Shown piece by piece: positions 1 to 64,000 of a stretch of 64,000 bases of DNA. The stretch spans positions 4,278,001 through 4,342,000 of the forward strand of contig NZ_RBKU01000001.1 in NCBI RefSeq assembly GCF_003633615.1, in the 5' to 3' direction. Every line of letters starts with the position of its first letter. Positions within the stretch are counted from its first letter, which is position 1. A program made the position numbers and the translations under genes. The notes under the pieces were generated by a model. The model ran no database searches. It was not told the DNA's origin and saw only the letters and a list, made by a program, of their open reading frames with translations. The DNA comes from Mucilaginibacter gracilis. GTDB lineage: Bacteria > Bacteroidota > Bacteroidia > Sphingobacteriales > Sphingobacteriaceae.

Positions 1-1485
1 TCGTTTAATACCTTTAACGGCATCCCGGCTACCGCTAACAGCTATTTATTGCGTAACATTTTAAAAAACAAATGGAACTACAAGGGCTTTGTGGTAAGCG
101 ATTGGAACTCGATTGGCGAGATGCTGATTTGGGGTTACGCGCGTGATAAGCAGGACGCTGCCTTTAAGGCCATTACCGCAGGGAGCGATATGGATATGGA
201 GGGCTCAATATACCGTAAAAACCTGGTAACACTGGTTAAAGAAGGTAAAGTGAATATAGCACTAATTGACGACGCGGTTAAACGCATCTTATATAAAAAA
301 TACGAACTTGGTTTGTTTGACGATCCCTACAAATTTTGCGACGAGGCGCGTGAGCAACAGGTTTTGAACGATCCTCAAAACCGTGTAGCGGCGAGGGCCG
401 TAGCCGAAAAATCAATAGTGCTGTTGAAAAACGAAAACCAGGTGCTGCCCCTAACAGCCAAGGTAAAAACCATTGCGCTGATAGGCCCGCTGGTAAAGGC
501 CAAACGCGACCAGGCAGGTGCATGGAATGTTAACCAGGACACTACCGAAATTGTGAGTATGTATGATGGGGTACTTTCGGCAGTTGCTAAAAATCAGCAG
601 TTAGTATACGCTAAGGGGGGCACCGTTCAGCGCAGCAGCGAACAGGATATTGCCGAAGCGGTATCGATTGCAGCCAAATCAGACGTGGTGATTATGGCTT
701 TGGGCGAAACCTTTGATATGAGTGGCGAATCAAAATCACGCGCAAATATTGAACTGCCCGGTGATCAGCAAAAGCTTTTTGATGCCATAGAACAAACCGG
801 AAAGCCCATTATTGTAATCATAATGGGTGGCCGGCCATTAATATTTAACAAAATAGCCGATAAGGCGCAAGCCATTTTATATACCTGGTGGCTGGGCAGC
901 GAAGCCGGAAATGCTATTGCTGATGTTCTGTTTGGTAAGTATAATCCTGCGGGCAAATTACCGGTTAGCTTTCCGCGGTCAATGGGCCAAATACCGCTAT
1001 TTTATAGCCAAACCAACACCGGCAGGCCATATAACAACGAAGCCAACAAGTTATACCTATCATCGTATATTGATGAGCAAAATACACCCCGTTACGAATT
1101 TGGATATGGTTTAAGTTATACCACATTTAGTTACTCCGACTTAAAAATTGATAAACCTGTTTTAAGCACCGGTGATTCCCTTAGGGTTACATTTAAAATT
1201 ACCAATACGGGGAAATATGCGGGTGAAGAAGTGGCGCAACTATACCTGCGCGACGAGGTAGCTTCGGTAGTGCAACCGGTTAAATTATTGAAAGATTTTA
1301 GCAAGGTAATGTTAAAACCGGGCGAAAGTAAAACGCTTGTGTTTATTGTGAATAAAGAGAAGCTATCTTTTTACAACAAATATATGGCCTGGGTTACAGA
1401 GCCGGGTAACTTTAAACTGATGATTGGCTCTTCGTCTGATGACATACGGTTAAAAGGCAGCTTTGAATTAACGGATGGGAAATAA
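1..1485 (+). CDS. Glycoside hydrolase family 3, 3' part (beta-glucosidase type)
   Basis: C-terminal part of a GH3 exo-glycosidase, the kind that removes terminal beta-linked glucose or xylose from oligosaccharides. The frame is open from base 1 (SFNTFNGIPATANS...), so the true start is left of the window. The stretch VVSDWNS near base 91 is where GH3 enzymes carry the nucleophile aspartate. The alpha/beta sandwich domain follows (ALGETFDMSGESKSR, LPVSFPRS), then a fibronectin III-like C-terminal domain from about base 1150 (TFKITNTGKYAGEEVAQLYL), as in BglX-type enzymes. Any export signal would be in the missing part. It converges on the next gene and shares a hairpin terminator with it. The substrate cannot be told from sequence alone. 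Confidence 0.93.
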   Translation, partial: SFNTFNGIPATANSYLLRNILKNKWNYKGFVVSDWNSIGEMLIWGYARDKQDAAFKAITAGSDMDMEGSIYRKNLVTLVKEGKVNIALIDDAVKRILYKKYELGLFDDPYKFCDEAREQQVLNDPQNRVAARAVAEKSIVLLKNENQVLPLTAKVKTIALIGPLVKAKRDQAGAWNVNQDTTEIVSMYDGVLSAVAKNQQLVYAKGGTVQRSSEQDIAEAVSIAAKSDVVIMALGETFDMSGESKSRANIELPGDQQKLFDAIEQTGKPIIVIIMGGRPLIFNKIADKAQAILYTWWLGSEAGNAIADVLFGKYNPAGKLPVSFPRSMGQIPLFYSQTNTGRPYNNEANKLYLSSYIDEQNTPRYEFGYGLSYTTFSYSDLKIDKPVLSTGDSLRVTFKITNTGKYAGEEVAQLYLRDEVASVVQPVKLLKDFSKVMLKPGESKTLVFIVNKEKLSFYNKYMAWVTEPGNFKLMIGSSSDDIRLKGSFELTDGK

Positions 1486-1633
1486 GCACCCTGATAAGTA
1501 ATTTATTTTGAAGTTTATTTGTACAGTTTTTGCGTTTAATTGGTGTTGCATTTCGAGGATTAACTTTTAAATACCTGGTTGTTATTGGCTGGGCATCGCC
1601 GTTAACCATAAAGCAAAGCCAAACTAAAAACAA

Positions 1634-1674
1634 AAAAAACGAACCGATGCTTTTGCCGCATCGGTTCGTTTTTC
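1634..1674. terminator. Bidirectional hairpin terminator
   Basis: A perfect stem (AACGAACCGATGC pairing with GCATCGGTTCGTT, loop TTTTGCC) is flanked by an A-run on the left and a T-run on the right. It sits between the convergent GH3 gene and the thioredoxin-like gene and can stop transcription from both sides. Confidence 0.85.
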
Positions 1675-1703
1675 TCTAACAATAATTATTTATTGCGGTG
1701 TTG

Positions 1704-2843
1704 CTATTTGTAAATTTCTTTCAGTTTTGCATTTAAGGCTTCTCCGCGCAAATATTTTGCAACAATTTTACCTTTAGGGTCAATTAAAAAGTTCATCGGT
1801 ATAGCCGTTACACTGTAAAGTTTAGCTACCTGGTTATCCCAGGCTTTAAGGTCGGATACTTGTGTCCAGGTCAACCCGTCGTCTTTTATTGCTTTCAGCC
1901 ATTTTTCTTTGTCGGCCGGCTTGTCTAACGATACACCCAAAATCCGGAATCCTTTATCCTTAAAATCGGCGTAGGCCTTAATGAGGTTCGGATTTTCGCG
2001 GCGGCATGGGCCGCACCACGAAGCCCAAAAATCAACAAGTACGTAATGTCCGCGGAAGTCTGAAAGCTTTACAGGCTTACCGTTTACATCGTCCTGCGTA
2101 AAGTCGGGTGCTATTACGCCTTCCTCGGTGCGAACAACTTCCAGGATACGCTTTAAAGATGCCTGGCCGAGTTCGGAGCCGCGTATCTCAGGCGATAATT
2201 TGTTAAACACTTTTTCGGTGGCTTGCGCGTCAAAGGTTTCTCCCATTGTTGAATTTAACGCTACAATAGCCATGTAAGAATCCGGATGCTCCAGCGCGTA
2301 TTTTCTTTTAGCGGCTATAGTTTCGGCGGTAATTTTGGCAGCGCGCCGCTCTAACGAGTTAATGTAGGCGGTATCTGCTTTTTGCTGTGCGTTTTTAGAT
2401 CTGTATTCATCGTTTAAAGCCGTAAACTGGTCGTAAATAGGCTTCAGCAGGGCACCCATCGCAGCGTTATCGTCGTTCACGGCCGATCCGTAAATTTTAG
2501 CTTTGTTGATAGAGTCGGCAGTTTCTATCCTGAGGTTTTTGTTCTCAATGTAAAAGCCGTAAACATCATATACGGGTTTGTAAATGGGGTTATCGGGCAT
2601 ACCATCGTGTATAATGCGGATATGAGCCTCCCTGGTTGATGGTACAATACCCTTAAACTCAAAAAAACCTTTGTTAAGCACCGTTGAATCAAGATGGCGC
2701 ACGCCATTGATATGGTAGCTCAAAAACGCTTTTGCGGGTTTATCCAGCGTGCCTATTTTACCGGTAATGACGTATCCTTGCTGGGCGGCGCACCATAAAG
2801 GTAAGCCTAACATGGTCATTAAAAAGAACGTTAAATTTTTCAT
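1704..2843 (-). CDS. TlpA-like thiol-disulfide protein with N-terminal DUF4369-like domain
   Basis: 379 residues. An N-terminal signal peptide (MKNLTFFLMTMLGLPLWCAAQ) of about 20 residues directs it to the periplasm. Residues about 22-110 resemble the DUF4369 beta domain that precedes many Bacteroidota thioredoxins (GKIGTLDKPAKAFLSY). A helical linker follows and a TlpA/AhpC-TSA thioredoxin fold occupies roughly 250-379, with the redox motif WCGPC at Cys277 and Cys280 and a cis-proline region SVTAIPMNFL. It is the last gene of a minus-strand operon behind an S41 protease, a second thioredoxin-like protein and a SusC/SusD pair. The family reduces or oxidises extracytoplasmic thiols; the actual partner is unknown. 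No odd features. Confidence 0.88.
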   Translation of the reverse strand: MKNLTFFLMTMLGLPLWCAAQQGYVITGKIGTLDKPAKAFLSYHINGVRHLDSTVLNKGFFEFKGIVPSTREAHIRIIHDGMPDNPIYKPVYDVYGFYIENKNLRIETADSINKAKIYGSAVNDDNAAMGALLKPIYDQFTALNDEYRSKNAQQKADTAYINSLERRAAKITAETIAAKRKYALEHPDSYMAIVALNSTMGETFDAQATEKVFNKLSPEIRGSELGQASLKRILEVVRTEEGVIAPDFTQDDVNGKPVKLSDFRGHYVLVDFWASWCGPCRRENPNLIKAYADFKDKGFRILGVSLDKPADKEKWLKAIKDDGLTWTQVSDLKAWDNQVAKLYSVTAIPMNFLIDPKGKIVAKYLRGEALNAKLKEIYK

Positions 2844-2881
2844 GTGTGTTTGTGGGTGTTTATTAATTAACTGCTGTTTAG

Positions 2882-4477
2882 TTACAGAGCCTTTGCGCCA
2901 TCAAGATAGGTAGAGTATTGGCGGCCGTTGTTTAAAATGTTTATCGCTTCGCGGATGCTTGTATTTTCTTTGCTGATTACGCGGAGATAATACTCGTGCC
3001 CAGAAAATAACTGCGCTGCTATTTCGGCCTTAATTTCCAGGGCAAGGAGGTCAAAAATGCGATCTTTATTATGTACAGGCAATTGGATGCCTTGTTTTTC
3101 TGCCACCCTGGCAATCTCGTTTATCTTGCGTTGAGCTACTTTGTAGCCGCTATTAAAAGCATCAAAATCCGGATAGGCAGCTTTTAGCTCATCACGGTGC
3201 TCATCTACAAGCTGCCATGCAGTTTGGTTAACCGCTCCGGTTGCTGCTACTGCTTTAAGCCAGGTAGCATCCTGCAAGGTATCCAGGGGTACTAACTTAT
3301 CGGGCAAAATGCCGCTGTGGTTATATATCACCCGTTTACTAACCAGGGTATGAGTTTTTAACGAATCGGGCAGGGTAATTGGTTTATCGGAGAATAATTC
3401 GCCGCTCATATAACGGTTAGTAATATCCGCGTTGTAATTAACGCCTTTATAGGGTTTTTGCACCGTTCTTCCGGCTGGTGTAAACAACCTTCCACCGGTT
3501 AGCTCCAGCACCGAGCCATCCGGAAGCGGTACTGGCCGTTGTGTTAATCCTTTCCCAAACGTTCTGCGCCCAACAATTACCGCGCGGTCCCAGTCTTGTA
3601 AGGCGCCGGCTAGCAATTCGCTGGCCGATGCCGTATTTTGGTCAACCAGCACCACCAGTTTGCCACCCCATGACGTGCCCGATGCCGATGCATAGTAATA
3701 GTCGCGGCCTTTATCACGGTCTACGGTGTAGTACACCATCTGATCTTTCTTCAGAAACTCGTCGGCTACGCCTAAAGCGGCTTCAACATATCCGCCGCCA
3801 TTGCCTTGTAGGTCTAATATGAGCGATCTCATCCCCTGTTTTTTAAGGCTTTTTAAGGCATCTTCAATTTCGGGTTGCGTTGTTTGGGCAAATATCCCTA
3901 TCGAAATGTAGCCAATATCGCTGTTCAGCATATAGGCTGCCCTCACCGAATGGTCTGCCACAGCACCCCGAATTAAATTAACTGTAATTTTCCTTTTTGA
4001 TGCCTGGCGATAAAGCTCCAGCCTGATTGGCGAATTATTGACGCCCCGTATTTTTTTCAAAATATCCATGTTGCTAAACCTGGCCCCGGTTACTACCTCG
4101 CTATCAATTTTTAAGATGCGGTCGCCCGGCATTATCCCGCCTTTTTCGGCAGGGCCGCCAGGGATGATCTGGGTAATAAAAACACTGTCGTTCTGACTAA
4201 TATATTGTATGCCGATGCCTACAAAAGAGCCGCTCATCATGGTTTTCATCTCCTGCGCCTCTTTGGCGCTAAAATATTTGGAGTGCGGGTCGAGCGAGGT
4301 AAACATCCCTTTGATGGCGGCATCAATAAGGGCCTGATCACTCAGCGAATCGACGTAATTTTTTTGAATAGCGGTAAGGGCTGTGTACAACTTATCCTTG
4401 GTGCTTATTTGGGCCGAGGTAAATTGGCACGCTGCCATAACAATGATTACCGTTACAAGTATCTTTTTAAGTAACAT
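2882..4477 (-). CDS. S41 family C-terminal processing peptidase
   Basis: 531 residues with a signal peptide ending near SAQ (about residue 23). The order is a helical N-terminal region, a PDZ domain (about 85-165, with SFVGIGIQY and IIPGGPAEKGGIMPGDRIL), then the S41 protease domain (about 180-350). Catalytic Ser286 lies in TASASELLAG and the partner Lys309 in RRTFGKGLTQ, which is the Ser-Lys dyad of tail-specific proteases. The start codon directly abuts the stop of the upstream thioredoxin-like gene, so translation is probably coupled. The C-terminal 200 residues are helical and extend beyond the canonical enzyme. It likely trims secreted or periplasmic proteins; the link to the nearby SusC/D is by operon only. 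Confidence 0.93.
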   Translation of the reverse strand: MLLKKILVTVIIVMAACQFTSAQISTKDKLYTALTAIQKNYVDSLSDQALIDAAIKGMFTSLDPHSKYFSAKEAQEMKTMMSGSFVGIGIQYISQNDSVFITQIIPGGPAEKGGIMPGDRILKIDSEVVTGARFSNMDILKKIRGVNNSPIRLELYRQASKRKITVNLIRGAVADHSVRAAYMLNSDIGYISIGIFAQTTQPEIEDALKSLKKQGMRSLILDLQGNGGGYVEAALGVADEFLKKDQMVYYTVDRDKGRDYYYASASGTSWGGKLVVLVDQNTASASELLAGALQDWDRAVIVGRRTFGKGLTQRPVPLPDGSVLELTGGRLFTPAGRTVQKPYKGVNYNADITNRYMSGELFSDKPITLPDSLKTHTLVSKRVIYNHSGILPDKLVPLDTLQDATWLKAVAATGAVNQTAWQLVDEHRDELKAAYPDFDAFNSGYKVAQRKINEIARVAEKQGIQLPVHNKDRIFDLLALEIKAEIAAQLFSGHEYYLRVISKENTSIREAINILNNGRQYSTYLDGAKAL

Positions 4478-6451
4478 CTATTTTTCTGATTTTAAAAGTT
4501 CAATGGCATAAGATAATTCGTCGGCCAGTTGGCTCGGGCTTCCCGAATAACCTTCGTTGGTGTACCTCATGATACCATCCTTGAGGATGATTTTACGCGG
4601 AATACCGGATGATTTGAAAAATTTGGCCAGCGGCGAAAAAACTTCATCCTGCGCGCCGGTTTCTTTATTAACACCATCAAACAGCACATTAAAGCGCCAG
4701 CCTTCGCGTTTAATAAAGTCTTTCACCTTTTGCTTATAATCTCCAAACTGCTGGGTTGATACAAAATAAAAATCAACCCGGGGGTCTTTGGCGTATTTGT
4801 CAACCAGCATCTGCATACCGGGGAAGGCGGCTATACAGGGCTTGCACCAGGTTGCCCAAAAATCAATAACCACAATTTTACCCTCCCAATCGCTGGAGCG
4901 TACCAGGTTGCCGTTCAAGTCTTCCAATGCAAAAGGCATAACATCCTGATTGAGGAGGTGCGCTTTTACCTCGGCTTTCAAACCGTTTATTTCATCTGCC
5001 GACTTTAATGACGCCAGATACTGCTCATAACCGGCTACGCCATTATGCTCGGCGGTATAAATATCCTTAATGCGGGTAAACATTTTAGGGGTAACTGCGT
5101 TACTCCGCACACTTTGTTCTAATATACCCTTAACGGCCTGGCTTTGCCCCAAGCGGTCAAGCAATTGCACGTGTATTTCGTTAGTTTCGGCATTGGCAAA
5201 TTGGGCGCCTGGGGATAGCTTTTTAAAGTAATCCAGGGCAATTTGATTGTCATCAAGGCTGTAATGAATGTTAATCTGGGTACGGATACGGTCGTCCATT
5301 TGTTTAATGGCATTGGCGGCCGCGTCGGCAGGGGAATCAAAATCCTCCCGGTACGAATGGTCGTTAATTTTAGTTAGTAAATCCTCAGCCAGGCTATCCG
5401 CCAAAGGTTTAACTGCAGCTATCGATACTGTTTTCAGCATCAGCCCGCGGTCAATATTCCATCGGTAAATTTCATTTTCGGTTTTAAAATCCCAGGATTT
5501 CCTCTTCTTAATGATGTCATCGTATTTACCTTCCTGAAAATAAGCCGCCGCAAGGTTACGGTACACACTATAATAAATATAATTCTGGCGGGGGGCATTG
5601 TTCTTTTGCCCGCTTACCGGAAAATCGGCCAAAAACTTTTCGCTGTTCGCGATGATTTGCTGGTTATTTCCTATTTTCATGGCTTGCTTGTAGGCTTCCA
5701 ACCTGGCAAGATCGCCTTGCGGCGCGCGCAGAATAATCTGTTTCCTCAACTCCGCCGCACGGGTTTCATCTTTAAGTTCAAACCCGTAAATCTGGTAAAG
5801 CTCCGTTGTGTCCTGGCCCGAAAGGCCGCCTCCTGTCCATAACTTCTCGAGCAAGGCCGGTGCTACCTGTTTAAACCGTGGCCCGTTAATTAGCCTTTGC
5901 AAAGCGATATAAGCGTGGGCGTACCGTGATGGAGAACTGCCTTTAATTTCTTGCTCTTCTTTTAAAAGCGTTTGTAGCGTATCTGCCGATGGCTTGTTGG
6001 GGAACTTGTTGAAATAACCGGCCGGCCCCCCGAGGCTGGCCGGCATGCGGAACAAGGCTTGCGCCAATGCTCCGCCCGGTAATTTTAAACCCTTTTTATC
6101 AGTTACCGGCCAGGCATATTCATTGGCATTGGTATCAAGGCTTGTTGCGAGGTCAAACTTTAACGCCACAAACGCCGACCTGCTATCCAGGTTAATTTTT
6201 GCCGTAAAATGGTTTCCGGCTTGGGCTTGCAGTGGTAGTGTATCTACACGCCATTGAAAGTTTGCAAACTGGTAAACAAAAACCCTTTTTATTTTTGTGG
6301 GGTCGATGTTCTCTTTACCCGGCGTATAAGCCACTTGTAAGGGCTTTCCCTGGATAGGTTTTTCGGGTTTCAGAATAACCTTTCCCGGCACCGTTTGAGC
6401 TTGGGCTGACGATGCCAGGATGGCCAGCACTATAAAAGTTTTTTTAAACAT
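4478..6451 (-). CDS. Long TlpA-like thioredoxin-domain protein
   Basis: 657 residues with a signal peptide (cleavage near AQAQT, residue 19-20). Residues about 20-130 form a beta domain like those seen before Bacteroidota thioredoxins. The middle (about 150-490) is helical and reads like a TPR-type region (for example YYSVYRNLAAAYFQEGKYDD). A thioredoxin fold begins near 505 and holds WATWCKPC with Cys536 and Cys539. Only 12 bases separate it from susD upstream, and it has no gap to the S41 protease gene downstream, so it belongs to the same operon. The tandem of two thioredoxin proteins around a protease suggests a role in handling disulfide-bonded exported proteins; that is inference. Confidence 0.85.
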   Translation of the reverse strand: MFKKTFIVLAILASSAQAQTVPGKVILKPEKPIQGKPLQVAYTPGKENIDPTKIKRVFVYQFANFQWRVDTLPLQAQAGNHFTAKINLDSRSAFVALKFDLATSLDTNANEYAWPVTDKKGLKLPGGALAQALFRMPASLGGPAGYFNKFPNKPSADTLQTLLKEEQEIKGSSPSRYAHAYIALQRLINGPRFKQVAPALLEKLWTGGGLSGQDTTELYQIYGFELKDETRAAELRKQIILRAPQGDLARLEAYKQAMKIGNNQQIIANSEKFLADFPVSGQKNNAPRQNYIYYSVYRNLAAAYFQEGKYDDIIKKRKSWDFKTENEIYRWNIDRGLMLKTVSIAAVKPLADSLAEDLLTKINDHSYREDFDSPADAAANAIKQMDDRIRTQINIHYSLDDNQIALDYFKKLSPGAQFANAETNEIHVQLLDRLGQSQAVKGILEQSVRSNAVTPKMFTRIKDIYTAEHNGVAGYEQYLASLKSADEINGLKAEVKAHLLNQDVMPFALEDLNGNLVRSSDWEGKIVVIDFWATWCKPCIAAFPGMQMLVDKYAKDPRVDFYFVSTQQFGDYKQKVKDFIKREGWRFNVLFDGVNKETGAQDEVFSPLAKFFKSSGIPRKIILKDGIMRYTNEGYSGSPSQLADELSYAIELLKSEK

Positions 6452-6463
6452 GTAAAATATTTA

Positions 6464-7828
6464 TTACCGTGGGTTTTGTTCAAGTTCGGGGTTGAGCAGG
6501 ATATATTTCTGGCCGATAGGGTACAAATAGCGGTTGCTGTTTGGCGCCAGAGTATAAGTAACGCCTTTCAATACCCGGGTTTTAGTTAACGCGAAGGCGG
6601 CATCATAATTCATGCGTTTCTGATCAAACCAGCGGTATCCTCTGCCTACAAACTCGCGTTTGCGTTCATCTATTACGGTACTAAGGGCCGTTGCTGCATC
6701 GGTGGTAGGCAAGTCGACATAATCGGCGTCTAAAAACCGTTTTTTACGCAAACTATTTACTATCAGCATAGCACCGGTTGCATCGCCCTGGCGGGCCAGG
6801 CACTCGGCTTTGGTGAGCATCACTTCGGGTACCGATGGGCCAGTTTGGATAATATTCTCGCCGCTAAGTTGATATCTCCAGTAACCACGGCCTGTAAATT
6901 TGGGATTAAAGCCACCGCTATTGCCGGCATTAGTGAAAAAAACATATCTCAAATCGCTGGTTCCAAGCAAGTTTAAAGCGTCGGCACTAATGGGGATACC
7001 GGTGTAGTAACCATTTACAATTTTAGATAGTATCACCTCCGGATCGGCAATCCTTTTAGGGATAGCACTACCCGAAGACGCACTGTAAGCCTTAAGATCA
7101 AGCAAGGTGCTTTGTATGCTCAGGGTACTATCGGCATATAGGCCGGCGCGTGTAAAATCGCGCATGTTAAGGTATGTTTTTGACAGGAGCGCGTAGCTTG
7201 CCGCCTTTGACGGCCTGATATTGGCATCAGGAAGCTTTGGGAGCCTGCTTACTGAGGTTACAAGGTCAGTCAATATCTGCGCGTAAACCGTGTTTACACT
7301 GGCCCTTTTTAAACTGGCATACAGGTTTGGCGTTGTTAATAATGGCACACCCAAATCGGTAGCTGCCGTAGTGGCATTGTATTGTTTGCCGTAAATGTTA
7401 ACCAATATTAAATAACAGTTGGCGCGGTGTACCAGCGCTTCGGCGTACAGCTGCTGTTTTAAGGCGTCACTTCCATTCTTCGAGGTTAATACACCATCAA
7501 TAACCGTATTACAGTTATAAATAATGTTATATAATTTATCCCAGTCGGTATCGCTCACTGTTTCGGATATGTAAGTATCCGCCCAGGTGTAAACGGCACC
7601 CCATATGGAGTTGATGTTGTTCTGCTGGTTAACATCCGAGTATTCCGTATCGTCGCCAGATATGATAGGGTAACCATAGCTGCCCTCAAAAACGTTGGCA
7701 TTATCTAAAAGATAGCGGTAATCGGTGGTATAAGTAAGGGTACGTATACCAGGTTGAGTGATCTCGACATATTTGCGGCAGCTGCTCATGAGGATGAGCA
7801 CCGCAAGTGTGAATATAGTTTTTTTCAT
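6464..7828 (-). CDS. SusD/RagB family outer-membrane nutrient-binding lipoprotein
   Basis: 454 residues. The N-terminus (MKKTIFTLAVLILMSSCRKY) is a lipoprotein signal with the lipobox cysteine at residue 17, as expected for SusD proteins, which sit on the cell surface as the lid of a SusC channel. Family features include the helical TPR scaffold (AEALVHRANCYLILVNIYGKQ) and the C-terminal motif with an ERKREFVGRGYRWFDQKR signature. It lies 6 bases downstream of susC. The ligand is unknown; the operon carries proteases and thioredoxins but no glycosidase, so a peptide or protein substrate is as likely as a sugar. Confidence 0.93.
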   Translation of the reverse strand: MKKTIFTLAVLILMSSCRKYVEITQPGIRTLTYTTDYRYLLDNANVFEGSYGYPIISGDDTEYSDVNQQNNINSIWGAVYTWADTYISETVSDTDWDKLYNIIYNCNTVIDGVLTSKNGSDALKQQLYAEALVHRANCYLILVNIYGKQYNATTAATDLGVPLLTTPNLYASLKRASVNTVYAQILTDLVTSVSRLPKLPDANIRPSKAASYALLSKTYLNMRDFTRAGLYADSTLSIQSTLLDLKAYSASSGSAIPKRIADPEVILSKIVNGYYTGIPISADALNLLGTSDLRYVFFTNAGNSGGFNPKFTGRGYWRYQLSGENIIQTGPSVPEVMLTKAECLARQGDATGAMLIVNSLRKKRFLDADYVDLPTTDAATALSTVIDERKREFVGRGYRWFDQKRMNYDAAFALTKTRVLKGVTYTLAPNSNRYLYPIGQKYILLNPELEQNPR

Positions 7829-7834
7829 GATGTT

Positions 7835-10800
7835 TTAAAATGAAGCGTTTACGCCAATTAAATAACTTAAAGCCGGAGGCAGGTTAGAGTAATTACCGGA
7901 GCTATTGGTATACAATGGGTCCAGATGGTCTTTATTGGCGCGCCAGATAATACCTAAGTTTTGGATATTGGCACTAAGCGACAAGCTCTTGAAAATACTC
8001 CTGGGTATATACTTTGCCGGCACGGTATAAGCTAAACTTACTTGTTGCAAGCGTAGATGGTCGCCCTTTTCTACAAGTAAGTCCGAGTTTTGATAACGGA
8101 ATATACTGTTGTAGCTTGAATTGGTAATACCGGGTATGTTGGTAGTTGCCTCGTCCCCAGGTTTGCGCCAGCGGTAAGCTATGTCCTCAACTTTTCCGAT
8201 AGAACCATAAAAAGTAGAGTTATTGGTTGCGTAATTGTTGGTTGTTACCGATGGTTTGGTGAATACACTGCCAAAGTAATAGGTTATTTGCGCCGTTGCA
8301 GAGAAAGGCCCATAATTAAACGTGTTAAAAAAGCCGCCGGTATAAGGCGCGTAGGTTACCCCGGCATATTTAAGATCGGCACGGGTAAAGTTTGATATTG
8401 ATGTGGTACTGCTTACAATGTTGTTATTGCGGTCGTAAACTTGCGACTGGCCCTTGTTATCCAGGCCCGCCCATTTGTAAACAAATAAGGCGCCAACCGG
8501 CAAACCTTCTATATAGGTGCCTCCGGCAAGTATATTGGCCGTTTCGTTGATGTAATGGGCATCGGTAATTTTATTAGTGGCATAAGTGAAGTTAAAGGTT
8601 GAGCTCCATTTGAACTTCCGCATCCGGATCACATCACCTGTTAAACCCAAATCAATGCCGTGGCCAGCCATGGTTGCCGTGTTAAACGTTAGGTAAGACC
8701 AGCCGTAGGTTGGGTTATACACCTGATTAACCGGTATATCCACAGTTTTTTTAGTGTAAATATCAAAGCTCCCGATTAACCGGTTTTTGAACAAGCCGAA
8801 ATCGGTACCGAAATTGATTTGGCGGGTGGTTGACCAGCGCAACGTACTATTTGCGGGGGTACCTATAGTGGCTGTTGTTAAACCGGTGCGGCTATCTGAT
8901 TGGCTGCTCACGGAAAGTACGGTAATGTTGCTTCCTACTGTAGGTACTGTTCCGGCGGTGCCCACAGTTAATCTGACAGCGAGTTTTGACAACCAACTTA
9001 CCTTGCTAAAAAAATCCTCTTTAGTGGCATTCCAACGGAAACCGGCAGACCAGAATGGTTTGGCCCTCACAGATGGGTCAATACCCACCATAGTAGCGTC
9101 ATCAAACCTTACGCTACCTGTGGCAAAATATTTATCCAGAAAGCTATAGCCAGCGTTAGCATAATAAGAAAGATACCTGCGCCTGGTGGCAGAAATACCA
9201 CTTAGGTTATTGCTCAACGTTGTTGAATAGCCGTAAAAGGTAGGGATGGAAGCGTTGGGACTGAATACACCGATAGAATTGGAATCCTGGTTATAGCCGT
9301 AACGGGTTGAGGTGGTGGTAGAGGTACCGGTTTCCCTGATCTCGGTACCGGCTAAAGCAGTTACCTGGTGACCCTCTTTCCACGAATGATCGAAATTTAA
9401 TTGCCCGCGCACATCAGTATCGTAAGCAGTAGGGTTTTCTTCGTAATAAGTGCCCCCATAAGGTATCCCGTACGAAAGTTTACCATTGTTTACCACAGTA
9501 TACGTATTCAATTGGATGCGGTTGGCATAACTATTCAGTTCGTTAATAGTAACGTTACTGCCAAATTGCCGCTGGCTCATAAAGGATACATCGGCATTTA
9601 AGTCTCTGGTTATTTTACCGTTGATGCCTGCAGAGAGCCTGATTGAATTTGTTTTGGAAACTGTATTTGAATAATTTAATTCGTCAATAGCATTATAACC
9701 GAAGGGAAGGTACCCTTGCGATACCAGCCCATCGCCAATAGATTGCCTGAAGATGATGGTGCGTTGAATATGGTTGCCGTTATCATCAACAAGGTTATCA
9801 TATGGCCGCAATGATGTTGTTGTGGTTGAAAGCGCATCTACCGCGGCGCCGTTATATGTACTATTGGAGTAACGGTAATTAAGCCCGGTTCTGATAGTCA
9901 ATGTTTTATTAAACACATCGGATGAGGTGTTTGAATTCAGGATCATATTTTCAGCCCAGTTTCCTTTGTAAAAAGGCTGGTCTTTGGTGTAGTTTCCAGA
10001 AACACTGTAAATCGTATTATCGGCTCCGCCAGATACAGAAATATTGGCCTGGTTGCTCACCGCATTTTGCAACAGATATTTATTGATCTGTTCGAGCGAA
10101 CTATGCGTGCTCAATTCGGCCAAGGCCGCATCGCGCTGGCCTGCTGTGGCCGTTCCGCGTTTTACGCGGTACATCCATTCGGTAGCGTCGCTATTGTTAG
10201 CAGTGTACATGGCACTACCCGAAGAAACTGACGCCGGATCGGTAAGCATTCCCCTGTTCACCAAATCCTGTTCCATATCAATGTACTGGGCACTGTTCAT
10301 CCACTTCAGGTTATTGAAGTTTGGCCGCTGCGAAACGCCCAAAGTGTAATTGGCATTAATAACAGGCAAGCCTTTTTTACCCTTGCGGGTTTCAATCACG
10401 ATAACGCCATTGGCACCGCGCGAACCCCAGATAGATGTTGCAGACGCATCTTTCAATACCGTAATTTGCTCAATATCGTCGGGATTTAAGTTGCCTATTA
10501 CAGCATTGCCGGTTACGTTGCCGGTTAAATTGGTTAGCCGGGGCTGGTCGCTGGGGCTGATGAGCGGGAAGCCGTCTACCACGATGAGTACTGCGCTGTT
10601 TTCGCTATAATCGTTTATGCCACGTACCTGTAGGTAGTTACTGCGTACGTCAAAATTAACACCAGGCAACTTGCCTTCCAGCCTCGACATTAAGTTAACG
10701 GCGGGCATGGCTTGTATTTCATCATGCGAAATGGAAGAGTAGGCACCCGCGGCACGCTCTTTTGATATTTTATGATACCCATCATAAACCACACTTACCT

Positions 10801-11446
10801 CGTTAAGGCGAGTCATGGCGGGCTTTAATACAATGCGCAAAGGGCTTTTAGCATCGCGGTTGATGTAAGTTTCCTGGCGCTGATAACCTACGTAGGTAGT
10901 TACCAATACCATCCCGGCGGGTGGTATATCCAGGGCAGTAAATTCGCCGTTATTATCGGCCACATAAGTTGTTTTTGTGCCTTTTACTGTTACAATGGCC
11001 CCGGGTAGGGTGCTTCCAAGGCTATCGGTAACTGTACACCTTACATCAACCGAAGCCGAAAAAACGTTTTTTATTTTATCGAACAGCCGGATCTCCTTAA
11101 TTACTATTTTTTTATTCTCTAAGGTATACGTGAGCTGCTGCCCGGCCAGCGAACTTTGAAGCGCCTCGTCAAGGGTAGCGTTAACCAAATCTACGGTAAC
11201 GGGTTTGGCCTTTAAAACAAGGTCAAGGTCAAAAAGAATATCGTAGCCGCTTTGCTGGCGGATATCTTTTAAAACGCTTTCTAACGGAGCGTTACGCTTA
11301 CTGATGGATATGCGCTGCGCCAGAGTGGCAGCACTAACCTGCATTAGCGTTAACATGAAGATTAAGGTTGCCCATCGCATAATACGTAGGAGTTTAATGA
11401 CGTACGGGTAAGGCACGACGCGTTGAATAGTATAAATTTTATACAT
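7835..11446 (-). CDS. SusC/RagA TonB-linked outer-membrane transporter with STN domain
   Basis: About 1203 residues from the ATG at 11446; a TTG seven codons upstream (11467) is possible but MYKIYTIQR is the usual start for this subclass. A long signal region (MRWATLIFMLTLMQVSAATLAQ) is followed by an STN domain (about 55-105, SVLKDIRQQSGYDILFD), the periplasmic signalling module that contacts FecR. Then come a carboxypeptidase-like beta domain (about 130-215), the TonB plug (about 220-350, with LIVVDGFPL and [22 protein letters not shown]) and the beta-barrel to the C-terminus, which ends in phenylalanine (SF). The STN plus the adjacent FecR and ECF sigma genes predict substrate-induced transcription of this operon through the sigma factor. 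Confidence 0.94.
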   Translation of the reverse strand: MYKIYTIQRVVPYPYVIKLLRIMRWATLIFMLTLMQVSAATLAQRISISKRNAPLESVLKDIRQQSGYDILFDLDLVLKAKPVTVDLVNATLDEALQSSLAGQQLTYTLENKKIVIKEIRLFDKIKNVFSASVDVRCTVTDSLGSTLPGAIVTVKGTKTTYVADNNGEFTALDIPPAGMVLVTTYVGYQRQETYINRDAKSPLRIVLKPAMTRLNEVSVVYDGYHKISKERAAGAYSSISHDEIQAMPAVNLMSRLEGKLPGVNFDVRSNYLQVRGINDYSENSAVLIVVDGFPLISPSDQPRLTNLTGNVTGNAVIGNLNPDDIEQITVLKDASATSIWGSRGANGVIVIETRKGKKGLPVINANYTLGVSQRPNFNNLKWMNSAQYIDMEQDLVNRGMLTDPASVSSGSAMYTANNSDATEWMYRVKRGTATAGQRDAALAELSTHSSLEQINKYLLQNAVSNQANISVSGGADNTIYSVSGNYTKDQPFYKGNWAENMILNSNTSSDVFNKTLTIRTGLNYRYSNSTYNGAAVDALSTTTTSLRPYDNLVDDNGNHIQRTIIFRQSIGDGLVSQGYLPFGYNAIDELNYSNTVSKTNSIRLSAGINGKITRDLNADVSFMSQRQFGSNVTINELNSYANRIQLNTYTVVNNGKLSYGIPYGGTYYEENPTAYDTDVRGQLNFDHSWKEGHQVTALAGTEIRETGTSTTTSTRYGYNQDSNSIGVFSPNASIPTFYGYSTTLSNNLSGISATRRRYLSYYANAGYSFLDKYFATGSVRFDDATMVGIDPSVRAKPFWSAGFRWNATKEDFFSKVSWLSKLAVRLTVGTAGTVPTVGSNITVLSVSSQSDSRTGLTTATIGTPANSTLRWSTTRQINFGTDFGLFKNRLIGSFDIYTKKTVDIPVNQVYNPTYGWSYLTFNTATMAGHGIDLGLTGDVIRMRKFKWSSTFNFTYATNKITDAHYINETANILAGGTYIEGLPVGALFVYKWAGLDNKGQSQVYDRNNNIVSSTTSISNFTRADLKYAGVTYAPYTGGFFNTFNYGPFSATAQITYYFGSVFTKPSVTTNNYATNNSTFYGSIGKVEDIAYRWRKPGDEATTNIPGITNSSYNSIFRYQNSDLLVEKGDHLRLQQVSLAYTVPAKYIPRSIFKSLSLSANIQNLGIIWRANKDHLDPLYTNSSGNYSNLPPALSYLIGVNASF

Positions 11447-11599
11447 TTGTAATGTTTGGTAATGCAAATCGCGGTTGTTTCGAAGCGCGTGCGATTTACA
11501 GGTTAACTATTAATGAAAATTATTTAGGATTTGCCAAACTTTAAGGCCAGGAGTGTTTAATCACTTTTGGCTTTTTTTGTTATGGCTAGAGGGCAAGTA

Positions 11600-12832
11600 C
11601 TACTCTGTAACCATAATCCTCCTTCCTGTAATAATAAAATGAACTTTTCCGGTGCCTTCCATCATGTCGAGCACTTCAGAAATGTTTTTCTTTCGCGAAA
11701 TCCAGCCTCCAAGCATCAGCTGTTTTGGTGCCGATTCTGCGTAATCAATATCTACGTCATACCAGCGTGCAACCTTGCGCAGGGCACTCCTGATATCTTC
11801 CCTAAATACAAAATCATCGTTTTTCCAGGCTATAGCTGCTTCAATATCGGCCTGGCCTACATTAAACTTACCGTTTCCTGAACTCAACTCCTGGCCCGGG
11901 CTGAGCAGTGCTTCGCGGCCGCCTGTTATATTGGCGTTTGAAACTTTAATGCTACCCTCGAGCAAAGTAGTTTTGCTAAGAGGCTCGTCATCATAACAAT
12001 TAACATTAAAATGCGTACCTAATACCTCAATCTTTTGCGTTTTATTGGGGTTGGTAGCCGATGTTGTTTGCACAATAAAAGGTACCCTTTTGTTGGTTCC
12101 CTTTAAGGTAACATGGGCAACTTCAAAATAAGCTTCGCCGGTTAACTCAACCTCCCTTGTTTTCTCATCAAAAACAGAAGGGTAACGTAATGATGATACC
12201 GAGTTTAGCCATACTTTGGTACCATCGGGCAGAACGATCATGTACCGGCCTTTTACAGGTGTTTGGATGGTATTGATATCAGGTGCGTTTCCCTGGCCGT
12301 TAAGGTTTTCGGCAGGCTGATAAATAACCTGGCCATCGGCCATTTTAGATATCTGAGTTCCGTTTTGTACGGCTAATGTTCCGTTTTGGGCATTGGTAAG
12401 GTCAATCTTTGTTCCGTTAGCTAAAATGAGTATGGCTTTATTGCCACCAGGTTTAACATCGTTGGATTTGTTGATGGAATAAGCTATGGACTTGTTATTT
12501 TTTGAAATATAGAGATAAAGCCCGGTAGATAACACTACTAATAAGGAGGCTGCAACGGATAGCCGTTTAAACAAGGGCCTAACTTTACCGGTAATTTTTG
12601 TTTGCGCAGATATATTTTGTTGCAGCAATTTAAAACCTGCTTCTGCTTGCTGTTTCCGGGTTTCTTCGGTTAATAATATTACCAATACTTTAAGCTCCTG
12701 AATAGCTTTCTCATCTTCAGGATGCTCCAATAGCTGGTTTTGCCAATACTCCGTATCGTTTTGATTACTACCATTGCAATAATTTAAAAAGCTTTGGTCT
12801 TCCAGCAGGTATAAAAAATCTTTTGTATGCAT
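11600..12832 (-). CDS. FecR family anti-sigma factor
   Basis: 410 residues. A cytoplasmic N-terminal helical part (about 1-85) should bind the sigma factor. A single membrane helix (LSVAASLLVVLSTGLYLYI, about 90-110) leads to a periplasmic FecR beta domain (about 120-290, with LPDGTKVWLNSVSSLRYP and VELTGEAYFEVAH) and a C-terminal DUF4974-like domain (about 325-405). It lies between the sigma gene and susC, all on the minus strand, the classic arrangement in which the STN domain of SusC signals through FecR to release the sigma factor. A gap of about 150 bases before susC may hold the promoter driven by that sigma. Confidence 0.93.
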   Translation of the reverse strand: MHTKDFLYLLEDQSFLNYCNGSNQNDTEYWQNQLLEHPEDEKAIQELKVLVILLTEETRKQQAEAGFKLLQQNISAQTKITGKVRPLFKRLSVAASLLVVLSTGLYLYISKNNKSIAYSINKSNDVKPGGNKAILILANGTKIDLTNAQNGTLAVQNGTQISKMADGQVIYQPAENLNGQGNAPDINTIQTPVKGRYMIVLPDGTKVWLNSVSSLRYPSVFDEKTREVELTGEAYFEVAHVTLKGTNKRVPFIVQTTSATNPNKTQKIEVLGTHFNVNCYDDEPLSKTTLLEGSIKVSNANITGGREALLSPGQELSSGNGKFNVGQADIEAAIAWKNDDFVFREDIRSALRKVARWYDVDIDYAESAPKQLMLGGWISRKKNISEVLDMMEGTGKVHFIITGRRIMVTE

Positions 12833-12874
12833 TTTTATTGTGTACTAAACAATAGAGTGGCATCGGTTTGATTT

Positions 12875-13507
12875 TTACCAGAGATTTTTGAAAAAAAATA
12901 AAAAAAAGATGATACTTAATGATAAAAGACCTGAAATTAAGACCTTTTCTTTACTTAAATTAGCTTTTAAAGTATTTATAGCGTGAAATATGGTGTTGTA
13001 AGCGGTTCTAACGGATACATTATTAGTTGTTGAGATTTCATTGTATGATAATCCGAGGTAAAATTTCTGGTAAATCATTAATCTTTGCTTTGGCGGCAGC
13101 CGTTCTACGTAACTTTTAATGGTTTCGGCTACGCTTTCTTGCACGTTAGCCGTAATATGCTCGTATTCGGCAGACGGAACTGTAAGCAGTTCTGATATTT
13201 CCATAATATCAATCACATCTTCTTTCCCCGGCCCCCTTTTGCTCAATAGTTTATTGATGAAAAATGTAACCAGGTAATTGTGATGATTTCTTACAACGCG
13301 TAATTTCTCGGAATTTCCCCAGATATACAGAAAAAGATCACTTATCGCATCTTCGATGATAGGAGGGGCGAACCCCTTTTTTTTTCCTAAAAAATGAAAA
13401 TAATGATAATAGCCAATATAAAGATCATGAAATGCTTTAGAATCTTTATTTGTAATAAATTGTTCCCATTCTGGCAATAAGTCTTTTCCTTTTTTATCAT
13501 TTGCCAT
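12875..13507 (-). CDS. ECF sigma-70 factor with hydrophobic C-terminal tail
   Basis: 210 residues from the ATG at 13507; a TTG at 13522 would add five residues but a promoter-like TAAATTTG lies inside that extension. Region 2 covers about 22-90 (FHDLYIGYYHYFHFLG, IEDAISDLFLYIW) and region 4 about 125-180 (VERLPPKQRLMIYQKFYLGL then SYNEISTTNNVSVRTAYNT). After region 4 the protein ends in about 18 hydrophobic residues (ISGLLSLSIIFFLFFFKN), unusual for a soluble sigma factor. It should direct RNA polymerase to the SusC/SusD operon when FecR releases it. The next gene is the FecR anti-sigma factor, 42 bases downstream. Confidence 0.92.
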   Translation of the reverse strand: MANDKKGKDLLPEWEQFITNKDSKAFHDLYIGYYHYFHFLGKKKGFAPPIIEDAISDLFLYIWGNSEKLRVVRNHHNYLVTFFINKLLSKRGPGKEDVIDIMEISELLTVPSAEYEHITANVQESVAETIKSYVERLPPKQRLMIYQKFYLGLSYNEISTTNNVSVRTAYNTIFHAINTLKANLSKEKVLISGLLSLSIIFFLFFFKNLW

Positions 13508-13510
13508 TAA

Positions 13511-13518
13511 CAAATTTA
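13511..13518 (-). promoter_or_regulatory. Candidate -7 element TAAATTTG for the ECF sigma gene
   Basis: Read on the minus strand the bases spell TAAATTTG, a perfect match to the Bacteroidota -7 consensus TAnnTTTG. It ends three bases before the ATG at 13507, which would put the transcript start at or next to the start codon. No good -33 TTG at the expected distance was seen. Confidence 0.4.
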
Positions 13519-13522
13519 TCAA

Positions 13523-13900
13523 TTGTAATTTACATTACATTAATGTTTCATTAATATGTATAACAGTTTTACTAATTTAACTTAATTGATAATTAGCGGT
13601 AACGGGCTTGTATGGCGGCTTTACCGGTGGCCGGCATGCAATACCTGCATTTTTAAGCGTACCAATGCGTAATTTGAATGCACCAGGTGTAAAAGAAAAG
13701 ATAGGTTGAAAATTAATCCCAGGCAATAAATTTAACGCACTATATTTTGCCACTGACCTTAAAAGCGGCAGATGTTAAAAATTGAATGTAACATTTGTAA
13801 CCGTCGCAAAAGCTTATTCCGAAGACCTTTATGCTATTATTTAATACAGCCATTAGCAAAATGGGAACGACATCTGTTAAACTCTTAAAAAAAATAAACC
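13523..13900. other. Divergent intergenic region, no gene seen
   Basis: About 380 AT-rich bases between the divergent sigma and rhodanese genes. I see no open reading frame worth calling and no convincing hairpin; it must carry promoters for both sides. Confidence 0.6.
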
Positions 13901-14215
13901 ATGAATATATTTAAGCAATTATTCGGTGCATCGGATGAGCCTGATCTGCAAACTATTATCAAAGAAGGTGCTTTTTTGGTAGATGTGCGTAACCCCTCAG
14001 AATTTGCGGGAGGCCATGTTAAGGGTTCGGTAAACATCCCCTTGGACCAGATAGTAACACAGTTATCAAAATTTAAGAACAAAAAAAACATTGTGGTTTT
14101 TTGCCAAAGCGGCGGACGCAGTATGATGGCCAAATCAATTTTAACCAAAAGCGGAATTGATAACGTTATTAACGGGAAAACCTGGGAACAGGTTAACCGG
14201 TTTGTGAACCAATAA
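13901..14215 (+). CDS. Single-domain rhodanese-like protein
   Basis: 104 residues, no signal peptide, so cytoplasmic. It is one rhodanese domain: the CH2A-like start FLVDVRNPSEFAGGHVKGS, then the active-site loop CQSGGRS with Cys68, which carries persulfide sulfur in this family. The likely role is sulfur transfer or persulfide handling. It is followed 56 bases later by a Crp/Fnr regulator on the same strand, a pairing that suggests redox or sulfur stress control, but no target is visible here. An antisense frame over the whole gene is a shadow. Confidence 0.92.
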   Translation: MNIFKQLFGASDEPDLQTIIKEGAFLVDVRNPSEFAGGHVKGSVNIPLDQIVTQLSKFKNKKNIVVFCQSGGRSMMAKSILTKSGIDNVINGKTWEQVNRFVNQ

Positions 14216-14271
14216 CCGGAGCGCTGAACCAACCTGGCCGCTAAGTATGAAAATACTGTTAACTTAGCCCT

Positions 14272-14907
14272 ATGGATGTCTTACAAGGATTTGGAGCAAC
14301 TTTTGAGCCTGCTTTGATTGTAGAAATTAACGAGTTTGGTGAATTACGGTCTTTTAAAGACGGGGATATTATTATGGATTATGGAAAGTATATCCGTATG
14401 ATGCCCCTGGTATTGAAAGGTACTTTAAAAGTGCTAAAAAAAGACGACAATGGTAATGAGATTTTACTGTACTACTTGTCTAGCAGTGAAACCTGCTCCA
14501 TGGCTTACAGTTGTTGCCTGGAGGAAAAGAAAAGCGAAGTTAAAGCCACAGCCGAAGGCGACCTTACCATTGTTGCCATACCGCATAATAAACTGGATGA
14601 ATGGTTATGCAAATATCCGAGCTGGAAAAACTACATTATGCGTAGTTTTAACGAGCGTTTTTCTGAAATGCTAAAGTCCATCGAAAGCATTGCGTTTTAT
14701 AAGTTGGATGACAGGCTCATCGCTTATTTGAAAGAAAAGCAACGGCTTTCGGGTTCAAGCGTTATCAAAGCATCACATTACCAGATCGCGGATGAACTGG
14801 CTACTTCGAGAGTAGTAATATCACGTTTGCTCAAAATATTAGAGAACAACGGAAAGATTTTATTATATCGCAATGAGATCAAGCTGCTCAACAGCTTTGA
14901 TATGTAG
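14272..14907 (+). CDS. Crp/Fnr family transcriptional regulator
   Basis: 211 residues. An N-terminal cyclic-nucleotide-binding-like beta barrel (about 20-120: FKDGDIIMDYGKYIRMMPLVL, with LLYYLSSSETCSMAYSCCLEE) is joined by a long helix to a winged helix (about 145-208: HYQIADELATSRVVISRLLKIL). It contains several cysteines in SETCSMAYSCCLEE, a feature of Bacteroidota members that sense redox state, but no N-terminal iron-sulfur cluster motif of Fnr. It probably regulates the adjacent rhodanese gene or a wider redox set. A hairpin terminator follows. Confidence 0.92.
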   Translation: MDVLQGFGATFEPALIVEINEFGELRSFKDGDIIMDYGKYIRMMPLVLKGTLKVLKKDDNGNEILLYYLSSSETCSMAYSCCLEEKKSEVKATAEGDLTIVAIPHNKLDEWLCKYPSWKNYIMRSFNERFSEMLKSIESIAFYKLDDRLIAYLKEKQRLSGSSVIKASHYQIADELATSRVVISRLLKILENNGKILLYRNEIKLLNSFDM

Positions 14908-14929
14908 TGTGTTTTTTTTAATCTGTTTA

Positions 14930-14958
14930 AAAAACGGCGGAATGGCCGTTGTTTTTTT
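14930..14958 (+). terminator. Rho-independent terminator after the Crp/Fnr gene
   Basis: Stem AACGGC / GCCGTT with loop GGAATG, followed by a run of seven T after a G. It begins 23 bases after the stop codon. Confidence 0.75.
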
Positions 14959-15086
14959 CTGCTGCAATAGCTTTATTACATAATGCGCCAGCTTACCAAA
15001 TGTGTAAGGCTGCAATTAATAGATATGCTGTAATGTTAAGTTAAACGCTTGCAGAAAGAAACAGAAGTGTAACCCCATTGCACCCT

Positions 15087-15124
15087 GGATGGGTATCGCC
15101 GCCCATTCTGGTCTATACCCATCC
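15087..15124. repeat. 10-bp inverted repeat upstream of PUL
   Basis: GGATGGGTAT and ATACCCATCC form a perfect 10-base-pair stem with an 18-base loop. It is not followed by a T-run, so it may be an operator or an RNA hairpin rather than a terminator. Confidence 0.5.
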
Positions 15125-15263
15125 TGTTACCACAAAAAAGTATGTTAAACTAACATGTAAAAGGCGTGCTAATACACCTTTAAAACACAAAAAATGAGCA
15201 AAAAAACTTTGCTTTCTACTCCCTTTTTTATCCTCTAATTATAAAGTACTTTTTAGGTACCTA

Positions 15264-15295
15264 GGTCAATATAACTGAATAGTCGGTCAATATAA
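15264..15295 (+). promoter_or_regulatory. Direct repeats GGTCAATATAA, candidate activator site of the PUL
   Basis: The 11-mer GGTCAATATAA occurs at 15264-15274 and again at 15285-15295. The start-to-start distance is 21 bases, two helical turns, so both copies face the same side of DNA. HTCS and AraC-type activators in Bacteroidota bind spaced direct repeats in front of susC, and this PUL encodes both. The assignment of a regulator is inference. Confidence 0.5.
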
Positions 15296-15302
15296 ATAGA
15301 TG

Positions 15303-15329
15303 TTGAGCTATCTTTTTTCAAGACATTTG
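15303..15329 (+). promoter_or_regulatory. Weak Bacteroidota-type promoter for the PUL susC
   Basis: TTG at 15303-15305 and GACATTTG at 15322-15329 (one mismatch to TAnnTTTG) with a 16-base spacer. The direct repeats end eight bases upstream, a layout expected for an activated promoter. Sub-consensus, so only a candidate. Confidence 0.35.
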
Positions 15330-15444
15330 AAAAATAAACTTAAATGAAGTTTGGTGTTCGTAATAAATTGCGAACATACCCGCCTGCTTCGTTGCTCTGA
15401 GATAAACCATTTATAACACCATACTAACCTAATTTATCTAAATT

Positions 15445-18400
15445 ATGCTCAAATTATTTACAAAATTTTTAATGAGGCATGGCAAAACTTCAACCAGGTA
15501 TTTGCTTATGCTGATGGCGCTTGTTTTAATTGATAACTCAAAAACACTAGCCCAGGCAAAGCCTATCAAAATTACAGGCACCGTAACCGACAGCCACGGC
15601 GAAACGGTGATTGGTGCAACGGTAAAAGTAAAAGGAACAACCAATGCAACCGTTACCGATGTTAAAGGTAAGTATACCATAAACGTTGCAGACAGCCGCT
15701 CGGTATTAGTTTTTAGTTTTATAGGTTATATTGCTCAGGAAATAACTGTAGGTACACAAACCGTAATAAATGCCAGGTTCAATGATAACTCTACAAGCTT
15801 AAACGAGGTTGTGGTTGTAGGCTATGGCCAGGTTAACCGTCGTGATCTCACAGGCTCTGTAAGCTCGGTAAATGTAACCGACCTGAATAAAGCACCTGTG
15901 AAATCGTTCGACGATGCTTTGGCCGGCAGGGTTGCTGGCGTTCAGGTTACTTCGCCCGATGGGCAGCCTGGAGCTTCGCCGGCAATTATTATACGGGGCG
16001 GTAATTCGGTAACACAAGATAACTCACCCTTGTATGTTATTGACGGTTTCCCGATAGAAAATTACAACAATAACTCCATCAGTCCCTCAGATATCGAATC
16101 GATCGATATTCTAAAAGACGCATCTTCAACGGCTATCTACGGTGCACGCGGAGCAAATGGCGTTATTATAATTACCACAAAAAAAGGAAAAACCGGGCCA
16201 CCTGTTATCACTTATGATAACTACTATGGTGTTCAATCGAATATCAACAGGCAAAACGTGATGGATCCGTACAATTACGTGAAATATGTTTTAGAAACAG
16301 ATTCGGTATTGGCCACAAATTTGACACAGGATTACACTTTCTATAACATCCAAAATGCAACCTACAATCCAACCGGAACATTATCATTAAATGATTATTT
16401 AAATCAACCCGCAATTGATTGGCAGTCGCAAGTGTTCCGTAAAGCTGCTATGCAAAGTCATGTTGTAGCACTAAGAGGTGGAACAAAAGATACCAAGTAT
16501 ACCGTTACCGGCTCTTACCTGGGCCAGGATGGTACCGTTATAGGTTCGGGGTTTAAACGTTATCAGGGCCGCGTAACGCTTGATCAAAATATAAACGAAA
16601 AGTTTAAAGTAGGTTTAAATACCAATTATAGTTACATAGTAACCAATGGCAACCAGGTTGGAGGTACTTTTACAACAGCCGATCCGCTGCTTATTAGTAC
16701 CTGGAGATACCGCCCCGTTGTACCTCCGGGAACAGACCCGAATGCTATTTTAACACAGGCACAAGACGGTGCTGTTATAACCTCAACCAATTACGAGTGG
16801 AACCCTGTTTTAACGGCCACCAACGAAATCAGGAACCGGTCAACTAACTTATTAACAGCAAACACCTATCTGGATTATAACTTTATTCCCGAATTAAGGC
16901 TGCGGGTTTCGGGCGGCTTAAATTCAAGTATGCTGGAGTACGATCAGTTTAACACGTCACAATCACGTCTGGGGAGTCCTGCTAGTACGCTAGGGAGCGG
17001 CGGGCCTAACGGCTCGGTGAGCAATTATTCTATCGTTAATTTGCTGAACGAAAATACACTTACGTATACCAAGGTTTTTGCCCGAAAAAACAATGTAAAT
17101 GCATTGGTTGGTTTTTCGATGGGTAAAAACATCACCTCGTCAAACTCTTTTTCGGCACTTGGCGTTCCTAACGAAAGTTTAGGGGTTAGTGGCCTGGCAC
17201 AAGGTACACCCGGAACCATTACAACTAACAAATCCAGCAACACGCTGGCATCATTTTTAGCGCGGATAAATTATAGCTACGATTCGAGGTATTTGGCTAC
17301 GGCAAGCTTTAGGGCCGATGGTTCTTCAAAATTTATTGGCGATAATATATGGGGCTATTTTCCATCCGGATCGTTGGCATGGCATCTTAGTCAGGAGAGT
17401 TTCCTTAAGAAGAATAAAATAATATCGGATGCTAAAGTACGCTCAAGCTATGGCATTACCGGTAACAATAGGGTTTCGGATACGGCGCCATATGGCCTTT
17501 TGGGTGTGGGCTCAATATCTGGCGGCGTTGCCGGTGCTTACGCTGCAAACAATACATTAATAAACGGAGCCTATCCGTTAAACCTTGCTAATCCTAATTT
17601 GAAATGGGAAAGCACCGCCGAAACCGATTTTGGTTTAGATATTGGCTTTTTAAACCAGCGCATTACGCTAACTGCCGATGTATACAATAAAACAACCACC
17701 GATTTGTTGTTAAACGCTTCTTTACCAGGTTCGTCAGGGTATTTAAGTACTTATGAGAACATTGGGTCGGTGCAAAACAGAGGGCTTGAGTTTGCTATAA
17801 CAACCGTGAACGTTAGCACAAAAAATATTACATGGAGCAGCTCCTTCAATATTTCTTTTAACCGCAATAAAGTTTTATCGCTCACATCGGGCCAAACGTA
17901 CTTAAATACCATTGTTAAATGGGAATCGGGCAATACCATAGCCGCCAGCCCTGGCTTTGTTGCCCGCGTGGGGCAGCCTATAGGCATGTTTTATGGTTTG
18001 ACATCGGATGGTGTTTATCAAACATCTGATTTTGCTTCAACTGGCACAAATAATGTATTAAATGCCGGCGTACCTTATTATGGTACGGTAAACAAAACCG
18101 TTCAGCCGGGTTCATGGAAATATAAAGACTTGAATGGCGACGGTATTATAGACGTTAACGATGCCACAACCATAGGCAACCCCAATCCTAAATTTACGGG
18201 CGGTTTCTCTAACAATGTTTCTTACAAAGGTTTCGATTTAAACGTATTCTTTCAATTTAGTTACGGCAGCCAGATCATGAATGTTAACCGCATATTGATG
18301 GAAGGCGGAGGTGGTATTTCCAACGTGCAGGGCGCAAACCAGTTTGCCACTTACGCCGACCGCTGGACCACGACCAACCCGAGCAACCTTTACGCCCGCG

Positions 18401-18696
18401 CCGGCACTGGTGGTACCCAGCCCGCTTTTTATTCGTCAAGGGATGTGGAGGACGGTTCTTTCCTACGACTCAAAACAGTTAATTTGGGTTACCGGTTTAA
18501 CTCGGATTTTATTAAAAAAGCCGGAATGTCAAGTTTACGCTTGTACTTATCGGCTCAAAACCTATATACCTGGACTAAATACTCTGGTTTAGACCCCGAA
18601 GTGAGCTCTTTTTCATCGGCATTAACACCCGGTGTAGATTATTCGGCCTACCCGAGAGCTAAAGTTGTTACCCTCGGTTTAAACTTATCCTTATAA
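15445..18696 (+). CDS. SusC/RagA TonB-linked outer-membrane transporter of the PUL
   Basis: 1083 residues without an STN domain. The signal sequence (TSTRYLLMLMALVLIDNSKTLAQ) ends near residue 35. A carboxypeptidase-regulatory beta domain follows (about 40-115: ITGTVTDSHGETVIGATVKV), then the plug (about 120-240, LNEVVVVGYGQVNRRDLTGS, LYVIDGFPIENYN, STAIYGARGANGVIIITTKK) and a TonB-dependent barrel to the C-terminus. The lack of STN fits control by the HTCS downstream rather than by sigma/anti-sigma. It heads a cluster with susD, GH2, lyase and GH88, so it probably imports uronic-acid-containing oligosaccharides. Import specificity is inferred from neighbours. Confidence 0.95.
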   Translation: MLKLFTKFLMRHGKTSTRYLLMLMALVLIDNSKTLAQAKPIKITGTVTDSHGETVIGATVKVKGTTNATVTDVKGKYTINVADSRSVLVFSFIGYIAQEITVGTQTVINARFNDNSTSLNEVVVVGYGQVNRRDLTGSVSSVNVTDLNKAPVKSFDDALAGRVAGVQVTSPDGQPGASPAIIIRGGNSVTQDNSPLYVIDGFPIENYNNNSISPSDIESIDILKDASSTAIYGARGANGVIIITTKKGKTGPPVITYDNYYGVQSNINRQNVMDPYNYVKYVLETDSVLATNLTQDYTFYNIQNATYNPTGTLSLNDYLNQPAIDWQSQVFRKAAMQSHVVALRGGTKDTKYTVTGSYLGQDGTVIGSGFKRYQGRVTLDQNINEKFKVGLNTNYSYIVTNGNQVGGTFTTADPLLISTWRYRPVVPPGTDPNAILTQAQDGAVITSTNYEWNPVLTATNEIRNRSTNLLTANTYLDYNFIPELRLRVSGGLNSSMLEYDQFNTSQSRLGSPASTLGSGGPNGSVSNYSIVNLLNENTLTYTKVFARKNNVNALVGFSMGKNITSSNSFSALGVPNESLGVSGLAQGTPGTITTNKSSNTLASFLARINYSYDSRYLATASFRADGSSKFIGDNIWGYFPSGSLAWHLSQESFLKKNKIISDAKVRSSYGITGNNRVSDTAPYGLLGVGSISGGVAGAYAANNTLINGAYPLNLANPNLKWESTAETDFGLDIGFLNQRITLTADVYNKTTTDLLLNASLPGSSGYLSTYENIGSVQNRGLEFAITTVNVSTKNITWSSSFNISFNRNKVLSLTSGQTYLNTIVKWESGNTIAASPGFVARVGQPIGMFYGLTSDGVYQTSDFASTGTNNVLNAGVPYYGTVNKTVQPGSWKYKDLNGDGIIDVNDATTIGNPNPKFTGGFSNNVSYKGFDLNVFFQFSYGSQIMNVNRILMEGGGGISNVQGANQFATYADRWTTTNPSNLYARAGTGGTQPAFYSSRDVEDGSFLRLKTVNLGYRFNSDFIKKAGMSSLRLYLSAQNLYTWTKYSGLDPEVSSFSSALTPGVDYSAYPRAKVVTLGLNLSL

Positions 18697-18791
18697 ACTT
18701 ATAAAGCATAGTATTCGCTAAACAACATTCATCATCATTTTTCAAAAAAGCAACTTGAAAACAGTGATCTGTTAAAGCAAAAAATAAAATC

Positions 18792-20702
18792 ATGAAAAAG
18801 AAAATATTGTTTCTCATAATTATTTTTACCGGGAGTGCTTTCACTTCGTGTAAAAAGTTTTTAACCGTTCTTCCGCAAGATTCGGTTTCACCTACAACCT
18901 ATTACAGCACACCTGCGCAACTTACTTCGGCGTTGATGGATGTGTATTCGGAATTGGGTAATACGGATGAATCTACCTATTCGCGATTTTTATCATTGGA
19001 AGCCGGTACTTCTACCGATGATATTTATGCGCGCAGCTCGGCAAACGTATCGGCAGCGTGTTATAATGCAAGCTCGTCTTACGCCAATTTTACTAATTGC
19101 TGGAACGATATGTATACCGGTATAGAACGGGCTAATTTGTTATTGGCCACCTTACCAAATTCGCCGGTGGCAACAGCAACAAAAAACGAAATTATGGGTG
19201 AGGCTTTGTTTTTAAGAGCTTACTATTATTTTATTTTGGTAAGCTACTGGGGTAGTGTACCCTTAAAGCTTGTACCAACCGCCGGCCCTACCGATATAAA
19301 CTTTCCACGCGTTCCAAAAGCACAGATATACAATAAAATTATTACCGACATGACTACCGCCGAAGGTTTGGTTAACTCATCGGCAGTGTGGGGCACTACC
19401 GGGCGTGTATCAACAGATTGCGTTGATGGTATACTTGCCAGGGTTTATTTAAGTGCGGCGGGCCGCTTAGGTAATCCAGCGTATTTTGTACAAGCCAAAA
19501 ATTATGCACAAAAAGTTATAAGCGGCGGCATGCACAGCTTAAATGCCGACTATACAAAAATATTTATTAACGAAAGTGCTAAGGTTGAAGATACCCAGGA
19601 GTGTATTTGGGAAGTTGAGTTTTACAGCACCAACCCGGAGGTAAACTTTAATTATGAGCGTTTTGGCTCTACAATAGGTATCAATAATACCAATACGCAA
19701 GCTGGTTTTATGCAAGGTTTGTATGAGGGCACCGGTACCTATTACAACTCGTTTGGCAAAGGCGATTTGCGTAGGGATTGGACTTTAGCACCTTTTTACT
19801 ATACCGGGCAGGTAATTACCGGTGCCCCGATTACTATAGCGGCAACTGCTGTTTGGGGCCGGTCTATGGCTAAATGGCGCAGGCAATATGAAACAGCGTC
19901 CAGCTATGGCGTTAAAAACTTTGGTGGTACAAACTACCCGCTGCTTAGGTACTCAGACGTGCTGTTAATGGCTGCCGAAGCTGACAATGAAATAAATGGC
20001 CCCAATGCTACTAATATAGGGTACATTAATATGGTTAGAGAGCGGGGGTATGGTATTAACCTTAACGGTGTATATGTAAGTTCAACAACCATTACTAATG
20101 CTGGTACAGGCTATACTGTTGCGCCAACTGTTACTTTTACTGGTGGCGGCGGTACACGCACTGCGGTGGGTACGGCTACAATTTCGGGCGGTAAGGTTAC
20201 CGCGATAATCATTACCGACGGCGGAGCCGGTTACACATCCTCACCTACAGTTACATTTAGCGCGCCAACAACAGGTACTACTGCCACAGCAACGGCTACT
20301 TTGTTTAACTATACCACACAATGCGATTTACCTGTAGCTGCCAACTGGAACCAGGCTACACTTAGGCAGGAGATTATGCTTGAGCGTTCTTTAGAATTGG
20401 GTGGCGAAGGCCTGCGCAAAATGGACCTTTATCGTTGGGGTACTTTTTATACTGTTGAAAAAAATATGTATACCTATATTACAGCAGGACAAGCTGCATA
20501 CAGCATCGGGCCGCTGTTGTTCCCGGCAACACCTTTGGCGCCTACATCATCGGCCACATCAACCTATGGCTATACGGGCCAGGTAAGTGCCTCAACACCG
20601 TACAATAATGTATCGATGCGCGATACTTGTTTCCCGATACCGATTTCAGAATTACAACTTAATCCTGGTATTCCTACAGCTTCGCAAAACACGGGCTGGT
20701 AA
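18792..20702 (+). CDS. SusD/RagB family lipoprotein with an inserted beta-repeat module
   Basis: 636 residues, longer than the 450-580 usual for SusD. Lipoprotein signal with SCKKF (Cys20). SusD features are present: [33 protein letters not shown] and the late [21 protein letters not shown]. Between [13 protein letters not shown] and [13 protein letters not shown] (residues about 427-510, bases 20070-20326) there is a Gly/Thr-rich insert containing two 40-residue repeats, each with a GYTxxPTVTF motif. The protein should cap the SusC transporter and bind glycan on the cell surface. The insert sits where a short loop is normal and might be an extra carbohydrate-binding or spacer module; that is inference. 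Confidence 0.93.
20070..20326 (+). repeat. Two 40-residue GYTxxPTVTF repeats inside SusD
   Basis: [17 protein letters not shown] and [16 protein letters not shown] recur exactly 120 bases apart (tyrosine codons at 20112 and 20232), each followed by a T/A-rich strand such as [17 protein letters not shown] or TATATATL. The pattern resembles beta-strand repeats of fibre-like surface proteins. Confidence 0.7.
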
Positions 20703-20759
20703 AGTGCGCTTCTTAAAAAAACAGTTATAAACCCTGATTAATTTAAAAATGAAAAGCCC

Positions 20760-20791
20760 GGCCCCATAAGCAATTGCGAACCTTAGGGGCC
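20760..20791 (+). terminator. Hairpin between susD and GH2 gene
   Basis: GGCCCC(A)TAAG pairs with CTTAGGGGCC around an 11-base loop, with one bulged A. There is no T-run. It may lower expression of the downstream enzymes relative to susCD or protect the susCD mRNA end. Confidence 0.4.
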
Positions 20792-20840
20792 AGGGTTTGC
20801 CATTGCGAAAACAAAACATCTAAGAAAAAAAAGCTTACAG

Positions 20841-23294
20841 TTGAAAAAAATTAAGTTAGGTTTAATATTAATATTGTTATCAGTTTACGGGTATGGCCAG
20901 CAAACAAGCCGTATCAACAATAACTGGCAGTTTTTAAAACAGGATATTGGCGGAATTTGGGAAGCTGTTAGGCCGGTTACTGCTGGTAACCCCGAGAGCG
21001 TGCCGGTTTGGAGCCAGGTAAGCCTGCCGCACTGTTTTAATAGCCGCGATGCTGTTGACCCAACCGGCAATTATTATCAGGGCCCTGGCTGGTACCGCAC
21101 GCAGATAGATGTGCAAAACCCCTACACCTATGGGCGTACTTTACTTCATTTTGAAGGGGCCGGGCAAAAAACAGATGTGTACTTGTATACTACTAAAGTA
21201 GGATCGCATTTGGGCGGGTATGATGAATGGACGGTAGATATTACAAAGGCGGCAGAAGATTTTAAAAAAACGGCTGTTTGTAAAAAACAGTTTGGCGGTA
21301 AAGTACCCATCAGTATTAGGTGTGATAACTCTCGCGATCTGGAAAGTATCCCCTCGCGCTTGTCGGACTTTTGTGTGTATGGCGGCATATACAGGTACCT
21401 GAACCTGGTTTATGCACCCTCCTTGTCAATCGATAAAGTCTTTGCTTCTGCCAGCGTCGATCTTCAAAAAAAAGCGGGCCTGGTTAACGTCAGGCTACGA
21501 TTTTATAATCCCGGTAAGGATTCTTTGGCTACTGTAAAGAGCAGCCTTTTCGATCCGGCAGGCCGCGTAGTAGATTCGTCGCAAATTAAATTAAAAGGAC
21601 TGAAAGGCGATATTGCGGTTAGTTCGTTCAGCGTTCAAAACCCCTCGTTATGGTCGCCCAATAATCCTGCGCTATACACCTTAAAGGTAAGCGTTATTGG
21701 CAAAACAGGTGCCGTTATGCAGACGGAAAAAGTTGGATTCCGTAATTTTGAATTTGTAGATTATGGCCCTTTTAAGCTAAACGGGCAGCGATTATTACTT
21801 AAAGGAACGCACCGGCATGATGACCAGGCCGGTGTTGCCGCCGCTGTTACTGAAGATATGATGCGCAAGGAGATGTTGATGATTAAAGACATGGGGGCAA
21901 ACTTTATACGGTTGGGGCATTACCAGCAATCGCGCATCATATTAAACTTGTGCGATAGCCTTGGCATTCTGGTGTGGGAAGAGGAGCCCTGGTGCCGCGG
22001 TGGCCTTGGCGGCGATGTATATAAAAACCAGGCCCGCGGTATGCTAACCAATATGATAGAACAACATTACAACCATCCCGCGGTTATTATATGGGGACTT
22101 GGTAATGAGAACGATTGGGAAGGTGATTTTTCTGACTTTGATAAACAGGAGATCAGGACATTTATGGGCGAACAGAACGACCGCGCACACCGGCTGGATC
22201 CTTCACGTAAAACCGCCATCCGCCGATGCGATTTTTGTAAAGATATCGTAGATGTTTATTCACCTTCAATATGGGCAGGGTGGTACCGGGGTGCATATAA
22301 AGATTATAAGTATACTACAGAAACCGAGTTTAAATTGGTAAAGCATTTTCTGCATATTGAATGGGGCGGTGATAGCCAAGCCTTACGCAATTCGGAAGAT
22401 CCGGAGGGTTTTTTAAATAATATTCCAACGGGCAAAGGGGCCGATGAGCGTTTGGGCGATGCCAATTTGCACGGTGGAAATGCGCGGGTATCGCGAGACG
22501 GCGATTGGAGCGAAAGTTATATATGTGATTTGTTTGACTGGACCCTGAAAGAGCAGGAAACGATGCCATGGTTAACAGGTACTGCTTTTTGGACATTTAA
22601 GGATTTTGCAACGCCTTTGCGCCCCGAAAACCCGGTTCCGTATGTTAACCAGAAAGGTGTGGTTGAGCATGATCTTACAAAGAAAGAATCATATTACGTA
22701 TTTCAATCATACTGGGCCAATAAGCCAATGGTGCATATATACGGGCATAACTGGCCGGTACGTTGGGGCAAAGCGGGCGAATTGAAAATGGTTAAAGTAT
22801 ATTCAAATTGTACAGAGGCTGAGTTATTTGCTAATGGTAAAAGTTACGGCGTTAAAAAGCGAAACAGTGCCGATTTCCCGGCGGCGGGTTTTCATTGGGA
22901 TGTTGTTTTTAAACCGGGCAGCAATCATTTAAAAGTAGTCGCCAAAAGCGGTGGTACTGTTTTGACCGACGAAATTGACCAGATGTATCAAACCGAAAAA
23001 TGGTCGAAACCATCAAAAATAATTATCAAAAAAGTATCATTAGCCGAGGGAGTAGTTACTGTGCAGGTTAATCTTGTTGACGACCAGGGAATACAATGCC
23101 TCGACGCAAAAAATACAATCACGTTTTCGCTGGCCGGAGATGGAACTTTGCTGGATAATGTTGGTACAAGCAGAGGCTCCCGCGTTGTGCAGGCTTACAA
23201 TGGGAGAGCCTTAATATCTGTAAAAACTAATAATGGCAGTAGCACAATTGGTGTAAGTTCGGCAGGTTTACCAACTGTTTTTTTAGCGCTATAA
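20841..23294 (+). CDS. Glycoside hydrolase family 2 enzyme
   Basis: 817 residues from a TTG start, no in-frame ATG fits the signal peptide better (KKIKLGLILILLSVYGYGQ). Domain order is typical of GH2: N-terminal sugar-binding jelly roll (about 25-200), immunoglobulin-like domain (about 205-305), TIM barrel (about 310-610), then C-terminal beta domains. Acid/base Glu423 lies in WGLGNENDW and the candidate nucleophile Glu507 in HIEWGGD. Members act as exo-beta-galactosidases, glucuronidases or mannosidases; the PUL context with a lyase and GH88 makes a uronide- or galactoside-trimming role likely, but I cannot fix the specificity. Probably periplasmic. Confidence 0.92.
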   Translation: MKKIKLGLILILLSVYGYGQQTSRINNNWQFLKQDIGGIWEAVRPVTAGNPESVPVWSQVSLPHCFNSRDAVDPTGNYYQGPGWYRTQIDVQNPYTYGRTLLHFEGAGQKTDVYLYTTKVGSHLGGYDEWTVDITKAAEDFKKTAVCKKQFGGKVPISIRCDNSRDLESIPSRLSDFCVYGGIYRYLNLVYAPSLSIDKVFASASVDLQKKAGLVNVRLRFYNPGKDSLATVKSSLFDPAGRVVDSSQIKLKGLKGDIAVSSFSVQNPSLWSPNNPALYTLKVSVIGKTGAVMQTEKVGFRNFEFVDYGPFKLNGQRLLLKGTHRHDDQAGVAAAVTEDMMRKEMLMIKDMGANFIRLGHYQQSRIILNLCDSLGILVWEEEPWCRGGLGGDVYKNQARGMLTNMIEQHYNHPAVIIWGLGNENDWEGDFSDFDKQEIRTFMGEQNDRAHRLDPSRKTAIRRCDFCKDIVDVYSPSIWAGWYRGAYKDYKYTTETEFKLVKHFLHIEWGGDSQALRNSEDPEGFLNNIPTGKGADERLGDANLHGGNARVSRDGDWSESYICDLFDWTLKEQETMPWLTGTAFWTFKDFATPLRPENPVPYVNQKGVVEHDLTKKESYYVFQSYWANKPMVHIYGHNWPVRWGKAGELKMVKVYSNCTEAELFANGKSYGVKKRNSADFPAAGFHWDVVFKPGSNHLKVVAKSGGTVLTDEIDQMYQTEKWSKPSKIIIKKVSLAEGVVTVQVNLVDDQGIQCLDAKNTITFSLAGDGTLLDNVGTSRGSRVVQAYNGRALISVKTNNGSSTIGVSSAGLPTVFLAL

Positions 23295-23301
23295 ATAAGG
23301 T

Positions 23302-24486
23302 ATGAGAAAACTAACATGTTTATGGTTTTTTGGTTTGGCAGTTTTGTTGCCCAATATTGCCTGGCAACAGCCCAAAAACGATAGTTTAACTATAAACGAT
23401 GTTAAGGCGGTTTTAAACAAAAATGTTATGGCACAGGCCGAATGGGCAATGCGGCAGCAGCCAATTACCATTACGGCACAAAGCTCGGCACGTAGCGCGG
23501 GTGGCAAACACGATTTTTATTCGGAAGGGGATTATTGGTGGCCTGACCCCAAAGACCCCTCGGCCCCCTATATTCAAAAAGACGGATTAACCAATCCGGA
23601 TAATTTTACCGCGCACCGTTTGGCCATGATCCGTTTTAGCCAAATTATAGGCGCGCTGGCATCAGCCTATAAACTTACCCACCAGGTTAAATACATTAAA
23701 CAAGCAAGTTTACACCTGCGTGCATGGTTTGCCAACCCCGAAACGCTGATGAACCCCAATTTACAATACGCACAGGCTATAAAAGGCTTAACTACCGGCA
23801 GGGGAATTGGCATTATTGATACCATTCAGTTAATGGAGGTAGCACAGGGCGTTATGGCTATGGAAGGCGACCCGGCAATGGATAAAACATTAGTAGGGCA
23901 GGTACGTAACTGGTTTATACAATACCTTAGCTGGTTAACAACCAGTAAAAACGGACTAGAAGAAAAGGCTGCTAAAAACAACCACGGCACTTGTTGGACA
24001 ATGCAGGTAGCCTGCTTTGCCCGTTTTACCAAAAACAAGGTGCTTACTGATACTTGTATCAATCGTTTTAAAAACATATTGCTGCCCAACCAAATGGCAG
24101 CAGACGGGAGCCTGCCACTGGAGCTAAAACGCACAAAGCCCTATGGTTATTCAATTTTCGATCTTGATGCACTGGCAACACTCTGCCAGATACTTTCAAC
24201 GCCCGAAAACAATTTGTGGAATTTTTATACCCCGGATGGCAAAGGGATAAAAAAAGGAGTGGAATACCTATATCCCTATCTTTTTGATAAAAGTAAATGG
24301 CCCTTTCGGCACGATGTAATGTATTGGGATGAATGGCCCGTTGCGCAACCGTCACTGCTGTTCGGTGCGTTTGCGTATCTCAATAACCAGTGGTTTAGCA
24401 CCTGGAAATCTCTCAACCATAATCCAACGGTTCCCGAAGTAATCAGGAACTTACCTGTAAGAAACCCATTGATCTGGCTAAATTAA
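23302..24486 (+). CDS. Alginate-lyase-superfamily polysaccharide lyase (PL38-like)
   Basis: 394 residues, seven bases after the GH2 gene. A signal peptide is present (about 20 residues). The whole mature protein is an all-helical barrel of the alginate lyase Pfam family: SAGGKHDFYSEGDYWWPDP near the start, NPNLQYAQAIKGLTTGRGIGI in the middle, then the active-site region KNNHGT with Asn227 and His228 and a tyrosine near Tyr281/Tyr283 (KPYGYSIFD). Lyases of this fold cleave uronic acid polymers by beta-elimination, using Tyr and His with an Asn neutralising the carboxylate. Similarity to CAZy PL38 (alginate or glucuronan lyase) is my reading from memory. The substrate may be glucuronan, alginate or similar. 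Confidence 0.85.
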   Translation: MRKLTCLWFFGLAVLLPNIAWQQPKNDSLTINDVKAVLNKNVMAQAEWAMRQQPITITAQSSARSAGGKHDFYSEGDYWWPDPKDPSAPYIQKDGLTNPDNFTAHRLAMIRFSQIIGALASAYKLTHQVKYIKQASLHLRAWFANPETLMNPNLQYAQAIKGLTTGRGIGIIDTIQLMEVAQGVMAMEGDPAMDKTLVGQVRNWFIQYLSWLTTSKNGLEEKAAKNNHGTCWTMQVACFARFTKNKVLTDTCINRFKNILLPNQMAADGSLPLELKRTKPYGYSIFDLDALATLCQILSTPENNLWNFYTPDGKGIKKGVEYLYPYLFDKSKWPFRHDVMYWDEWPVAQPSLLFGAFAYLNNQWFSTWKSLNHNPTVPEVIRNLPVRNPLIWLN

Positions 24487-24501
24487 TAGCAATTAAAAAA
24501 A

Positions 24502-25710
24502 ATGAATTTTAAAAACACGCTCGCTATTGCTTTTGTTTTAATATTAACCTGTACCGCGGTATCAGCTCAAAATTTAGTTGAAACAGGGTTTAAGAAAGCC
24601 GAAGCCCAAACAAATTTAATGCTGGCAGAGATAATTAAAGCGCGGCACCGGGATAGCACTGGAGTATCGCCGCGCACGCTATCTGATGGGCAACTTAAAC
24701 TCGTTCCGTCAAAAGATTGGTGTAGTGGCTTTTTCCCCGGCGAACTATGGTTATTGTATCGGCATACAAACAATGCAAAGTGGCTAAAGTTAGCCGAAGC
24801 TTATACATTGCGTTTAGAAACCGAAAAAAATAATGGTACAACGCACGATATGGGCTTTAAAATTTATTGTAGCTTCGGTACCGGCTATGCAATTACCGCC
24901 AATAAGCACTATAAAACGGTAATTATTGAAGCTGCCAAAACGCTCGCAACACGGTACAGTGCTAAAGTAGACGCCATTAAATCATGGGATAAAAAGGAAT
25001 GGAAATTCCCGGTAATTATTGATAACATGATGAACTTGGAATTGCTTTTTGAGGCATCAAAACTCTCTGGCGATTCTACTTTTTACAAAATTGCTGTAAG
25101 CCATGCAAACACCACCTTAAAAAATCACTTTCGCCCTAATTATAGTTCGTATCATTTGGTAAGTTATGACCCTGAAACAGGTGAGGTAATAAAAAAACAA
25201 ACCCACCAGGGCTATGCCGATGAGTCGGCGTGGGCGCGGGGGCAAAGCTGGGCACTTTATGGTTACACCATGTGTTACCGTGAAACCGGTAATAAATTAT
25301 ACCTTCAACAGGCCGAGAATGTTGCGAAATATATTCTTCAGAACCCTAATCTCCCAAGCGATCTGGTTCCGTATTGGGATTATAACGCGCCAAACATACC
25401 AAACGAGCCTCGCGATGCTTCGGCGGCTGCAATAGTAGCATCGGCACTGTATGAACTGAGCGGCTACAGCCAGGCCAGAATAAAATATTTAAAAAAGGCA
25501 GATGCTATTATGGAAAGCTTAACGCAGAAATATATGGCCAATGCCGGGAGCAATAAGGGATTTGTTTTGTTGCACAGCACTGGATCTAAACCCGCGAACA
25601 GTGAAATAGACGTGCCCCTAAGCTACGCCGACTATTATTACATGGAAGCACTAACCCGTAAATATAATTTGGAAAAGGGCAAGCCAGCAATTGCTTTATC
25701 ACCACGTTAA
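24502..25710 (+). CDS. GH88 unsaturated glucuronyl hydrolase
   Basis: 402 residues with a signal peptide ending near VSAQ (residue 22-23). It is a six-hairpin helical barrel of family GH88: CSGFFPGELWLLYRHT, GTTHDMGF with Asp116, and IIDNMMNLELLF with Asp174. These correspond to the two aspartates used to hydrate the double bond of 4,5-unsaturated uronyl residues. The HQGYADESAWARGQSWALYG stretch is another family hallmark. It follows the lyase by 15 bases, which fits the pathway: the lyase creates unsaturated ends and this enzyme releases them as free 5-keto sugars. Likely periplasmic. Confidence 0.93.
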   Translation: MNFKNTLAIAFVLILTCTAVSAQNLVETGFKKAEAQTNLMLAEIIKARHRDSTGVSPRTLSDGQLKLVPSKDWCSGFFPGELWLLYRHTNNAKWLKLAEAYTLRLETEKNNGTTHDMGFKIYCSFGTGYAITANKHYKTVIIEAAKTLATRYSAKVDAIKSWDKKEWKFPVIIDNMMNLELLFEASKLSGDSTFYKIAVSHANTTLKNHFRPNYSSYHLVSYDPETGEVIKKQTHQGYADESAWARGQSWALYGYTMCYRETGNKLYLQQAENVAKYILQNPNLPSDLVPYWDYNAPNIPNEPRDASAAAIVASALYELSGYSQARIKYLKKADAIMESLTQKYMANAGSNKGFVLLHSTGSKPANSEIDVPLSYADYYYMEALTRKYNLEKGKPAIALSPR

Positions 25711-25836
25711 AAAAATACATTTATTAATATTTATCCCTTATTTAATGGGGATGCAAAAACCGGTTATTATTGTTTATCCAACAAAAAATTAGTTACTTAG
25801 ATTAGCCAATTTTAACAGATAACCATTTTATAAACC

Positions 25837-28800
25837 GTGCAATTGATAAGAAAGCTGTTTTTCTCTATTTGCGTTTTTTTGCTTTTTTTTTGGAGTGAGA
25901 CAGGTGCCTATGCACAAAATACGTTGATATTTAAGAACATCAACGTTGATAACGGTTTGCCGCAAAATACGGTACTTTCTGTTTTGCAAGATGATAAAGG
26001 GTATATGTGGCTTGGTACTTACGATGGTTTAAGTAAGTTTAACGGCCTTGATTTTACAATCTATAAAAACAACGCTAACGACGCTACAAGCATTAGCAAT
26101 AACAAGATCAATAAGCTATTTAAAGATAGTGGCGGCCGTATTTGGGTTGGCACGGTAAATGGCATCAATGTATTTGATCCGCTGAAAGATAATTTCACCC
26201 GTTTTACGTTACCACACGGCGATTCTAATTATATAGTTTTAAACATTGCGCAGGATGAATTTAATGTTATTTGGGTTGGCACCAACAAGGGGCTATTCTT
26301 TATAAATCCTAAAAGTAAATCTGGCCCGCCGGGCGAGCTAACCAAATCTGCCCTATGCGGTAACAACAAAGTAGAGTGCTTATATGTGGATAGTTACCAA
26401 AATTTATGGATCGGCAATGGTAAGTCGCTAAAAATATACAACCCGGCACAAAAAAAGCTCATACCTGTTCCAGCGCCTTTATTAAAAAATAACAACTTTT
26501 CGGGCACGGTGGTTCGTTGCATCTTACAAGATCGGCACCATAATTTTTTGATTGGTACCGAGGCCAAAGGACTGATATATTACGACGTTAAAAGCGGTAT
26601 TTGCACCAATTACGACCAATTGAACGGTTTATTAAGCAATACCGTTCGCGCTTTGTTAGAGGTTGACGACCAAGTAATTTGGGCCGGTACAAAAAAGGGC
26701 TTAAATGTTATCAACATAAAAACAGGTCAAATTAAAAGTTTTATTAACGAACCTTTAAACCCAAATTCGTTAAGCCAAAATTCCATCAGGGAAATTTTTA
26801 CGGATGATGAACATAACATTTGGCTGGGCACTTTTAATGGAGGGGTGAATTGCGTTTATAACCAATTTGACAATTTCTATTACATGGGTTTAAAAAAAGG
26901 CGGCAAAAATAACTTATCGTACAATGTGGTTAACGCTATATTTGAGGATAAGCCGGGAGATTTTTGGATGGGTACCGACGATGGCGGCCTTAACCATGTA
27001 GATAGCGCACTGCAAATCAATAACAGTTATTATCAATACAACGGCGTTATGCGCGAGTTGCTGGGCAACAGTGTTAAGCGAATTGCCCAAAATACAACCG
27101 ACGCCACCAAACTTTGGATTGGCACGGGCAATGGCCTTACTATATTTGACAAAACAACCAAAACGTTTAGCGATACGCACATCCTTCCCAGACCAACGGA
27201 ATCGGGCGTTATCCAAAATTTAGTATTACTGAACGACGAGAAGGGGCTTTGGATAGGAACCAATTTTAGCGGCTTGTATTATTTATCAAAATCGGGGTCG
27301 CTAAAATCTTTCCATATGAGCGATAACAAAATATCAGCTTTGCTTAAAACCGGAGATAATTTATGGGTTGGTACTACAAATAACGGGCTTGATTGCTTAA
27401 ACGTAAAGTTGAACAAAATAGCGCATTACCCGGCAAATATTGAAAAGCCCTATGCCTTAACCAGTAATGCCATTTTAAGTATCTGCAAAGATAAAAATGG
27501 GCACTTATGGATTGGTACCGATGGTGGCGGGCTAAACTACTTTGATACTAAAAGCAGCCGGTTTTACTGTATAGATGAAGAAAAAGGAATAGCAAACAAT
27601 ACTATTCATGAAATATTGGAAGATAGTAAGGGCCGCCTTTGGATTAGTACCAATAAAGGAATATCTTCTATTGATTTAAAGCGATTTGCCGTACCGTTTA
27701 ATAAAAGCGATTTTGTTATAGCAAACTATAGTGTGGAGGATGGCTTACAAAGTAACCAGTTTAGTAACGGCGCGGCTTTAAAGGCTGCCAATGGTAAGCT
27801 TATATTTGGCGGAATAAATGGAATTACGGTATTTGACCCCGATAAAATAAAGGTAAACCGCGTAAAGCCCAATATTGTATTCACCGATTTTTTAATTTTC
27901 AATAAATCGGTATCTTTTAAAACAGAGGGTTCGCCGCTGCAAAAACCTATTGACGAAACTACTCAAATCAGCTTAAATCATAATCAAACCTCATTCACCA
28001 TAAAATTTGCTGCGTTAAATTACATAGCCCCGCATAAAAATAGTTATGCGTTTAAGTTGGAAGGTTTTAGCGATAGTGAATGGCATTATTTAACCGGTGA
28101 GCAAAGTGCAACTTACACCAATTTAGATGTGGGAACTTACTATTTTAAAATCAAGGCAGCCAATAACGATGGTGTTTGGAACAATATACCAAGGGTGTTA
28201 AAAATAATTATTTTACCGCCCTGGTATAAAACTTTTTATGCTTACGGTGCCTATTTGGCTTTGGTTATTTACTTGCTTTACCTGTTCAATATTTACTCCA
28301 AAAGAACCGAGCGTTTAAAAACGGAACTGGCATTTGAATCTATTAACCATGCCAAAGACCAGGAACTGGCCCGTAATCAGCTTAGCTTTTTTGTAAATAT
28401 TTCGCACGAAATTAAGACACCGCTGACCATGATTTTAGCTCCTATTGAGCGTATGATGACTGACGAGGTTAGCTATAACCAAATAAAGCAGCAATTAGGC
28501 ATTATGCAACGGAACGGCAATAAACTGATGCACCTTGTAAATCAGTTACTGGATAAGAAGCAACTAGACGCCGGTCAAATGCATTTGGAGGTAACAGAAA
28601 ATAATATCATAGCCTTTGTTGAGGAGATAATGGTGGCTTTTGCGGGGCTTGCGACTGCCAAAAACATGACCATTAAACTAATCAAAAACACTGATGAAAT
28701 AAACGTTTGGTTTGATGTTGACAAGTTGGAGAAAGTTTTTTTTAACCTCTTATCCAACGCAATAAAGTTTGGCAAAAACTTTGGGGAAATAGTAATCAGC

Positions 28801-29970
28801 GTGATTAAAGATAGCGATAATGGGTGTGTTTTGGTGAAAGTTGAAGATGATGGTTACGGTATTGCCCCCAATAAAATAGACAAGATATTTACCCAGTTTT
28901 ACCATGAAGACCATAACCTGAAGATTGAAGGCAATGGTTTGGGCCTGGCTTTCTCTAAACAATTGGTGGAGTTACATTATGGAGAAATTAGTGTTGAAAG
29001 CCAGCAGCAAACGCCACATCAAAATGGTTTTGCAAGGTTTATAATAAAAATGCAACTGGGAAATATGCACTTTAAACAAAATGAGCTGGGTACCCGCTTG
29101 GTTGATGGGGAGGATATTTTAAACTATCAGGAAATTGACCAAAATATACAAACAAAGCTAGCACTCAAAAAAAGCGAAATACTTGGCAAAGAAACCCGCG
29201 ATAGCTTAATGATTTTACTGATAGAAGACAACGACGACGTACTACAGTTTTTAAAGGATGGATTTAGCGGCGATTTTGACGTTTATACGGCAACAAACGG
29301 TTTGGCAGGGCTGGCTACTGCCAAAAAAGTAATTCCGGATATTATTGTAACCGATGTGATGATGCCGGGTTTAAATGGGATTGAACTTTGTGTGAAGCTA
29401 AAATCGGATTTAGAGACGAGCCATATCCCCATAGTTTTGTTAACCGCGCGTACACAGTTTATTTTTAAGATGGAGGGGATTGAGACAGGTGCGGACGATT
29501 ATATAACCAAACCCTTCAGTATGAGTTTATTGGAACTCCGTGTTTGGAATTTACTTGAAAACAGGCAAAAGCTTAGGCTGCGTTACCGAAAAGAAATTAA
29601 GCTCGATCCGCAAAATATTGCCATTACGAGCTTAGATGAAGTCTTTTTGAATAAGACATTACAGTTTATTGAACTAAATATGGGCGATCCGGATTTGAGT
29701 ATTGAGCACCTTATCCAGGAAACAGCAATGGGGCGCACATCGTTTTATAAAAAAATTAAATCGCTCACAGGCCAAACAGGTATTGAATTTATTAGAACAA
29801 TAAGGATTAAAAGAGCGGCCCAGTTACTTGCCGGCGGGCAGTTAACCGTTAACGAAGTGGCCTACATGGTTGGTTTTTTAGATGTAAATTATTTTAGAAA
29901 ATGTTTTAAGGAACATTTTAACTATTCGCCACGCGAACATGCCGGTTACAATGAACCCCATCCCAATTAA
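25837..29970 (+). CDS. Hybrid two-component system sensor/regulator (HTCS)
   Basis: 1377 residues from a GTG start. A signal peptide leads to a periplasmic double beta-propeller built from two-component-regulator repeats (about 30-690; WLGTYDGLSKFNG, IWVGTNKGLFFI and many copies). A Y_Y_Y domain follows (about 705-790), then one membrane helix (about 800-820). The cytoplasmic part has HisKA with His857 (FVNISHEIKTPL), HATPase, a receiver domain with Asp1173 (VTDVMMPG) and a C-terminal AraC helix-turn-helix (about 1270-1370). All in one chain, it senses an oligosaccharide in the periplasm and activates the PUL. The gene has its own start region about 125 bases after GH88. Target operator candidates are at 15264-15295. 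Confidence 0.96.
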   Translation: MQLIRKLFFSICVFLLFFWSETGAYAQNTLIFKNINVDNGLPQNTVLSVLQDDKGYMWLGTYDGLSKFNGLDFTIYKNNANDATSISNNKINKLFKDSGGRIWVGTVNGINVFDPLKDNFTRFTLPHGDSNYIVLNIAQDEFNVIWVGTNKGLFFINPKSKSGPPGELTKSALCGNNKVECLYVDSYQNLWIGNGKSLKIYNPAQKKLIPVPAPLLKNNNFSGTVVRCILQDRHHNFLIGTEAKGLIYYDVKSGICTNYDQLNGLLSNTVRALLEVDDQVIWAGTKKGLNVINIKTGQIKSFINEPLNPNSLSQNSIREIFTDDEHNIWLGTFNGGVNCVYNQFDNFYYMGLKKGGKNNLSYNVVNAIFEDKPGDFWMGTDDGGLNHVDSALQINNSYYQYNGVMRELLGNSVKRIAQNTTDATKLWIGTGNGLTIFDKTTKTFSDTHILPRPTESGVIQNLVLLNDEKGLWIGTNFSGLYYLSKSGSLKSFHMSDNKISALLKTGDNLWVGTTNNGLDCLNVKLNKIAHYPANIEKPYALTSNAILSICKDKNGHLWIGTDGGGLNYFDTKSSRFYCIDEEKGIANNTIHEILEDSKGRLWISTNKGISSIDLKRFAVPFNKSDFVIANYSVEDGLQSNQFSNGAALKAANGKLIFGGINGITVFDPDKIKVNRVKPNIVFTDFLIFNKSVSFKTEGSPLQKPIDETTQISLNHNQTSFTIKFAALNYIAPHKNSYAFKLEGFSDSEWHYLTGEQSATYTNLDVGTYYFKIKAANNDGVWNNIPRVLKIIILPPWYKTFYAYGAYLALVIYLLYLFNIYSKRTERLKTELAFESINHAKDQELARNQLSFFVNISHEIKTPLTMILAPIERMMTDEVSYNQIKQQLGIMQRNGNKLMHLVNQLLDKKQLDAGQMHLEVTENNIIAFVEEIMVAFAGLATAKNMTIKLIKNTDEINVWFDVDKLEKVFFNLLSNAIKFGKNFGEIVISVIKDSDNGCVLVKVEDDGYGIAPNKIDKIFTQFYHEDHNLKIEGNGLGLAFSKQLVELHYGEISVESQQQTPHQNGFARFIIKMQLGNMHFKQNELGTRLVDGEDILNYQEIDQNIQTKLALKKSEILGKETRDSLMILLIEDNDDVLQFLKDGFSGDFDVYTATNGLAGLATAKKVIPDIIVTDVMMPGLNGIELCVKLKSDLETSHIPIVLLTARTQFIFKMEGIETGADDYITKPFSMSLLELRVWNLLENRQKLRLRYRKEIKLDPQNIAITSLDEVFLNKTLQFIELNMGDPDLSIEHLIQETAMGRTSFYKKIKSLTGQTGIEFIRTIRIKRAAQLLAGGQLTVNEVAYMVGFLDVNYFRKCFKEHFNYSPREHAGYNEPHPN

Positions 29971-30050
29971 TACTCACTATATGTTGGGCGGCGGACATTA
30001 GACATGCAATTATTGAATTTTTAACACCGTTACAATCAAAATGCGGCTCA

Positions 30051-30058
30051 TAAATTTG
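30051..30058 (+). promoter_or_regulatory. -7 promoter element TAAATTTG of the AraC gene
   Basis: Perfect TAnnTTTG match 22 bases upstream of the ATG at 30081. A clear -33 TTG at 19-23 bases is not seen. Confidence 0.45.
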
Positions 30059-30080
30059 AAGTTATAAAATAACCAATTTT

Positions 30081-30986
30081 ATGAACCAATTTTTCCAGAA
30101 GCCTAATAGGCCGCAGCATTTTAAAATTGCTAAAGCCCCAGCACAATCTTTTCATGTTGAGCATGATTTTTCTCCTCATTTCGATAATAAATGGCATTAC
30201 CACACCGAGTTGGAGTGGGTACATATTAACCAAGGCAGTGGTATGTTATTTATTGGCGACCATGCAACACCTTTTAAAGCAGGTGATATGTTTTTAATTG
30301 GGGCCGAGCTTCCGCACTATTTTAAGTTTGATACCAAGTATTTTATGGAGGATGCTATGCAAGCCGTTAATACCAGCGCTGTTTACTTCGACCGTAATTT
30401 TTTTGGGGAGGATTTTCTGCATTTACCGGAAAGCAAGATGATACGAACGCTATTAGATGAGGCCGGCCGCGGTATCAGGATAGGCGGTGAAGAAAAAGAT
30501 TTAGCAGCCCAAATTGTTAAAAAAATGCTAAATGCCGATGGTTTAAACAGGATAGTTTTACTTATTGAAGCACTGGGTACTATTGCATCTTCGAAAACCC
30601 GCGAACAATTGTCGTCAATAGGTTATATGCCGGGTACGGAGCTTATTTCCGATCCACGCATCAAAGCTATTTTTGATTATTCGTATGCAAATTTTAAAAA
30701 TCAGATTCGTTTGGATGAAATAGCTTCGCTTGCCAACGTATGCCCAAGCTCTTTTTGTCGCTACTTTAAGTCTCGAACAAATAAAACATATTCGCAGTTT
30801 TTAATAGAGATTAGGGTTGGCTATGCCTGCAGGCTACTTATAGAAACCGACCGTGTTATTAAGCAGTTATGTTACGAGTGTGGCTTCAACAATTCGGCAT
30901 GCTTTCACAAATATTTTAAGCTCATTACCGGTAAAAGCCCTCTTACCTTTCAAAGGGAGTTTCGTTCGCATCGGATGGTTGCATAA
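30081..30986 (+). CDS. AraC family transcriptional regulator with cupin sensor domain
   Basis: 301 residues. The N-terminal cupin-like domain (about 20-110, with KWHYHTELEWVHINQGSG and AGDMFLIGAELPHYF) probably binds a sugar. The C-terminal double helix-turn-helix spans about 200-295 (IRLDEIASLANVCPSSFCRYF and LITGKSPLTFQREFR). It stands directly downstream of the HTCS and is likely a second regulator of this PUL. It is a paralogue of the regulator at 49505-50374, which shares the WHYH..ELE..HI and LIGA.LPH motifs. It ends at a perfect hairpin shared with the next, convergent gene. Confidence 0.93.
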   Translation: MNQFFQKPNRPQHFKIAKAPAQSFHVEHDFSPHFDNKWHYHTELEWVHINQGSGMLFIGDHATPFKAGDMFLIGAELPHYFKFDTKYFMEDAMQAVNTSAVYFDRNFFGEDFLHLPESKMIRTLLDEAGRGIRIGGEEKDLAAQIVKKMLNADGLNRIVLLIEALGTIASSKTREQLSSIGYMPGTELISDPRIKAIFDYSYANFKNQIRLDEIASLANVCPSSFCRYFKSRTNKTYSQFLIEIRVGYACRLLIETDRVIKQLCYECGFNNSACFHKYFKLITGKSPLTFQREFRSHRMVA

Positions 30987-30987
30987 A

Positions 30988-31023
30988 TAAGGGGGCAATT
31001 AACTGTTGCTAATTGCCCCCTTA
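30988..31023. terminator. Perfect 14-bp hairpin between convergent genes
   Basis: TAAGGGGGCAATTA and TAATTGCCCCCTTA pair perfectly around an 8-base loop. It starts two bases after the AraC stop codon and lies 24 bases from the stop of the opposite lyase gene; it probably ends both transcripts even though T-runs are short. Confidence 0.7.
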
Positions 31024-31046
31024 CAGCTATTATTAAATTGTTTGGT

Positions 31047-32234
31047 TTAATTGTACAGCAAGTCTGTTAACTGTATTTTGTCGTTCTTTTTTATTGATGT
31101 TGATTTTTTAATGTAATCAACCTCGCCATATTTATTGGAGGCGACAACTAATAGCTGATAAAAGTCGTCTTTTTTAAACGGACTAATTTGTTTGTACTCT
31201 GTCCAGGGTTTTTCGCCCAGGGCGTAAGGGGCTAACCAGTTAAAAGCTTTGTGCAGGCTTCTTCCGTCGGTAGTGGTGTAGTTCCAAATATCCACATTTA
31301 TTTTACCGGCCAGGGTAGCAATATTACTCCATCCTATTAAATTCATGCTGCTGTAGCCAAGCGCATTTGTACGTTCTAACTCAAGCATCTGTCTTCCGTC
31401 GGGTTCAATTTGTAGTGCTATTCTTTTTTTATCGGCTTCGAGTGTTTTTTTGGCCAGTGCAGTATCGCCTAAGTAAAGCGCGTATGAAATTACCTGGGTA
31501 TCATAGTGCGTGCCATGGTTGTTTTTGGCGTTGTGCTCGTCAATGCCATTTTTACTGGTTAAAAGCCAATTAAGATAATCCTTATACCAAGCCTTTACAC
31601 CACCCTCAAACGTAAACAACCTGGAACCTTTTAACAACGCCATCCAATCAACCAAATTACAAAGGCACCTCGACTCTATAATACCAATACCACGCCCATC
31701 GTTTACGCCTCGTATAGCTTGCGCGTAATTAAGGTTGGGGTTCATCCGGGTTTCGCTATCTATAAACCACACTTTTATAAGCTGGGATGCTTTATTCGCG
31801 TATTTTTCATCGCCTGTAAAATAATAGGCCAGCGATAAAAATTTACATTTGCTTACCATTTCGTTCAAAAAATCATCATCTGTTATTTTTTTGATTTCCG
31901 GGTTATGTTCTCCGTCGCGTCTGATGTAGGGCAAGCCGTCGGCTTTATTAGGGTCGGGCCAAAAGTAGGGTGCCATACTCATGTAATCGTGCTTCGATCC
32001 GCTTGGTGGCGTAAAGGCCTTTTCCATTACCGATGCAGGCTTATCATCAAGTAATTTATCGGCGGCTTTAATAACTAATTGTACCTGTTTTACAACTGCT
32101 GACTCACCTTGTTTATAGCTCGCTTTTTTAGACGAGAGGCGCGCAGGATCTAATAAAATAAATTTGGGTGATTGAGCGAATGCAAAGTGGATTGAGAAAA
32201 CAGAAAGAATGCCAAAAAAGAATTTTAATTTCAT
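31047..32234 (-). CDS. Second alginate-lyase-superfamily polysaccharide lyase
   Basis: About 395 residues from the ATG at 32234, which begins a clean signal peptide (MKLKFFFGILSVFSIHFAFAQ); an ATG at 32258 would prepend eight residues. The fold and motifs mirror the lyase at 23302: SGSKHDYMSMAPYFWPDP, NPNLNYAQAIRGVNDGRGIGI, the catalytic AKNNHGTHYDTQ (the Asn and His are residues 239 and 240 counted from this start) and the LGYSSMN tyrosine (residue 294). A paralogue rather than a recent duplicate, judging by the many differences. It is on the opposite strand from the PUL operon and has its own promoter. It probably widens the lyase range on the same uronate polymer. Confidence 0.85.
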   Translation of the reverse strand: MKLKFFFGILSVFSIHFAFAQSPKFILLDPARLSSKKASYKQGESAVVKQVQLVIKAADKLLDDKPASVMEKAFTPPSGSKHDYMSMAPYFWPDPNKADGLPYIRRDGEHNPEIKKITDDDFLNEMVSKCKFLSLAYYFTGDEKYANKASQLIKVWFIDSETRMNPNLNYAQAIRGVNDGRGIGIIESRCLCNLVDWMALLKGSRLFTFEGGVKAWYKDYLNWLLTSKNGIDEHNAKNNHGTHYDTQVISYALYLGDTALAKKTLEADKKRIALQIEPDGRQMLELERTNALGYSSMNLIGWSNIATLAGKINVDIWNYTTTDGRSLHKAFNWLAPYALGEKPWTEYKQISPFKKDDFYQLLVVASNKYGEVDYIKKSTSIKKNDKIQLTDLLYN

Positions 32235-32586
32235 GATAAAGTTGATTAACCATAGCAAAACTACCTTTTATGCGCGACCATAAATTCAGCTATTTTTTCA
32301 TCATGCCCCGTTTGATTGACTTTAAAAGTTATTTTGTTGCGAACAAAAACTAATATCAAGTAATTGCATGCTTATTAGTAATTTTATTTTGAACTGTAAC
32401 AACGAAGCCATCCATATTGTTAAACCCGATAAACAATTCCCATTAGATAGATTTGCGTTTAAATACAATTTGTTTGTGGGAAGCAGCATAAGGTAAATTA
32501 GCAATTGCGCGATTGATAATTTTGTAAACATTCAAAATACTTAAAAAAAAAAGCATCCGTTAACCAAAGGCCAAGTAGGGTCCCGA
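32235..32586. other. Divergent intergenic region
   Basis: About 350 bases between the second lyase and the deacetylase, both read outward. Apart from the promoter-like TAATTTTG at 32517 I see no gene or strong hairpin. Confidence 0.6.
32517..32524 (+). promoter_or_regulatory. -7 element TAATTTTG upstream of the deacetylase gene
   Basis: Matches TAnnTTTG exactly. It would start transcription near 32531, about 95 bases before the preferred ATG at 32626. No good -33 partner. Confidence 0.4.
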
Positions 32587-32625
32587 GTGGCAATAGCGAA
32601 CCCACAAAAAAAACATATAGAATTG

Positions 32626-33417
32626 ATGTTACAGATAAAAAAAAGATTTATAGGTTTCGCATTGTTATGCAACCTGATATTGGCATTTGGCCATGCAAAC
32701 GCACAACCGATGGTGATTTTGAAATTGGATGACCTGGGTAGCAAAAATGGTACAAGTAACGCTGCCCCCGTACTTGATTATTTATTGGATATGAAAATAA
32801 AGACGGCTATCGGCGTAATAGCTGTACGGTTGGATAGCACGGCACTGAAAGCGTATTCAAAATATATTGCCGCAAAAAACGATAAGAACGAAAACATCTT
32901 CGAGGTTTGGAACCATGGCTTCACCCATACAAACAATAACCCGCCTGGCGGAGATAAAAGGGAGTTTGATGGCACAGGATACCAATTTCAAAAGCAGCAT
33001 TTTAACACGGCCGATTCCATTGTATTTAAGCTGTTGGGAGTACAAATGCACACTTTTGGATCGCCTTATAATGCTGTGGACAGCAATACCACGAGGGTTA
33101 TTGCTGAAAATAAAAATTACAAAGTTGTTTTATTGGATGGCAAAAAGTCGGGATATGAACGTGGTATATTACATATGAATAACCGCGTTAATATGGAAGT
33201 AGCAACTGGTGTGCCCAATTTTGATCAGTTTGTAATTCAATACAATAATTTAATTGGTAAATATCCAGACGTTATTGTTTTACAAGGGCACCCAGCTTTT
33301 TATGATGTTGCTAAATTTGAAGAACTGAAAAAAATAATCGTTTTTTTACAGGGCAAAAAATGCCAGTTTGTTTTACCCTATGATTTATATGTTTTAAATC
33401 AAAAGCTTAAAAGATAA
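32626..33417 (+). CDS. Secreted NodB-type polysaccharide deacetylase family protein
   Basis: 263 residues from the ATG at 32626, which begins a signal peptide (MLQIKKRFIGFALLCNLILA... ending NAQ); a GTG at 32587 would add 13 residues. The NodB metal-binding pattern is visible: Asp35-Asp36 in LKLDDLG and His97 with His101 in WNHGFTH. Later parts (FGSPYNAVDSNTTRVI and VIVLQGHPAFYDVAKFEEL) fit the end of the barrel. Members of this fold remove acetyl groups from polysaccharides. At the edge of the PUL it may deacetylate the uronate polymer before cleavage; this is inferred from position. Confidence 0.8.
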   Translation: MLQIKKRFIGFALLCNLILAFGHANAQPMVILKLDDLGSKNGTSNAAPVLDYLLDMKIKTAIGVIAVRLDSTALKAYSKYIAAKNDKNENIFEVWNHGFTHTNNNPPGGDKREFDGTGYQFQKQHFNTADSIVFKLLGVQMHTFGSPYNAVDSNTTRVIAENKNYKVVLLDGKKSGYERGILHMNNRVNMEVATGVPNFDQFVIQYNNLIGKYPDVIVLQGHPAFYDVAKFEELKKIIVFLQGKKCQFVLPYDLYVLNQKLKR

Positions 33418-33533
33418 TACACCTGTTCGCTCAAAAAGCGGCTTTGATATTTTAAATCAGCCTTAATCATCGGATAGAGTAGCCAATCGCTTCGGGTCAT
33501 TGAAAAATTGGTTAGTATTCATGGCAATTCCGT

Positions 33534-34010
33534 TTATGCTATTTGCCGTTTCAGTATATCCTCATATCCGGCAATGAGCAATTTAAAACCTTCGGGTGTT
33601 TCTTGCGGCGAAAATGTAAGTTCTATTTTACCCCAGGCAGTTTTTGGCTTTTTATTGAACAAGCCGGTGCTGCCCTTATCAGAAAAATGTAGCTGAACCT
33701 CATCATCTACTATTTCCATTTCAAAATGAGCTGTTAAAAAAGCTTTTTCAACTTTCGACATGCTTAACGGTACCAGCGTTATAAGCGGTACCGCAACTTC
33801 CAGGTTTTCTACTTCGCCGTTACTGGTTAAATGCGGGTACTCCAATATAACCGATTTGGGTATGAGCGTATGTTTACTATCTGTGCCTGCCGGTTTAGGG
33901 GCTTCTGTAAAATACTTGTCCAGCAGCGAAATGTTTTTGTCCATTATGGCATCACTGGCGGTTACTATGGCGTCTTGTATAGCGGTTACAAATTGCTTGA
34001 AACTTATCAT
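33534..34010 (-). CDS. Small DUF2589 family protein
   Basis: 158 residues, no signal peptide or membrane helix. It shares with its two larger neighbours the core motif VPLITLVPL (from residue 74), a helical start (FVTAIQDAIVTASDAIMDK) and the following FEMEI strand. I match this to the DUF2589 family, whose function is unknown. It lacks the Pro/Gly-rich insert found in the two larger paralogues, and instead of their LPLPKG end it finishes with a short KLLIAGYEDI segment. It is the last gene of the minus-strand cluster that begins at 37464 or 40501. The gap to the zinc-ribbon gene is 23 bases. Confidence 0.75.
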   Translation of the reverse strand: MISFKQFVTAIQDAIVTASDAIMDKNISLLDKYFTEAPKPAGTDSKHTLIPKSVILEYPHLTSNGEVENLEVAVPLITLVPLSMSKVEKAFLTAHFEMEIVDDEVQLHFSDKGSTGLFNKKPKTAWGKIELTFSPQETPEGFKLLIAGYEDILKRQIA

Positions 34011-34033
34011 GTTTTTAGTTTATTAGCGTTAAC

Positions 34034-34231
34034 TTATTTAGAAGCACCAGCCTTTAGCTCTTCTATTTTATGCATGGTTTGCTGCACGAGTTCTTTACTT
34101 TCTGAAGCCAGGCCAACCGAGGCATGGCAGTTAGGGCAGCCAAATTGTATACCCATTAACAATTGTTTTACATCAAAAAGGATGGTGGCATTGCAAATAG
34201 GGCAAGGTATTTTTTGGTCGGGGTTTAACAT
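34034..34231 (-). CDS. Zinc-ribbon miniprotein
   Basis: 65 residues. Two CxxC knuckles (IPCPICNA and FGCPNCHA) about 20 residues apart form a zinc ribbon, followed by a charged helix (SKELVQQTMHKIEELKAG). It is placed between two DUF2589 genes with gaps of 28 and 23 bases, so it is very likely co-expressed with them. I do not know its function; a small adaptor or chaperone for the DUF2589 proteins is possible. A frame running antisense to it is a shadow. Confidence 0.75.
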   Translation of the reverse strand: MLNPDQKIPCPICNATILFDVKQLLMGIQFGCPNCHASVGLASESKELVQQTMHKIEELKAGASK

Positions 34232-34259
34232 GATTATTTTACTTTAAGGGTTTATAAAT

Positions 34260-34955
34260 TTATTTACTTTCGGCAGGCGAAGGTTGTATGGCCTTGGTAT
34301 ACATATCAATAATTGCTAACACCCCCTTTGGCAAAGGCAGTGTGGCAGCATTTATATTTACTTTTAATTTAGTGGTAGTGTTATTGGTAACATTACTTTT
34401 ATCAGCGTTATTGGTGTCGTTGCCTGTGGTATTGCTTATTCTGCCGTATAGTTGTGGCTTTTGGTCTGTTATTTTATTATTGGTATCGTTATTTGTTGTT
34501 GTAGGTTTAGCCGTTGTGGAAGTAATCTCGAGATCAAAATCAATACTGATCTTATCAACCGCTAATGAATTAAGCGGTACAATGGTTAACAACGGCAGTT
34601 CAAAGTAAGTGATTTCGTTTTGAATTGATTTTGGCCTGGCCGGTGTTGCAGGCATACCTTCGTTGGCCAATACTACCGGTGTAACACCCGGCGCCGAGGC
34701 CAGTGTTGGCGGTATTCCGGGTTCTGCTTGCTGTGCAGGGTATATAACAGCCCGGGTAAGCGCCATCCTTATCATTACAGGCTCATGGTTATCGCCTTTT
34801 TTGTTAAAGCAATATTCTAAAAGAAACCGGGTTTGGCCTTGTGCCATTACAGCATTAGCTTTTGAAACTGCTACAAGGGGCGCGCTGATCAGCGACTCTA
34901 TATCCAGTTCTTTACTGAAATCGGGCATGAAAGGCTGATCAATTACTGCAGGCAT
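34260..34955 (-). CDS. DUF2589 family protein with Pro-rich insert
   Basis: 231 residues, no signal peptide. The N-terminal helix (ESLISAPLVAVSKANAVMAQGQTRFLLEYCF) is followed by a beta-rich core holding LPLLTIVPLNSLAVD (from residue 120) and a C-terminal LPLPKGVLAIIDMY helix. A Pro/Ala/Gly-rich segment of about 35 residues (PAQQAEPGIPPTLASAPG and more) precedes the core motif, and an Asn/Thr-rich stretch (TTNNDTNNK, TGNDTNNADK) lies after it. It is a paralogue of the 35037-35816 gene. Function of the family is unknown. An inverted repeat separates it from that upstream gene. Confidence 0.78.
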   Translation of the reverse strand: MPAVIDQPFMPDFSKELDIESLISAPLVAVSKANAVMAQGQTRFLLEYCFNKKGDNHEPVMIRMALTRAVIYPAQQAEPGIPPTLASAPGVTPVVLANEGMPATPARPKSIQNEITYFELPLLTIVPLNSLAVDKISIDFDLEITSTTAKPTTTNNDTNNKITDQKPQLYGRISNTTGNDTNNADKSNVTNNTTTKLKVNINAATLPLPKGVLAIIDMYTKAIQPSPAESK

Positions 34956-34970
34956 AATTAAGTTGACTAA

Positions 34971-35013
34971 GCTAATACAAACAGAAGGTTATTAACCGCC
35001 TGTTTGTATTAGC
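34971..35013 (-). terminator. Perfect 14-bp stem between the two large DUF2589 genes
   Basis: GCTAATACAAACAG pairs with CTGTTTGTATTAGC; the 15-base loop holds a smaller palindrome GGTTATTAACC. There is no strong T-run on the minus strand, so an attenuator or mRNA-processing hairpin is as likely as a full terminator. Confidence 0.6.
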
Positions 35014-35036
35014 TGGTTTGTATAATAAATTGTTGT

Positions 35037-35816
35037 TTATTTAGAAGCTTCGAGCGTTATTGGCGATATGGATTGAGAGAACGCCTCAATTATAGTATTA
35101 ACACCTTTTGGCAGTGGCAATTGGGCTGCATGCACAGCAACTGTATACTTTGCAGAGTTACTTTTTTCGTAATGGGTGTTATGCGTTTGCGAGTCTTTTG
35201 AATCGTAACTGGCACTACCCCTTACGGTTACCGAGAATGGACCCCAGCCCATTTTTGCTTCAAAGCTACCCTCGCCCTTGCTTTCGGTTGATTTCGCTTC
35301 GGATGTTTCTTCAGAAAAGCTGGATTTAACTTCCATTTCAAAGCTAATATCTACCGTATCAACAGCCAGCGAATTTAGTGGCACTATGGTTAATAACGGC
35401 AGGTTAAACTGCGTGGTCATGCTCTGGATGGTAGTTGGCGTACCGGGTGTATCTTCTATTTTCGGGGTGGCGTTAGGGTCGCCTTTTTTACCGGGTACCC
35501 CGGGAGTAATAACCCCCCTTGTTAACGACATCACTACCATTACAGGCACATAATTGTCATGCTCCGGTACATCGGGGGTTCCCAACACTGCGGGGGTTTC
35601 TAATTCACCTTTTGCGTTATACATCGCCGGTGTACCGGCCGTTTTGGTTATTGCCGGTGCTGTTGTTTTGGCAAAACAGGTGTCGAGCATAAATTTGGTT
35701 TGCGTCATGGCCATTGCGGCATTTGCACGTGCGGCTGCGTTAAGCGGGCCGCCGATAAGCGCATCCATTGGCAGTCCGGAAAACTGCTGCGAAATTGATA
35801 AAAGATCTGATTCCAT
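35037..35816 (-). CDS. DUF2589 family protein, largest paralogue
   Basis: 259 residues, no signal peptide. Same plan as its neighbour: helix (MDALIGGPLNAAARANAAMA), a variable region with TPG and PGVPGKKGDPNATPK collagen-like residues, the core motif LPLLTIVPLNSLAVD from residue 139, a long Ser/Glu/Lys-rich loop (SFSEETSEAKSTESKGEG) and the end LPLPKGVNTIIEAF. The repeated VMAQ/AMTQTKFMLDTCF helix suggests oligomer packing. The family has no known function. It lies 77 bases downstream of the GH25 gene. Confidence is high that it is a gene and moderate on the family name. Confidence 0.78.
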   Translation of the reverse strand: MESDLLSISQQFSGLPMDALIGGPLNAAARANAAMAMTQTKFMLDTCFAKTTAPAITKTAGTPAMYNAKGELETPAVLGTPDVPEHDNYVPVMVVMSLTRGVITPGVPGKKGDPNATPKIEDTPGTPTTIQSMTTQFNLPLLTIVPLNSLAVDTVDISFEMEVKSSFSEETSEAKSTESKGEGSFEAKMGWGPFSVTVRGSASYDSKDSQTHNTHYEKSNSAKYTVAVHAAQLPLPKGVNTIIEAFSQSISPITLEASK

Positions 35817-35893
35817 AATACTGATTATTTAGTTTGTTTTTAATTATTATCTGTGGCTATTTATTCAAAACCGTGTTGTTTCAGTAATTTAAT

Positions 35894-36763
35894 TTAGATG
35901 ATAGGCTGGGGAGAAGGTGATGCCAGCCGAATCAGGTCGTCCATTTCGCCGTTAAATACATCGGTGTCTACATCGCCATTAATACTGCTTATTTTGCCCG
36001 TACCGCTGTTTTGCCAAAAAGTATAGTGCGACCAACCTGGTATCATAGCAGGCGGATTATTGCTGTAGCCGGATGTCCACAACGGGTAGTTTTCAAATCC
36101 GCTCGGGTTGCCCAAAAAGTCGCGCCAAAAACTGGGGTTGGTATAGATCATTGGTACACGACCGGTTCTTAATTCTACCGCCGAAAGCCAGTCGGCAACG
36201 AGTTGAACGCAAGCCGTTCTGTTAGGCTTAATATAATCGTTAAGGGCTTGCGGTACCTGCCACTCCACATCTAACACAGGGGGCAGCACATTCATTACGG
36301 AATAATCAATGCCGCAGGCTAAAAAGTTTTCTACCTGCACATCTGCCGGCGAGTTTTGGAAGTTGAGGAAATGGTAACCTCCTCTGATGATATTTGCCAC
36401 TGCCAGCCTGTGAAAATTTTGCTGAAACATGGGGTCTTTAAAGCTGTTGCCCTGGCTGGCCTTGCAGTAAACAAAGCTTACTTCGGTGGCAAGTATGGCC
36501 CAATTTATTGCACCGTTATTGTGCGATATATCAATGCCTCTGATGCCGGTAGCGGTGGTAACGCTATCGCCAAGTGCGCTAAATGTGTTTGCACCTGCTA
36601 TGCCATCGGCGGTAAGGCCCTTGCTTTGCTGGTACTGTTTAAGGGCAGCCTGGGTACCAGGGCCAAAAATACCATCGGCAGCTATTTGGAAGCCTTGCGC
36701 TATCAGTTGGTTTTGAAGTTTTTGTACATCGCTGCCTTGTGAGCCTAATTGCAGAAGATTCAT
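35894..36763 (-). CDS. GH25 lysozyme with N-terminal peptidoglycan-binding domain, no signal peptide
   Basis: 289 residues. Residues about 1-65 form a peptidoglycan-binding type 1 domain (GSQGSDVQKLQNQLIAQG and ADGIFGPGTQAALKQYQ). Residues about 72-285 are a GH25 muramidase: GIDISHNNG with Asp78 and VLDVEWQ with Asp165 and Glu167 as the catalytic pair. GH25 enzymes cut the N-acetylmuramic acid-beta-1,4-N-acetylglucosamine bond. The start MNLLQLGSQG has no hydrophobic leader, so Sec export is not expected; release by lysis, a dedicated secretion device or delivery to other cells is implied. It is embedded in the DUF2589 cluster with no phage structural genes beside it. Confidence 0.9.
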   Translation of the reverse strand: MNLLQLGSQGSDVQKLQNQLIAQGFQIAADGIFGPGTQAALKQYQQSKGLTADGIAGANTFSALGDSVTTATGIRGIDISHNNGAINWAILATEVSFVYCKASQGNSFKDPMFQQNFHRLAVANIIRGGYHFLNFQNSPADVQVENFLACGIDYSVMNVLPPVLDVEWQVPQALNDYIKPNRTACVQLVADWLSAVELRTGRVPMIYTNPSFWRDFLGNPSGFENYPLWTSGYSNNPPAMIPGWSHYTFWQNSGTGKISSINGDVDTDVFNGEMDDLIRLASPSPQPII

Positions 36764-36798
36764 AATTTTAGTTTTTATGGTAATTGTTTTAAATAATA

Positions 36799-37464
36799 TC
36801 AGGTTAGTTTGTAAGGTACCTGCTCGCGATCACTGTTATAGTTGCAAAGCAGCATGGGCAAAACCCGGTTACAGGTATTGCATGATGGCACCAACTGGCC
36901 GGTAGACCAGACGGACTTGCCCCCTGTTTTCCAAAAGATCTCGGCCATGTTTATTTTTGTTATCCTGCCTGTTTTAGGGTTAGATTGATTAACAATATAT
37001 TGTATCATTTTTTGGCCAGCACAGGCACCTATAGGGTATGTAGGCGCGGGTATTGCAGCCAGGCCGGTATTTAGTGTGTTAATTTGTGTTGTAAGCGGTT
37101 CAAGTAGCAAAGTTTTATAATCGCTCAGCGGTACGTTGTTGCCTAACAAAACCACATCTGTACCCAGCGACTTACCTTGTATAAACCCCAAAATTGTAGA
37201 CGCATTTGCTCCCGACAATGCAGCTACCTTAATTACTTTAGAGCCTACCGTTGCAATGGCAGCACCCGCCATTACCGCTGTTTGTGGCAGGGAATACCCT
37301 TTGGCAATAGCCTTTGCTAAAACAGTATCTAACTGTTGCTGTAGTTTTACGGCAAGGGCGTTTGTGGCTTCGTCAGACTGGATAAAGGGAATGGCGTGTT
37401 TATCAATGTTGTTACCGCAATGGGTACATGGGACTGTTCTGTCGGTGACGTAATTTTGTGGCAT
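36799..37464 (-). CDS. Unknown protein with two CxxC knuckles, possible deaminase-like C-terminus
   Basis: 221 residues, no signal peptide. The N-terminus has CTHCGNNID. The middle is Ala/Gly/Ile-rich (MAGAAIATVGSKVIKVAALSG) and could be membrane-active or a helical packing segment. The C-terminal part has GACAGQKMIQ (Cys148) and, 47 residues later, SCNTCNRVLP (Cys195 and Cys198). That spacing and pattern recall cytidine-deaminase-like toxin domains ([HC]AE then PCxxC), but the catalytic Glu is Gly here, so it may be inactive or a different fold. I do not recognise the family with certainty. It starts the block with GH25 and DUF2589 and is the first gene after the response regulator. Confidence 0.6.
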   Translation of the reverse strand: MPQNYVTDRTVPCTHCGNNIDKHAIPFIQSDEATNALAVKLQQQLDTVLAKAIAKGYSLPQTAVMAGAAIATVGSKVIKVAALSGANASTILGFIQGKSLGTDVVLLGNNVPLSDYKTLLLEPLTTQINTLNTGLAAIPAPTYPIGACAGQKMIQYIVNQSNPKTGRITKINMAEIFWKTGGKSVWSTGQLVPSCNTCNRVLPMLLCNYNSDREQVPYKLT

Positions 37465-37594
37465 ATGCTTTAAGTTTATACCCGCAGTGTAACCAACCTT
37501 TTCTTATCATAACAAATAAGCTGTTGTGCTTGCGAGTAAAACAAATTTGTACAATTGTCGGTACTTTGTTAAGCGCACAAATGCCCGTTTTAAT

Positions 37595-37616
37595 AAACAG
37601 GTATAAATACCTGTTT
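37595..37616. promoter_or_regulatory. 22-bp perfect dyad downstream of the response regulator
   Basis: AAACAGGTAT-AA-ATACCTGTTT, ten-base arms with a two-base centre. It sits between the response-regulator gene and the effector genes starting at 37464, 131 bases upstream of that ATG. It could be a binding site for the LuxR-type regulator or an RNA hairpin ending the kinase operon; no T-run follows. Confidence 0.5.
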
Positions 37617-37630
37617 TAAATTGCGGCAGA

Positions 37631-38287
37631 TTAAAAAAGGGTGAATAGTTGGTGCTTTATAGCAAAAAGCACCAAGCCCGCAGTATTGCGGCTTTGGGTT
37701 TTTAAGAGCAGATTGTTGCGGTGCCCTTCTACCGTGCGCGCACTAATGAAAAGTTTTTCGGCAATTTCGGCACTGGCATATTGGTTACAAATCATTTCCA
37801 ATACCTGTATTTCGCGGTCGGTAAGTATGGTATAAGCGTCAAAATGTTTTAGCTTACCCACCGATCTATTTTTTTCTTGTATCGCTACCAGCACCTGCTT
37901 GTTCATGTAATAGCCGGTTGTATAGGTGGTTTTTATAGCAGTTATAAGTTCGTCGCGGTCGCAGTTTTTAACCAAGTACGCGGCTGCCCCCGCCGAAATC
38001 ATTTTAGAGATAAGCCTGTTTTGCCCGTGTACCGATAAAACAATAACCTTAACTGTGGGGAACCGCTTGTTTAGTATGGTATTGAGTTCTATCCCATCCA
38101 TACCGGGCATGCTCATATCCATCAACAAAACATCTGGCAGTAGGGGTAAAGTGGCTAAAGTTGCCAGCAGTGTATCGCCGTCGGCAGCGCTTGCAACAAG
38201 CTCAAAATCGGCAATGCTTTCTATTAAAAAACACAGGCTTTGCCTAAAAATGTTTTGATCGTCAACTACAGCAACTTTTATGCTCAT
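37631..38287 (-). CDS. LuxR/NarL-type response regulator
   Basis: 218 residues. Receiver domain about 1-125 with the phospho-acceptor Asp57 (LLMDMSMPGMDG) and Lys104 region (LVKNCD). The C-terminal LuxR helix-turn-helix runs about 150-212 (LTDREIQVLEMICNQYASAEIAEKLFISARTVEGHR). One base separates its start from the stop of the partner kinase gene upstream, so the two are co-translated. Its likely targets are the genes immediately downstream, including the GH25 and DUF2589 block, because the dyad at 37595 lies between them. The target is inferred. Confidence 0.92.
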   Translation of the reverse strand: MSIKVAVVDDQNIFRQSLCFLIESIADFELVASAADGDTLLATLATLPLLPDVLLMDMSMPGMDGIELNTILNKRFPTVKVIVLSVHGQNRLISKMISAGAAAYLVKNCDRDELITAIKTTYTTGYYMNKQVLVAIQEKNRSVGKLKHFDAYTILTDREIQVLEMICNQYASAEIAEKLFISARTVEGHRNNLLLKTQSRNTAGLVLFAIKHQLFTLF

Positions 38288-38288
38288 C

Positions 38289-39065
38289 TCATTTATTTAA
38301 AATAAACCTAAAACTGTACCCCGTATGCGCCGGTAATTGAGGTAACAGCGTTGCCCCAATTACCTTTAGCCGTGTTTCTATATTTTGCATACCCATACCT
38401 TTAGCCGGGTTTATGGTGGCTGTAGTGCCTATCCCGTTATCGGTGTAAAGTACTTCAACGCTATCCTCGGCCTCGGTAAACGAAATAAAAATTTTGGTTG
38501 CCCGGGCATGCTTAATGGTGTTATTTATCAACTCGGCCATAACGCGATAAAGCGATAGCGCGTTAATGGTGCCCAACCCATCGGTTGTATAGGCCGAATT
38601 GTTATCGATAGTGATGCTGATGGCGCCCGTTTGCGACATCATTTCGCACAGTTCTTCGAGTGCGCCCGCGAAACCATAATGCGCTACACCGGGCGGCGAT
38701 AGGTTATGCGAGATATGCCTTACATCGGTAATAATTTTATCAATAATGGCTTTGCAGCCGACAGAAAATTTATCCAGCCCGCTGGCCGGCAACTGGGTGA
38801 ACATCTCAATGGTGAGGCGCAGGTTTGACAGGGCCGTACCTACATCATCATGCAGATCTTGCCCTATCCGGCCCCGTTCTTCTTCCTGCGAAACGATGAT
38901 TGTTTTTAGCAACTCATGCTGGTGCAACAGCTTGGTTTCATGCAGTTCGGCCTGTTTTTTGAGCAGGCGGTTTTGGTTGCGTACAAAAAGGAGTATAAAA
39001 GAAATAACCAGTATAAATATACCGCCCGTGGTGATGGTGAGGAGCACCGCAACGTTATCGTTCAT
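38289..39065 (-). CDS. HisKA_3-type sensor histidine kinase
   Basis: 258 residues. One N-terminal membrane helix (AVLLTITTGGIFILVISFILLFV) anchors a short coiled linker, then the DHp domain with His72 in QDLHDDVGTALSNL and an HATPase domain (about 165-255, with LINNTIKHARATKIFI and DNGIG). There is no periplasmic sensory domain, so the signal may come from the membrane protein gene upstream, whose end overlaps the start by 11 bases. It pairs with the LuxR-type regulator downstream. Confidence 0.9.
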   Translation of the reverse strand: MNDNVAVLLTITTGGIFILVISFILLFVRNQNRLLKKQAELHETKLLHQHELLKTIIVSQEEERGRIGQDLHDDVGTALSNLRLTIEMFTQLPASGLDKFSVGCKAIIDKIITDVRHISHNLSPPGVAHYGFAGALEELCEMMSQTGAISITIDNNSAYTTDGLGTINALSLYRVMAELINNTIKHARATKIFISFTEAEDSVEVLYTDNGIGTTATINPAKGMGMQNIETRLKVIGATLLPQLPAHTGYSFRFILNK

Positions 39066-39699
39066 TTTTATAAACTAAAAAGCCTTTGCTGAATAGCACA
39101 TACATCAATAACACAAGTGTTGCATGAACGTCGCCAAGAATAAAATATAACGTTAGGGTAGGCCTCTGGTAAATAATATTAAGAAAAGCGAAGTAAAATA
39201 AAGAACTACAAAAATAAACTAACAGCCCCACGGTTATCCAGTTTTCCGGCTGTTTAAGCCAGGCTTTCTCTTGCTGCTTTTCGGCCTGCCAAAATATATG
39301 GTATATGCAAAAAAATATGATAATTATTGCCGCAATTGGCCTTGGGTAAGAATTGTACTGATAAATATCCTGAATATATATAAAGTTTAGGATGCTTAAA
39401 ATAGTGAATACAATGCTTATTAAAGTGGCAACCTGATTTATTAATTTAGTTTGAAAAATTTTTTGGAAATATCGCGCAATAAATAAAAATTCGACAATGG
39501 TATAAAAATGCAGCAGAGGTAAATTATTGATGTGATGCGAGCCTAATATCCTTTCGGGAAAAATCATTATCCCCGCAAAAATTAAATAAGCAAATATTAT
39601 TGCTAAATATTTGCTTATAAAAACCTTTTTTTTATAGCCTATTAAAATAGGGAGTAAAGAAGTTGCGGGGATAATAATTGTGGTGTATATGTGTTTCAC
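39055..39699 (-). CDS. Multi-pass membrane protein of unknown function
   Basis: 214 residues from a GTG start. About six to seven hydrophobic segments (IIIPATSLLPILIGY, YLAIIFAYLIFAGIMIF, VATLISIVFTILSILNFIYI, PIAAIIIIFFCIYHIFW, ILGDVHATLVLLMYVLF). A conserved NLPLLHFYTIVEFLFIARYF stretch follows the second segment. The end overlaps the kinase start by 11 bases. It may act as the sensor partner of the kinase, which has little input domain of its own. No known family assigned with confidence. Confidence 0.7.
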   Translation of the reverse strand: MKHIYTTIIIPATSLLPILIGYKKKVFISKYLAIIFAYLIFAGIMIFPERILGSHHINNLPLLHFYTIVEFLFIARYFQKIFQTKLINQVATLISIVFTILSILNFIYIQDIYQYNSYPRPIAAIIIIFFCIYHIFWQAEKQQEKAWLKQPENWITVGLLVYFCSSLFYFAFLNIIYQRPTLTLYFILGDVHATLVLLMYVLFSKGFLVYKNER

Positions 39700-40039
39700 A
39701 CTGTGGTAAATTTATCTATTCATTCAATTGTAAATGATTATAAAGAATAAAAACATCAATCCCCCGCGTCATTGCGAGGTACGAAGCAATCTCTAAACTA
39801 TACAGAGCCGCTCTGTAAGTCAGTTTGTCCTGCGTAGAGATTGCTTCGTACCTCGCAATGACGGTTGTTTTGGTGTTTTAAAACAGCGTCTAAGGGGACA
39901 TGTTAAAAAAGGTAGTTTCCCCAGCTACAACAACGCGTAGACAAAGCATTGTAAAGGTAAATATTAAGGTGATGTTTTTAACTCCGGGTATTTAATTGTT
40001 TTTGAGTGAGCGGCTAAATCTTACTATTTGTATAATTAA
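39700..40039. other. Intergenic region with a mobile-looking hairpin
   Basis: 340 bases between the small hypothetical gene and the membrane protein gene. It carries the 28-bp inverted repeat at 39767-39863 and otherwise nothing I can identify. Confidence 0.6.
39767..39863. repeat. Perfect 28-bp inverted repeat (97-bp hairpin element)
   Basis: The arms 39767-39794 and 39836-39863 are perfect reverse complements (CGTCATTGCGAGGTACGAAG and onward). From memory this TCATTGCGAGGTACGAAGCA motif recurs in Sphingobacteriaceae intergenic DNA, so it is likely a dispersed REP-like element rather than a gene regulator. A search of complete genomes would settle copy number. Confidence 0.8.
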
Positions 40040-40501
40040 TTAACTCACTGGTAAATATAGCTCGCTGCTTAGGTCGCAATAAGCCGGGCATGGTGCAGTA
40101 AAATCGTATATACTGGTATCATTAGGATCGGGGTTTTCTAGGTTGCAGTACACTGCATCTTTACCGGCAGAGTGGTGAGGTACTTTTAAAACGGGTACCG
40201 CCATGCCGCGCAAATCAGCTGAAGAGCGGGTTATAGGTTCTAATTCGCCGGCCAGGCCAAAATAAATACGTATGCCTTCCAGCTTATCGTGTTTGTAATA
40301 TTTTTTGCAATCTTCTTCAAGTTGTGTTATATCTTTCATAGATATATATAGTGCCCGGGGTATTTGTTTTGGTTTATCTTTAAACATAGGCAGGGTTGCC
40401 ATGGCATCTAACCATGCTTTTACTCTTATTTTTGCTATTGCAAGGGAAATACGGGTGCTTGGCGGCGTTGGCTCACCACCATGGTTTTTTGGGTTTTCCA
40501 T
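40040..40501 (-). CDS. Small hypothetical protein
   Basis: 153 residues, no signal peptide or membrane segment. An N-terminal charged region (MENPKNHGGEPTPPSTRIS) leads to a helical part (IAKIRVKAWLDAM). A stretch GIRIYFGLAGELEP reads as a strand pair, and the C-terminus has CPAYCDL. I do not recognise the family. It is the first minus-strand gene before the membrane-kinase-regulator set and may be co-regulated with it, though 340 bases and a repeat element separate them. Confidence 0.65.
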   Translation of the reverse strand: MENPKNHGGEPTPPSTRISLAIAKIRVKAWLDAMATLPMFKDKPKQIPRALYISMKDITQLEEDCKKYYKHDKLEGIRIYFGLAGELEPITRSSADLRGMAVPVLKVPHHSAGKDAVYCNLENPDPNDTSIYDFTAPCPAYCDLSSELYLPVS

Positions 40502-41166
40502 ATAATTAGGTTTTTAATTTCAATAAAAATACTAATTTTTTATTGATAATAATAGTAAAAATAATATTAATGCAAGTTGCTAAAAGCACACCCAGAGGGT
40601 TTTACAATAAGGGTTATGCTATTTTATAATTTATAATTGAATATTGTTTGGTTAAGAGGTAGCCACATTTGGCTTACATATTAGTAGCGAAACCAATAAA
40701 AGAAGCATTGCGCAACAACTACAACAACGGGTTAATGGTATACCAACATTTTGCACCTATGGCGCATTTTTAAAAATCATAATTAAACTGCATTTATTTA
40801 TGATTTTGGTTTAGTAAAAAAATATTTGTGGCGAATACCATATTTATTTAAAGGTTCCCCGCAGGTTTTTCCGCAGGGGGGTAACAAAAGGGTATGCTGC
40901 TATGGTTGTAAATTTATGAGGCGGAAGGTAGTTTTGGATATTAGCGGGTTACCGAGAATGTATTGGCTATTTTACATTAAATGAGTTAGGGAAGGTGAGT
41001 GCTTCGAGAAACACCTTGGCTAGGCTTGCCTAACAGCTGCTGCTACGTTTGCCGGGATGTGTCAATAGTTGCCCTTACCCAAATGGGTTGATGATGCCGG
41101 GCTGCTACTTGTTGCGTTGTAAAATATCGCCCAAACAAAATCATATCGTGTTGTTTTTTATATAGT
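40502..41166. other. Long gene-free region
   Basis: About 665 bases with no open frame worth calling. It is AT-rich in the first half; near 40850-40885 there is a C/G cluster (CCCCGCAGG ... CCGCAGGGG) with only a weak stem. No RNA gene recognised. Confidence 0.5.
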
Positions 41167-41463
41167 TTAGGTAGTAATTGCTGCAACGGGAAGGGCAATA
41201 GCTTCTTTTGCGAGTGTTTTTGCTGTGTTTAGCATCCAGTTAAGGAGGGAAGTTTCTTGTTCATTATATAGCACAACGGTGTCCCATATTTTACAAATGG
41301 TTTTTTCAAGAATGATGTGGGTTAGCTCTTTTTGCCCAACTATCCTAAAAATAGCTAATCCCAATATTGGGGCATATTGGTCGTACAAAGCTTCGGCTCC
41401 GGTAATGCTACGGGAACGGAGCAATTGCAATAACTCGAAATTATTAAGTAAGGATGCTGGCAT
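41167..41463 (-). CDS. Sigma-70 region 2-like protein lacking region 4
   Basis: 98 residues. The sequence ITGAEALYDQYAPILGLAIF and LLNWMLNTAKTLAKEAI matches ECF sigma region 2 (core binding and -10 recognition), but the protein stops soon after, so there is no region 4 to bind the -35 element. TAA stop is at 41167; no frame continues it. It lies 125 bases downstream of an anti-sigma/cupin gene on the same strand. It could be a degenerate sigma factor, a decoy for anti-sigma or a truncated pseudogene. Confidence 0.65.
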   Translation of the reverse strand: MPASLLNNFELLQLLRSRSITGAEALYDQYAPILGLAIFRIVGQKELTHIILEKTICKIWDTVVLYNEQETSLLNWMLNTAKTLAKEAIALPVAAITT

Positions 41464-41588
41464 TAGCGATTAATAAATGGCAATGTAACAAGGGTGTTGC
41501 CATAACTATGCCAATAAAAAAAAATAACAATTGGTTTGAGGGTTATTGCTATTTTAATTGTACCGGTTAAGTGTGCATTGAAAGTTTA

Positions 41589-42179
41589 TTAAGCAAATTT
41601 GTGCTGTAATATAGCAATTAAATAAGGCGAATTGATGCAAATATCGTGATTGGTGTGTAGGGGAATATCTAAATAGTCGCCGGCGTTTAGCGTAAATATT
41701 TCCCGGCCCACGGTACAGGTACAGGTCCCTTTCAGGATGAAAAAGCTTTCTTCCACCTCCTCGTGTATCTCGTCGGGTACGTTTAATTTGGTAACCACAA
41801 GGGTTTGCGCTATCTTTTCATTTTGCTGTAGTACGTGTGCAAAAAAATCGTCAAACGGTTGGGTGGGTATCAGGTGTTCTACGGCTTTTAGCCAGCTTTT
41901 GTAGTTTGAGTATTTCCCGGTTGGCGGCAGGTTATCCAGGTTGATGGCCTCCTGGGCCACATCAAGGGCTGCCATAATCCTGTTTTTTAATAGCGGATTG
42001 GGTGCTATAGCTTGATGCTTGGCTAGCTTTTCGGTGGTTAGCTCAATTTCTTCAAGTTCTTGATTGATCTCCGGATAGGCTAAACGCAAAGCGCATATTT
42101 CTTCTGTAAGATTGGCATCAGCTAATCCGAGTGCGTATAACTCCAGGTTTCCACTGTTAATATAGCTTTGAATATCCAT
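41589..42179 (-). CDS. Anti-sigma-like N-terminus fused to a cupin domain
   Basis: 196 residues. The first 60 residues (IQSYINSGNLELYALGLAD, then IEELT-type helices) resemble RskA-type anti-sigma N-termini, and the last 90 form a cupin barrel (EEVEESFFILKGTCTCTVG and DIPLHTNHDI). ChrR-like proteins in other bacteria combine the same two parts, with the cupin sensing stress signals and the N-terminus holding the sigma factor. There is no membrane segment. The adjacent sigma-like protein would be its natural partner, but that protein lacks region 4. Confidence 0.75.
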   Translation of the reverse strand: MDIQSYINSGNLELYALGLADANLTEEICALRLAYPEINQELEEIELTTEKLAKHQAIAPNPLLKNRIMAALDVAQEAINLDNLPPTGKYSNYKSWLKAVEHLIPTQPFDDFFAHVLQQNEKIAQTLVVTKLNVPDEIHEEVEESFFILKGTCTCTVGREIFTLNAGDYLDIPLHTNHDICINSPYLIAILQHKFA

Positions 42180-42241
42180 CGGCTGTAAAGGTAGTTGTTG
42201 TAATACAAATAAAGTTGAATGATTATGGCTTCATGTTACTG

Positions 42242-43711
42242 TTATTTTCGGGTACTTAGTGGGTGTAAAAAAGGTAAATCGAAGTAAAAGGCCGAACCTT
42301 GTAAACCGTCACTTTCAACGCCGATGCTGCCGTTGTGCGCTTTAATTATTTCGGCTGCTATATAAAGGCCCATGCCAAACCCCTCTATTTTTTGTGCCTT
42401 CATATTATCGGTGCGCGAGAAACGCTGGAATAAGCTGGCCTGGTTTTGCGCAGGTACACCAATACCATGGTCGGTTATGGAGGTACGGACTATCTGCTTT
42501 TTTTCGTCCACAGTTAAATCGATATCAATATTTACGCTATCGGGCGAATATTTAATTGCGTTGGTAAGCAGGTTGGTGAGTACCTGGCTAATCCGCATCC
42601 TATCGGCCAGCACGCATACATCGCTCATTTCTGTTACTGCAATATGGTGTTTGGTATTGGCCTGGTTCATCTCCTGCACTATGTCGATAACCAGTTCCAG
42701 TAGTACAAATGGCTCTTTTTTGAGTTGCACAGTGCCTGATTTAAATGCCGAGGCATCTAAAAGGAACGAGGTGAGGCGGCTCAGTTTTTCGGATTGTACC
42801 ATAATGCGCCCTATGGTGGTATTTACACGTTCGTTAACCTTGTCTTTAAGTTCAATGTTAAGTATTTGCGTGTAGGAGCGTATTACCGAGATTGGCGTTT
42901 TAAGTTCGTGGCTGGCTACGCTTATAAAATCTTCTTTAGCCTGTTCAAGTTTGCGTTGCAGCGTTACATCGTGAAAGGTGAGTAAATGCTGGCCGATGGA
43001 TTTGAAGGTTTGAAAAACTTTACGGCATGAAACCAGCAAAACGTGCTCATCGCTATTGCGGTGGGTATAAATCAGCTCAAAATTTTCAAAGCTATCATAA
43101 TGCTGCATTTCTTTGGCCAAGGCTTTGGTATCCAGCTTGTGGGCGATGGCTTCAAATATATTTACTCCTTCGGTCTGTATTTTTTCGAGATCAAAAAGTT
43201 TGAAAAAAGGCTTGCTTGCCGAATTAATGGTGAGGTCGGAATTGAGAATCAGCATCGGTTCCTTTGAGGTTTCAACAATGCTTTGGGCATATTTGCGTGC
43301 CTCCAGGGCTTCATCTTCAGCTTCCTTTCTCCGGCTTAAATTGCGCAGAATTTTGGTGTAGCCAATTTGCTTGTTGTCGGTATCGGTTAATGGAAATATG
43401 AGCCCGCTGGCCCAAAATAGCGAACCATCCTTGCGTTGGTGGTTGCGCTCGTCGGTGCCGCGGCCCTTTTCGAGTGCTTCAGCAAATTCGTGCTCCGGTA
43501 TGCCGTTCTTACAGTCGTCTTCGGTGTAAATAATCCGTGCATGCTGGCCGCAAATCTCTACTTCGGTGTAGCCTAAAACATGCTCGGCCCCTTTATTCCA
43601 CGACGTTATGATATAGTCGGTATCTGTGGTAAATACACAATAGTCTTCCAGGCTTTCCAGTATATTTTTATAGAAATCATTATCAAGCGTAGGCGGAATT
43701 TTCTGTGTCAT
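42242..43711 (-). CDS. PAS-domain sensor histidine kinase
   Basis: 489 residues, no transmembrane helices, so soluble. Two PAS domains in tandem (about 12-130, YCVFTTDTDYIITSWNKGAE; about 140-250, LILNSDLTINSASKPFF) precede HisKA with His268 (SVASHELKTPISVI) and HATPase (about 370-485, LLTNAIKYSP and GFGMGLYIAAEI). No receiver domain or adjacent regulator gene, so it is an orphan kinase or signals through an unlinked regulator. A tract of ten G lies about 170 bases upstream of the start. Confidence 0.92.
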   Translation of the reverse strand: MTQKIPPTLDNDFYKNILESLEDYCVFTTDTDYIITSWNKGAEHVLGYTEVEICGQHARIIYTEDDCKNGIPEHEFAEALEKGRGTDERNHQRKDGSLFWASGLIFPLTDTDNKQIGYTKILRNLSRRKEAEDEALEARKYAQSIVETSKEPMLILNSDLTINSASKPFFKLFDLEKIQTEGVNIFEAIAHKLDTKALAKEMQHYDSFENFELIYTHRNSDEHVLLVSCRKVFQTFKSIGQHLLTFHDVTLQRKLEQAKEDFISVASHELKTPISVIRSYTQILNIELKDKVNERVNTTIGRIMVQSEKLSRLTSFLLDASAFKSGTVQLKKEPFVLLELVIDIVQEMNQANTKHHIAVTEMSDVCVLADRMRISQVLTNLLTNAIKYSPDSVNIDIDLTVDEKKQIVRTSITDHGIGVPAQNQASLFQRFSRTDNMKAQKIEGFGMGLYIAAEIIKAHNGSIGVESDGLQGSAFYFDLPFLHPLSTRK

Positions 43712-44057
43712 CGTTATTTAATTGGGTTAACCGGGCGTAAAATTAAACATATAAGCCGAGCAATAGTTGTTTATTAAACGAGAAACAAAATATTAGCTAA
43801 AACATGGCATTGTATTGATACATAAGTTGTTGCAATTTTAACAAAAAGAGGTAGAGATATGGGCTTTTGATGGTTGCCGGGGGGGGGGCCATATAAATGC
43901 TGCAATACGCCCTTATATGGGTTTAAAAGGTTTTGAACCATGTTTTGGCTACATTAATACTACCAAAACACGCGGTTAGCCAAGCGCTTAAAAAACGGCA
44001 AAACCGCTATCGGGTATAAGGGAAGCGGTTTTGTTGTTTTTTGCACCCGTTTTTGTA
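43712..44057. other. Intergenic region with a G10 tract
   Basis: About 345 bases between the kinase gene and msrA. It contains G10 at 43879-43888, upstream of the kinase, and the msrA terminator near 44016. No gene seen. Confidence 0.6.
43995..44041 (-). terminator. msrA terminator hairpin
   Basis: CAAAACCGCT pairs with AGCGGTTTTG. On the minus strand the stem is followed by CCGTTTTTT, as in an intrinsic terminator after msrA, and the other side is T-rich too. Confidence 0.75.
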
Positions 44058-44549
44058 TTACGCCAGTTTCCACTCGGGGCGTTCAAAATGGCAGGTATAG
44101 CCGTAGGGGTGCTTTTTTAAATAATCCTGGTGTTCTTCTTCGGCGTTCCAAAAATCGGCTGCGGGTACTACTTCGGTTACAATTTTGCCCGGCCATTTGC
44201 CCGAGGCGTCCATATCGGCAATTAAAGTTTTGGCAGTTTCGTGTTGGGTTTCATCCATAAAAAATATGGCCGAGCGATAAGAGGTGCCAATGTCGTTGCC
44301 TTGCCGGTTTCTGGTTGTTGGATCGTGAATTTGGAAGAAATATTCGAGCAGTTTGCGGTACGGCAATTGTGCCGGGTCAAATACAATCTCTATGCCTTCG
44401 GCATGTGTTCCATGATTTCGGTATGTTGCATTGGGTACATCGCCCCCGGTATATCCAACCACAGTTGAAATAACACCCGGATAATGCCTGAATAATTCTT
44501 CAACTCCCCAAAAGCAACCACCAGCCAAAATAGCTTTTTCAGTATTCAT
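44058..44549 (-). CDS. msrA: Peptide-methionine (S)-S-oxide reductase
   Basis: 163 residues. The catalytic [11 protein letters not shown] motif carries Cys12, which attacks methionine S-sulfoxide. [21 protein letters not shown] and the HPYGYTC end are family hallmarks. It repairs oxidised proteins or free methionine in the cytoplasm (no signal peptide). Length is typical of bacterial MsrA. It stands alone with its own promoter and terminator. Confidence 0.95.
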
Positions 44550-44789
44550 ATATAGCTTTATTTTTACGCGTTAAAGGTAGGGTACAAAAGGTTAAACGGC
44601 AAGGATAGGCTTGTGTGTACGCCAAATAATGACATTGGCAAGAAATATTGTATTTCTTAATAGGAAAAATTGCCTGGCGCATGTGCGTATCATATCGTAA
44701 CAAATTGCTATGGTAGATTGATATTTATTTTTTATATTTATGTTGAACAAAATTTAAACACACTCTAATTATTAAAAACCAAACCAAAA

Positions 44790-45152
44790 ATGAAAAGAAG
44801 AATTTTTACAACGGTAGCTTTTGTTTGCTGTTTCACAATTTGCCTGGCTGTAGTGGCAGATCTATCCGGTAAATGGACCGGATCTCTTAAAACACCTAAT
44901 GGTGACTTTGCGCTTAATTATAATTTTACACTTAGCGGCGATAAGGTAACCGGTACGGCCGAAACGCCGCAAGGCACCATTAATATTACCGATGGTAAAG
45001 TTACCGGTAACGATTTTACCTTTAATGTTGATGTTAACGGAATGCCCGTGCCCAATACCTGCAAGTATTACCCCGAGGGCGACACCATAAGCCTTACGTT
45101 GGATTATAGCGGTTACAAAATGCACTCAACCTTAAAGCGCAGCACGAAGTAA
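44790..45152 (+). CDS. Small secreted beta-rich protein
   Basis: 120 residues with a signal peptide (MKRRIFTTVAFVCCFTICLA). The mature part is beta-rich with repeats of short strands (LSGKWTGSLKTPNGDFAL, GDKVTGTAETPQGTI, DGKVTGNDFTFNV). I know similar small exported proteins in Bacteroidota but no function. It is followed by a stem-loop terminator; it is not in an obvious operon. Confidence 0.8.
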   Translation: MKRRIFTTVAFVCCFTICLAVVADLSGKWTGSLKTPNGDFALNYNFTLSGDKVTGTAETPQGTINITDGKVTGNDFTFNVDVNGMPVPNTCKYYPEGDTISLTLDYSGYKMHSTLKRSTK

Positions 45153-45177
45153 TTTTTTTGATTTGCTAAGATATAAT

Positions 45178-45214
45178 GCAAGTCGGCATAAATTAGCTGG
45201 CTTGCTTTTTTTTT
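45178..45214 (+). terminator. Rho-independent terminator
   Basis: GCAAGTCGGC pairs with GCTGGCTTGC (two G-T or mismatched positions) around an eight-base loop, followed by nine T. Confidence 0.75.
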
Positions 45215-45321
45215 GATAGCGGTATGCCTTTGTTGAGGTTTTAAAATTTTAAATATCTTTAACGCAAATAAAACAAAAAGCACGTTTGTCTTTTATCTAA
45301 ATAAAACAAGCCATAACTTTT

Positions 45322-46602
45322 ATGAAAAACAATGTTTTAAAATACCTGTTGCCGGTTGCCTTGCTTACGGCCAGTGTTACATTATATGCTTTAAAAGCCG
45401 ATATCGGTGTACAACCAGATGCTTATAATGCCGGGCTAACTTTGCCCGCTGGTTTTGGAGCTTTAAAAGTTGCCGATTTGGGTGCGCAGGCAAGGCATCT
45501 AACGGTTACGCCACAAGGTATTATTTACGTAAAACTGGCACGCCCTAAAGAGGGTAAGGGCATTTTAGTTTTAAAGCAAAATGCCGATGGCCGCGCGGTG
45601 GTTACGGGCGGTTTTGGCAATTATAGCGGTACGGGCATCTATATTAAAGACGGATATTTGTATGCATCGTCTAACCAGGAGGTGTTTAGGTATAAACTGA
45701 ATGATAACAATGAGGTGATTGACCCTAATGCTCCCGAGAAAATTATTACCGGTTTAAAAATGGGCCGCGAGCATGAAACCAAATCTATAGTTCTTGATAA
45801 TGCGGGTAATATTTATGTTAACGTTGGCGCATACTCAAACTCGTGCCAGGAGCATGACAGGCAAAAGGGATCGATGGGTATTAAGGGGTGCCCCATACTG
45901 GATTCGGCAGGAGGTATTTGGCAGTTTAAGGCCAATAAGCCAAACCAAACCTACGGCCAGGGTGTGCGTTACACAACCGGCTTGCGTAACGTGGTTGGCC
46001 TTGACTGGAACCAGCAAGATAATCAACTTTTTGTGATGCAGCACGGGCGCGATCAGTTACACGATATTTTCCCGGACATGTACACCGTTAAAGAATCGTC
46101 GTTATTACCTGCCGAGTGTTTATATGCACTAAAAAAAGGTGATAACGCAGGCTGGCCATATTTATATTACGACCAGTTTCAGCATAAAAAAATAATGGCG
46201 CCCGAATATGGCGGCGATGGTAAAAAGGAAGCAGTTGGTAACTTTATTGACCCTGCGGCTGCCTATCCCGGTCATATGGCACCCAATGGGTTGCTGTTTT
46301 ATACCGGTAATATGTTCCCCGAAAAATATAAGAATGGTGCTTTTATAGCCTTCCACGGATCGTGGAACCGTGCGCCGGAACCACAGGCCGGTTATTTTGT
46401 GGTTTTTCAGCCGTTTAAAAACGGAATGCCATCGGGGCAGTGGGAAGTTTTTGCCGATAATTTTTCGGGTTCACCTGCAAAAACAGCCGCGGGACGGGCA
46501 GACCACCGCCCATGTGGGTTAGCACAAGGCAGTGATGGTTCGCTCTATATTTCTGACGATTCGCGCGGAACCATTTACCGCGTGGTTTACAATAAAAAAT
46601 AA
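45322..46602 (+). CDS. Sorbosone/glucose-type PQQ-dependent dehydrogenase
   Basis: 426 residues, signal-like N-terminus (VLKYLLPVALLTASVTLYALKA). It is a six-bladed beta-propeller of the sorbosone or soluble glucose dehydrogenase family: LPAGFGALKVADL, ARHLTVTPQGIIYV, RYTTGLRNVVGLDW, VMQHGRDQLHDIFP and IAFHGSWNR are characteristic blades. The enzyme oxidises aldoses or sorbosone with PQQ as cofactor. The next gene encodes a cytochrome c that could take the electrons, so the two likely work together in the periplasm. Specificity unknown; no PQQ biosynthesis genes are in the window. Confidence 0.9.
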   Translation: MKNNVLKYLLPVALLTASVTLYALKADIGVQPDAYNAGLTLPAGFGALKVADLGAQARHLTVTPQGIIYVKLARPKEGKGILVLKQNADGRAVVTGGFGNYSGTGIYIKDGYLYASSNQEVFRYKLNDNNEVIDPNAPEKIITGLKMGREHETKSIVLDNAGNIYVNVGAYSNSCQEHDRQKGSMGIKGCPILDSAGGIWQFKANKPNQTYGQGVRYTTGLRNVVGLDWNQQDNQLFVMQHGRDQLHDIFPDMYTVKESSLLPAECLYALKKGDNAGWPYLYYDQFQHKKIMAPEYGGDGKKEAVGNFIDPAAAYPGHMAPNGLLFYTGNMFPEKYKNGAFIAFHGSWNRAPEPQAGYFVVFQPFKNGMPSGQWEVFADNFSGSPAKTAAGRADHRPCGLAQGSDGSLYISDDSRGTIYRVVYNKK

Positions 46603-46636
46603 AATCAACTGTATTACAATAAATCTCACTTTATTC

Positions 46637-47077
46637 ATGAAATCGCGTTTAATTATTGCCACTTGCTTATTCACTTTTATTTCGTTACAAATATTTGCGC
46701 AGGTTAAAAAAACGGCGTCTAAAGCACCGGCAGGGTTATCTGCACAGGTTGCTGCGGGGCAAAAAGTTTACCTGCAATACTGCCTTAGCTGCCACATGAT
46801 GGATGGCGGGGGCGTACCCAACATGAACCCGCCTTTAATTAACACCAGTTATGTAAAGGGCGATAAAACCAAACTCATAAAAATTGTGCTTAATGGTTTT
46901 GCCCAAAATGTAGATATTGACGGTCAGTCGTATTCAAACAATATGCCTGCGCAGGTGCAATTGACCGATAAGGAGGTTGCCGATGTGTTAACTTATGTAC
47001 GCAATAGCTTTGGCAACAAATACAGCGGCGTTAAATTAGCAGAAGTTAAGGCCGTTAGAGCCACAAATAAGAAATAA
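46637..47077 (+). CDS. Secreted c-type cytochrome
   Basis: 146 residues from the ATG at 46637, which gives a proper signal peptide (MKSRLIIATCLFTFISLQIFA). One haem-binding CLSCH (Cys49, Cys52, His53), and NNMPAQV later supplies the methionine ligand. The start 34 bases after the dehydrogenase stop makes them an operon, and the cytochrome probably accepts electrons from it. Class I type, single haem. Confidence 0.9.
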   Translation: MKSRLIIATCLFTFISLQIFAQVKKTASKAPAGLSAQVAAGQKVYLQYCLSCHMMDGGGVPNMNPPLINTSYVKGDKTKLIKIVLNGFAQNVDIDGQSYSNNMPAQVQLTDKEVADVLTYVRNSFGNKYSGVKLAEVKAVRATNKK

Positions 47078-47252
47078 TTTGATATAAGTCTTTCCTGTTA
47101 ATTAATTGTTATACCTTTATGCACCCGCTTCGCGGTGTTTAATACCTTTTTTTCGGACACTGTAATACCTCAGTCCGGCGAATAGTTAAAGTATAGTTCA
47201 TCTTTCAAAACCGTTCCTAGGCGGTTCCGGAAGTAGTATCACAATAGCAAAC

Positions 47253-47618
47253 ATGGAAGAAAGAAAATATTTACAAACCTGGAAAAAGTACGCGGCCGTT
47301 ATTCGTCTGCATCTTAAAAGAAGCAGCAACGAAGAGCAACATTTCCTGCTTAACAAAACAGATTTTGAATCGGCAGGAGATCGTGGTAAATCTGGTTATA
47401 CCTTTAACATGCTGATAGAGAACGGCAAGGTGGTTAATAACATCAGTGGATCGGCTGTAGCGCGCGATTTGTTTGAAACCATTAAAACCGACGAGGTGAT
47501 GAAGGAGTTTTTGAAAGAGAAAACTGTGAAGATAAATGTTGGAAAAGCATTTATGCTTACCATTAAAACCAGCCACATCTCATCCTACAAAGAAGCTGCA
47601 GTAGTAGCAGAGGCTTAA
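47253..47618 (+). CDS. Small hypothetical protein
   Basis: 121 residues, no signal peptide. Charged helical N-terminus (EERKYLQTWKKYAAVIRLHL) and a mixed middle (KSGYTFNMLIENGKVVNNIS), ending KEAAVVAEA. I do not recognise the family. It converges on the CDGSH gene and ends at a perfect palindromic terminator. Confidence 0.75.
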   Translation: MEERKYLQTWKKYAAVIRLHLKRSSNEEQHFLLNKTDFESAGDRGKSGYTFNMLIENGKVVNNISGSAVARDLFETIKTDEVMKEFLKEKTVKINVGKAFMLTIKTSHISSYKEAAVVAEA

Positions 47619-47666
47619 TAAAACAAAAAGTGCTGAATGATTAATCATTCAGCACTTTTTGTTTTA
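47619..47666. terminator. Perfect 48-bp palindromic bidirectional terminator
   Basis: Two 24-base arms are exact reverse complements with no loop spacer (centre GATTAATC), holding AAAAAGTGCTGAATGA and its complement. It begins right after the stop at 47618 and ends right before the stop of the convergent CDGSH gene at 47667. Confidence 0.9.
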
Positions 47667-47885
47667 CTATACTTTACGCGGCGGCAAGTCGAAAGCCTCA
47701 GCATTATGCTCAAAATGCCCTCGGTGCGCTCCATCGCAAAATGGTTTATTTGCCGATAGGCCGCAGCGGCAAATGGATACAACGGTACGTCCTTGTAAAC
47801 CGTAAGCATTGCCTTGCATATCTACAATTTCAAATTCGCCTTCAATTTTAACCGAACCGTTGTTATTAATGGTAAGTTTTGTCAT
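47667..47885 (-). CDS. CDGSH iron-sulfur domain protein
   Basis: 72 residues. The CDGSH pattern is visible as CRCGLSANKPFCDGAH: three Cys and one His bind a 2Fe-2S cluster. These small proteins are redox-active and may shuttle iron-sulfur clusters or electrons. An N-terminal beta region (LTINNNGSVKIEGEFEIVD) precedes it. TATATTTG upstream may be its promoter. Confidence 0.93.
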   Translation of the reverse strand: MTKLTINNNGSVKIEGEFEIVDMQGNAYGLQGRTVVSICRCGLSANKPFCDGAHRGHFEHNAEAFDLPPRKV

Positions 47886-47905
47886 GTGTTGTGTTTGATT
47901 TTCAT

Positions 47906-47913
47906 CAAATATA
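47906..47913 (-). promoter_or_regulatory. -7 element TATATTTG for the CDGSH gene
   Basis: Perfect TAnnTTTG match on the minus strand, 20 bases upstream of the ATG at 47885. No convincing -33 element. Confidence 0.45.
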
Positions 47914-47926
47914 GCAATCCTTACCT

Positions 47927-48352
47927 TTAAATGGCGGTATGTGGTTTAGCTTTTTCGGCGTTAAAATGTAATCCTGGTGTTAGCCAGTATAATAAAATAA
48001 CCCTCGAATACCTAAAGTTAAACGGCGAGAGCGTAAATGCCACTCCCAATAAAATGGTAATGTATAACCAGGGGCTATTGCTGCCTGTTAAAATATACGT
48101 GCCCAGGGCCAGTGTTACCATTTGCGCCACATTCATGGCGTAGCTTACAAACATGGCTACATAAAAGTAACCGGGTTCGCGCTCAAACTTTAAATTGCAA
48201 TGCGGGCAAAACTCATTCATTTTTTGGCCGGTAAAACCATACATGCTATTGGCAAACATGTTGCCGGTGCGGCAGCGCGGGCATTTGGCGTGTAAAGCTG
48301 CCTGAAATTGTGATGAAACCTTGTACTCGGTATTGGTGGCTAATGTTATCAT
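47927..48352 (-). CDS. DUF983 membrane protein
   Basis: 141 residues. Two CxxC knuckles (KCPRCRTGN and FCPHCNL) precede two to three membrane helices (YVAMFVSYAMNVAQMVTLAL, LYITILLGVAFTL, with a third segment at the C-terminus). This is the DUF983 family, of unknown function but linked in the literature to cysteine-rich membrane proteins of Bacteroidota and Proteobacteria. It follows the AraC gene by 13 bases and is probably in its operon. Confidence 0.85.
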   Translation of the reverse strand: MITLATNTEYKVSSQFQAALHAKCPRCRTGNMFANSMYGFTGQKMNEFCPHCNLKFEREPGYFYVAMFVSYAMNVAQMVTLALGTYILTGSNSPWLYITILLGVAFTLSPFNFRYSRVILLYWLTPGLHFNAEKAKPHTAI

Positions 48353-48365
48353 GGTTGGGTATGGG

Positions 48366-49232
48366 TTAAAGTGTTTTTCTAAAATCTTCGGGGGTTAAGC
48401 CGGTATATTTTTTAAAGAATTTAGTGAAATAAGAGCTATCGGTAAAATTGAGATTGTATGCTATTTGCGTAACGGATAGGTTAAGGGTGATGAGTAAGCG
48501 CTTGGCTTCCAATATTACCCGGTTGCGTATCACTTCGCCTGCTGATGTTCCCAGTATATCTTTACATATGGCGTTTAAATGGTTGGGCGTAATGTAAAGC
48601 AGTTCGGCATAATCTTTTGGTAGTTTTAAATCGGCAAAGCGTTGATTTGTCAATTTTTGAAAATTACGGAGTAATGTGTAGTTGTAATTGGCAGTGCTTT
48701 TAGGCGCATCGGCGGTGTTTAACCGGGCTATCAAAATAAATATTTGAAGCATTAAGGCTTTTACCATATCCAGCCCCAGCTTTAAGTTGAGCTCACTTTC
48801 GTGGAGAATAGCTTCGAACAGATAAATTATTTGCCTGTGCAGTTCGGTTGGAATATTGATAATAGCATGGTTTGTGGTGCCGTCAAAAAATTGAAAATTA
48901 TCCAGATAATCTTGCTTCAGCAAAAATGACTGGAAAAACGGAACCGAGAAATTGATGATGTAACCATCAACCGCTCCCTCAAAGGCCCAGCTATGCACCT
49001 GGCCCGGAACCATAAAATATATTTGATAAGGCTTTACCGCAAAACTGGTAAAATCTACCGCGTGCGTGCCCGCGCCTTCTGTAAATAATACCATATGGTA
49101 AAAGGTGTGCTTATGCGGAAGTGCCAGGTTTTTGTGCGACTGAAGATAAGGCGCAAACCGGCTTATCAGGATGTCTTCCTGCTTAAAATCGCTTATGGTG
49201 CATATGTCGTAAACCGGGAATTGCTCTTTCAT
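48366..49232 (-). CDS. AraC family transcriptional regulator
   Basis: 288 residues. N-terminal cupin-like domain (about 20-120, HTFYHMVLFTEGAGTHAVDF) and a C-terminal double HTH (about 185-285; LKLPKDYAELLYITPNHLNAICKDI and SYFTKFFKKYTGLTPEDFRK). The N-terminus shares little with the AraC proteins at 30081 and 49505, so it belongs to a different subfamily. DUF983 follows in the same operon. A TAnnTTTG element lies seven bases before the ATG. Confidence 0.9.
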   Translation of the reverse strand: MKEQFPVYDICTISDFKQEDILISRFAPYLQSHKNLALPHKHTFYHMVLFTEGAGTHAVDFTSFAVKPYQIYFMVPGQVHSWAFEGAVDGYIINFSVPFFQSFLLKQDYLDNFQFFDGTTNHAIINIPTELHRQIIYLFEAILHESELNLKLGLDMVKALMLQIFILIARLNTADAPKSTANYNYTLLRNFQKLTNQRFADLKLPKDYAELLYITPNHLNAICKDILGTSAGEVIRNRVILEAKRLLITLNLSVTQIAYNLNFTDSSYFTKFFKKYTGLTPEDFRKTL

Positions 49233-49239
49233 AACGATA

Positions 49240-49247
49240 CAAAGATA
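49240..49247 (-). promoter_or_regulatory. -7 element TATCTTTG next to the AraC start codon
   Basis: Perfect TAnnTTTG on the minus strand with only seven bases between it and the ATG at 49232, placing transcription start at the start codon. Confidence 0.4.
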
Positions 49248-49326
49248 CAGCGCAATAAAATAACCTAATGGTATTATTGATGGGTTGAATGGTGTTTTTT
49301 ATTGAATCAGTAAAAAGTACCATTTG

Positions 49327-49411
49327 TCAATGTGCAAGTGTGCAAATGTGCGGATGTGCAAATGGATTTTGATTTGCAGGTGTGCAAATGTGGGTATGTA
49401 CAAATGTGCAA
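49327..49411. repeat. Irregular GTGCAAATG tandem-like repeats
   Basis: Several copies of GTGCAAATGTGC or close variants (GTGCAAGTGTGC, GTGCGGATGTGC, GGTGTGCAAATGTGG) lie in about 85 bases between two AraC genes. Spacing is irregular and the copies are imperfect. It may come from slippage. Confidence 0.6.
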
Positions 49412-49504
49412 ATGATTTAGATGAAGTGACTGGTCCTGTAAATAATCTGAATAATTAATTTATCAATTGTATTATCATCTGCACATTTACTCATCTGCAC
49501 ATTG

Positions 49505-50374
49505 CTAAATTGTTTTATAGCTCTTCCTGTATTCCAGCGGCGATTTGCCGGCTATAGCTTTAAAGTGCCGGTTAAAGTTGGAAAAGTTTTTAAAGCCGCT
49601 GTCGTAACAAACGCGGGCTATGCTGTGTTCGGTTTCGGCGAGTAGTTTGCAGGCCATGCTTACGCGTACCTCTAATATAAATTGCGAATAGCGTTTATTG
49701 GTGCGTTGTTTAAAATAGCGGCAAAAGGAGTGGGGTACCATGTAAACAATGGCTGCAATTTCGGCAAGGGTAATTTCGCGCGCAAAGTTGTTGAGGGTGT
49801 ATTGGTAAATTTTATTGAGTCTGCTTTCGTCGGTTTTATGGATGGTATGGCTGGCGTTAAAATGCGCTATGGGTAAATTATCATCTGCGTAGGCTATAAC
49901 GTTCAACAATTGCATCAGTAAAATTATCCGTTCGTTTTTAGCAGCGAAATTAATATCCTCCATTAGTTTTTTAACCCTTGTTTTGGTATCACCATGTATG
50001 CTGATGCCATAAGCCGCCTTTTGCAGCAGGGCTTGTATGGCCTTGTTCTCCGGAATGTTTAAAAACGACTGGCCGAATATCTCCGGAAGGAAATGGATGG
50101 TGTATGATTCGGCCTGGATGTCCTCGTTTGCTGCATAATAACTTTCGTCGTTACGGAAAAGATGGGGCAGGTTGGCACCTATCAATATCAGGTCGTCTTC
50201 TTTAAAGCTATCCACATTATCGCCAATAAAGCGGCTCCCGGTTCCGCGCACAATATGGACGAGTTCAAGCTCGGGGTGATAGTGCCATTGGTTGTAAAAG
50301 TACGCAACAATATCATGCCTGACGTTGAAAGAGTATCCCGGTGTTTCGTGAACCTTAAATAATTGCGCAATCAT
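49505..50374 (-). CDS. AraC family transcriptional regulator, paralogue of 30081
   Basis: 289 residues. Cupin domain (about 15-100; NQWHYHPELELVHIVRGTGS and DLILIGANLPHLF) and HTH (about 190-285; EITLAEIAAIVYMVPHSFCRYF and AIAGKSPLEYRKSY). These regions match the AraC regulator at 30081, and both likely sense a sugar in the cytoplasm. It is divergently transcribed from ppsA, whose promoter region it shares. That suggests control of gluconeogenic flux, but no operator is visible. Confidence 0.92.
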   Translation of the reverse strand: MIAQLFKVHETPGYSFNVRHDIVAYFYNQWHYHPELELVHIVRGTGSRFIGDNVDSFKEDDLILIGANLPHLFRNDESYYAANEDIQAESYTIHFLPEIFGQSFLNIPENKAIQALLQKAAYGISIHGDTKTRVKKLMEDINFAAKNERIILLMQLLNVIAYADDNLPIAHFNASHTIHKTDESRLNKIYQYTLNNFAREITLAEIAAIVYMVPHSFCRYFKQRTNKRYSQFILEVRVSMACKLLAETEHSIARVCYDSGFKNFSNFNRHFKAIAGKSPLEYRKSYKTI

Positions 50375-50519
50375 TTAATACTAAAGTAACTTATAAAATA
50401 GTAAAATGTAAAATTTGTGGTTAACATAGTATCAAAAATAGTTAAGTTACATATAATGTTGTTTGTTTTTAGGGCGCACCTTTGTAGTGTTCGGTAAAAA
50501 AAAATTAAACGTTAGTAAC

Positions 50520-52979
50520 ATGAAGAGCAATAAATTTATCCTGAATTTAAACGAAGTAGGCATCAACGATATTGAAATTGTTGGCGGTAAAAACGCATCA
50601 TTGGGCGAAATGATACAAAACTTAACCCAGTTAGATGTGCGTATCCCAGGCGGTTATGTAATTACCGTTGAGGCGTATAAACAATATATAGCTCACAATG
50701 CCTTGCAAGAGAAAATTAGGGAAATTGTAAAAAGTGCCGATTTAAACGACATTGATGCTTTGCGCCATTGCGGCCTAAAAGTGAGGCGCATGGTAGCCGC
50801 GGGCGATTTTCCTGATTTTTTAATTGATGAAATAACCGAGGCTTACCATAATCTGTCTCAATTATATAAGCAGACAGATGTTGATGTAGCTGTACGCTCA
50901 TCGGCAACAGCCGAAGACTTACCCGATGCCTCATTCGCTGGGCAGCAGGAAACTTTTTTAAATGTGAGCGGCGCCGAGGCATTGCTGATTGCGGTGCGCA
51001 ATTGTTTTGCATCCTTATTTACCGATAGGGCCATCAGCTATCGCGAAAGCTTTAATTACGATCATTTTGATATTGGCCTTTCGGTATGTGTGCAAAAAAT
51101 GGTACGGTCGGATATGGCATGTTCGGGTGTAGCCTTTTCGCTTGATACCGAGAGTGGTTTTAAAGATGCCGTAATTATAAACGGGGCATACGGTTTGGGC
51201 GAAATGATAGTGCAGGGCGCAGTATCGCCCGATGAATTTATTGTTTTTAAGCCAACCTTAAAGCAGGGCTACGAAGCAATTGTTGAGCGTAAATTAGGCA
51301 CCAAGGATAAAAAAATGGTTTATGGCCATACCGCTACCGAGCGTGTTAAAATTGTAGAAACCAGTAAAGACGAGTTAAATACCTTTTGTCTTAACGATAA
51401 ACAGGTATTAGAGCTATCGCGCTGGGTGGTAACTATTGAGGATTACTATAGCGGTATTAAAAACCGCTGGTGCCCTATGGACATTGAATGGGCAGTAGAT
51501 GGGCAATCGGGCGAGTTATTTATTGTGCAGGCCCGGCCCGAAACTATCCACTCGCGCAAGCGCCATAATACCATTACCGAGTATGCCATTACCGATAATA
51601 ACCGTTTAGATAAATTGGTTTTAAAAGGTATTGCCGTGGGCGATAAAATTGCCAGCGGTAACGTAAACATATTGGTTGCCCAGCATAAAGACGAAATTAG
51701 CCATATCGATTTTAAAAAAGGCGATGTTTTGGTTACCGATATGACCGACCCTGACTGGGAGCCCATTATGAAAATGGCATCGGCTATTATTACCAATAAA
51801 GGTGGCCGCACCTGCCATGCCGCCATTGTTGCGCGCGAGCTGGGCGTGCCCGCCATTGTGGGTTGCGGCAATGCAACCGAAGTTTTACAGCAGGGGCAAC
51901 TCGTAACGGCATCGTGCGTGGAGGGTGATGTTGGTTTAATTTATAGCGGTGCTATTGCTTTTAAAGAGATACATTATAACCTTGACGAGTTGCCGCAAAC
52001 CGGTACACCGGTGATGTTAAACGTAGCATCGCCAAGTATGGCGTTCAATTTTTCGCACATACCTAATAAAGGTGTTGGCTTGGCCAGGGAAGAGTTTATC
52101 ATCAACAATTATATTAAGGTACACCCGCTGGCGTTAATGAACCACCAAACATTGGGAGATGCCAAACTTACCGAGCAGATTGAAGAAATTACCCGGGGCT
52201 TTAAAAGTGCCGAAGACTTTTTTGTTGAAAAACTGGCTTGTGGCATTGCGCGGATAGCTGCGGCATTTTATCCTAATAAGGTAATTGTACGCTTTTCGGA
52301 TTTTAAGAGCAATGAGTACTTTAACCTGTTGGGCGGCAAATATTTTGAACCTACCGAAGAAAACCCGATGATTGGCTGGAGGGGTGCTTCGCGGTATTAC
52401 TCGCCCGAGTATAAAGAGGCTTTTGGGCTGGAGTGCAGGGCCATTAAATTAGTTCGCGAAAAAATGGGACTTAAAAATGTGGTGGTGATGATACCATTTT
52501 GTCGCACACCCAAAGAGCTGTTGCAGGTTTACGAAAGCATGAACCAGTACGGTTTAAACAGGGGAGAAGATGGCCTGGAAGTTTATCTGATGGCCGAACT
52601 GCCGTCGAACGTAATACTTGCCGATCAGTTTGCAAAGCATATCGATGGTTTTTCTATCGGCTCGAACGACTTAACACAACTGGTTTTGGGCTTGGACAGG
52701 GATTCATCATTAGTGGCTCATATTTATGATGAGCGTAACGAGGCCGTGAAAATAATGATAACGATGCTTATTAACTCGGCTAAAAAGGCTGGCGTAAAGG
52801 TTGGCATTTGCGGGCAGGGCCCGTCGGACTTCCCGGATTTTGCGCAGTTTTTGGTTGAGCAGGGTATCGATTCTATCTCGGTTACGCCCGATTCATTCTT
52901 TAAAACGGTGAACGCTATTCATGAAATTGAGAACGAACTTAAAGATAAGGAGGAAGTTATTTTACGGAAGGCGGTTTAA
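50520..52979 (+). CDS. ppsA: Phosphoenolpyruvate synthase
   Basis: 819 residues from the ATG at 50520 (MKSNKF), 27 more than the 792 of the E. coli enzyme; a start 19 codons earlier is possible but has no better support. Three domains: nucleotide-grasp N-terminal part (about 15-340, GGKNASLGEMI and VAVRSSATAEDLPDASFAGQQETFLN), swivelling domain with the phospho-histidine His433 (GGRTCHAAIVARELGVPAIVG) and C-terminal TIM barrel (about 475-815; NVASP, GLAREEFII, and later LAPCGICGQGPSD-like GICGQGPSD). It turns pyruvate and ATP into PEP for gluconeogenesis. Confidence 0.96.
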   Translation: MKSNKFILNLNEVGINDIEIVGGKNASLGEMIQNLTQLDVRIPGGYVITVEAYKQYIAHNALQEKIREIVKSADLNDIDALRHCGLKVRRMVAAGDFPDFLIDEITEAYHNLSQLYKQTDVDVAVRSSATAEDLPDASFAGQQETFLNVSGAEALLIAVRNCFASLFTDRAISYRESFNYDHFDIGLSVCVQKMVRSDMACSGVAFSLDTESGFKDAVIINGAYGLGEMIVQGAVSPDEFIVFKPTLKQGYEAIVERKLGTKDKKMVYGHTATERVKIVETSKDELNTFCLNDKQVLELSRWVVTIEDYYSGIKNRWCPMDIEWAVDGQSGELFIVQARPETIHSRKRHNTITEYAITDNNRLDKLVLKGIAVGDKIASGNVNILVAQHKDEISHIDFKKGDVLVTDMTDPDWEPIMKMASAIITNKGGRTCHAAIVARELGVPAIVGCGNATEVLQQGQLVTASCVEGDVGLIYSGAIAFKEIHYNLDELPQTGTPVMLNVASPSMAFNFSHIPNKGVGLAREEFIINNYIKVHPLALMNHQTLGDAKLTEQIEEITRGFKSAEDFFVEKLACGIARIAAAFYPNKVIVRFSDFKSNEYFNLLGGKYFEPTEENPMIGWRGASRYYSPEYKEAFGLECRAIKLVREKMGLKNVVVMIPFCRTPKELLQVYESMNQYGLNRGEDGLEVYLMAELPSNVILADQFAKHIDGFSIGSNDLTQLVLGLDRDSSLVAHIYDERNEAVKIMITMLINSAKKAGVKVGICGQGPSDFPDFAQFLVEQGIDSISVTPDSFFKTVNAIHEIENELKDKEEVILRKAV

Positions 52980-53397
52980 TTGTAATAGCCACCCAAGGGT
53001 GCTATGGGGGTGCGGAGCAATTTCTTAACTTATACGCCTTCCATGTTTGTTTTTACAGGGTTTTCTGTTTTGGTAATCGGGGAAAAAATAATTTTTAGTT
53101 CTGTGTTTTACTTTTCTCAAAACACTTTTTATACTAAAAAGGACACCTTTAATAACCTTGCCAAACTTGTAATGCACACTGTATTTATAGTGTAAAGTTT
53201 TGGAAGTACTTTTTAAAATACTCACCCGAAGCTGATAATCAGTAATTAACAAATGTTGAAAGTGTGGTTTAGCCCGGTTAGTTGTTAAAGTTTTTGTTGC
53301 CCTAAGCCGTATTGTAATTATGGCAACATGTTTGCTTAGGTGTTATCGATTCTGTAATTAACAGATGATATATTTAATACAAACGAAAACACAATTT
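52980..53397. other. Gene-free region
   Basis: About 420 AT-rich bases between ppsA and the outer-membrane gene. A 63-codon frame exists at 53004 but has no start context or composition of a real gene. No hairpin or known RNA recognised. Confidence 0.55.
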
Positions 53398-53940
53398 ATG
53401 AACACTTCAACTAAATGGATCGCATCGGCTGTAACAGCAGTTGCCATCTTTTTCGGATCAAACGTTATGGCGCAAACTAATACCAATCCGGGCGAAACAT
53501 GGCGCTTAGGTATTGGCATTGAAGGCGGCATCCCAACAGGTAACCGCAGCGATTTTTCGAATTTTGCATTGGGCGGAACAGCTAGATTACAATACGATAC
53601 AAAATCGAACATATCGTTAATGCTAACATCGGGTTATTACAACATGTTTGCTAAAAGCCAAACCATTGGCGGTACAAAATATACGCCTAACGATGCTGGC
53701 CTGGTACCCGTTAAAGCAGGTATAAAAGTTTTTGCTACCGAAAACATTTATTTTAGCGGCGAGGCTGGTGCAGGTTTTGAAACCAATTACGCTAAAAACA
53801 CCAAACTTATTGTATCGCCGGGAATAGGTTATGCTAACTACAAAGGCTTAGATATTGGTTTGCGTTACGAAAACTTTTCGGGCCAGAGCGATAGCTACGG
53901 TTTGGTTGGTTTGCGTATAGCTTACGGCTTTAAATTGTAA
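53398..53940 (+). CDS. Small outer-membrane beta-barrel protein
   Basis: 180 residues from the ATG at 53398. Signal peptide (STKWIASAVTAVAIFFGSNVMAQ). The mature part has alternating strands typical of an eight-stranded barrel (GIGIEGGIPTGNRSDFSNFA, SLMLTSGYYNM, IYFSGEAGAGFETNYAKN, GLDIGLRYENFS) and ends in YGFKL. Resembles porin-like OmpA or OprF-barrel proteins of Bacteroidota with no OmpA C-terminal domain. Terminator follows. Confidence 0.85.
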   Translation: MNTSTKWIASAVTAVAIFFGSNVMAQTNTNPGETWRLGIGIEGGIPTGNRSDFSNFALGGTARLQYDTKSNISLMLTSGYYNMFAKSQTIGGTKYTPNDAGLVPVKAGIKVFATENIYFSGEAGAGFETNYAKNTKLIVSPGIGYANYKGLDIGLRYENFSGQSDSYGLVGLRIAYGFKL

Positions 53941-53960
53941 TAAGTAAAATTTCAACAGGA

Positions 53961-53990
53961 AAAGGTTGCCCAAAAGGCAGCCTTTTTTTG
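53961..53990 (+). terminator. Rho-independent terminator
   Basis: AAAGGTTGCC pairs with GGCAGCCTTT (one G-T pair) around CAAAA, then a run of T. Confidence 0.8.
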
Positions 53991-54062
53991 TTATATACCT
54001 TTTTTTAAAAAGTATTTATGGAATGTGTTTCGCGTTTGCATCCCTTGCGAAATTAACAAACC

Positions 54063-57000
54063 ATGAGAAAACTAAATATTTTCGTTCTACAGGTATTTGT
54101 ACTGCTCTTATCACAAATATCAATTGCCCTGGCTCAAAGCCCGCAGCTTACTGTTGATGGCAAAAGCAACAACGGGGTTACACTACAGCAATTAAAAATT
54201 GATGTTGCGGTGTATGGCAATATTAGCCGTACAACCTGGCAAATGACTTTTTATAATTCTACATCGCGCATATTGGAGGGTACTTTAAGTTTTCCGCTTA
54301 AAGACGGGGTGAGCATTAGCCGCTATGCGCTGGATATAAACGGTAAAATGCGCGAAGCCGTACCTGTTGACAGGGGCAAGGGAGCCGTAGTTTTCGAATC
54401 GATTGAACGCCGCAGGGTTGACCCGGGCCTTTTGGAAAAGGTTGAAGGTAATACCTTTCGCACACGCATTTACCCTATAAACCCACACAGCACACGCACA
54501 GTAATTATAGGTTACGAAGAAGAAATACCGTTGGCTGATAACGGGAGCCTTAAATTTACGCTTCCGCTGAATATTAAAGATACGGTTAGTAAGTTTTCGC
54601 TCACAGCATCGGTAATTCAAAGTGCAACGGCTCCGGTTGTTGATGGCGCAAACAGCGACGACCTAAAGTTTGATAACCGCCAAAACACCTACTCGGCATC
54701 CATTAATAAAACTAATTATACGCCCAGCCATTCCCTGTCGTTTTCTATTCCCAAGCCATTGGATGCCAGCGAGGTAATGATACAGGCAAAAGGTAATAAG
54801 TACTACTATTTTATCAATACAGTTTTGCAGCCCAAAACAGTGAGCAAGGTACTTCCGCAACGTATTGGTTTGCTGTGGGATGCTTCATTGAGTGGTGCCA
54901 ACCGGGATAGCCAAAAAGAATTTGCGCTATTGGATGCGTATTTAAAAAAGATAAACAATGCCCAAATTACGCTGGTAACTTTTAGTAATACCGTTTTAAG
55001 CAATAAAACATACACCATAAATAGCGGTAACTGGGCCGCCTTGAAAGCCGACCTGGAACATGTTACCTACGATGGTGCAACTAATTTGGGTAACATTAAT
55101 TTATCGCAATACGCTGTAGATGAGTTTTTATTGATGAGCGACGGGCATCAAACCTTCGGCGAAAAAACGCTGAAACTGATTAATAAACCTGTTTACTGTA
55201 TCAACTCTTCGGCTGTTGCCGATTACAGCAATTTGAAATTAATAGCCCTTAAAACGCATGCCGAATTGATAGATTTAACTAAGGATGACACCGAAAAAGC
55301 CTTAACTATTTTAACCAATCAGTCGTTACATTTTTTAGGGATAAAGCCAGGTGCCGATGTTGAGGAGAATTATCCTTCTTTACCGGTGGCTGTGGGGCGC
55401 GCGTTTTCGGTTGCGGGAGTAACACGGAATCCTAACCAAAAAATTACTTTACAATATGGCTATGGCGATAAAGTAAGTTATGAAAAAGAGGTTACGCTTG
55501 ACCTGGCCGAAAATGCAGTAGAGAACGTGGATGTAGCCAAACTTTGGGCGCAAAAAAAGATAAGCGAACTGGACATAAATTATGATGCCAACCGCCAGGA
55601 TATAGAAGGCTTAGGCAAACGTTTCGGTATTATTACCCGCAATACGTCGCTCATTGTTTTAGAAACTGTTAACGATTACATACAATACGGCATTGAGCCA
55701 CCCGCCGAATTGCAGGCAGAGTATGATAATATTATGAAGCAAAGAGGAACCAGTAATGTTGAGGTTGAACGCGAAAACTTATCGCAGTCGGTTAACATGC
55801 AGGCCGAACTTAGCCGGTGGTGGGATAAGGATTTAACGCCGAAAGAGGTTGTTGTGGCGAGTAAACCTATAGAACACAATATTGCTCCCGGCAGCAGGCC
55901 AACCGGGCGGCCAATACAAATTAGCGGTACCGTATTGGCTAATGATGATAAGCGGCCAATAATTGGGGCGACTGTGCGAATCAGCGGCATTAATACAGGT
56001 GTGATAACTAATGGTAGCGGCCAATTCAGTATTAGCGGAACTCAGAGCTGTACGCTTATTGTATCTGCCCTGAGTTATCAGGCTAAACAAATTACGGTAA
56101 GGCATGGTGCGGTGAGTACGATATTGTTGAATGATGCGCGTAATACTTTAAATGAGGTAGCTGTTGTGGGTTATAGCACAGTGAGAAAAACCAGCGTAAC
56201 AGCTTCGGTACAAGCTATACAGGCAAGCCCGGCGTCGCAAGGTTACTATAAAGCCGAGGATGTGAGTAGTTCGGTGGCTGGTAGGGTATCTGGTTTGTCT
56301 GTAAGTCAGGGCTCCCAAAGCGCACCTATAGTTACCGGAGCACCGGGCGCGGACAATAATAACATTCGCATTCGTGGTACATCAACTTTTGCAGGCAATT
56401 CGGATCCGATTTATATTATTGATGGTGTGGAAGTGAGCGGTTTGCCCAATATCAATCCTAATGATATTGCCTCAATTAAAGTATTAAAAGATGTCAGCGA
56501 AACCGCTATGTACGGTAGCAGGGGAGCAAATGGCGTTGTAATTATAACCAGTAAAAAGGGCAAAGCTGCCCAGGCAAGGGCAAATACTAATGGCGGTAAT
56601 AATACAGATTCGGTTCGGCTGGCGAAGACGGGCGATATTAGTATTGCTTATAATCCGGCGGATGCCGATTATTTAAAAATTATACAAAACGAAGCTAAAA
56701 CGGGCCAATACCAAAAGTATTTAGATTTAAGAGAGACTTTTAGCGCCAACCCGGTTTACTATTTTAACGTAGCCGATTACTTTTTAAAAACCGGCAACAA
56801 AGAGATAGGTATGCGCATACTAAGCAACCTGGCCGAAATGGATTTAGGCAGTTACGAACTGTACAAAATGCTGGGTTATAAATTGAAGCAAATTGGCGAT
56901 TATGAAGGTGAGGTTTTTGCCTTTAAAAAGGTGACCGATTTGCGGCCGATGGACCCACAAAGCTACCGCGATTATGGTTTGGCTTTAGAGGATGCAGGCC

Positions 57001-57551
57001 AGCACCAGCAAGCGTTAAATGTGCTTTATAACGCCATGACCAAGAGTTATACCGCCGATGCCGACCGCCTGTACAATGGTATACAAGAAATATTTTTGCC
57101 CGAAATAAACAGGATAATTGCACTGAATAAAGGCAAACTCAGTACATCGACCGTACAAAAAAATCTGATTAAACCCATGCCGGTTGATATACGCGTGGTG
57201 ATGGACTGGAACATGAATAACACCGATATTGATTTGTGGGTAACCGACCCTAATAACGAGAAATGTTACTACAGCCATAACCGCACCGAAATTGGCGGCC
57301 GCATTTCGCACGATATGACACAGGGTTTTGGCCCCGAACAATTTTTATTAAAGAAAGCTATAAAGGGCACCTACAAAATAGAGATAAACTATTATGGCGA
57401 CAGGCGGGCTACCATTGCCGGGCCAACTACTATAATGGCCGAACTGTTTACGCACTACGGCACTCCGCAGGAAAAAAAAGAGCTTATTGTATTACAAATG
57501 AAAAAGGAAGCAAACGGCACAGTGTACATTGGCGACCTGGATTTTAAGTAG
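54063..57551 (+). CDS. Large exported fusion: VIT, vWA-like, TonB plug, TPR and DUF2135
   Basis: 1162 residues with a signal peptide ([18 protein letters not shown]). Domain order: VIT domain about 30-150 ([20 protein letters not shown]), a vWA-like part about 265-400, CarboxypepD regulatory domain about 622-690 ([20 protein letters not shown]), TonB plug about 700-835 ([54 protein letters not shown]), TPR-like helices about 870-1010 and DUF2135 about 1041-1160 ([19 protein letters not shown]). No beta-barrel is present, so the plug is not in a receptor. VIT and vWA mediate protein contacts in other systems; the plug may be a borrowed beta fold or a contact to TonB. Function unknown. Confidence 0.9.
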
Positions 57552-57567
57552 TGAGTACATGAAAACG

Positions 57568-57733
57568 AGGCTGCCTCAAAAGTAAATTGGCAAAATTCTG
57601 TTAATCTCAGTGGCCTTAGTGCTCTTATCTCTGTGCCCTTTGTGGTGAAATTTACCACAGAGAGCACAGAGATTTAACACAGAGGAGGCTGAGATTTTCT
57701 CATTTTGCAATGATTTTACTTTTGAGACAGCCT
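57568..57733. repeat. 166-bp palindromic element between convergent genes
   Basis: The ends GGCTGCCTCAAAAGTAAA and its near reverse complement TTTACTTTGAGACAGCC (one mismatch, one indel) frame inner stems: ATCTCTGTGC with GCACAGAGAT and TGTGGT with ACCACA. The whole acts as a large imperfect hairpin. It resembles a MITE or REP-type repeat and also separates the convergent genes. No transposase. Confidence 0.65.
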
Positions 57734-57747
57734 TGTTTTTACTTGTT

Positions 57748-60114
57748 TTAGAATGGGAATGCCGGCCCGGTACGTGGGTCGGTTTTGCTGGTTATTTTAT
57801 ATTCTACGGGTGGTTCAACACCTAACAGGTTTTTCACAAAGTAATCCCAGCGGCGGCGCATCATGTATGATGAGTATGGCCCGTAGCCGTGCGCACTGTT
57901 GGGGAATATAACCAAATCGTAGTTTTTGTTGGCTTTTTCTAAGGCTTCAACTACCAATAAGGTATTTTGCGGCGGTACATTATTATCCATTAAGCCGTGT
58001 GCAAGCATTAACTTGCCTTTTAGGTTTTTGGCGTAATTTTGGTTGGCCTGTGCATCGTAATCGGCGTTGGCGGCTAAACCGTCATAGCGTTCGCCCCAGT
58101 CGTCCTCGTAGTTGCGGTTATCGTGGTTGCCCGATTCGGAAATACCCACTTTAAAGAAATCCGGAAAGCGGAACATTGCTGTCGCGGTAGCAAAGCCGCC
58201 TCCCGAATGACCCCATATTCCTACACGGCTAATATCCATGTAGGGGTTCTTTTCGGCTAATTGTTTAATAGCCGTTATTTGATCGGGCAAGGTGTTTTCG
58301 GCCATGTTGCCGTAGCTCATATCATGGAAGCTTTTTGAGCGCAGCGGGTTGCTGGTTCCCTCTAAAACTACCACTACAAAACCCAGTTCGGCAAGGGCCT
58401 GGTTATCACCACGTGATGCCGCGAACGACCAGCCACCTACACTACCGCCCTGCGGGCCGGGGTAAATGTAATCGATAACCGGGTATTTTTTGGTAGGATC
58501 AACATGGGTAGGGGTAAACATTAAGCCGTAAATATCGGTTTTACCATCGTGAGCCTTAACGGTGAAAGGTGTAACCGGTTTCCAGCCTGTAGCTAACAGT
58601 CGTGAAATATCGGCTTTTTCTAAAGTGGTAATGAGTTTGCCATCGGCATTACGCAGCACAACAACCGGCGGTACATCGGGTTTTGAATAGCTGTCGATAA
58701 AGTAATTATTTGTTGGCGAATAGGTTATGGTGTGGTTACCTTCTTCGGGAGTTAAAACGGCAAAGTGCTTACCATCAAAGCCAACACGGCAAAGCTGACT
58801 AAAATAAGGGTTTGCTGCTTCGCGGCCATCGGCAATAAAATACACCATTCGGGCTTTTTCGTCAACCCGGATAAGGCGCGTTACTACAAATTCGCCTTTC
58901 GTTATCTGGTTTTTAAGTTTGCCTGTTGCGGCATCGTATAAATATAAATGCCCCCAGTTATCACGTTCAGAAAACCAAATGATCTCGTTTGTTTTGGCCA
59001 GATAGCGCCAGTTAATGCTTCCCCAGCCCGATTCGTATTGGGTTTTTACATCTTCTTCAAAAACTTCCTGTACGGCACCGGTTGTGGCATCGGCAATGCG
59101 TACCTTTTCCTGCTTATGATCGCGCGAGGTTGATACAAAGGCCAGCTTGGTTCCGTCGGCACTCCAATCGTTATCGTCAAAAGTGCCGCTGCTCGCTATA
59201 TCATCGCTCAAAGTAGCGCGGTGAGGGTCGGCAGGTATTAGTAATTTAATAACCTTCGGCTCGTCAACATTAATAATAACCCGCTCAATCATCGGGATGG
59301 TTTTATCTCCCGGCAAGGGGTATTTCCATTGTTTTAAGGTAGGGGCACCAACGTTGGTGGTTACCAAATACATATCGCTTACGTTACGCTGATCTTGCTT
59401 AAAGGTTGAAACCTTTTTAGAATCGGGCGACCAGGCAACAATTGCCCCATCGCTTGCTTTCCAACCCGCGTTATCGGTAGCGTAACCGTAATCTTTAATA
59501 CCATCGGTAGTCAGTTGGGTTTCTTTACCGCTTTTTACATCGCGGAGCCAAAGGTTATAATCTTTTATAAAAACGGCTTTTGTACCATCGGGAGATGTAA
59601 CAGCACCGCCAAATCCGCCACGGCGACCGCCGCCGCCACCTCTGCGACCACCGGCTGCACCGCGCATGCCCGATGCCGGTTGCGAGTTATCTTCGGTAAC
59701 GGCATAAGTTTGCAAATCGCACTTCCATTGCTTGTCGTCCGCCTGAAATATTATCGCTTTATCGTCAGTCGAAAAGCTGAAGCTTTGAAAAGGCAACATA
59801 GCCGCCTCGTATTTTTTACCAGCTGCTGCCGATAAAGAGGCCGCGAGCTTTTGATGATCGAAGGCTGCTGCACGCGTACCTTTTGCCGGGTCAACCAGCA
59901 TAAATTCGCTGCCCTGGGCGGTTAAAACGCGATACCAAAATTTATCATTTGCTAACCAGGTGGGGCGTACGCTGGCACGGTCAATAAAAGGTTCGGTATT
60001 ATAGGTCATCATGCTTTCGGCACGCTGGTAATCTTGAGTGGTTAGATTACCCTGCTGCGCATGTGCGGCAAACGCTAATGCCAGGGGCAAAGCGGCAAGT
60101 AATTTTTTATTCAT
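57748..60114 (-). CDS. DPP4-like S9 family prolyl peptidase
   Basis: 788 residues with a signal peptide (LLAALPLALAFAAHAQ). The N-terminal eight-bladed propeller spans about 40-500 (DPP IV N-terminal type: WSPDSKKVSTFK, WSADGTKLAFVST) and the C-terminal hydrolase about 530-780 has Ser637 (WGHSGGG), the Asp loop LMDNNVPPQN and the His in NSAHGYGPYSSY. It clips N-terminal dipeptides, often X-Pro, from peptides in the periplasm. A Gly/Arg-rich insert (GGRRGGGGGRRGGFGG, about residues 151-173) interrupts the propeller. Similar enzymes in Bacteroidota supply di- and tripeptides as carbon and nitrogen. Confidence 0.93.
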   Translation of the reverse strand: MNKKLLAALPLALAFAAHAQQGNLTTQDYQRAESMMTYNTEPFIDRASVRPTWLANDKFWYRVLTAQGSEFMLVDPAKGTRAAAFDHQKLAASLSAAAGKKYEAAMLPFQSFSFSTDDKAIIFQADDKQWKCDLQTYAVTEDNSQPASGMRGAAGGRRGGGGGRRGGFGGAVTSPDGTKAVFIKDYNLWLRDVKSGKETQLTTDGIKDYGYATDNAGWKASDGAIVAWSPDSKKVSTFKQDQRNVSDMYLVTTNVGAPTLKQWKYPLPGDKTIPMIERVIINVDEPKVIKLLIPADPHRATLSDDIASSGTFDDNDWSADGTKLAFVSTSRDHKQEKVRIADATTGAVQEVFEEDVKTQYESGWGSINWRYLAKTNEIIWFSERDNWGHLYLYDAATGKLKNQITKGEFVVTRLIRVDEKARMVYFIADGREAANPYFSQLCRVGFDGKHFAVLTPEEGNHTITYSPTNNYFIDSYSKPDVPPVVVLRNADGKLITTLEKADISRLLATGWKPVTPFTVKAHDGKTDIYGLMFTPTHVDPTKKYPVIDYIYPGPQGGSVGGWSFAASRGDNQALAELGFVVVVLEGTSNPLRSKSFHDMSYGNMAENTLPDQITAIKQLAEKNPYMDISRVGIWGHSGGGFATATAMFRFPDFFKVGISESGNHDNRNYEDDWGERYDGLAANADYDAQANQNYAKNLKGKLMLAHGLMDNNVPPQNTLLVVEALEKANKNYDLVIFPNSAHGYGPYSSYMMRRRWDYFVKNLLGVEPPVEYKITSKTDPRTGPAFPF

Positions 60115-60196
60115 GGCTAAAAAACAATAATGTCAGTTATAAGCACACAATATAACAGTAATTTTTGGAGTAAGCCCGGTTGTATTAAAGCCGTTA

Positions 60197-60230
60197 CATT
60201 AAAGCCCCCTAACCCCCTGAAGGGGGAATT
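60197..60230. repeat. Short GC-rich repeat AAAGCCCCCTAACCCCCTGAAGGGGG
   Basis: In this AT-rich intergenic spot the C/G block CCCCCT-GA-AGGGGG (60213-60226) forms a hairpin preceded by AAGCCCCCTAA. From memory the motif is common in Bacteroidota intergenic DNA; copy number in this genome is not visible from the window. Confidence 0.5.
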
Positions 60231-60295
60231 GAAAAGCACGCAATTAATACAAAGAAAATGGTAGCTTATCAGGATTATGTTAAACCGAAATACAT

Positions 60296-62206
60296 TTATT
60301 CGTAATTAATCAACTCCCATGCGCTTTGGTAGCCGTTTATCTTTTCGGCGTAGCTAATCAGGTCGGCATAAAAGGGCAGGGTGCCTAACGTGGAACTGTC
60401 ACCTATAATAATTAGCTTTTTGCGGGCCCTCGTCATGGCAACATTCATGCGGCGGATGTCGGCCAAAAAGCCTATTTGGTTGTTGCTGTTACTCCTGGTC
60501 ATGCTAATATAAACTACGTCGCGCTCCTGGCCCTGAAAGCTATCAATGGTGTTTACCGATATTTTATTGCCGTAGTCCGCAAGGCTTGGCGAGTTTATGA
60601 GCTGTTCTTTAAGCAAACGTATTTGTTCCTGATAGGGAGATATAACGGCGATACTGGGGAAATTGTTTAGCGTGTAACGCTCCGTTAACCCAGCAGCAAG
60701 TTTTTCAAGATGCCTGAATAGCAGGGCGGCCTCGTCCGGGTTGGCAACGCTGGTGCCTGCGGTTTGTTCGTCAAAGCCGCAACCGGCGGTATCAATAAAG
60801 GTAAACGGAGTGTCGCCGGCAAATAGTAAATGTTGAGCTACGCTGCTATGCGCCTTTAATTGATCGTAATAAAACACTTTAGACGAATAAGCCATTATGG
60901 CCTCGTTCATGCGGTATTGCTCATCAAGCAGCGTAACAGAATTGGGATGCAAGGCTATACATTTTTCGAGCAGGGTAGTGCTTAAACCCTTGCGCCCAGC
61001 CTCGGCAGATTTTATGGTTGGCGATAGCTGGCAATGGTCGCCGGCAAGTATTAGTTTTTGGGCCTTTAGTATCGGTATCCAGCAGGCGGGTTCGAGGGCT
61101 TGCCCGGCTTCGTCAATTACAACGGTGTTAAATTGCAGGTTGCGGATGGTGTAATGGTTGGCACCAACCAGCGTTGCCGAAATTACCTGCGCCCTGGCTA
61201 CCACATCATCAATAATGTATTGTTCGGTTTTATCAACGTCCTTCATTATTTTGTGGGCCTCATCAAACAGGGCCTTGCGCTGGTCGCGTTCGGCTTTGCC
61301 AAAGCTGCGCTTGTATTTGTGCGCCATGTTTTTAAACTCCGAAGCCATTTTTTTTAGCTTCTTAATATCCTTCATCTGGCTATGTTCGGCCATTTTGTTA
61401 TCCAAAGTTAAAGCCATTAACCGTGCCGATACCCTTGCCGGGTTGCCTATGCGCAATACATTTAAACCTTCGGCGGCCAGTTTTTCGCTTAACAAATCAA
61501 CAGCAGTATTGCTTGGCGCAACTACCAAAACCCGTTTTTCGCCATTGCGGATCAACGATTTAATGGCCTGTACCAGCGTGGTTGTTTTGCCTGTGCCCGG
61601 TGGCCCATGTACCACGGCCAACTCCTGCGCCGACACTATTTTTTGTACCGCCGTTTGCTGCGATTGGTTTAAGCCCGTTGTTGACGAATATACATATCCT
61701 GTAGAAAACGACGGTTCCCTTTCGCCAGTTAATATTTGGATGAGTTGGCCCTCGGTGGGTTTATCGTGCAAAACAGCGGCCTGTTTAAGGGCGTTCTGCA
61801 TTTCATCGTAACTGTTGTTATCAAACAGTAGGTCGATTCCTAATTTGCCGTCGCGGCACCAGTCGGGCAGTTCATCGGTAAACAAATTCAGCTTTATGCG
61901 GTCGTTGCCCTGGTAGGTTACCGTGCCCTCGATGCGGTCGTTTTTGGGGTCGTGGTTGGAGAATAGCGCTGCCGACGAGCCGAACCTGAATTGGTGGGCA
62001 ACATCTTGGTGCGTGGTGCGCTCCAGTTCAACGGTTAAATAATCGCCACGGCTTGGCTCGGTTCCGCGTATGGCAACGGGGTACCAGGTAATACCATTGG
62101 CGCGGCGGTCGGCAGCCGAGCCCGATTCGGTTAGCTTGATATACGAGTTGCGGTCTTCATTCAGTTCAATTTTGAGTAAATCCTGCAGCTTTTTAAAATA
62201 ATCCAT
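60296..62206 (-). CDS. DNA2/NAM7-type superfamily 1 helicase
   Basis: 636 residues. An N-terminal beta-barrel-like region (about 1-150) precedes the RecA-like domains. Walker A GPPGTGKTT holds Lys207, VVIDEAGQALEP is the Walker B, YRMNEAIM motif IV-like, VNTIDSFQGQERDVVYISMTR motif V and RRMNVAMTRARKKL motif VI. The IGHMBP2 or SMUBP-2 branch unwinds DNA and RNA. It stands alone, with a promoter-like TACCTTTG next to its start. No nuclease domain is seen. Housekeeping repair or RNA handling is likely. Confidence 0.93.
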   Translation of the reverse strand: MDYFKKLQDLLKIELNEDRNSYIKLTESGSAADRRANGITWYPVAIRGTEPSRGDYLTVELERTTHQDVAHQFRFGSSAALFSNHDPKNDRIEGTVTYQGNDRIKLNLFTDELPDWCRDGKLGIDLLFDNNSYDEMQNALKQAAVLHDKPTEGQLIQILTGEREPSFSTGYVYSSTTGLNQSQQTAVQKIVSAQELAVVHGPPGTGKTTTLVQAIKSLIRNGEKRVLVVAPSNTAVDLLSEKLAAEGLNVLRIGNPARVSARLMALTLDNKMAEHSQMKDIKKLKKMASEFKNMAHKYKRSFGKAERDQRKALFDEAHKIMKDVDKTEQYIIDDVVARAQVISATLVGANHYTIRNLQFNTVVIDEAGQALEPACWIPILKAQKLILAGDHCQLSPTIKSAEAGRKGLSTTLLEKCIALHPNSVTLLDEQYRMNEAIMAYSSKVFYYDQLKAHSSVAQHLLFAGDTPFTFIDTAGCGFDEQTAGTSVANPDEAALLFRHLEKLAAGLTERYTLNNFPSIAVISPYQEQIRLLKEQLINSPSLADYGNKISVNTIDSFQGQERDVVYISMTRSNSNNQIGFLADIRRMNVAMTRARKKLIIIGDSSTLGTLPFYADLISYAEKINGYQSAWELINYE

Positions 62207-62210
62207 CGCA

Positions 62211-62218
62211 CAAAGGTA
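62211..62218 (-). promoter_or_regulatory. -7 element TACCTTTG next to the helicase start codon
   Basis: Perfect TAnnTTTG on the minus strand, four bases before the ATG at 62206. Transcription would begin at the codon itself. Confidence 0.4.
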
Positions 62219-62277
62219 ACACCTTATAAATTGTTAATATATTGTGAACCGAAAACACCCCGATAAAATATTAAAGC

Positions 62278-63516
62278 ATGAAAATAAACGCAAAGCGATT
62301 AAGCAGTCACTTTGGTGAGATGAGCGAAATAGGTAAAATTGGCGAAACAGGCACCTGCCGCCCTGCGCATTCAAAGGAAGAAAAGCAAGCCTTTGAGCTG
62401 GCCTCAAGTTGGATGCAAAGCGCAGGTATGCAAACCCATATAGATAACTTTGGCAATTTAATAGGCCGCCTTGAAGGCAGCGAACCCGATTTACCCGTGC
62501 TGATGCTGGGCTCACACCTTGATTCGCAGCCTTACGGCGGCAGGTTTGACGGCGTTGCCGGGGTTTTATGCGCTATTGAAGCCATTACTACACTAACAGA
62601 AAACGGCATAAAACCACGCCGCAGCATAGAAATAGTTTCGTTTGCGGATGAAGAAGGCTGGCGGTTTAAAAAGGGACTGTTTGGATCGCGCGGTATACTG
62701 GGCAAACTGGAAGACGGCGAACTGCAACGTACCGACCATGACGGCATAACCCGCGAAAAGGCCTTAACGGATTTTGGCTGCGATATAACTGCCTTTGCTA
62801 ACTCGCAATATGCACCCGGCAGTATTTATTGCTTTTTGGAACTGCATATTGAACAAGGCCCGATATTGGATTGGGGAAACAAACCCATTGGCATTGTTAC
62901 CGGTATAGCGGGGCCATTGTGGCTCACGGTTAAATTAAAAGGTATGGCTGGTCACACTGGCTCGGTACCCATGCACCTGCGGCAGGATGCCTTGTTAGGG
63001 GCGGCCCGCATTATTGTAGGTTTAAACGATATTGTAACCCAGATACCCGGCGCGCCAACAGTTGGCACGGTGGCTACTATTGATGTTTTCCCGGCCTCGC
63101 GAAACATTATTGCCGAGGAGGTTTCGTTTACACTGGATTTGCGGGATATTGACCTTGACAGGCGCCATGCATATGAGAAACAGGTTAGAGAAATGATAGC
63201 AGCAACCGCCCAAAAACATAAACTTACCTACGAAATAGCCGAAGATACCAACAGCGAACCGCGTTATTGCGCTACCTGGATAAAGGATATTATCAAACAG
63301 GAGTGCGTTACATTGGGCGTGGATGCGCCCGAACTAATGAGCGGCCCTTTTCATGATGCTTTGGCACTATCATACGCGTGCGATTACGGGATGATATTTA
63401 TCCGCTGTAAAGACGGTGTGAGCCATAACCCCTTGGAATATTCGACTGACGAGGACCTGGCCCTTGGTACCGAGATTTTGTATGGTACGGTTTTGAAAGT
63501 GTTGGATAAAGAGTAA
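62278..63516 (+). CDS. M20-family amidohydrolase (allantoate or N-carbamoyl amino acid hydrolase type)
   Basis: 412 residues, no signal peptide. Metal ligands His80 and Asp91 in GSHLDSQPYGGRFDG, Glu125/Glu126 in FADEEGWRF and a later His in FLELHIEQGP. Dimerisation domain about 210-325 (VKLKGMAGHTGSVPM). The fold matches hydantoinase/carbamoylase and allantoate amidohydrolases (Zn or Mn), which hydrolyse N-carbamoyl groups or open ureides in nitrogen metabolism. No other ureide genes are nearby, so the exact substrate is unclear. Confidence 0.9.
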   Translation: MKINAKRLSSHFGEMSEIGKIGETGTCRPAHSKEEKQAFELASSWMQSAGMQTHIDNFGNLIGRLEGSEPDLPVLMLGSHLDSQPYGGRFDGVAGVLCAIEAITTLTENGIKPRRSIEIVSFADEEGWRFKKGLFGSRGILGKLEDGELQRTDHDGITREKALTDFGCDITAFANSQYAPGSIYCFLELHIEQGPILDWGNKPIGIVTGIAGPLWLTVKLKGMAGHTGSVPMHLRQDALLGAARIIVGLNDIVTQIPGAPTVGTVATIDVFPASRNIIAEEVSFTLDLRDIDLDRRHAYEKQVREMIAATAQKHKLTYEIAEDTNSEPRYCATWIKDIIKQECVTLGVDAPELMSGPFHDALALSYACDYGMIFIRCKDGVSHNPLEYSTDEDLALGTEILYGTVLKVLDKE

Positions 63517-63557
63517 GTATATATGCTTGTTTTAAGCAATGATAAGGCATATTTATT

Positions 63558-63565
63558 TATGTTTG
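63558..63565 (+). promoter_or_regulatory. -7 element TATGTTTG before the TonB receptor gene
   Basis: Perfect TAnnTTTG match, about 67 bases before the ATG at 63632. TTG at 63527 is 28 bases upstream, longer than usual. Confidence 0.4.
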
Positions 63566-63631
63566 TAGCAAATGCGTAGCCTTAGTTTGGGTTGCCTGTT
63601 AATTAAACTATCATAATTTTAAAATCCATAT

Positions 63632-64000
63632 ATGGGCAGATACTTACTTTGTGTTTTGTTTTTATTGTTGACGTTGCCTGTATTTGCCCAAAAAAAATAT
63701 ACCATTAGCGGCACCATCCGCGACGAAGCTACCGGCGAACAGCTAATTGGAGCCACAGTGCGGTTAAAAGAAGTATCGGCGGCAGCTACGGCCACCAATA
63801 ACTATGGCTTTTATTCTTTTTCGGCTCCGGCGGGTGCTTATACCCTTATCGTTACCTATATCGGGTACGAAACCATTAGTCGTTCGCTCACCATTAGTCA
63901 AAATCACAGCCTTAATATAGCTTTATCGGCCAAAAGCAGTTTAAAAGAGATTGTTATTAGTGCCAACCGGCCCAATAACGACCAGATTGCGTCGCCGCAA
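63632..64000 (+). CDS. TonB-dependent receptor, 5' part
   Basis: 123 codons from the ATG to the window edge. Signal peptide (MGRYLLCVLFLLLTLPVFAQ), then a carboxypeptidase-regulatory domain (YTISGTIRDEATGEQLIGAT, YTLIVTYIGYETISRSLTIS) and the first plug strand (SLKEIVISANRPNND). This is the usual N-terminus of Bacteroidota TonB receptors. Substrate unknown; the barrel is outside the window. Confidence 0.9.
   Translation, partial: MGRYLLCVLFLLLTLPVFAQKKYTISGTIRDEATGEQLIGATVRLKEVSAAATATNNYGFYSFSAPAGAYTLIVTYIGYETISRSLTISQNHSLNIALSAKSSLKEIVISANRPNNDQIASPQ

Follow-up and report, generated by a model that had tools for sequence, protein, structure and literature searches.

A SusC-Type N-Terminal Extension, TonB Box, and Plug without a Barrel within a VIT-vWA-TPR-DUF2135 Protein of Mucilaginibacter gracilis

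We analyzed a window of 64,000 nucleotides from the genome of the soil bacterium Mucilaginibacter gracilis (assembly GCF_003633615.1, contig NZ_RBKU01000001.1, positions 4,278,001 to 4,342,000 of the forward strand; coordinates below are those of this window unless a locus is named) and found that one intact gene encodes a signal peptide, a VIT-vWA unit, the N-terminal half of a SusC transporter, i.e., its N-terminal extension (NTE), TonB box, and plug, and then TPR-like helices and a DUF2135 domain. Our leading but still tentative explanation, drawn from sequence comparison, is that the product is a soluble periplasmic protein whose SusC-derived part is a reusable cassette that may dock onto TonB.

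Results

Domain Organization of the Protein

The open reading frame starts with ATG and has no internal stops, and the host genome is a single contig of 6.66 Mb. A scan of named genomes placed the closest named relatives in Mucilaginibacter. The features of the gene are as follows:

54063..57551, plus strand: whole gene, VIT-vWA-(NTE-TonB box-plug)-TPR-DUF2135, 1162 aa (open reading frame and orthologues)
54063..54137, plus strand: signal peptide, about aa 1-25, without lipobox (sequence reading; model helix 2-19)
54165..55736, plus strand: inter-alpha-inhibitor heavy-chain-like unit, aa 35-558, with VIT at 41-151, vWA at about 259-443, and the MIDAS residues DASLS 273-277, T340, and D360 (Pfam, alignment, and structure match to 6fpy, Z 23.5)
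55914..56147, plus strand: SusC NTE (CarbopepD_reg_2), aa 618-695 (Pfam, NCBIfam, and 9hfj structure match)
56148..56174, plus strand: TonB box LNEVAVVGY, aa 696-704 (motif counts; located behind the NTE like VDEVVV in Bt1763)
56175..56612, plus strand: SusC-type plug without barrel, aa 705-850 (NCBIfam, orthologues, and solved SusC chains)
56463..56555, plus strand: SusC signature TIGR04057, aa 801-831 (NCBIfam)
56667..57125, plus strand: TPR-like helices, aa 869-1021 (structure-chain matches and model)
57177..57548, plus strand: beta domain with DUF2135, aa 1039-1162, the Pfam stretch being aa 1099-1146 (Pfam and model)

VIT (77 bits), CarbopepD_reg_2 (PF13715; residues 620-701, 55 bits), and DUF2135 (PF09906; 69.1 bits against a cut-off of 22) were all found over their Pfam cut-offs. 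The SusC/RagA model TIGR04056 matched residues 618-850 with 209.5 bits (E 1e-61), under its cut-off of 368, and the match covered only positions 1-223 of the 981 of the model; the TIGR04057 signature scored 53 against a cut-off of 46. The Pfam Plug model PF07715 gave no match to this plug, and solved SusC/RagA chains aligned to residues 614-844, the best being 5t3r (E 3e-32). The vWA domain did not appear among the Pfam matches at E ≤ 1 and was supported by the fold match to vWA structures; among the 95 aligned rows covering its MIDAS motif, DxSxS, 94 retained it and the odd one read DVSLG. TPR matches stayed under the Pfam cut-offs, and the stretch assigned to them was modeled as a run of helices, where the TPR proteins MamA and CTPR matched. 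No MG or A2M domain was found in the protein by Pfam at E ≤ 1.

Structure prediction of the whole protein gave a mean pLDDT of 77.5. Residues from about 33 to 559 of the model superposed on heavy chain 1 of inter-alpha-inhibitor, a human blood protein, with a Z of about 23, and residues 616-696 matched the crystal structure of a SusC NTE (9hfj) with an rmsd of 1.2 over 80 residues; the list of structural matches was dominated by vWA rows and has little bearing on the plug and DUF2135. The TonB-box region was predicted to be flexible, with pLDDT < 50 at 693-778, and the first half of the plug to be disordered. When the plug was modeled alone, its mean pLDDT was 61 and only the second half was confident; the ten-residue mean over 781-830 was 64-83 in the whole protein and 80-90 in the isolated plug. 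Beyond the plug, the model showed helices and then the DUF2135 beta domain, with no outer-membrane barrel.

These data agree with the original prediction, which had read this gene as a TonB plug with a complete SusC-like signature, fused to a VIT/vWA module and to TPR and DUF2135 domains, and lacking a beta-barrel: the signature was over its cut-off and the longer SusC model covered the plug, the fusion was confirmed by Pfam and by fold (for vWA and TPR, by fold or helices), and the SusC match stopped before the helices. The prediction did not name the TonB box and, made from this one sequence, could not reveal the related cassettes of alpha-2-macroglobulins or the absence, exchange, and variation of the cassette among relatives. 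Structure prediction and a comparison of homologues had been proposed as checks; the predicted fold supports VIT-vWA and the NTE, and the plug architecture recurred in 29 of 80 named-genome loci. The possibility raised along with the prediction, that the plug is a piece of a frameshifted receptor or of a misread neighboring gene, is ruled out for practical purposes by the uninterrupted reading frame, the one-contig genome, the full plug in the same architecture at those 29 loci, and the purifying selection found in four of five sister pairs.

Cellular Location

By eye, the N terminus of the protein is a Sec-type signal peptide. A lipobox-like pattern was absent from it, being present in 4 of 98 N-termini, and none of the NCBIfam matches at E ≤ 1 was a type IX sorting model. 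Since the protein has a signal peptide and no match to a barrel, a lipobox, or a sorting domain, it is likely periplasmic, and the place at the cell surface that had been suggested for it is not borne out. SusD caps the barrel of SusC, and binding of the window protein to SusD is thus unlikely.

Orthologues and the Variable Middle Region

With the C-terminal 303 aa as the query, a strong match (E below 1e-78) was found in 17 of 61 genomes of the genus, the own genome included, and matches at E ≤ 0.001 in 22, the remainder being weak; in the family sample, strong matches (E below 1e-89) were present in 46 of 251 genomes and matches at E ≤ 0.001 in 63. The best 80 of 351 relatives from the named-genome scan were analyzed further. 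The 29 of these with a full plug comprised two Ferruginibacter loci, one Sphingobacteriales record, and 26 of the 32 loci whose identity was 71% or higher (Mucilaginibacter or near kin); among the same 80, loci titled Pedobacter, Empedobacter, Chitinophaga, or Sphingobacterium showed no plug match. In the orthologue alignment, the plug stood at the same place in 31 of 97 proteins; the 97-row counts include the window protein and exclude L096, a partial sequence of 468 aa.

In a first alignment of 40 orthologues and the query, the parts outside the middle had a nearly constant length and the middle was highly variable; L064, L078, and L087 are truncated or divided. Middles held zero, one, or two copies of the NTE and a full, partial, or missing plug; in some, the start of the TonB box or of the plug occurred twice. 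A strict TonB-box pattern was found in 60 of the 97 rows and the first plug helix (LxGRVAGV) in 62, with neither in 23, and shuffled middles gave expectations of 0.045 and 0.01 of 97 rows for the box and the helix, respectively. Outside the middle, the strict box pattern occurred in none of 98 proteins. All 31 plug-bearing rows had a TonB box (relaxed pattern; 29 with the strict one). Of the 66 rows lacking a full plug, 31 had the box by the strict pattern and 39 by the relaxed one. The loci titled Pedobacter (n = 25) carried both strict box and helix in 16 cases, the box only in 1, the helix only in 4, and neither in 4; the forms with box plus helix may have arisen by loss or by separate gain. 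The order of the motifs was altered, by eye, in L147, L180, and L208, and the strict count found one such case.

The original prediction took the plug fold to have been reused as a protein-binding module, perhaps coupled to TonB. That a barrel-less plug is truly reused and maintained is upheld here, and coupling to TonB is plausible, as judged from the box that accompanies every full plug. A plug acting as an interaction domain without TonB, e.g., by plugging or recognizing empty SusC barrels, would suit its second half, predicted to fold by itself; however, the box is kept wherever the plug is, and 17 of the 25 Pedobacter loci have the box (strict pattern) but no plug; we therefore hold this reading to be very unlikely.

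Selection on the Plug and Its Replacement

Among the 31 plug-bearing rows, five sister pairs had a flank dS of at most 1. In four of them, the flank and plug dS were 0.24 and 0.26 (L173/L140; plug dN 0.05), 0.30 and 0.56 (L160/L175; plug dN 0.16), 0.68 and 1.02 (L152/L172; plug dN 0.06), and 0.87 and 1.06 (L145/L144; plug dN 0.30). The plug dN/dS in these pairs was 0.06-0.29, versus 0.05-0.08 for the flanks, and in three of these pairs constraint on the plug was weaker than that on the flanks by a factor of 3-6. Thus, in four of the five sister pairs, the plug is inherited under purifying selection.

The fifth pair (L161/L159) differed: its flanks were 92% identical, with a dS of 0.60, and grouped at 100/100, and its plugs were only 37% identical, with a dS of 2.46 and a dN of 0.67. 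Selection on the protein does not account for the saturation seen at the synonymous sites of the plug, and the plug has thus most likely been replaced in this pair. A free plug tree of 109 rows scattered the orthologue plugs among those of SusC proteins and required 12 changes, of which only 2 were forced by starred branches, in agreement with scattered origins. However, the AU test rejected neither a single plug clade (p 0.087) nor the clades of the flank tree (p 0.25 and 0.11), so that several independent origins of the plug are not established and the case for plug swapping rests on the synonymous sites of L159/L161. Extra constraint on the TonB box of Pedobacter-type proteins was not established, with a dN/dS of 0.15 versus 0.23 for the linker over only 26 codons and four independent pairs.

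Search for Barrel Pieces and SusC Donors

Twenty complete SusC proteins of the own genome served as the reference for the barrel test. The NTE and plug make up 28% of the length of SusC, and 73 of 98 middles matched this part only; in 18 middles the alignments extended somewhat beyond the end of the plug. Matches to the barrel only were three, in 2 of the 98 middles, with E from 3e-4 to 0.01, and one set of shuffled middles gave five matches of any kind. No convincing barrel piece was found in the middles. The own genome gave 78 matches to SusC-type donors, the window gene included and some genes counted twice, and no long DNA match pointed to a recent capture from them, the best being 75% over 103 bases.

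The same data bear on whether the linker simply accepts in-frame SusC pieces, whose retention or loss would then matter little. We regard this as rather unlikely, even though many relatives lack the cassette or have it in partial or duplicated form, the plug is looser than its flanks, and donors are plentiful. A tolerated insert would not be expected to consist almost exclusively of the NTE-TonB box-plug part, nor would its plug be expected to show dN/dS values well under 1, one of them 0.06, in four of the five pairs; moreover, the lack of a long DNA match to the SusC genes of the own genome and the regular presence of NTE and plug in one family of alpha-2-macroglobulins (13 of 13 loci, see below) speak against it.

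The Cassette in Alpha-2-Macroglobulins and Other Proteins

The own genome encodes two alpha-2-macroglobulin (A2M)-like proteins with a Plug domain immediately before the A2M domain, and a survey of 51 genomes of the genus sorted such proteins into three families. In type I (L101:1473-7292, plus strand, in the own genome; L287-L299), the A2M domain was immediately preceded by NTE and plug at every one of the 13 covered loci, 8 of which also gave a TonB-box model match; a 14th locus, L300, is cut. In type II (L102:4085-10309, minus strand, in the own genome; L317-L321), the plug was found in 5 of 5 and an NTE match in none, and the order plug helix, TonB box, plug core was readable in 4 of the 5, with a TonB-box model match in 3. 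Type III (L322-L335 and L342; n = 15, a 16th locus, L336, being a fragment outside this count) was mixed, with NTE and plug in 3 loci, TonB box and plug in 1, NTE without a full plug in 9, and neither in 2, and its SusC pieces occupied the same place as in the other types. Collectively, three A2M families of the genus carry the SusC cassette in whole or in part.

In the 51 genomes, the window gene and type III A2M occurred together in 11, the gene only in 5, the A2M only in 5, and neither in 30 (Fisher p 2e-4), with presence entered by hand and one A2M call based on a fragment. The 42 genomes having the rpoB marker were placed on a tree and the other 9 dropped; these counts were then 7, 4, 5, and 26, and the independent pairs went the same way, about 5 to 1, but not significantly (median p 0.22). 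No co-occurrence with types I and II was seen (p 0.90 and 0.86).

Another protein of the own genome, of 553 aa (L100:5475-7133, minus strand), has a plug before an NTE and then a TonB C-terminal domain (TonB_C); a hydrophobic stretch near its N terminus reads like a membrane anchor. In addition, a 939-aa MG2 protein of this genome (L106:4901-7717, minus strand) terminates in the second half of a plug, and a secreted-looking product of 106 aa (L105:4289-4606, plus strand) contains little beyond a divergent plug half.

The bait regions of A2Ms lie about directly before the A2M domain, which is where the cassette of the A2Ms is found. By one published description, bait regions are disordered for the most part, and it is their cleavage that sets off trapping (PMC4498604). 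The cassette could then be a decoy that imitates the periplasmic face of SusC and catches whatever attacks or exploits SusC plugs, such as proteases or bacteriocins, its variability reflecting an arms race. The strong variability of the middle, the one likely plug replacement, the rearranged motifs of type II and of a few orthologues, and the predicted disorder of the first plug half would fit. However, the plug is inherited under purifying selection in four of five sister pairs, the window protein has no match to an A2M domain, and we know of no protease or toxin aimed at the plug in these bacteria; we thus consider a decoy possible but rather unlikely.

Complement C3 belongs to the A2M superfamily. 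Heavy chain 1 of inter-alpha-inhibitor is described as binding C3 through its MIDAS (PMC7170535). A bolder scheme would have Bacteroidota possess a TonB-wired periplasmic counterpart of complement, in which the inter-alpha-inhibitor-like MIDAS protein and A2Ms would act together, both using exchangeable SusC-derived cassettes as TonB-coupled baits, and might sense and trap attacks on nutrient receptors. We see it as a long shot: the hints behind it are this MIDAS binding and the co-occurrence with type III A2M, itself a hint only.

Discussion

Possible Docking onto TonB

We prefer docking onto TonB over the other readings because the SusC parts kept here are those on which TonB acts, and because a TonB box accompanies them in a protein that is likely periplasmic. 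The protein has two conserved ends, the VIT-vWA unit and the TPR-DUF2135 unit, bridged by a variable region that holds an inserted, exchangeable NTE-TonB box-plug cassette. As in a SusC receptor, TonB would meet the flexible TonB box with its periplasmic end; the contact could either tether the protein to the Ton machinery or let this machinery pull on it. The vWA MIDAS and the TPR-DUF2135 part would bind a partner, and the purpose, by analogy with A2Ms, might be envelope surveillance or protease control.

Several observations are consistent with such docking: the TonB box accompanies the plug in 31 of 31 rows, the SusC match is nearly confined to the NTE-TonB box-plug part, the plug is under purifying selection in four of the five pairs, the box region is predicted to be flexible, the cassette recurs in type I A2Ms, and the 553-aa protein joins plug and NTE to TonB_C. 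The TonB box of the SusC protein Bt1763, VDEVVV, comes right after the NTE, and growth on its substrate is reported to depend on it; a SusC NTE solved by NMR has a flexible Ton box (PMC7782687). A role of the vWA domain in force transduction is not far-fetched, since another study proposes that membrane-tethered vWA proteins are coupled to TolQ-like motors (PMC12204202).

Against docking, 23 of the 97 rows carry neither strict motif, and the family can therefore do without them. In Pedobacter, selection holds the TonB-box codons barely more tightly than the surrounding linker. The looser constraint on the plug than on the flanks in three of four pairs means that some of the plug may be tolerated baggage. 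Moreover, when 12 reading frames of the window were compared with 40 orthologue loci, some of them short, the neighborhood did not recur at E ≤ 1e-15 except for two distant matches to a regulator-like gene, so that nothing nearby points to TonB. Just upstream, 53365-53940 (plus strand) reads as a small putative outer-membrane beta-barrel protein with a weak OMP_b-brl match (E 0.017); its product had no match beside the fetched orthologues at E ≤ 1e-15.

Comparison with Known Systems

SusC/RagA transporters share with the window protein the NTE, TonB box, and plug over residues 614-850, but the latter lacks the barrel and has other domains fused; on reading, its neighbors are the small putative outer-membrane protein and a prolyl oligopeptidase-like peptidase, and no SusD was recognized by reading. 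With inter-alpha-inhibitor heavy chain 1, it shares the fold over about residues 33-559, with the MIDAS kept, whereas it is bacterial, only 14-16% identical, and has in addition the SusC cassette, TPR, and DUF2135. YfaP/DUF2135 proteins of A2M clusters have the DUF2135 domain in common with it; the window protein, in contrast, has many extra domains, and no A2M gene was read nearby among the window reading frames. In E. coli, yfaP (DUF2135) is separated by yfaQ from a pseudogene of yfaS, which we take to be an A2M relative. The cassette-bearing A2Ms of the genus, arranged as NTE-TonB box-plug in type I, as a rearranged TonB box-plug without NTE in type II, and variably in type III, have MG and A2M domains in place of VIT-vWA-DUF2135.

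Our searches of the open-licence PMC literature yielded no account of VIT-vWA or A2M proteins that contain a SusC plug lacking its barrel. Plugs and TonB boxes have been treated as parts of transporters; in the present data, several, probably periplasmic, protein families contain the energy-coupling half of SusC as a module. If the cassette binds TonB, then TonB would have clients other than transporters, and there would be a concrete lead on what periplasmic A2Ms and YfaP-type proteins do. Counts of SusC proteins based on plug or signature models include non-transporters.

Two further receptor loci were observed in the own genome. At L099:4643-6157 (plus strand), a 505-aa SusC frame is followed by further frames and, judged by the frame lengths, looks broken, and at L103:2779-5182 (minus strand), a receptor split into frames of 247 and 612 aa looks broken as well.
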